Of a stretch of 22,524 nucleotides of DNA, positions 1 to 22,524 are shown in pieces; positions within the stretch are counted from its first letter, which is position 1, and the number at the start of each line of letters is the position of its first letter. Position numbers and translations under genes: made by a program. The DNA is from a virus: positions 1 through 22,524 of the IMG/VR virus record IMGVR_UViG_3300006865_000105. One strand, written 5' to 3'. A model generated the notes under the pieces. The model was not told the DNA's origin. It made no database searches and was given only the letters and a program-made list of their open reading frames with translations.

Positions 1-66
1 AAACACCACACCAATACGACGCAAAGTCGAAGAACCGGGTAGCCCATACCCGGCGTTGGTGTTTTT
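1..66 (+). terminator. Branched hairpin followed by a T-run (terminator-like)
   Basis: A 7-bp outer stem (8-14 with 56-62) encloses two smaller hairpins. One has a 4-bp stem (17-20 with 26-29). The other has a 7-bp perfect stem (35-41 with 47-53, loop GCCCA). Five T residues (62-66) follow at once. The three-way shape plus T-run fits an intrinsic terminator for a gene ending before the window, or a structured RNA leader for the gene at 90. The pairings are seen directly; the function is inferred. Confidence 0.5.
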
Positions 67-89
67 GCTCCTTTGAACGGAGGTGAGCC

Positions 90-443
90 ATGGCTCCCGA
101 ACAGTGGGAAGACGACCTCCGTAAAGAGGCCGACGCCCTGATGACCCTCCAATCCTTGTTCTCGGTGTTCTCTGACGTTCTCGGAGACACCCTGCTCAGG
201 AGTGGGGACGAACTGGATGATGGACTGCTCCTCATCCTCAACGTCATCCATGAGGAGGCGTACAACGTCCTCCACGGGACGGTGCAGTACAAGAAGCGCG
301 TCATCCACGGTATCGAAGTGAACCTGGAAGACGTACTCGACGAGATTCAGATCCTTCAGGCCGGACTGGCCACCAAGAAAGGAGTGACCGATGAAGATCT
401 CGAAGAAGACGACGAAGGAGGAGATGAAGAAGACCCGTCGTGA
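90..443 (+). CDS. Acidic hypothetical protein
   Basis: A protein of 117 residues that I do not recognise. The ATG is preceded by a strong ribosome binding site (GGAGGTGAG, spacing suitable). The first 90 residues look helical, with alternating acidic and hydrophobic positions and no transmembrane segment or signal peptide. The last 15-20 residues are almost all Asp, Glu or Gly. The 3' end overlaps the next gene by 53 bases in another frame, a larger overlap than usual for this window. Third codon positions are rich in C and G, like the rest of the first 2.2 kb. It is first in a run of small genes leading to an HNH nuclease, so it is probably an accessory or early phage gene, but no function can be assigned. 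Confidence 0.7.
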   Translation: MAPEQWEDDLRKEADALMTLQSLFSVFSDVLGDTLLRSGDELDDGLLLILNVIHEEAYNVLHGTVQYKKRVIHGIEVNLEDVLDEIQILQAGLATKKGVTDEDLEEDDEGGDEEDPS

Positions 444-693
444 CATCGTTCTCATCCACTGGTGGGACGCCGTGTCCGACTCGGGGTGGAACGACGAGAG
501 GGGTATCTCCGAACTCGTCACCAAGAACGAGGAACACCTCGTCTGGTCGGCTGGAGTCATCGTCAAGTCCGACAGGGACTTCTACTACCTCGCTGGTGAC
601 TGGGGGATGGGAGACAACCCCTTCAACCGAGTCATCCTCATCCCGAAGGGGATGGTGAAGACCAAGCGCATCATCCGTCGCTGGCGGAAGTAA
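391..693 (+). CDS. Hypothetical protein, Trp-rich core with basic ends
   Basis: A 100-residue protein. Residues 1-17 are highly basic (Lys/Arg/Thr-rich). A compact core follows with several Trp and aromatic residues (IHWWD near residue 22, YYLAGDWG near 65), and the C-terminus is basic (RRWRK). The chosen ATG has a good Shine-Dalgarno sequence (AAAGGAG) just upstream. A second in-frame ATG at 424 would shorten the overlap with the preceding gene from 53 to 20 bases, but its purine-rich site lies too close. The small size and charged ends are compatible with a nucleic-acid-binding or host-takeover protein, but no motif proves this. Confidence 0.65.
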   Translation: MKISKKTTKEEMKKTRRDIVLIHWWDAVSDSGWNDERGISELVTKNEEHLVWSAGVIVKSDRDFYYLAGDWGMGDNPFNRVILIPKGMVKTKRIIRRWRK

Positions 694-694
694 C

Positions 695-877
695 ATGACT
701 CGCTACTGGGATATCCGACGCTGGACCTGGTGGCAAATCGATTTCCGTCACGATCCGTGGAGGGAAGATGCGGAAGCGAACCCGCAGAAACTCCAAGCGT
801 CGGGAGCGACACCTCCTCCACCAGAAGAAGGGGAGCCGCAAGGTGTCGCACGACATCCGAGACCAGGTGCTGACTAG
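695..877 (+). CDS. Possible small ORF overlapping the HNH gene
   Basis: A 60-codon frame opening one base after the preceding stop. The first 25 residues are aromatic and charged (MTRYWDIRRWTWWQIDF) and could be real coding. From about residue 26 the frame runs out of phase through the well-supported HNH gene and becomes Pro/Ala/Gly-rich, as expected of a shadow frame. There is only a weak purine stretch (GGCGGAAG) before its ATG. It may be a translation-coupling leader for the HNH gene, a short genuine protein, or chance. Confidence 0.3.
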   Translation: MTRYWDIRRWTWWQIDFRHDPWREDAEANPQKLQASGATPPPPEEGEPQGVARHPRPGAD

Positions 878-1040
878 GGATGGCCACCAATGCCAGCACT
901 GTGGAACGCCCGGGTCCAGCCGCAATCGGCTGACCATGCACCACAAGATTTATCGCCGTCACGGTGGTCCTGCTACCGTCGACAACCTCATCACCCTCTG
1001 CGAGTCGTGCCACCACGACTACCACCAGAAAATGGGGTAA
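768..1040 (+). CDS. HNH endonuclease
   Basis: A 90-residue HNH-family nuclease. The first 30 residues are very basic. The HNH fold follows: two zinc-type Cys pairs (C42/C45 and C78/C81), the catalytic His pair at 58-59, Asn73 in the VDNLITLC segment and a final His cluster (82-86). In this family the His/Asn/His centre binds one metal ion and cuts DNA. Small free-standing phage HNH proteins act as homing enzymes or in DNA packaging and processing. The start has a strong site (GGAGGGAAG). It sits directly upstream of a metallophosphoesterase in the early-type region rather than beside the terminase, so a homing or accessory nuclease is the more cautious reading. Confidence 0.88.
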   Translation: MRKRTRRNSKRRERHLLHQKKGSRKVSHDIRDQVLTRDGHQCQHCGTPGSSRNRLTMHHKIYRRHGGPATVDNLITLCESCHHDYHQKMG

Positions 1041-1051
1041 GGGAGAAACCA

Positions 1052-2227
1052 ATGACAACCACCGACAAGGTGTGTGCCTACGTCAAGCTCCATCCCCCGG
1101 AAGCGGGTGAGGTGGGGTACGACAAGAAGGTCGCCAAGAAGTTCAACTGCGCTCCCGAATACGTCAGGAAGCTCCGGCGCAAGCTGGGTCTCACCGGACG
1201 GATCGGGAATGGCTACACGGACGCTCCGAACACGCCGAAGGACTCGGTGGACTCGGTGGCCTCCGCCATCAGCGAAATGCTCCGCAAGAGCCGGAAGCCG
1301 TGGACTGTCGAAGCCCTGTCGTCCAAGCTGGACGTAGGGGTCGCGAAGGTCGTCATGGCCATCGAACGGCTCAAGGCGAGCGGGTCCAACCTCTCCATCC
1401 TCCACGACACCGTGGAGCTGGCGAAGGAGCTTCTGCCCGACCACAAGCCGAGCGTCATCGACATCTCGGACATGGAGGAAACGGTCATCGAGTTCGGTCT
1501 CACCGCCGACAACCATCTCGGCTCGAAGTATGAGCGGATGGATGTCCTCAACGCCCTGTTCGACATCTGGGCGGCCAAGGGCATCAAGACGGTGTACCAG
1601 CTCGGCAACATGATCGAGGGCGAACGCCACTCGAAGACGGACATCCACACCTTCACCATGCAGGGCCAGGTGGACTACTTCGTTCGCAACTGGCCCGCAC
1701 GTCCCGGCATCACGACGGAGTTCGTCACCGGCGACGACCACGAAGGCTGGTACGTCCAGGACGAGGGCATCAACATCGGCCTCTTCATGGAGCTGATGGC
1801 CAAGAACAGCGGTCGAACGGACATGAAGTTCATCGGCCACATGGAGAAGGACATCAAGCTCCAGGGCACGGAAGGCTCCTCGGTGATGCGCCTCATCCAT
1901 GCCGGCGGAGGCTCCGCCTACGCCATGTCTTACGCCGCCCAGAAGATCGTGGAGGCGTACCAGGGCGGGGAGAAGCCGAACGTCCTGCTCGTCGGCCACT
2001 ACCACAAGATGGGGTACTTCTACCCCCGCGAAGTCCACTGCATCCTGGCCGGATGTACGAAGGACCAGGACACGTTCATGCGGAAGAACAAGCTCGCCGC
2101 GCACGTCGGCGGGTGGACCATCCGCATCACGCTCAACAAGAAGGGCAACATCACATCCTTCACCCCCACTATGATTCCCTTCTTCAACCTCGGCTACTAC
2201 GAGGCTGCCTGGGGGTATCGGTGGTAA
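1052..2227 (+). CDS. HTH-metallophosphoesterase (calcineurin-like, Mre11/SbcD-type fold)
   Basis: 391 residues, starting at the ATG after AAGGGAGA. The open frame extends further upstream but overlaps the HNH gene there. Residues 1-50 look like a helix-turn-helix (DKKVAKKFNCAPEYVRKLRR), and residues 65-125 like a second winged helix. The catalytic domain follows. Motif I is D153-N-H155, motif II G185-N186-M-I-E189-G, motif III G227-D228-D229-H230-E231, motif IV H283, and motif V G315-H316-Y-H318. This fold hydrolyses phosphodiesters or phosphomonoesters with two metal ions; phage members are often annotated as DNA repair exonucleases. The usual metal-bridging Asp of motif II is Asn here, and the usual Asn of motif III is Asp. 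DNA binding through the N-terminus and nuclease activity are inferred. Confidence 0.85.
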   Translation: MTTTDKVCAYVKLHPPEAGEVGYDKKVAKKFNCAPEYVRKLRRKLGLTGRIGNGYTDAPNTPKDSVDSVASAISEMLRKSRKPWTVEALSSKLDVGVAKVVMAIERLKASGSNLSILHDTVELAKELLPDHKPSVIDISDMEETVIEFGLTADNHLGSKYERMDVLNALFDIWAAKGIKTVYQLGNMIEGERHSKTDIHTFTMQGQVDYFVRNWPARPGITTEFVTGDDHEGWYVQDEGINIGLFMELMAKNSGRTDMKFIGHMEKDIKLQGTEGSSVMRLIHAGGGSAYAMSYAAQKIVEAYQGGEKPNVLLVGHYHKMGYFYPREVHCILAGCTKDQDTFMRKNKLAAHVGGWTIRITLNKKGNITSFTPTMIPFFNLGYYEAAWGYRW

Positions 2228-2232
2228 CACAA

Positions 2233-2310
2233 CAAGGGGGCCAATCGCCACGCACCTGGACTGTGATCCAGGAAAGAACGCGAGCGAGAAGCCCCCTCTT
2301 GCTCATTTTT
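2233..2310 (+). terminator. Structured terminator-like element after the phosphoesterase gene
   Basis: A GC-rich outer stem (2235-2241 with 2291-2297, with possible extension of CAAG 2233-2236 against CTTG 2298-2301) encloses a perfect 6-bp hairpin (2255-2260 with 2267-2272, loop CTGTGA). Five T residues follow at 2306-2310. It separates the first gene block from the lysis genes. The 42 bases after it, up to the ATG at 2353, are AT-richer and could hold a promoter, but I see no clear -35/-10 pair. Confidence 0.5.
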
Positions 2311-2352
2311 ATACGAGGGATACACTTACCCCATAACTAATCCACAACCCGT

Positions 2353-2556
2353 ATGAAGGACAAGATTCTCGCCCTCCTCTCATCCATCCGTTTCTGGATG
2401 GTGACTTTGGCCGCCGTTTCGATCTACCTCGGAAACGTAGAATCGAATGGTTTTGACCTAAAGATTCTCCTCGACTCTATTGCTACATGGCTTGGGGTTG
2501 TGGTTGGTATCGGTACAGCAGATAAACTCGCTCAAGCGGTTCGAGGGACCGAATAA
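2353..2556 (+). CDS. Holin-like small membrane protein
   Basis: 67 residues with one clear hydrophobic segment (about 10-26, FWMVTLAAVSIYLG) and a second moderately hydrophobic stretch (about 40-55, SIATWLGVVVGIGTA), a basic N-terminus and a charged C-terminal tail. Size, two potential membrane spans and position immediately before a cell-wall peptidase fit a holin, which lets the lysin cross the inner membrane. Its stop codon shares its last base with the ATG of the peptidase, so the two are translationally coupled. No clear Shine-Dalgarno precedes the start. I do not recognise the exact holin family; the call rests on topology and context. Confidence 0.65.
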   Translation: MKDKILALLSSIRFWMVTLAAVSIYLGNVESNGFDLKILLDSIATWLGVVVGIGTADKLAQAVRGTE

Positions 2557-3008
2557 TGCGATCCCCACTAGGCCACTCACTCGTCATTACCCAAGACTTC
2601 GGTGTTCATGAAGGGATTTTTGGTCTCAAGAACCACACGGGGGTAGACTTTCGCTCCCCATTAGGAGATAACTGGTTCACCTGCGTTCCGGGGGTTCTGC
2701 ACTTAGGAGGCACAGCCCCCTACCTAACGGGCTACGGAGCCTACTGGAAACTCGACTGGAACCAGGGAGATGGATCGGTTATTACCTTCATCTACGGCCA
2801 CGCCAAGAACCGACAGAAGGGCTTGGATAACCATAACGTCAAAGAAGGCGTGAAGATCGCCCAATCGGGTAATACAGGCTGGTCCACAGGTCCCCACTTA
2901 CACTTTGAAATGCGCCTCTACAAAACAGGCCGCAGGGGATATACTCTCCTCAACCCACGAACACAGTTCTTAGACAAGTATAAGATCGCGTACTCGTACA
3001 AGAAGTGA
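2556..3008 (+). CDS. M23 (LytM-type) peptidoglycan endopeptidase, probable endolysin
   Basis: 150 residues forming a single peptidase M23 domain with no added cell-wall-binding domain. The zinc and catalytic motifs are intact: H27-x-x-x-D31 (NHTGVDF), H82 in the YGHAK segment, and H114-L-H116 in the GPHLHFEM segment, preceded by the typical GNTGWSTG loop. Family members cut the peptide cross-links of peptidoglycan using zinc. There is no signal peptide, consistent with release through the preceding holin-like protein. It overlaps the next gene by four bases (GTGA). The lysis role is inferred from context; a virion-associated peptidase is the alternative. Confidence 0.9.
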   Translation: MRSPLGHSLVITQDFGVHEGIFGLKNHTGVDFRSPLGDNWFTCVPGVLHLGGTAPYLTGYGAYWKLDWNQGDGSVITFIYGHAKNRQKGLDNHNVKEGVKIAQSGNTGWSTGPHLHFEMRLYKTGRRGYTLLNPRTQFLDKYKIAYSYKK

Positions 3009-3865
3009 CATCTAGGCACACCGTTGTAATCACGGGAGGCACAGGGAGTTTTGGAAACGCCCTGACCCGCCTCCTTCTTCACCGGGAAGACATCGAAAGA
3101 GTCCGTATCGTTTCCCGAGATGAATTGAAACAGGTCGAAATGGCCCGTAAGTTTGATGATGACCGGATTCGCTTCTTCATTGGGGACGTGAGAGACCTAA
3201 AAAGAATGGAGGCCGCCTTCTCGGGGGCCGATATTGTGATTCACGCCGCCGCCATGAAACAAGTACCAGCTTGTGAATACAACCCATTTGAGGCGGTCAA
3301 AACCAATATCTTGGGAACCCAGAACGTGATCCAGGCGTGTCTCACGAATGGAGTGGAGAAGGCTTTATTTATCTCTACTGATAAAGCCGTTGACCCGGTG
3401 AACCACTACGGGGCTACGAAGTTAGTCGCTGAAGGGTTATGGCTCAATGCAAACCACCGAGGACCGACTAAGTTCTCCCTCTCACGCTGGGGGAACGTCT
3501 TAGCTTCTCGGTGGTCGGCGATCCCTTTATTAAAGAAACAAGCCAAGAAGGATGTCCTCACTATCACCCATAAGGACATGACTAGATTCTGGTTGACCCT
3601 GAGACAAGCCGTAGAGTTTGCCTGGGGCAAGGTTGAAACAATGGAAGGTGGAGAGGTATTCATCCCCGACCTCAAGAGCGCGAAGGTCGTGGATTTAGCC
3701 AAGGCAATAGCCCCCCACGCTCGGATCAAGTATGTCGGAATCAGGCGGGGGGAGAAACTACACGAAACTTTAGGGCCAAAATACTTTTCCAATGATAAGA
3801 AACGCCTCCTCACACGCAGAGAGGTGAAAAACCTATACCATGAAATACGGAGCACAATCTATTAG
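3005..3865 (+). CDS. pseB: UDP-GlcNAc 4,6-dehydratase (PseB-like, inverting)
   Basis: 286 residues from a GTG start overlapping the lysin stop. It is a short-chain dehydrogenase/reductase of the PseB/FlaA1 group. The NAD(P) loop is T10-G-G-T-G-S-F-G17. Family blocks follow: SRDELKQ (37-43), GDVRD (60-64), AAAMKQVPACEYNPFEAVKTN (81-101), the catalytic STDKA (124-128, D126/K127) and Y135-x-x-x-K139. THKDMTRFW and GIRRGEKLHE come later. PseB removes water from UDP-GlcNAc and inverts C5, the first step of pseudaminic acid synthesis. The block usually written RxGNVxGSRGS reads RWGNVLASRWS, losing two glycines. The protein is somewhat shorter than typical (about 330). It overlaps the aminotransferase gene by 26 bases. 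A dehydratase of another dideoxysugar route cannot be excluded. Confidence 0.85.
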   Translation: MTSRHTVVITGGTGSFGNALTRLLLHREDIERVRIVSRDELKQVEMARKFDDDRIRFFIGDVRDLKRMEAAFSGADIVIHAAAMKQVPACEYNPFEAVKTNILGTQNVIQACLTNGVEKALFISTDKAVDPVNHYGATKLVAEGLWLNANHRGPTKFSLSRWGNVLASRWSAIPLLKKQAKKDVLTITHKDMTRFWLTLRQAVEFAWGKVETMEGGEVFIPDLKSAKVVDLAKAIAPHARIKYVGIRRGEKLHETLGPKYFSNDKKRLLTRREVKNLYHEIRSTIY

Positions 3866-4838
3866 TCTCAAGGATTTAGCGGCGGTCAGACACGTCCTCC
3901 AGTCAGACAATCTTACCCAAGGACCAACCGTCAGAGCCTTTGAGGAAGCCGTGGCTGAAATGGTAGGGGCAAAGTACGCCGTGGCGGTAAACAGCGGCAC
4001 AGCGGCCCTCACCGTGGCATACCAAGCATCTGGACTGACCCACCTGGTAACTACCCTCAATACCTTCGTAGCTACGGCTAATGCAGGGATGTTGGCTGGC
4101 TTAGAGACTATTGAACTCAGAGACATAAGCGTCAACGACGGATGCTGGCTGGCCCCTTATTCAGCTGTTCCCGGGCATCTTTATGTACCCGTAAACTACG
4201 CGGGGAATATCGCGGTGGTGCCGGATGATATAGCCTCTCAAACAATCGAAGATTCCTGTCACTCCATGACCTACCGAGGGAATACTTTAGCCGCCTGTTT
4301 CTCCTTCCACCCGGTCAAGCATATTACCACCGGAGAAGGTGGGATGATTGTCACCAACAACGAGCAGTTCTATAAGGATTGTTTAGACCTCCGCGATCAC
4401 GGCAGACACGATACTTGGGCCGTAGATGTATCGGGGAATTACCGAATGAGCGACATTCAGGCGGCATTAGGACTATCCCAACTGGGGAGCCTCAAGAAGT
4501 TCCTGCAAAAACGTGTACACCTGATGGCCATGTACCACAGTCTCTTGGCTAAATATCCCGTCCATATCACTACCAATAACTCTCAACCCCATATTATGGC
4601 CGTCCTGTGTGAGAACCGGGATGGACTGAAAAGATGGTTAGAGGAGAACGATATTCATACTGCTATTCATTATCCGCCGGTCAATATGCACCCGGTCTAT
4701 CGACAGGCGAGAAAGGAGCGATCTTACGCAGATTACTGGTACGAACACGAACTATCCCTTCCCCTCCACCCGAAACTATTGGATCGGGACGTCAAAAGGG
4801 TTTGCTCACTCATCAAGGAGTTCTACGACCATGCCTAA
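3840..4838 (+). CDS. pseC: PLP-dependent UDP-sugar aminotransferase (PseC-like, DegT/DnrJ/EryC1/StrS)
   Basis: 332 residues. The N-terminus carries the PseC-like pattern YGAQSI...VLQSDNLTQGPTV (3-31), then the phosphate-binding NSGTAAL (51-57), the PLP-ring aspartate D138 in IEDSCHS, and the Schiff-base lysine K160 in CFSFHPVKHITTGEGG. The family moves an amino group from glutamate onto the 4-keto sugar made by PseB. At 332 residues it is about 50 shorter than usual PseC proteins, mostly through shortened loops between 75 and 135, yet all core motifs survive. It overlaps the dehydratase by 26 bases and the synthase gene by eight, indicating one transcript. Confidence 0.87.
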   Translation: MKYGAQSISLKDLAAVRHVLQSDNLTQGPTVRAFEEAVAEMVGAKYAVAVNSGTAALTVAYQASGLTHLVTTLNTFVATANAGMLAGLETIELRDISVNDGCWLAPYSAVPGHLYVPVNYAGNIAVVPDDIASQTIEDSCHSMTYRGNTLAACFSFHPVKHITTGEGGMIVTNNEQFYKDCLDLRDHGRHDTWAVDVSGNYRMSDIQAALGLSQLGSLKKFLQKRVHLMAMYHSLLAKYPVHITTNNSQPHIMAVLCENRDGLKRWLEENDIHTAIHYPPVNMHPVYRQARKERSYADYWYEHELSLPLHPKLLDRDVKRVCSLIKEFYDHA

Positions 4839-5529
4839 TACAACCTTTATCGTGGCTGAGATGGGCGGGAACCACGACGGAGACCTGTCCCGCGCCATTG
4901 AACTTATCCATATCGCTAAGGATGCAGGAGCCGATGCAGTCAAGTTCCAGCTCATCCCCCCGTTCAAAGCAGACTGGATTGACAAACTCATCACAGTTTG
5001 TGGACTCGCCAACATCGAGTTTATGGCCACCCCGTTCAATGAAGCAGGAATCATGGCCCTTAGGGGGAAAGTGAAGCACTGGAAGATCGCCGCGACCGAA
5101 GCTGCTGATGACACCTTCGTTTCCTCCGTCCTTAGAGCCGCCGGGAAAGACCCAGTGTTCATCTCCGATGGAGCCGTGGACAATCCAATGAAGTTCCTCC
5201 GAGAAGGAGCTAATGTAATACCGATGGCGTGTGTCGTAAAATACCCAGCAGACGAGGAAGACTACGCCCTGGGCTATCAGGGTAGATGGGGACTCTCGGA
5301 CCACACCACCCACCTCCTGCTCCCGATGATCGCTGTCGCCAGGGGAGCCGTCGCCGTAGAAAAGCACTTCACCGACGATCCTAAACGGGAAGGACCGGAC
5401 CATTCCTTCGCTCTCGACCCAGAAAAGCTGACCGAAATGGTCAAACTGATTCGGATGACGGAGAAGATTCTCACTAACCAGAAACAAACCATCACCGAAT
5501 ACGTCGGGAGGAAACTACAATGGCCATGA
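4831..5529 (+). CDS. pseI: Minimal nonulosonic acid synthase (PseI/NeuB family, no SAF domain)
   Basis: 232 residues of a NeuB-type TIM barrel. The opening FIVAEMGGNHDGDLSRA (6-22) and AGADAVKFQ (32-40) are diagnostic, followed by EFMATPFNEAG (63-73), GLSDHT with H158, and AVEKHFT with H179, the two metal-binding histidines of the family. These enzymes condense a hexose derivative with phosphoenolpyruvate to make a nine-carbon acid. Usual length is 330-350 residues. Here the insert between VKFQ and the TPF segment is cut to about 23 residues, and the whole C-terminal SAF (antifreeze-like) domain, which helps close the partner active site, is absent. GC content is higher than in the two preceding genes. 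Substrate (pseudaminic, legionaminic or sialic precursor) is inferred from PseB/PseC. Confidence 0.82.
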   Translation: MPNTTFIVAEMGGNHDGDLSRAIELIHIAKDAGADAVKFQLIPPFKADWIDKLITVCGLANIEFMATPFNEAGIMALRGKVKHWKIAATEAADDTFVSSVLRAAGKDPVFISDGAVDNPMKFLREGANVIPMACVVKYPADEEDYALGYQGRWGLSDHTTHLLLPMIAVARGAVAVEKHFTDDPKREGPDHSFALDPEKLTEMVKLIRMTEKILTNQKQTITEYVGRKLQWP

Positions 5530-5921
5530 GAACGGTCACCAGAGAGGATTACCTGTTCCTCTACGATCTCCTCAAGGAGAAAGAACCGGAGCAGAACATC
5601 AGCCACACGCACCTTCCCACCTACGAAGAACACGTCGCCTTCAACGAGGCCATTCCCTACCAGGAGGACTACATCATCCTCACGGAAAATGGGGAATCGG
5701 CGGGTAGAATCTACCTCACCAGGCAGATGGAGGTCGGCATCCACATCGCCAAACCTTTCCGGGGCAGTGGTATCGCCCAGAAAGCCCTGACCGAACTAAT
5801 CAGTAAGCACCCTGGCGAGGCTATCTACGCCAACATCGCGCCCCTCAACATCCGCTCCAAAGTGTTCTTCAAGAGCATGGGCTTCCGTCTCATTCAGGAG
5901 ACCTATAAACTGGGGGCCTAG
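5520..5921 (+). CDS. GNAT N-acetyltransferase (PseH-like by context)
   Basis: 133 residues of the GNAT fold. Motif A is EVGIHIAKPFRGSGIAQKALTEL (about 79-101), with the acetyl-CoA loop R-G-S-G-I-A. Motif B is NIRSKVFFKSMGFRLIQETY near the C-terminus. In pseudaminic acid clusters such an enzyme (PseH) acetylates the 4-amino group created by PseC. The start at 5520 follows GGGAGGA; an ATG two codons later is also possible. It overlaps the synthase by ten bases. The family is clear; the substrate is inferred only from the neighbours. Confidence 0.8.
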   Translation: MAMRTVTREDYLFLYDLLKEKEPEQNISHTHLPTYEEHVAFNEAIPYQEDYIILTENGESAGRIYLTRQMEVGIHIAKPFRGSGIAQKALTELISKHPGEAIYANIAPLNIRSKVFFKSMGFRLIQETYKLGA

Positions 5922-5927
5922 CCCACC

Positions 5928-6154
5928 CCCACCTATCTATACCCATGACCATCACCTGGACCCCGAAACGATCCAAGGTCTCTGACCTAAAGCCCTGGGA
6001 ACACAACCCTCGGACTATCCAGAAACTGTAAAATTGCACTGATCTAAGTGTATTATGCAGGGTATGCAACGCTATGGACTATCTGAAAAGAAAAAGCCCG
6101 AAGAATATCGGTCGTTTTACTGTTATATGGCAAGGGTGATTATAGATAGGTGGG
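5928..6154. repeat. 14-bp perfect inverted repeat bracketing gene remnants
   Basis: CCCACCTATCTATA at 5928-5941 is exactly complementary to TATAGATAGGTGGG at 6141-6154. The arms enclose 199 bases holding the ParB-like and most of the methyltransferase fragments. The left arm lies just after the acetyltransferase stop, the right arm inside the methyltransferase remnant. It may mark the ends of a rearranged or inserted segment, or form a long-range stem. No transposase or target duplication was found. Confidence 0.6.
5945..6031 (+). pseudogene. N-terminal remnant of a ParB/DNA-methyltransferase protein
   Basis: 28 codons beginning MTITWTPKRSKVSDLKPWEHNPRTIQK, then TAA. The segment VSDLKPWEHNPRTI is the characteristic opening of ParB-like nuclease domains, which in many phages are fused to an adenine/cytosine DNA methyltransferase. 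The frame stops before the ParB catalytic GxHR motif, so no working domain remains. Together with the C-terminal fragment at 6055-6195 it looks like the two ends of one gene whose middle has been deleted. Confidence 0.6.
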
Positions 6155-6195
6155 AGAAACTAACCGGCCAAAAGGCCAGCAAAATAGATGGCTAG
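6055..6195 (+). pseudogene. C-terminal remnant of a DNA methyltransferase
   Basis: 46 codons; an alternative start lies at 6064. The stretch MARVIIDRWEKLTGQKASKID resembles the extreme C-terminus of phage DNA modification methyltransferases, where a W-E-x-x-T-G-x-K/Q-A pattern closes the domain. None of the catalytic (D/N/S-PP-Y/W) or SAM-binding motifs is present. The TAG stop overlaps the start of the terminase small-subunit gene by eight bases, as a genuine intact upstream gene would. It is best read as the surviving tail of the gene whose head is at 5945. Confidence 0.55.
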
Positions 6196-6583
6196 ACCAA
6201 CGATCATGACTCCCGAGACTGTGGCTAAACTTGAGGAGGCTTTCAAGATAGGCGCAACCGATACGGAGGCTTGTAATTATGCCAACATCGCAAGGGAAAC
6301 ATACTATCGACACCTAAGGGACGACTCAAAGTTTAGTGACAGAATCAGCTCGGCCAAAGAATGGCCTATCTTAGCCATGAAAAAGACCATTGTTCAGGCT
6401 GCGGTTGGAGGGGATAAACAAGCAGCCCAGTGGTATTTGGAACGCAAACGGAAGGATGAGTTCGCCCCTAGGCAGGAGTTATCAGGCCCCGAAGGTCTCC
6501 CCCTTGGATATATTCACTCCGGGGACATCAAACAACTACCAGAATCAGAACAACCTAAACAACTCGGTTCAGCACATGAGTGA
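6188..6583 (+). CDS. Terminase small subunit
   Basis: 131 residues. An N-terminal helix-turn-helix (about 10-45, GATDTEACNYANIARETYYRHLRDD) is followed by a helical middle (KEWPILAMKKTIVQAAVGGDKQAAQWYLERK), and the tail RKDEFAPRQELSGPEGLPL is typical of phage small terminases. The protein recognises phage DNA and recruits the large subunit for packaging. It is separated from the large subunit (9717) by 3.1 kb of sugar and small genes, where the two are normally adjacent. The start has no good Shine-Dalgarno and is probably coupled to the upstream remnant frame, which it overlaps. Confidence 0.85.
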   Translation: MARPTIMTPETVAKLEEAFKIGATDTEACNYANIARETYYRHLRDDSKFSDRISSAKEWPILAMKKTIVQAAVGGDKQAAQWYLERKRKDEFAPRQELSGPEGLPLGYIHSGDIKQLPESEQPKQLGSAHE

Positions 6584-6845
6584 TTGGCTGGATCAGATGA
6601 ATATATTAGGTGTGACGGGTGAATATCACAAAGACCTCTGTCATAACGTAGACAATGGTAAACTATGCCTCTCCCCCGCCCACCCTACCGGATACACCCA
6701 ATACTACCCCCAGTATTGTTGCGGCAAGGGACATAAGTATCTCAAGGCCGGGAGCGTACCTTGCGACGGTTGCCACCTCATCAAACCACACAACTTCGAA
6801 GCATCTCGGAAAACTAAGCAACTCACCGAAGGGAAAAGCGAATGA
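6576..6845 (+). CDS. Cys-rich small protein, possible zinc binding
   Basis: 89 residues, taking the ATG at 6576 that overlaps the terminase small-subunit stop. The open frame reaches further upstream but there only shadows that gene. Six cysteines (22, 31, 48, 49, 63, 66) and several histidines are present. The segment CCGKGHKYLKAGSVPCDGC (48-66) looks like a zinc ribbon or knuckle. The stop overlaps the methylase start (ATGA). I do not recognise the family. Its position between terminase and sugar-modifying genes gives no firm role. Confidence 0.7.
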   Translation: MSDWLDQMNILGVTGEYHKDLCHNVDNGKLCLSPAHPTGYTQYYPQYCCGKGHKYLKAGSVPCDGCHLIKPHNFEASRKTKQLTEGKSE

Positions 6846-7393
6846 CCCACCAACTTGATAGATGGAAGGGCGGATTCGGGAATGATTACATCGAAAGAAA
6901 CAGATACGACTGGGAGAAACGCCTAGATGCCTTCACCGATATAATCCCCGATAGTGTCACTTCAATCCTAGAAGTTGGTTCTAACATAGGGAACAACGTC
7001 AATACACTGTCTGAGCTGGGATTTTGTACCATTGGGGCTGAACCTAACCCGGTCGCTGTCCGAGAGGCACTCAAGCAAGACAGACCAACGGTTCAGGCTG
7101 ATGCCTCAAAACTCCCCTTCCCTGATAACTCCTTCGATTTAGTATTCACCTGTGGGGTCCTGATGCACATCCCTCAGTACCAACAGGCGATGGATGAAAT
7201 ATGGAGAGTAACCAAAGGTTATGCCCTAGCCATTGAATACATGGGTGAGGATCAGATCATTCCCTATCATGGATTTGAGGATATGCTATGGAAACGCCCC
7301 GCCTATAACTACCCTGGAGTGGAAGTAAAATCTGGTCAATTAGGGCGGGAGTTTGATTTCTGCTTCTACCAACTCTTTAGAAAGGATGCGTAA
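6842..7393 (+). CDS. Pseudaminic acid biosynthesis-associated SAM methylase
   Basis: 183 residues of a class I SAM-dependent methyltransferase. Residues 7-20 (RWKGGFGNDYIERN) match the opening characteristic of the pseudaminic-acid-associated methylase family. Motif I is ILEVGSNIGNN (42-52), the acidic strand-2 end is GAEPN, and ASKLPFPDNSFDLVFTCGVLMHI gives motifs II-III. Length is a little below the usual 200. The substrate of this family is not well established; it travels with Pse gene clusters and is thought to methylate the sugar or a linked group. It opens the second half of the sugar cluster. Confidence 0.8.
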   Translation: MTHQLDRWKGGFGNDYIERNRYDWEKRLDAFTDIIPDSVTSILEVGSNIGNNVNTLSELGFCTIGAEPNPVAVREALKQDRPTVQADASKLPFPDNSFDLVFTCGVLMHIPQYQQAMDEIWRVTKGYALAIEYMGEDQIIPYHGFEDMLWKRPAYNYPGVEVKSGQLGREFDFCFYQLFRKDA

Positions 7394-7395
7394 GG

Positions 7396-8037
7396 ATGGC
7401 CCCTCCCAAAAAACCAGACCGGCTCAGTAAAATGGTGCAAGACCTGGTTCGAGGGGACGATTCAGAAACAGGAGTGGTCAAAGGATCGTCCGGTACCACC
7501 ACAATCATCATCCAAGCTCGATTAGGCTCCAGTAGATTACCCAGAAAGACCCTCAAAGCATTTAGGGGGCAAACGGTCCTGTGGCACGTTATGAAAAGGT
7601 GTGATCTAACAGGCTTTCCGGTAGTAGTAGCAATCCCTAACGATGAACCTGAGTTAGCGATATGGTTAGAGGCTCACAATGCACAGTACTTCATGGGCGA
7701 CCCCAAAGATTTAGCCCGGAGATACCTGCACGCTGCTCGGGAGTTCCAGGCTAATCCGATAGTACGCATCACCGCCGATTGCCCCCTCATAAATACTGAG
7801 ATAATCAAACTTACCATTAGACTCTTTGAGCTTCAGGGGAATGTTGGATACCTAGGCTTCCACGCCCTCTCTGGACTCAATGTGGAGATATTCGACTATG
7901 ACACCCTAGAGAAAGCATCTAACAACGGCCCCGATGAACACTGCACCACATGGATGCGGAAACAACCCTGGGCCAAAAGTTTCCCCAGTTTAGAACTAAA
8001 TACTCAAGAAGATTACGAAAGGTTACTATCACTATGA
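7396..8037 (+). CDS. SpsF-type cytidylyltransferase (CMP-nonulosonate activation)
   Basis: 213 residues of the SpsF family (GT-A-like nucleotidyltransferase). The nucleotide-binding motif is IIIQARLGSSRLPRKTL (37-53). GDPKDLARRYLHAA and IVRITADCPLI carry the conserved Asp residues for metal and NTP. In spore-coat and flagellin glycan clusters SpsF-like proteins occupy the PseF/NeuA place and transfer CMP from CTP to the nine-carbon acid. The first 35 residues form an unusual polar extension ahead of the fold. At 213 residues it lacks part of the C-terminal region of full-length SpsF (about 240). The stop overlaps the next start by ATGA. Specificity is inferred. Confidence 0.8.
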   Translation: MAPPKKPDRLSKMVQDLVRGDDSETGVVKGSSGTTTIIIQARLGSSRLPRKTLKAFRGQTVLWHVMKRCDLTGFPVVVAIPNDEPELAIWLEAHNAQYFMGDPKDLARRYLHAAREFQANPIVRITADCPLINTEIIKLTIRLFELQGNVGYLGFHALSGLNVEIFDYDTLEKASNNGPDEHCTTWMRKQPWAKSFPSLELNTQEDYERLLSL

Positions 8038-9035
8038 GATGTCAACAATGCGCGTTCCCCCTCCGAGCCAGACCTGGATCGTTAGAAAAGGGAGACACCT
8101 GTCAGGCGTGTATGAACTACAACGCCTCTAAATCATTCAATTGGTCTGAAAGAGAGGCCAAACTCAAAGGCGAAACCGAACGGATGAAGGGCCTCAAGCA
8201 ACCCTATGACTGCGTGGTAGCTGTTTCAGGTGGTAAGGATTCCACCGTTATCGTCTCTAAACTGGTGGAGAAGTACGGCCTCAAACCCTTACTGGTAACA
8301 GTCACCGATGAGTTCACCCACACCAAAGCCGGGAGTCATAACCACGAGAACATCGCCCACCGCTTCAACCTTGATCATCTAACGTGGCGATGTGAACCAG
8401 AAACCTTTAGAAAAGAAACCCTCAAGGACTTCGAGGAGAGCCTACATCCCCTGAAATGGATCGAGGAGAAGATATACTCCGTGCCGATCAGTATTGCAAA
8501 GAGTATGGGCATCAAGGATGTATTCTTCGGTGAGAACAGTGCCTTCCAATATGGGACATCAGATAGACTGGAATACACCAGCCCCCTCTCAACTGAAGAC
8601 GTTACGGTTCACTACTTCTTTGCCTATTACCCCTATTCTGAGCTAGGAAACCGGGCTGAGGCACACAAATATGGCTTCATTGACTTAGATGACACAGGTG
8701 AGTGGCTACGGCAGGGGCATATTGAGAACTACACCCAGCAGGATTCAGTAGCCTATGTAGTCCAACTGTGGACCAAGTTCGTGAAGTTTGGCTTCCAAAG
8801 AGTCTCGGATATAGCTTGCCGATACGTCCGGGCCGGGGAACTGACCCGTGAACAGGCTCTTTCGTACATCTTAGAGAGGGATTGGCAGTGCGATCCACAC
8901 GCTAAGCGGGACTTCTGTAACACTATTGGTATCACAGAGGAACATTTTGACGAGGTAGTTTCCCGCCACGCCAACCGTGAACTGGTAGAGCAAGATGCTA
9001 ACGGCCAGTGGAAGCTCAAAGAGGCACTTGCGTAA
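8034..9035 (+). CDS. pseA: N-acetyl sugar amidotransferase (PseA/WbpG-like)
   Basis: 333 residues from the ATG overlapping the cytidylyltransferase stop; the frame runs 28 codons further upstream inside that gene. An N-terminal four-Cys zinc site (C3, C6, C23, C26) is followed by the ATP-pyrophosphatase P-loop AVSGGKDST with S65-G-G-K-D69-S70. The family uses ammonia from a glutaminase to turn an acetamido into an acetamidino group, as PseA does for CMP-Pse5Ac7Am and WbpG for related sugars. No glutaminase (HisH-like) or channel partner (HisF-like) gene is visible in the window, so host proteins or unseen genes would be needed. It ends the sugar block. Confidence 0.85.
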   Translation: MRCQQCAFPLRARPGSLEKGDTCQACMNYNASKSFNWSEREAKLKGETERMKGLKQPYDCVVAVSGGKDSTVIVSKLVEKYGLKPLLVTVTDEFTHTKAGSHNHENIAHRFNLDHLTWRCEPETFRKETLKDFEESLHPLKWIEEKIYSVPISIAKSMGIKDVFFGENSAFQYGTSDRLEYTSPLSTEDVTVHYFFAYYPYSELGNRAEAHKYGFIDLDDTGEWLRQGHIENYTQQDSVAYVVQLWTKFVKFGFQRVSDIACRYVRAGELTREQALSYILERDWQCDPHAKRDFCNTIGITEEHFDEVVSRHANRELVEQDANGQWKLKEALA

Positions 9036-9071
9036 AATAGAGGAAGGTATTACATTCTAGAAACTAGGACA

Positions 9072-9115
9072 CCAAGGGCGGAGCAGGTCTAAAAACCCTG
9101 ACTTCCGTCTTTTGG
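9072..9115 (+). terminator. Imperfect hairpin in the gap after the amidotransferase
   Basis: In the roughly 100-base gap, 9078-9082 pairs with 9104-9108 and 9084-9087 with 9097-9100 (loop TCTAAAAAC). CCAA at 9072-9075 can pair with TTGG at 9112-9115. A TTTT tract is embedded in the right arm. It could be a weak terminator or processing site. The T-run is part of the stem, not after it, so the terminator reading is weak. Confidence 0.3.
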
Positions 9116-9138
9116 CGTATCACTAATCAAGAACCAAT

Positions 9139-9276
9139 ATGCCCAAAGGACGGACCATCAAGGTAAAGTTTGCCCCGAACATCCCGGCGGCCAAGAGCGT
9201 GAACCAGCGCGTCATCGCCCCAGGTAAGAAGAAATCAGCACCCGGAACTCAAAAAGCTAACAACCCGAAAGGATAA
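9139..9276 (+). CDS. Small basic hypothetical protein
   Basis: 45 residues, MPKGRTIKVKFAPN at the start and a Lys/Pro/Gly/Asn-rich tail, with no acidic residue that I can see. It is strongly basic, probably unstructured, and might bind nucleic acid. It fills the otherwise empty stretch between the sugar block and the next acidic small ORF, and codon use resembles its neighbours. No Shine-Dalgarno precedes it. There is no recognisable family. Confidence 0.55.
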   Translation: MPKGRTIKVKFAPNIPAAKSVNQRVIAPGKKKSAPGTQKANNPKG

Positions 9277-9280
9277 ACGT

Positions 9281-9466
9281 ATGAACATCGAACCAGACGT
9301 TATGAAGGACCTCGCGTCCGACGTAGACAACCCAAGTCAGTCAGTCCCAGTCGAAGGTGGGAACAACAGCGGCCCGAGAGCCCCTGAAACCCCAGGCAAG
9401 GGCGACATCGACATCAAAGGCACCCCAGACTTCATGGGCGGAACCCCAGACGCTGCAGGAATGTAA
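9281..9466 (+). CDS. Small acidic, disordered hypothetical protein
   Basis: 61 residues, rich in Asp, Pro, Gly and Asn, ending in a near-repeat GTPDFMGGTPDAAGM. No hydrophobic core is visible. It starts five bases after the preceding small basic ORF and ends just before the NUMOD3-like gene. The basic/acidic pairing with the ORF at 9139 suggests they might bind each other, but that is a guess. Confidence 0.5.
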   Translation: MNIEPDVMKDLASDVDNPSQSVPVEGGNNSGPRAPETPGKGDIDIKGTPDFMGGTPDAAGM

Positions 9467-9469
9467 GAT

Positions 9470-9742
9470 ATGGCGTTTGTTCTAGGCCAAGTACCCTGGA
9501 ATAATGGTATTGAACAAACAGACGAAGTGAAGCAGAAAATTGGGCGGGCTAACCGTGGAAAGATACGAACGGCGGAAGCCCGCCTGAGAATGGGTGCATC
9601 CCATCGCGGGAGAAAACACTCAGAGGAAACGAAACGCAAGATGTCCCTTTCAAAGTGGCTAACGGTCGAACACTCTGCGTCGGCTGTCGCAGACAGACTG
9701 ATACCTATGGCACCAAATGCAAACTACGATCATCGACGGTAA
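9470..9742 (+). CDS. NUMOD3-like DNA-binding protein
   Basis: 90 residues. The segment KIGRANRGKIRTAEARLRMGASHRGRKHSEETKRKMSLSK (about 24-62) contains two copies of the NUMOD3 pattern (G-K/R-x-H/R-S/T-x-E-x-x-x-K/R-M). NUMOD3 modules bind DNA in homing endonucleases, usually next to a GIY-YIG or HNH nuclease domain. No nuclease domain is present here, so it is either a remnant of a homing enzyme or a free DNA-binding protein. Its 3' end overlaps the terminase start by 26 bases. Insertion directly before terminase is a common homing-gene position. Confidence 0.65.
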   Translation: MAFVLGQVPWNNGIEQTDEVKQKIGRANRGKIRTAEARLRMGASHRGRKHSEETKRKMSLSKWLTVEHSASAVADRLIPMAPNANYDHRR

Positions 9743-11123
9743 GTTAGTCGAGGTGGTGAACTACGAAGCAAGGCCCCACCAACGCCAGCTCGATGAGCTG
9801 ATATGGAAACGCGCCTCCACCGGCGAGGGTCCACAGTTTCTTGCACCAGTAGATCACCGACGGAGTGGAAAGTCCTCAGGACTGTTCAACTCCCTCATCA
9901 AAATCTGCTGCTCCCCGGATAAAAAGATGGTGGGGCAATACTATTTCCTCTATCCCCAGCAAAAGAAGATACGGGAGCATATCTGGGACAACCCAGAAAT
10001 CCTCCACAAGTTCCTTCCCAAATCACAAGTGCAGAAGAAGGACGACCAACGCATGGTCATCTACTTCAAGAGTGGCTCACAGCTCATCTTCGATGGTACT
10101 GACGAGAACCCGGATAAACATCGAGGGGGTAACGGCAAGGGGTATGTGGTCGACGAATACGACGATCAGCAGGGTCGGGTATTCACCGAAATCATCCGCC
10201 CGATTATCGAAGCCAATCACGGTTTCTGCGTCCTCTCTGGTACTCCCCGAGGTATCAAGCAGCTCCACGAAGCATACCTCGCAGGGCAAGACCCGAGTCG
10301 TACACAGTGGTGGTCCAGACTCCTCCCGGCCACCGTTTCAGTAGATGATGATGGCCGCAGGCTCCTACCAGATGAGCAACTCAAGCAGATTGAGGCTGAC
10401 TACATCCACGATGGGATAGGCGCCGCCTTCGCCCAGGAATACCTCTGCGCCTTCAACCAAGACGCGAATCAGGTCTTCCGTCGCGTAGACGAGGCGTGTG
10501 TCGCCAATGTTCAAGAACCTGTCCCCGGTAGACACTACCGCATTGGTGTAGACCCTGCTCTCACCTCAGACTTCTGGGCCAACTCAGTCTTAGACCTGCA
10601 CACATTCCAAGAGGTTGCCCTCGATCGTTTCCAACCCAACTCCACCGCGCTCGGTGAAGCTCGGACAGAAGCGATTGCGCGCAAATACAACAACGCCGAA
10701 GTGATTATAGATTCCTCAGGACTCGGCAAACCTATCGCTGACCACCTCAGAGACATCGGACTGAACATTCAAGAACTCGCCACGGGTGCGAATAAGGAAC
10801 GGTTGATTGCCTCCCTCTCGGGAGTTATAGACAGCCTCACAGTGAGATTCCTATCCGATCAAGTAGCCAAAGAGGAACTCCGAGCCTACTCCTTCGATCG
10901 CACACGGTTCGGGAGATACCAGTTCTCCGCCCCGCAGGGGAAGCATGATGATACAGTCATTGCTCGCGCCCTGACGGTCTGGGAATTGGGTAATCCTCTC
11001 CCACTGGCTGACGATCCGGGGGTCATGAGGGATATGAGAGAAGCATTTTACGGAAAGCTAGGTGAAAGTAACTATTATCAGCGCAACCGCACGTACTATG
11101 GTGCGAACAAACAACCCCAATGA
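9717..11123 (+). CDS. Terminase large subunit
   Basis: 468 residues with both engine and nuclease. The ATPase has a Walker A of the form VDHRRSGKSS (K52) and a Walker B YVVDEYDD (D146/E147), followed by the coupling motif VLSGTPRG. The RNase-H-like nuclease has acidic residues at D279 (GVDPAL), D332 (VIIDSSG) and D411/D412 (KHDDT). The protein pumps DNA into the prohead and cuts it at headful or site. It overlaps the portal gene by four bases (ATGA). Its start lacks a Shine-Dalgarno and lies inside the NUMOD3 gene; a GTG about ten codons later would also work. All key residues look intact. Confidence 0.95.
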   Translation: MQTTIIDGKLVEVVNYEARPHQRQLDELIWKRASTGEGPQFLAPVDHRRSGKSSGLFNSLIKICCSPDKKMVGQYYFLYPQQKKIREHIWDNPEILHKFLPKSQVQKKDDQRMVIYFKSGSQLIFDGTDENPDKHRGGNGKGYVVDEYDDQQGRVFTEIIRPIIEANHGFCVLSGTPRGIKQLHEAYLAGQDPSRTQWWSRLLPATVSVDDDGRRLLPDEQLKQIEADYIHDGIGAAFAQEYLCAFNQDANQVFRRVDEACVANVQEPVPGRHYRIGVDPALTSDFWANSVLDLHTFQEVALDRFQPNSTALGEARTEAIARKYNNAEVIIDSSGLGKPIADHLRDIGLNIQELATGANKERLIASLSGVIDSLTVRFLSDQVAKEELRAYSFDRTRFGRYQFSAPQGKHDDTVIARALTVWELGNPLPLADDPGVMRDMREAFYGKLGESNYYQRNRTYYGANKQPQ

Positions 11124-13045
11124 TTGAGAAAGACATCCCCCCATACGTTCCTAACAAGAAGGAGCAAGAAGACATCACCCGCGCCATGCGGTTCCGAGAC
11201 GAGTCCTACGAACAGACCCGTCAAGAACGCGCTGAATGGCGAGCCTCCTACCTTCGCTATAAGCTTTCTCGTCAGCTATCTGAATATGAATACATCGAGG
11301 ACGTTCAGCTTGGGCTAACCTATGACTCGGTGGAAAGAATCTCGGCCTCCCTTCCTGGCCGTGAGTTTGGTTTCAAGGCTCGGCCAGTCGGACCGGAAGA
11401 CACCAAGAGTGCGTTACTGTTCAGCGAAGCACTAACCCAGGCGTGGAATAGCCCAGAAGTGATGGATGGCCCGAATAAGATGGAAGTCATCAAGAAGAAC
11501 ATGGCCCTCTTTGGCTCGTCCTTCGCCCAGGTCTACTGGGAAACACAAGTTGATGAGATGGGCAACGTGATCAAGAGCGACCCGGCCTTCTACCCCCTCA
11601 ACATCTTTGATGTTTACTACAACAAGTTTATCCCTGAAATAGAGGAACTCCCCGAGATTGGGTATCAGAGCATTGTCTCGCTCAACTGGCTCAAGGAGAA
11701 TGGTAAACAACTAGGGTATAAGAACCTGAAGTACGTCCGTGGCTTCACCCCGAAATCATCAAATACACAGGATAAAGATTCAGGAACTATTGACGGTGAG
11801 GAGACTCTTAGCGGGAAGCAGCGGAAGCCCGTCCTCGCTAAAATCTTTGAGATTCAATCAGACAAGGAAATTCTTACTCTAGCCATAGACGACGGTGGCG
11901 CAGTGTTCCTCCGTAAGATTCCAAACAAACTCGGTAAGAAGAACATTGTCATTTTTAGACTGAAGAAGCACCCCCTCCCGAATCGCCTCTTGGGGGTCAC
12001 TGATGTAGCCCGTGGTGGTTCAATCGAAGATGCTATCCAGCGAGCGATGAACCAGACGGTGTTCAACTCCCTCTTGGTAAGTAATCCGGTATTCACATTT
12101 GATGCGACCGATCGGCACATCGACCCTCGTACCTTTATCACTGCTCCAGGGGCCGGGATTCCGCGTGGTCGAGACACAAGCTCCCTGACACCAATCAGCT
12201 TCCCTTCGCACATGAACGAGAGCTTGCAGTTGATTGCCACCCTGCAGGAACGATACAAGCGAGTCGTAAACACCCCTGACATCTCCGCTGGGCAAGCTAC
12301 TGGAAATACAGCCACATCAGACTCCATCAACGACCAGAACGCCAAAGGAAGCATCGACAAGATCGTAGATGGTATGAAGAACTCCATGCAAAAACTAGGA
12401 GTTATTATCCGTGACCTCTACGCCGTCTATGGGCCCGAGTCTATTACAGTGCAAGTCAGAACCCCAGAACTAGCTGAAAAACTATCCGAGCAACAATCCT
12501 CAGATGACGTGGCGATGGAGATTCCGAAAGAAGACTTTGTATTGGCCCGCGACATCGACATCACCGTGGACTTCACCTCACAGAATAAGGCCGTCCTCTC
12601 CCGCCGATTAGTTGAATGGCTGTCTATCACTGCGAAGGATCAAACCGTCTCACCTCAGCTGCGGATGATGGCCTACGAGAAGTGGCTGTCCTTCAATGAC
12701 TTAGACGACCTTGCTGCGATGTTCATGGAAGGCGCGAAGATGGGTCAGACCTCGGATATTGCCCAAGCTGAAATGGAGAACCAGAAGATGGGCAGTGGAG
12801 TCGCCCTCCCACCAACCCCAGGCGCAACTCAGGCTCACACCCAGCGTCACGTTGACTTCATGCGCCGCGCGGAAACAGGCCCAGAGATTGACCGCCTCCT
12901 CCAGGCCCACATCGAAGGTGAAATCCAGGCCCTGCAAGCCCAGGGTGGACAACAGCCGTGGATGGGGCAAGGTATGGCCCCACAAGAAGATATGGGTATG
13001 ATACAGACCGGAACTGAGTCACCTATCCAAGAACCAACCCTCTAA
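11120..13045 (+). CDS. Portal protein
   Basis: 641 residues, the length of podovirus-type portals. The protein is helical and charged. It has an early segment (TRQERAEWRASYLRYK) and a DSVERISASLPGREFGFKARP block typical of portals, followed by a long C-terminal helical region. The last 110 residues are Gln/Met/Pro-rich (GGQQPWMGQGMAPQEDMG), like the flexible tail of such portals. A dodecamer of this protein forms the DNA entry channel and docks terminase and neck. Position directly after TerL (four-base overlap) is decisive. Similarity was judged by context and pattern. Confidence 0.9.
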   Translation: MIEKDIPPYVPNKKEQEDITRAMRFRDESYEQTRQERAEWRASYLRYKLSRQLSEYEYIEDVQLGLTYDSVERISASLPGREFGFKARPVGPEDTKSALLFSEALTQAWNSPEVMDGPNKMEVIKKNMALFGSSFAQVYWETQVDEMGNVIKSDPAFYPLNIFDVYYNKFIPEIEELPEIGYQSIVSLNWLKENGKQLGYKNLKYVRGFTPKSSNTQDKDSGTIDGEETLSGKQRKPVLAKIFEIQSDKEILTLAIDDGGAVFLRKIPNKLGKKNIVIFRLKKHPLPNRLLGVTDVARGGSIEDAIQRAMNQTVFNSLLVSNPVFTFDATDRHIDPRTFITAPGAGIPRGRDTSSLTPISFPSHMNESLQLIATLQERYKRVVNTPDISAGQATGNTATSDSINDQNAKGSIDKIVDGMKNSMQKLGVIIRDLYAVYGPESITVQVRTPELAEKLSEQQSSDDVAMEIPKEDFVLARDIDITVDFTSQNKAVLSRRLVEWLSITAKDQTVSPQLRMMAYEKWLSFNDLDDLAAMFMEGAKMGQTSDIAQAEMENQKMGSGVALPPTPGATQAHTQRHVDFMRRAETGPEIDRLLQAHIEGEIQALQAQGGQQPWMGQGMAPQEDMGMIQTGTESPIQEPTL

Positions 13046-13048
13046 ACC

Positions 13049-13360
13049 ATGACTAGGCACGAAGATAACCTCCAAGAAACTCTCAAAGAATACGCGGCCA
13101 TCCAACTGTTCAAACAATCGGACGCCTACAAGCTCCTGATTGTCCCATTAGAGGAACGCTTGGCCACGCTAAAGAACGCCTATGACTGTGAAACAACAGA
13201 AGAAATCGCGACGCTCAAAGGTGAGTATAAAGGACTTTCGTTCCTTATTGACCTCATTGAGTCGTACAATCGCGCTGGAGAACTTGCTAAAGAATCTGCG
13301 GATAAAATAGCAAACAAACGTCGCCTAGATGAGATGCAGATAGACTCGACAGACTTATAG
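13049..13360 (+). CDS. Small helical structural-module protein
   Basis: 103 residues, predicted almost all helix, with heptad-like spacing of Leu/Ile (LQETLKEYAAIQLF, LKGEYKGLSFLIDLIESYN) and a charged tail. It starts four bases after the portal stop with no clear Shine-Dalgarno. Small coiled proteins here can be scaffold helpers or head-completion factors. No family is recognised. Confidence 0.7.
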   Translation: MTRHEDNLQETLKEYAAIQLFKQSDAYKLLIVPLEERLATLKNAYDCETTEEIATLKGEYKGLSFLIDLIESYNRAGELAKESADKIANKRRLDEMQIDSTDL

Positions 13361-13371
13361 GCGGGAAGGGG

Positions 13372-13430
13372 TCAGCCCCCTCCTCCGGTCATCGCGGAGC
13401 CTAGCCGTGGTGATCGGGTGAGGGTGCTGA
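13372..13430 (+). ncRNA. Long imperfect stem-loop upstream of the scaffold gene
   Basis: Left arm 13372-13397 pairs with right arm 13405-13430 around a 7-base loop (AGCCTAG). Of 26 positions, 24 pair (four as G-U) and two are C-T mismatches. It lies in a 118-base gene-free gap. There is no T-run directly after it, so it is not a normal terminator. Its length and mismatch pattern resemble phage RNase III processing stems. The pairing is seen; the role is inferred. Confidence 0.6.
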
Positions 13431-13478
13431 AATAAAGGTCGAACACACCCTAAACATAAGATAATGTAACCAGAATCT

Positions 13479-14171
13479 ATGGAATCACAAACCCCAGAAT
13501 CGGAAGGTACGGCAGTACCGACCCCGGACAATGGAATGTCAGGCCAGGATTCGGCCCCGACGGTCGAAACTAGGCAGACCCCACCCGAATTAGCGCTGAT
13601 CGAGGAAGTCCTCGGACGAAAGTTCGAGAGCCCCGAACAGGCAAAAGAAACACTCCGCAACCTCAACAGTCTCGTAGGAGATCAGACGACTTCCAAGCAA
13701 CGCAAAGCCTTGGAAAAACTTGCATCGCAAGCTGGCCTCTCCACCGATGAACTCTTAGAGGTGATTGAAACGCAGCCAATGAACATCCCACAAGGAACGG
13801 AGGAGACTCCGGTTCGTGGCGCACCAGTACGGAGCCTCCCAGATGACACCACCAAGCGTCTCGTACGCATTGAAATGGATCAACTGGTCAAGGACATTCC
13901 CGAAGCCTCAATCGTGCGTGACCAACTCTTTGCCGAAGCCCTAACGACAGGCAAACCAGCAGTCGAACTGTGGACGTCTAAGTACGGACCCCTGGTAGAC
14001 GCTGGCAAGAAAATCGGAGCCAAGAAGTTACAAGCAACACTCGAAGGACAACCGACAAGGGCAACTTCGACGGCTTCGGAAAGCTCGGACACTCAGGTAG
14101 ACTTCTCCAAACTCTCCTCACAGGAGATGGAAAAGTATCTGAACTTCGCCAATCCTAGCCCTCGGCTATAA
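13479..14171 (+). CDS. Scaffold-like protein
   Basis: 230 residues, acidic and low in aromatic residues. A disordered N-terminus rich in Pro, Thr, Ser and Glu (1-40) is followed by a helical middle (ELALIEEVLGRKFESPEQAKETLRNLNSL; QRKALEKLASQAGLSTDELLEVIET) and a Thr/Ser-rich stretch before the C-terminal SQEMEKYLNFANPS. Composition and position between portal and capsid match phage scaffolding proteins, which guide shell assembly and then leave. No maturation protease was seen. Without a sequence match the call rests on context. Confidence 0.7.
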   Translation: MESQTPESEGTAVPTPDNGMSGQDSAPTVETRQTPPELALIEEVLGRKFESPEQAKETLRNLNSLVGDQTTSKQRKALEKLASQAGLSTDELLEVIETQPMNIPQGTEETPVRGAPVRSLPDDTTKRLVRIEMDQLVKDIPEASIVRDQLFAEALTTGKPAVELWTSKYGPLVDAGKKIGAKKLQATLEGQPTRATSTASESSDTQVDFSKLSSQEMEKYLNFANPSPRL

Positions 14172-14185
14172 GTTCCTTTCATCCG

Positions 14186-14205
14186 GTTGTTCCGTAAAGG
14201 ACAAC
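14186..14205 (+). promoter_or_regulatory. Hairpin containing the capsid ribosome binding site
   Basis: GTTGT (14186-14190), with a bulged T, then CC (14192-14193) pair with GG and ACAAC (14199-14205) around the loop GTAAA. The Shine-Dalgarno of the capsid gene (AAAGGA, 14196-14201) lies in its loop and right arm, five to nine bases before the ATG at 14210. It could modulate translation of the most abundant protein, or simply melt. The stem is short. Confidence 0.4.
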
Positions 14206-14209
14206 TACA

Positions 14210-15169
14210 ATGGCAATTACAACTGGCGGTCTTACACAAACAATGGCCACTTACTACTCTAAGGTTTTCTTAGAGAAAGCGCGGCTGTTGATTCGTCACG
14301 ATGCCTTCGCCCAAAAGCGAGGCGTTCCGGCGAACCAAGGTAAGGTCGTCAACTTCACCCGTCACGTCGCTCCTGCGGTCGCTACAACCGGCCTTACGGA
14401 GTCTGTGACCCCAAGCGCGGTCAACTCGACTGCCGCTACGGTCGCAGTGACGTTGGTTGAGTACGGTGCCTACAGCCAAATCTCCAAGTTCTACGAAAAG
14501 ACGTCCATCGACGTCGGACTCAAAGAACAGGTAGAGGCTCTTGGTATCAACATGGGCGAATCCATCGACACGATTATCCGCAACGTCCTCCGCGACGGAG
14601 CGGGTCTCGCCATCTACGCTTCGGCGTCGGCGGGTGCGACCTCATCGGGATCAGTCTTGGTGGCTCATGTACTCACCGCGCCTGACGTTCGCCGATCAGT
14701 TCGCGCTCTCAAGAAAACGAAAGCGATTCCGTTCCAAGGTACACAGGGAAACCCGGTCTTCGGGGGTCTCATCTGCCCGGAATCTGCCTACGACCTCTTG
14801 GGTGACTCGACCTGGCAAGCGACGCAACAGTATGTCAATCCTGATCCAATGAAGCGAGGCATCCTCGGGACATTCTTCGGGGTCGAGTTCGTGGAAACGA
14901 ACAACGCATACGTTTCGGTTCCGGCAACCTCAGGTTCCGTGGTTTACACGACCTGGGTCTTCGGGAAAGAAGCCTACGGTGTGGTGTCAATTGATTCTGA
15001 GGATGTTACATCGCCGGGTGCGGCTAGCCTAATCATCAAGGACTCCGGTCCTAACGACACGGGCAACCCGCTTTCGCTGTGGTCAACAGTAGGTTGGTAC
15101 GCCCCGTTCAACGCGGCGGTACTCAACTCCGACTGGATCGTTCACATCTACGCTGGGGCAACTGTCTAA
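14210..15169 (+). CDS. Major capsid protein (N4-gp56 family)
   Basis: 319 residues. The pattern matches the N4-gp56 capsid group: an early helix (LLIRHDAFAQKRGVPANQGKVVNFTRH, 26-52), TGLTESVTPS, the VEYGAYSQISKFYEKTSID block (about 83-101) and a long helix (GINMGESIDTIIRNVLRDG). The C-terminal half is beta-rich (FFGVEFVETNNAYV; FGKEAYGVVSIDSE). This HK97-fold protein builds the icosahedral head; N4-type capsids are usually longer (about 350-400). It has one of the few good ribosome binding sites in the late region and is followed by a structured RNA element and a co-chaperonin-like gene. Confidence 0.88.
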   Translation: MAITTGGLTQTMATYYSKVFLEKARLLIRHDAFAQKRGVPANQGKVVNFTRHVAPAVATTGLTESVTPSAVNSTAATVAVTLVEYGAYSQISKFYEKTSIDVGLKEQVEALGINMGESIDTIIRNVLRDGAGLAIYASASAGATSSGSVLVAHVLTAPDVRRSVRALKKTKAIPFQGTQGNPVFGGLICPESAYDLLGDSTWQATQQYVNPDPMKRGILGTFFGVEFVETNNAYVSVPATSGSVVYTTWVFGKEAYGVVSIDSEDVTSPGAASLIIKDSGPNDTGNPLSLWSTVGWYAPFNAAVLNSDWIVHIYAGATV

Positions 15170-15178
15170 ACAGACGAC

Positions 15179-15240
15179 TCTCAGTTTTGTGGGGGACATG
15201 GCTCGCGCTCTGTCCCTCACAAAGAGGCGAGCAACTGAGA
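15179..15240 (+). ncRNA. Closed structured RNA element with possible pseudoknot after the capsid gene
   Basis: An 8-bp outer stem (15179-15186 with 15233-15240) closes the element. Inside, 15187-15198 pairs along all 12 positions with 15211-15222 (one G-U). The 12-base loop contains GCTCGC (15201-15206), exactly complementary to GCGAGC (15227-15232) located between the inner and outer right arms, allowing a 6-bp pseudoknot. It is followed by AAATT, not a T-run. It could protect the 3' end of capsid mRNA, attenuate transcription or act as a regulatory RNA. Confidence 0.55.
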
Positions 15241-15269
15241 AAATTATCAACTAGGACTAAACTACGGCT

Positions 15270-15602
15270 ATGATCATTCCGCTAAACCAGAACGTACTTA
15301 TTGAACGCGACCAAGAATCGTCGGCGTTTGTACAGCGTAAATCAGGTATCATCACCCCAACCGGGCAGGTAGAAAACGAAGGGTTAGTAAACGGGACGGT
15401 TCTCTGGGCTCCGAAGGACCAGAACCTCCTCATTGACCACACCCGAAACATCAACGAGGTCGCAATCAAAACTGGAGACCGTGTTTGGTACTCCAAGTAT
15501 TCAGTTGGAATAGTGGCTGATGACCGCGAGGGACACAGTGGAGAGTTCCTCGACCTTGTTCCCTTAGAAGACATCCGCGCTATCGTAGACATCAAAGAAT
15601 GA
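15270..15602 (+). CDS. GroES-like co-chaperonin
   Basis: 110 residues. IIPLNQNVLIERDQ (2-15) matches the opening of Cpn10 proteins. KSGIITPTG (24-32) sits where the mobile loop hydrophobic tripeptide (IVL in E. coli GroES) binds GroEL. IKTGDRVWYSKYS (about 66-78) matches the GDxVxxxKY block, and LVPLEDIRAIVDI matches the C-terminal strand. Length resembles T4 gp31 (111), the phage GroES substitute needed to fold its capsid protein. It lies directly downstream of the capsid gene. No GroEL gene is present, so it would work with host GroEL. Identity is judged by pattern; a structural test would settle it. Confidence 0.77.
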   Translation: MIIPLNQNVLIERDQESSAFVQRKSGIITPTGQVENEGLVNGTVLWAPKDQNLLIDHTRNINEVAIKTGDRVWYSKYSVGIVADDREGHSGEFLDLVPLEDIRAIVDIKE

Positions 15603-15931
15603 CCACATCGTCTCTCAACGCTAGGCTCAAGAGAATCGATCCACATCTCCGGGTCCGGCGCAGAACAGGGTGGGTCGTATCACGCGGTGAGGGGTTCGCG
15701 ATCAACGCCATCTACCACGGCTGTCGTTACCTAAACATCGCATTTCTTTCGGGGGATATAAACCTTGATACGCGCCCCATTCTTTTTCGGTTTGAGAGTC
15801 TGCCAGGGATGCGTGAACCTCGTAAATATGTCCACTCACGCCAGCGTCGCGGTCGGAAGGCAATCATCGCCCTCCTCAAAGCCAACGGACCGGCGAAACA
15901 CCGCTGGGCGAAACAACTCCTGACTATATGA
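15599..15931 (+). CDS. Basic hypothetical protein
   Basis: 110 residues with many Arg and Lys, notably near the start (LKRIDPHLRVRRRTGW) and after residue 75 (REPRKYVHSRQRRGRKAIIALLKANG). There is a beta-like middle (YLNIAFLSGDINLDTRPILFRF). It overlaps the co-chaperonin stop and the next start by ATGA junctions, so it is a real member of the operon. No family recognised. Confidence 0.68.
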   Translation: MTTSSLNARLKRIDPHLRVRRRTGWVVSRGEGFAINAIYHGCRYLNIAFLSGDINLDTRPILFRFESLPGMREPRKYVHSRQRRGRKAIIALLKANGPAKHRWAKQLLTI

Positions 15932-16914
15932 AAAGGGCCGTTCTCATCAACTTCAACGATGTCATCACCCCCCTGTACCAGACGTTTGAGTCGGTGCCGT
16001 TGACGGATATTGTGGAGAAGGACAAGAAACCAGACTGCCTCGTTACGTGGACAGACTTCACGCCTGACCTGAAGATGATTTGCGCCCACGCTCTCCAGCA
16101 GGGGGTGCTTACTTTTGTGGTGCAACACGGGCGACGAGCTATGCGGGACTACTGGATGGACATGGCCCAACCCACCTCCCTGGCTACATTTGTCTGGGGA
16201 GACTTAGATTACCGTGACGCGATTCAGGGCAACTGGCACCCTAGTCAGGTGTTTCGTGTTGGGGCTCCGTGGTTCGCCTATCGTCCACAGCGCAAAGAGG
16301 AGAAGGGGATGGTCATTTATGATGTTCCTCACTGGCTCAACGACCCGAAAGAAAGTCAGAAAGCATGGAAGGAACTGAATAGAATCAAAGGTATTACCCC
16401 TGTCGCAAAGCTGATTCAACCCTCCATGCAGAAGAGGGAAAACTACGAGGGGATGCAGTGCGAGACTATTCGGAATGAACCCGGCCACATCCAAGCCACC
16501 TACGAGATACTATCCAAAGCCTCGGCTGTGGTGTGTATGATGGACGGCACCTTAGAACTCATGGCCCACTCCCTGGGGGTTCCTGTTATCCACATTGCTG
16601 GCTTCAAACAGGACCATTTAGAAGGCACCTGGCAGGGGGTCGAGGACACCTTCTCGGATGCCTCCATGATTGCCACCGAGTTAGGCAAGATAGAGGAAGC
16701 AGTTACGAAAGCTATTGAGGAACCCTTATGCACCCGTGAGGAGGCCCTCAAGAAGCTCCACAACGAGGCTGGTGATCCAGAGAAGGACACCCCAGTACAA
16801 AGCATGACTACTATCATCGGAGAACTCGTTGATAGATACCATGCCACAGGTCACGTTCCCGTTACCTACTTCGATAAATCAGCCTATGAAGAAGCTCCTC
16901 GCCTTTCGGAATGA
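15928..16914 (+). CDS. GT-B-fold protein, glycosyltransferase or sugar hydrolase/epimerase-like
   Basis: 328 residues. The N-terminal half has alternating strands and helices with VVQHGRRAMRDYW near residue 67-79. The C-terminal half holds ATYEILSKASAVVCMMDGTLELMAHSLGVPVIHIAG, the pattern of GT-B enzymes in which a D/G-G-T-x-E-L loop binds the nucleotide sugar. A similar loop occurs in UDP-GlcNAc 2-epimerases and in the UDP-sugar hydrolase PseG, but the PseG N-terminal GxGHxxR motif is not seen. It begins a run of three such genes, overlapping the next by 29 bases. A glycosyltransferase role is the default. Confidence 0.6.
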   Translation: MKRAVLINFNDVITPLYQTFESVPLTDIVEKDKKPDCLVTWTDFTPDLKMICAHALQQGVLTFVVQHGRRAMRDYWMDMAQPTSLATFVWGDLDYRDAIQGNWHPSQVFRVGAPWFAYRPQRKEEKGMVIYDVPHWLNDPKESQKAWKELNRIKGITPVAKLIQPSMQKRENYEGMQCETIRNEPGHIQATYEILSKASAVVCMMDGTLELMAHSLGVPVIHIAGFKQDHLEGTWQGVEDTFSDASMIATELGKIEEAVTKAIEEPLCTREEALKKLHNEAGDPEKDTPVQSMTTIIGELVDRYHATGHVPVTYFDKSAYEEAPRLSE

Positions 16915-17989
16915 TTGGGCCGGACGCGGTGAATTGGGGCAAGACCTGATTGGTGGTCCCAGCTACTACCGCATCACCAAGCCCGTTCAATTCCTACGCC
17001 GTAAGTACAACGTCTTTGAGTTTGGAGACTTGGTGGCGTGTCAGGCTAACTTAGCCAGGGTCGGGAAGAATTGGGAGATAGACGAGATCATTCCAAACCT
17101 GATTAGAGATTCAGATATTGTTTTGATGAAGAACGTCTCCCACCCCGGAGGCTTAGGTATGTTTGCGGGGGCAGCCGAGTATTACAATAAGCCCCTCATT
17201 TTAGATATGGATGATGACTACCTATCCGTTGACCCTGAACACCCGTGGGGAGAATACTTTGCATCCAACACCGTCCAGCAGTTGACCCACAATGAGCTAT
17301 TCAAAGCATCAACGGCGATGATTGTCTCCACTGAGCCTTTGGTAGATGTCTACAAACCCTATAACCAGAATATCCACGTCATCCATAACTACAACGATGT
17401 GGAGGACTGGCAATTTGAACGCCGGAAGCATAAATCTAAAATAGTCATCGGCTGGGCCGGTTCCTCGATGCACAAACATGACTTAGGAGAGTTTCGCCCC
17501 GTGATGGATATATTATGGGAGAAGTATGGGGATAAGATTCTTTTTGCCTTCTGCGGGGCGTGGACTGATGACCACCTCAAAGGGTTCCCCCGTAAAGCCT
17601 ATCGCACCTTCTCGGGGACGAAGGATATGCGTGACTACCCAGCAGCCCTCGCGGGTTGGGGGTTTGATATTGGTGTGGCCCCGATCGTGAAGTCTGCTTT
17701 CAATGATGGGAAGGGACACGGCAAGTGGATGGAGTACTCGATGTATAAAACTCCAACGGTGGCCTCTAACTTCGGTCCATATAAGAGAACGATGGAGGAT
17801 GGTGTGACCGGCCTCTTGGCGGAGACAACTGACGAGTGGGTTGATAAAATCTCCCGACTCGTTGATGATGCGGCACTTCGCCAACAGATCGGTCAGACCG
17901 CCTACGACCATGTGAAAGCTAACTGGCAGTGGGCCGACCACTACCAAGAGTGGGAAAAGGTCTTCAGCCAGTACCAGACATTCCGATGA
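16886..17989 (+). CDS. GT4-like glycosyltransferase, copy 1
   Basis: 367 residues, starting at the ATG that opens MKKLLAFRND; an in-frame ATG at 16829 lies deeper in the previous gene. GT-B architecture. The N-terminal domain has GGPSYYRITKP (about 23-33) and LILDMDDDYLS. The C-terminal domain has VIGWAGSSMHKHDL and the donor-binding block KWMEYSMYKTPTVASNFGPYKRTMEDGVTGLLAE with E283. The last is typical of family 4 glycosyltransferases that use UDP-, GDP- or CMP-type donors. It overlaps the related second copy by four bases (ATGA). Acceptor and donor are unknown; linkage with the Pse cluster suggests a glycan of the same system. Confidence 0.8.
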   Translation: MKKLLAFRNDWAGRGELGQDLIGGPSYYRITKPVQFLRRKYNVFEFGDLVACQANLARVGKNWEIDEIIPNLIRDSDIVLMKNVSHPGGLGMFAGAAEYYNKPLILDMDDDYLSVDPEHPWGEYFASNTVQQLTHNELFKASTAMIVSTEPLVDVYKPYNQNIHVIHNYNDVEDWQFERRKHKSKIVIGWAGSSMHKHDLGEFRPVMDILWEKYGDKILFAFCGAWTDDHLKGFPRKAYRTFSGTKDMRDYPAALAGWGFDIGVAPIVKSAFNDGKGHGKWMEYSMYKTPTVASNFGPYKRTMEDGVTGLLAETTDEWVDKISRLVDDAALRQQIGQTAYDHVKANWQWADHYQEWEKVFSQYQTFR

Positions 17990-19086
17990 AGACGGTCCTC
18001 GCCCTCAACAACCAATTTCCGACGGAGGAGAATAAGAAGTATGGTCTAGTGTCGGGAGTGTCCTACTATCGTCAGGTGATGCCGGGGAGGTTTCTCTCCC
18101 CCGATTATCACTTCGATCACTTGGGGCATAAATTAGTAGACCTCCCAGCAAATACAGCCGAGACTGAAGTAGCGAAGCTTGTGAAGGGCCATGATATTGT
18201 ATTTACTAAACACCTGGATAACCCTTCCGGTATCTATATGCTCCTCGGGGCGTGTGATTACTACAACCGCCCACTGGTGGTGGATTTTGATGATGACGTC
18301 TTTGCCTCCGATGGGAAAGAACACACTCGGTATGTTTATCCGAAAGGAAGTGATGCCGAATACTACGTCAAAACCCTCATCAAAGAAGCTACCGCTATCA
18401 CGGTCTCGACAGAGCCACTCCTTGAGGTATATGGTGTCTACAACCCAAATGTCTTTCTGTGTCCGAACGGGGTTGACCTAAAAGACTGGGAAAACATCAA
18501 GAGAAAAAAACACGAACGACTCACCATCGGTTGGCCAGCGTCTACTGGACACATTGTAGACCACGGGCTGATTGAGCCGGTGATGAAGGCGATCGTCGCG
18601 GGGAACCCGGACGTAGTGTTTGCCGTGCTTGGACATTACACCCCAGAGATGCTGTCCTTCCTACCTCGGAAGAACTGGGAAATCAAACCAGCTATCCCCT
18701 GGTGGGAGGGACACCCGCACGACGAGCGAACCTACCCTAAAATCCTTGCTGACCTAGGATCGGATATAGGTCTTGCCCCAATTTCTGACTCCCGATACAA
18801 CGCCGCCAGGTCACTGGCCAAGTGGTTTGAGTACACCATGACCGGCACTCCCGTTGTAGCGTCCTCCTACGGCCCCTACACGGCCCTACGGCACGAGGAA
18901 GATGCGTTACTGGCGAAAGATGAGGATGCGTGGATTTCTAACATTCTACGGCTAATAAACGACCCACATGAACGAGACCGAATCAACGCTTCAGCCCGCG
19001 CCCGGATCGAGCGTGAGTACACCGCCGAGTCCTTCACTCCCGATTGGCGCAAGGTATTCTCATCCTTTACCGGATTCCACAAGTAA
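17986..19086 (+). CDS. GT4-like glycosyltransferase, copy 2
   Basis: 366 residues, starting at the ATG overlapping the stop of copy 1. It is clearly a relative of copy 1: SGVSYYRQVMP corresponds to GGPSYYRITKP, LVVDFDDDVFAS to LILDMDDDYLS, VSTEPLLEVYGVYN to VSTEPLVDVYKPYN, and TIGWPASTGHIVDHG to VIGWAGSSMHKHDL. The donor block KWFEYTMTGTPVVASSYGPYTALRHEEDALLA (E282) lies at the same position. Length is almost identical. The pair probably arose by tandem duplication and now may add successive sugars. No membrane anchor or signal peptide, so action is cytoplasmic. Confidence 0.8.
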   Translation: MKTVLALNNQFPTEENKKYGLVSGVSYYRQVMPGRFLSPDYHFDHLGHKLVDLPANTAETEVAKLVKGHDIVFTKHLDNPSGIYMLLGACDYYNRPLVVDFDDDVFASDGKEHTRYVYPKGSDAEYYVKTLIKEATAITVSTEPLLEVYGVYNPNVFLCPNGVDLKDWENIKRKKHERLTIGWPASTGHIVDHGLIEPVMKAIVAGNPDVVFAVLGHYTPEMLSFLPRKNWEIKPAIPWWEGHPHDERTYPKILADLGSDIGLAPISDSRYNAARSLAKWFEYTMTGTPVVASSYGPYTALRHEEDALLAKDEDAWISNILRLINDPHERDRINASARARIEREYTAESFTPDWRKVFSSFTGFHK

Positions 19087-19507
19087 TACACCACAACAGG
19101 AGGCGATTAGTCTCGATAAGGCTTTTATTACATCCGATACTGTTGACGAGGGAAGCCAAAAGGGATTAGGACCGAGCGCATTTGAGGGGACGGAAAGACC
19201 TTATTTAGCCAGGGTTTTTGATATAAACGCCACCGAAATACTCCAACTCGGCCTCAGAGATCAACTCGCGGAGGTGGATTCCTACATCCTAGCCCTTGTC
19301 AAAGAAAGGAATTGGGTAGATACTGAATCCAGTTATCGCGACGTACTCGAAGAACTCAAGACAAATCTGGGCCTCCACCGGAACCTAGAGCCACTTCGTT
19401 TACTGGGTCTGCTCTCTGAAGGAGTCAGGCTCTTGAAGTTGCAGAATATGCACCGCCGCCGTGACGCAGATATTCAACGGGCTATCCAACGGCTGAACAA
19501 CAACTAA
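18968..19507 (+). CDS. Hypothetical protein, start uncertain
   Basis: Up to 179 residues. From about residue 47 onward the protein looks real: helical, charged, with TEILQLGLRDQLAEVDSYILALVKERNW and a C-terminal RLLKLQNMHRRRDADIQRAIQRLNNN coiled region. The first 46 codons overlap the glycosyltransferase by 119 bases and are Pro/Ser-rich, as in a shadow frame. A strong AGGAGG (19098-19103) sits before the non-overlapping part, but the only in-frame start-like codon after it is ATT at 19106, two bases downstream. GTG at 19013 is another option. It precedes the neck protein gene, so a head-tail component is possible. Confidence 0.6.
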   Translation: MNETESTLQPAPGSSVSTPPSPSLPIGARYSHPLPDSTSNTPQQEAISLDKAFITSDTVDEGSQKGLGPSAFEGTERPYLARVFDINATEILQLGLRDQLAEVDSYILALVKERNWVDTESSYRDVLEELKTNLGLHRNLEPLRLLGLLSEGVRLLKLQNMHRRRDADIQRAIQRLNNN

Positions 19508-19508
19508 T

Positions 19509-20174
19509 ATGCAGTTCTCTACTCTCAAGTCGGAGTTCATCTCTTTAGCAGATGACCCGGCCATCACTTCCGCCCAAGCTGGTTCTTGGATCAACACGAA
19601 CCTGGCTTTGCTTTGTCGGGAATACGAATGGCCGTTCATGGTCGGTAGTGGGTCGTATACGGTCACTTCTGGAACGCAAGAAACCCTTTTCACTGCTTTC
19701 TCAACTGCTATTACAGACTTTGCCAAGCCCCTCCGCGTGTGGATTGCAAACTCCCCTACATCAGACAAGCTTCTTTTGACTCCGATTCGATACGAAGAAC
19801 GCAACATCCCAGGGATCACCAATGCCTACTACATCACCCCGAACAACCTTTCTATTGGACTCGTTTCTACCCCAACTAATTCAACCGATGTAGTAACGGT
19901 TGATTACCTGAAGACCCACGAAGACCTCTCGGACGACTCCGACACCCCGCCATTCATTTCAGACTTCCACTGGATTGTGGTGTGGAAAGCCCTGGTTATG
20001 TACGGGATGCAACAGCGTGAAGCAGTCGATGAGTTTAGATTCCAGTACGAGCAGATTCTTACCGAGATGATAAAGTTCTACAAGATGCCCCAAAGTGCGA
20101 CTGCCACCCGTTTAGATCGCGGTGTAGGTCGGGTTTTGCGATTTGGAACATCCTCCCCGTTTAGCCTGAGATAA
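19509..20174 (+). CDS. Neck / head-tail adaptor protein
   Basis: 221 residues. The N-terminus (FSTLKSEFISLADDP...AGSWINTNLALLCREYEWPF) and the helical C-terminus (FHWIVVWKALVMYGMQQREAVDEFRFQYEQILTEMIKFY) match the helical-bundle adaptors of short-tailed phages (T7 gp11-like / P22 gp4-like). These form a ring between portal and tail nozzle. A central beta region (TVDYLKTHEDLSDDSD) fits the same fold. The stop shares its last base with the next ATG. Identification is by pattern and gene order. Confidence 0.72.
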   Translation: MQFSTLKSEFISLADDPAITSAQAGSWINTNLALLCREYEWPFMVGSGSYTVTSGTQETLFTAFSTAITDFAKPLRVWIANSPTSDKLLLTPIRYEERNIPGITNAYYITPNNLSIGLVSTPTNSTDVVTVDYLKTHEDLSDDSDTPPFISDFHWIVVWKALVMYGMQQREAVDEFRFQYEQILTEMIKFYKMPQSATATRLDRGVGRVLRFGTSSPFSLR

Positions 20175-21946
20175 TGCCGTTTCCGAAACCAACCATCATT
20201 TACCAGAAGATACAGAACCTAGCGTCTTTGGCGTCTGAGCAGTATCAGGATTTGATAAACGTCTACTTCCGAAGACACCCTGATTCAGACGACAACACTA
20301 GAACCTATCCCATCAAATCATTAGGGTTCTCACAGTACGGCACCAATGCAACATTACCAGGGGCTAAGGTAGGATTGGGGATCGGGTCTTTCCAACCCTC
20401 AACTGGAACCTATGGCTATCTCTACGCGGCCTTTGACGACGCGACCCCAAAAACGCAGATTTATTCATACCGATCATCCTCGGCTGACCCAACGAGTGAG
20501 GGAGCCACGGCAAAGTTTGACACCAATAGAAACACGGTCGAGTTTGAACAGGCTAACGACACCCTATACATCACCAATGGAGTAGATTCCGTGGTGAAAC
20601 GGGTAGCGGCTGGAACGTGGTCGGCCCTTGCCTCTGGTGCGCCATTGAGTGGTGCCAACACCGTTGCGAAGTATCTCTGCTGGCACAACTTCATGATGTT
20701 CGCTGCCCGCACTCAGGCAGCCCCTAATATCCTTTACATATCTGACGCTGGGGCTCCTGATACATTTACTGGCCCAATCACGAAGACTTTTCCATATACT
20801 ATTACTGGTCTCAAATCTCTTGGGGAATATCTTATTGTCTACACCGAGAAAACCATTCACGCCGTCACGGGTTTTGTCCCTTCAACGGTCGGGTTTAGAG
20901 AGATTCCCAACGCCCACCCGTGTGTGTCTCACCGTTCCATCGTCACCACCGTAAGACAGGATGCGCAGTTCTCGTCTACGGGGTCTCAGTATGGTCTCCT
21001 AGAACATTGGTACTTAGGACACGATTACGTCTGGGCGTTCAATGGTTCAACCTTCCGTATTTTAGGGAAAGACTCATGGGAGAACTACCGCTCCAACCTC
21101 AGCCTTTCCCAATTAGGAACAGCCGCCGCGACTTATGACACCACCACGGGGCAATACTGGCTCTCCATACCGACGGGGGCCAACACGGTCAATAACGTAA
21201 CGTGGGCCTACGATCCAACTGCGGATGTGTGGATTGAGAAGCCCCTTTATACTGCGTCTTGCTGGACAAAGCATGGCAGCCCAAATCCAGGGACGTATTT
21301 CCTCGATTCAGGGGCCGTTGGTCGGGCCTACCTTGCAAACTCGGGGCAGAAAGCCGCCAGTAAACAAACGCCTACCAACGGAGACCACACGGCGAGTGTT
21401 ACCACTATCACAGTAGACTCCACGACTGGATTCCTATCCGCTGGCTGTATATCCGTAGATGACGAAACGATTTACTACTCCGGTGTCACTGCCACGGAGT
21501 TCACGGGATGTATTCGCGGGTACGCCGGTACTACGGCCACTGCTCACCTAGACAATGCCGTTGTCTACCAATCCCACAAGTTTAGATACCGAACAAGAAA
21601 CCTGGACTTCGGAGCCCCAGAGCTTATCAAGAAGTTTCAAGTCTTATGGGCGCACCCGAAAGTAGCCACTGTCGCCCACTCCCTCTCCATCCAAGCAAAC
21701 ATAGACCGGTACGGGTGGAGTCAGGTGAAAGAGATAGATTTGATGACCGCTGGATCAACGTGGGGCTCGTTCACCTGGGGATCAAGTGCGTGGGGCGCAC
21801 CGGAAGCTATGCTCACCCCCGAAACCCGTGGCCCAGTATCGGGCAGGGGGAAGACAGTCGCTATTGGTTTCGAAGATAATTCATCTATTCAACAGACCGA
21901 AGTTTTTGAAGCAACTTTGAAACTTCGCCCCCTCAAAAATAAGTGA
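20174..21946 (+). CDS. Tail nozzle/hub protein (P22 gp10 / T7 gp12-like)
   Basis: 590 residues, almost all beta, with repeated blade-like units (YLYAAFDDATPKTQIYSY; NDTLYITNGVDSVVKRV; NILYISDAGAPDTFTG; YLIVYTEKTIHAVTGF; YVWAFNGSTFRILG; TWAYDPTADVWIEKP), suggesting a beta-propeller. The C-terminal part includes three WG units (WGSFTWGSSAWGAPE near 535-549), common in podovirus tail tubes. It would extend the neck and hold the fibers. Position between adaptor and fiber-like gene supports this. The exact family was not verified. Confidence 0.75.
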   Translation: MPFPKPTIIYQKIQNLASLASEQYQDLINVYFRRHPDSDDNTRTYPIKSLGFSQYGTNATLPGAKVGLGIGSFQPSTGTYGYLYAAFDDATPKTQIYSYRSSSADPTSEGATAKFDTNRNTVEFEQANDTLYITNGVDSVVKRVAAGTWSALASGAPLSGANTVAKYLCWHNFMMFAARTQAAPNILYISDAGAPDTFTGPITKTFPYTITGLKSLGEYLIVYTEKTIHAVTGFVPSTVGFREIPNAHPCVSHRSIVTTVRQDAQFSSTGSQYGLLEHWYLGHDYVWAFNGSTFRILGKDSWENYRSNLSLSQLGTAAATYDTTTGQYWLSIPTGANTVNNVTWAYDPTADVWIEKPLYTASCWTKHGSPNPGTYFLDSGAVGRAYLANSGQKAASKQTPTNGDHTASVTTITVDSTTGFLSAGCISVDDETIYYSGVTATEFTGCIRGYAGTTATAHLDNAVVYQSHKFRYRTRNLDFGAPELIKKFQVLWAHPKVATVAHSLSIQANIDRYGWSQVKEIDLMTAGSTWGSFTWGSSAWGAPEAMLTPETRGPVSGRGKTVAIGFEDNSSIQQTEVFEATLKLRPLKNK

Positions 21947-21980
21947 TGGAACATAATTTCTAACATAAGGAGACACTACC

Positions 21981-22524
21981 TTGGCAATCTACACGCCTAC
22001 CTACACTTTCTCTAACGGCACCACCGCTGACGGAGGACAGGTACAAACCGAAATGTCCGCCCTCGGTTCTTCGGTCAACAACATCGTCAACGCTCAAATC
22101 AGATCAGACGCCGCCATCGACATCTCCAAGACCACCCTGGGGACGTATACGCCGTGGACGGATTATACGCCGACGATAAGCGTGTCAGGTGGCACTGCAC
22201 CAACATACACAGCAAACTTCAAGAGCCGGTATACACAAATCGGCAAACTTGTGACAGTGATGCTGTTTTGGACAAACTCTTCTGGTGGAACTGCGGGGGC
22301 GGGGGCGAATCCTATCCTTATCACCACGCCCGTAAACATCGCCGTGAGCGATGGACGGATTATGGGGAGTGGTGCGTCCTATGAGAGTGGGGGGACAATA
22401 GTTCCCGTGCTTGCATTAAACTATACCGCCACAACATTTGGCATGGCAGTAAGTAGTACATTTGCACCCATAACAGGCAATGACCAGAGTTCTGTGGCCC
22501 GACAGATAAACCTTATTCTTTCCT
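21981..22524 (+). CDS. Tail-fiber-like protein, partial (TTG start)
   Basis: An open frame of at least 181 codons with no stop before the window ends. The TTG start follows AAGGAGA (21967-21973) at good spacing; the first in-frame ATG is far inside. Residues 1-55 (AIYTPTYTFSNGTTADGGQVQTEMSALGSSVNNIVNAQI) look like an attachment segment with a helix. Then comes a repetitive beta domain (TPWTDYTPTISVSGGTAPTY...YTQIGKLVTVMLFW), a pattern frequent in fiber and receptor-binding proteins. The C-terminus, which would carry host specificity, lies beyond the window. Confidence 0.72.
   Translation, partial: MAIYTPTYTFSNGTTADGGQVQTEMSALGSSVNNIVNAQIRSDAAIDISKTTLGTYTPWTDYTPTISVSGGTAPTYTANFKSRYTQIGKLVTVMLFWTNSSGGTAGAGANPILITTPVNIAVSDGRIMGSGASYESGGTIVPVLALNYTATTFGMAVSSTFAPITGNDQSSVARQINLILS

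Follow-up and report, generated by a model that had tools for sequence, protein, structure and literature searches.

GroES is the lid of GroEL, the bacterial protein-folding chamber, and phage co-chaperonins encoded in head modules are already known. In pelagiphages of the HTVC023P type GroES belongs to the core genes (PMC9599517), and Roseobacter phage (Roseophage) CRP-901 likewise encodes a co-chaperonin GroES (PMC10149686, OQ401623). At least 434 IMG/VR contigs encode a GroES of the CRP-901 type, in which the cpn10 gene of a small phage lies inside the head module, separated from the capsid gene by a few others. In phage T4, gp31 is experimentally essential for capsid folding; it is needed because gp23, at ~56 kDa, exceeds the GroEL-GroES cage; in gp31 the mobile loop is longer and the roof loop is absent (PMC6318259). 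Phage GroEL/GroES pairs have also been found, for example in Flavobacterium phage immuto and in IMG/VR contig L021, where GroEL directly follows cpn10; the known pairs belong to large phages (e.g. 160 kb) or stand beside replication genes (L021).

Here we describe a co-chaperonin gene, cpn10, at positions 15270-15602 of an IMG/VR virus record, linear and 22,524 bases long, from an uncultivated small phage; the whole record is referred to as the window (Table 1). Because the record is linear and possibly incomplete, the absence of a gene from it means little. The gene follows that of an N4-gp56-family major capsid protein (MCP), and we know of no earlier co-chaperonin case in phages with this capsid family, to which a divergent, well-supported co-chaperonin is now added. 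We consider it probable that cpn10 is a phage co-chaperonin of GroEL, made late as part of the head module and serving structural proteins, the adjacent MCP first among them.

Table 1. Positions of the features discussed, in the window unless a relative is named
Feature	Position	Strand	Remarks
PseB-like	3005-3865
PseC-like	3840-4838
NeuB/PseI-like	4831-5529		by eye
Acetyltransferase-like	5520-5921		by eye
Small terminase gene	6188-6583		inside sugar-nucleotide cluster
Cytidylyltransferase-like	7396-8037		by eye
WbuX-like amidotransferase	7950-9035
230-aa acidic protein 5' of MCP	13479..14171	+	pI 4.75; between portal-like gene and MCP
N4-gp56-family MCP	14210..15169	+	319 aa, 33.7 kDa; proposed main client
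MCP 3'-UTR three-helix, pseudoknot-like RNA element	15179..15240	+	topology kept in L002, L004, L005
Helix S0	15179-15185/15234-15240
Helix S1	15186-15198/15211-15223
Helix S2	15201-15206/15227-15232
RNA element in relatives	L002 5912-5978; L004 5909-5966; L005 6951-7010
cpn10 (GroES-like co-chaperonin)	15270..15602	+	110 aa, 12.3 kDa; PF00166, phrog_3188, predicted fold, purifying selection
Mobile-loop tip GIITPTGQ	15345..15368	+	residues 26-33; alignments, low pLDDT in model
110-aa basic protein	15599..15931	+	pI 11.75; ATGA overlap with cpn10

A divergent member of the Cpn10 family

The intact ORF of 110 codons, running from ATG to TGA, matches the Pfam Cpn10 family (PF00166) over residues 2-83 with 29.8 bits and an E value of 6e-7 (gathering cut-off 21.1) and PHROG 3188, 'co-chaperonin GroES', at 2e-7; searches of Pfam and PHROG returned no competing family at E<=1. 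The gene is also present in four further IMG/VR contigs (L002, L003, L004 and L005, of which L002 and L003 are near-identical, and identical over this gene), with 67-75% amino acid identity. All five members match Cpn10 at E<=0.1 and no other Pfam family, for example at 29.4 bits in L002 and 21.2 bits in L004 (gathering score 21.1), and the PHROG GroES assignment is common to every one. Compared profile against profile with a set of Cpn10s from viruses and bacteria that was independent of it and left it out, the family aligned along 96 columns (probability 90, E 1.4e-6). Similarly, among 4286 ORFs from 123 loci the next best match to the family profile was the CRP-901-type GroES. The NCBIfam models for GroES subfamilies and equivalogs did not reach their curated cut-offs (the best, NF001531, scored 24.5 bits against 96), and by its sequence cpn10 falls within the Cpn10 superfamily and outside the bacterial GroES equivalogs. 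Close relatives were found neither in annotated phages by tblastn nor in genome contigs, where a host or prophage was sought, and a second scan of genome contigs yielded just two outside Cpn10s. Within the family, codons diverge at their third positions and are conserved at the first two; pN is ~0.19-0.24 against a pS of 0.77-0.96, a strong purifying selection about equal to that on the capsid gene. This ratio, together with the conservation of the gene, indicates that cpn10 is a real, selected gene rather than a chance ORF.

The predicted fold agrees with this assignment. AlphaFold2 produced no usable fold from the five family sequences alone (pLDDT 37); with a 51-sequence alignment that included other viral Cpn10s and two from cellular genomes it produced a model with pLDDT 73 and pTM 0.67, in which the mobile loop alone scored low (<50), as expected for a loop that is mobile. 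In a Foldseek search of the PDB with this model, ranks 1-19 were all Cpn10 folds, and with VIA-align ranks 1-15 were all Cpn10 (Z 7.6-10.1), T4 gp31 scoring 8.5 (2cgt) and 8.0 (1g31); the first unrelated fold was the GroES-like domain of quinone oxidoreductases (Z 6.1). Matches in BFVD were viral GroES proteins. Since the alignment behind the model contained Cpn10s, the fold is confirmed rather than proven by it, and the independent evidence from sequence consists of the Pfam and PHROG matches and the profile-profile comparison.

The first-pass annotation had called the protein GroES-like, and Pfam, PHROG, the profile-profile comparison and the predicted fold uphold this. It had also raised the prospects of a fold unlike that of GroES and of a better match to another small beta-barrel family; the model, built as it was on an alignment with other Cpn10s, resembles GroES, and no other family matches better by sequence or by fold. 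That the ORF encodes a different small beta-barrel is thus already largely refuted and has next to no probability. The divergent sequence would suit it, as would a single-sequence PDB search in which the GroES match was weak (E 0.15) and a PDB search with the family-only profile that found nothing beyond chance matches, but the Pfam score above the curated cut-off, PHROG, the profile-profile match and the fold comparison all point to Cpn10 alone. The ORF encodes a full-length, divergent Cpn10/GroES.

The three landmarks that had been named earlier are all found, namely an N-terminal MIIPLNQNVLIERD, the mobile-loop-like KSGIITPTG and the GDRVWYSKYS block, along with one that had been overlooked, the GroES-like C-terminal strand EDIRAIVD. 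The loop tip reads G-I-[IV]-T-P in all five members and G-I-V-[LI]-P in most other Cpn10s; of the hydrophobic I-V-[LI] tripeptide with which GroES binds GroEL the first two positions are retained, and the third is an invariant Thr (T29). As read from the sequence, this Thr-bearing tip could possibly reflect a retuned affinity for GroEL. Two unusual blocks, TPxGQVENEG and APKDQNLLID, are strongly conserved in the family, and the alignment shows a candidate roof-like segment, APKDQNLLIDHTRNINEV, whose length is close to that in GroES. Bacterial GroES/Cpn10 proteins (Hydrogenophilus, Thermus, M. tuberculosis) are alike in full-length alignment and fold, with 22-28% identity; the differences are the Thr at the third loop residue of the window family and an insertion of ~4-5 residues before the C-terminal strand. 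CRP-901-type GroES is 30-34% identical and carries a 24-residue N-terminal extension. T4 gp31, also a phage co-chaperonin with the Cpn10 fold and functionally linked to a capsid protein, is only 11% identical in structural alignment, and its missing roof loop contrasts with the normal-length roof-like segment aligned in the window protein.

Linkage to the capsid gene and a GroEL neighbour

The upstream gene had been taken for an N4-gp56-like capsid gene, and indeed its product matches TIGR04387 with 154.4 bits (cut-off 60) and the major head protein family phrog_1357 at 2e-46. The spacer between MCP and cpn10 is 100 bases long in the window and of similar length in L002 and L004. In all five contigs cpn10 lies 3' of the capsid gene; in L005 one 230-aa gene, with no assigned family, stands between them. 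A search with the capsid protein recovered the same contigs as the search with cpn10, and the two genes are therefore always found together within this group. The order differs from that in CRP-901, in which cpn10 precedes the head gene with three genes between, whereas the window cpn10 follows MCP.

In L005, GroEL itself is encoded next to the lid. The first 154 aa of a GroEL occupy positions 8040-8501, the ORF being ended by the contig edge, and the stop codon of cpn10 overlaps the GroEL start by four bases (ATGA). The fragment matches PF00118 at 66 bits and GroEL models down to 1e-30, as a group I chaperonin, and contains the ATP-site motif VGDGTTTATLL. Even the nearest annotated phage proteins share less than 45% identity with it, and the one in contig L021 reaches 50%. 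The gene order is that of the known phage pairs, but here the pair sits in the head module of a small phage, and identity to the GroELs of those pairs is only 35-50%. A small N4-gp56 phage with both lid and GroEL is the least expected part of our findings, and the best argument for a lid that works together with GroEL is the GroEL gene adjoining cpn10. No GroEL was found in the window or in the L002, L003 and L004 records, all of them linear and possibly incomplete. The place of the L005 GroEL is taken in these four by a basic 110-aa protein whose gene overlaps cpn10 similarly tightly. This protein is kept in L002 and L004 at 41-52% identity and is missing after the L005 cpn10; Pfam gave no match to it at E<=1, and its PHROG matches were all insignificant.

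By analogy with its family, cpn10 would assemble as a ring of seven subunits, attach through its mobile loops to the apical domains of GroEL, itself a ring, and so shut the folding chamber over a client. The partner would most likely be host GroEL for the window phage and probably the adjacent phage GroEL for L005. Late synthesis with the head module would most likely raise or retune chaperonin capacity during the burst of structural proteins, the N4-gp56 capsid protein being presumably first among the clients. From the head-module position, head proteins are the likeliest clients, and it is only gene position that points to a dedication to capsid folding. Adjacency as such does not name the client, for the CRP-901-type cpn10 also sits in a head module, with a capsid protein of another family (phrog_371, not N4-gp56).

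How far the T4 precedent applies can be judged from the capsid protein. The first-pass annotation had proposed the same logic as for gp31, and the linkage of GroES and capsid genes is kept in five of five contigs; the size rationale fails, because an MCP of 33.7 kDa would fit the cage, unlike gp23. The explanation given for T4, a capsid protein that exceeds the cage, thus cannot be the general reason for phage lids. In addition, cpn10 was not detected in 12 further phage records whose capsid protein is related, comprising four complete genomes (Pascal, API480, Dennebes and StenR_269) and eight contigs that are possibly incomplete, from which it follows that the capsid family as such needs no phage lid. 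Both observations would suit a general co-chaperonin that strengthens host GroEL, or redirects it, in the service of many late proteins or of stressed hosts, with the gene position reflecting late expression only. The placement of cpn10 away from the capsid gene elsewhere would suit it too, for example ahead of the terminase in Xanthomonas phage PBR31 and, in Vibrio phage D93, within a region of early type. We regard such a general role as rather unlikely, given that cpn10 stays in the head module after MCP in every contig of the group and that CRP-901 has the same habit.

A role in the head module, which we prefer, could also take a narrower form. Tentatively, and with the balance somewhat against it, this lineage of small N4-gp56-capsid phages may carry in its head module a chaperonin cassette dedicated to its own capsid protein, mostly with the lid only and in at least one member, L005, with a complete GroES-GroEL pair, shaped by stepwise gain or loss. 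Lid-only members would then rely on the GroEL of the host, to which their loop would be retuned. Sister phages that have nearly the same capsid protein and carry either the lid only or lid plus GroEL offer a direct test of the benefit of each.

The place after MCP also invites the thought that a structural part, for example for capsid decoration or head completion, has been made from the Cpn10 fold, with loss of the GroEL function. Other phages of the N4-gp56 capsid family have small unassigned genes at that place, and the Thr where the loop would have its third hydrophobic residue and the strong conservation of the two unusual blocks would fit such a reuse. However, the small post-MCP genes of Pascal, API480 and Dennebes have no Cpn10 match, the mobile loop GI[IV] and the C-terminal EDIRAI strand are retained, and the GroEL gene after the L005 cpn10 would be left unexplained; we consider this origin improbable.

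An RNA element after the capsid gene and other neighbours

The spacer downstream of the MCP stop codon contains a three-helix, pseudoknot-like RNA element whose topology recurs in four phages. The outer stem S0 has 7-8 bp, S1 10-13 bp and S2 6-8 bp; S1 and S2 cross, and the 3' strand of S2 lies between S1 and S0. Among 2000 dinucleotide shuffles of the spacer for each of the four phages, between 0 and 7 contained any such arrangement and none reached the real score, and nowhere else in the window, on either strand, does a place score as high as the element. The L002 element shares essentially no sequence with the other three and forms the same helices, which indicates that the pairs have been kept by compensatory change. 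In L005 the element follows MCP while cpn10 lies one gene further on, and it therefore belongs to the end of the MCP transcript. Because only 1-3 nt link S1 and S2, full simultaneous pairing of both is doubtful, and the two helices may lie next to each other or form in turn. An Rfam search gave no family match for the element. It would most likely protect the mRNA or switch between MCP and cpn10. Two other roles were set aside: programmed -1 frameshifting or readthrough, as inspection of the MCP end by eye showed no slippery heptamer and the peptides that an extension would add lack conservation, and an intrinsic terminator, as no T-run follows the last helix.

Upstream of MCP, the acidic 230-aa protein had no significant Pfam or PHROG match; by its position it is a probable scaffold, and in Streptomyces phage Dennebes and StenR_269 annotated scaffolding proteins are encoded at the corresponding position. 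In L004, in the region of ~4400-5010, the capsid gene is broken near codon 16, and an ORF at 4406-4903 with a LAGLIDADG-like stretch, WLAGIIDGEGSIY, lies just 5' of the interrupted gene. The interruption is likely an intron or a homing-endonuclease insert; a comparison of the region with Rfam introns gave none at gathering score.

Between cpn10 and the tail adaptor, three large consecutive genes fill positions 15928-19086 of the window, in an order kept in L002 and L004. Two of them are glycosyltransferase-like, and the one at 16829-17989 has weak group 4 glycosyltransferase matches. Elsewhere in the window, at 3005-9035, a sugar-nucleotide cluster is read as a phage nonulosonic-acid pathway.
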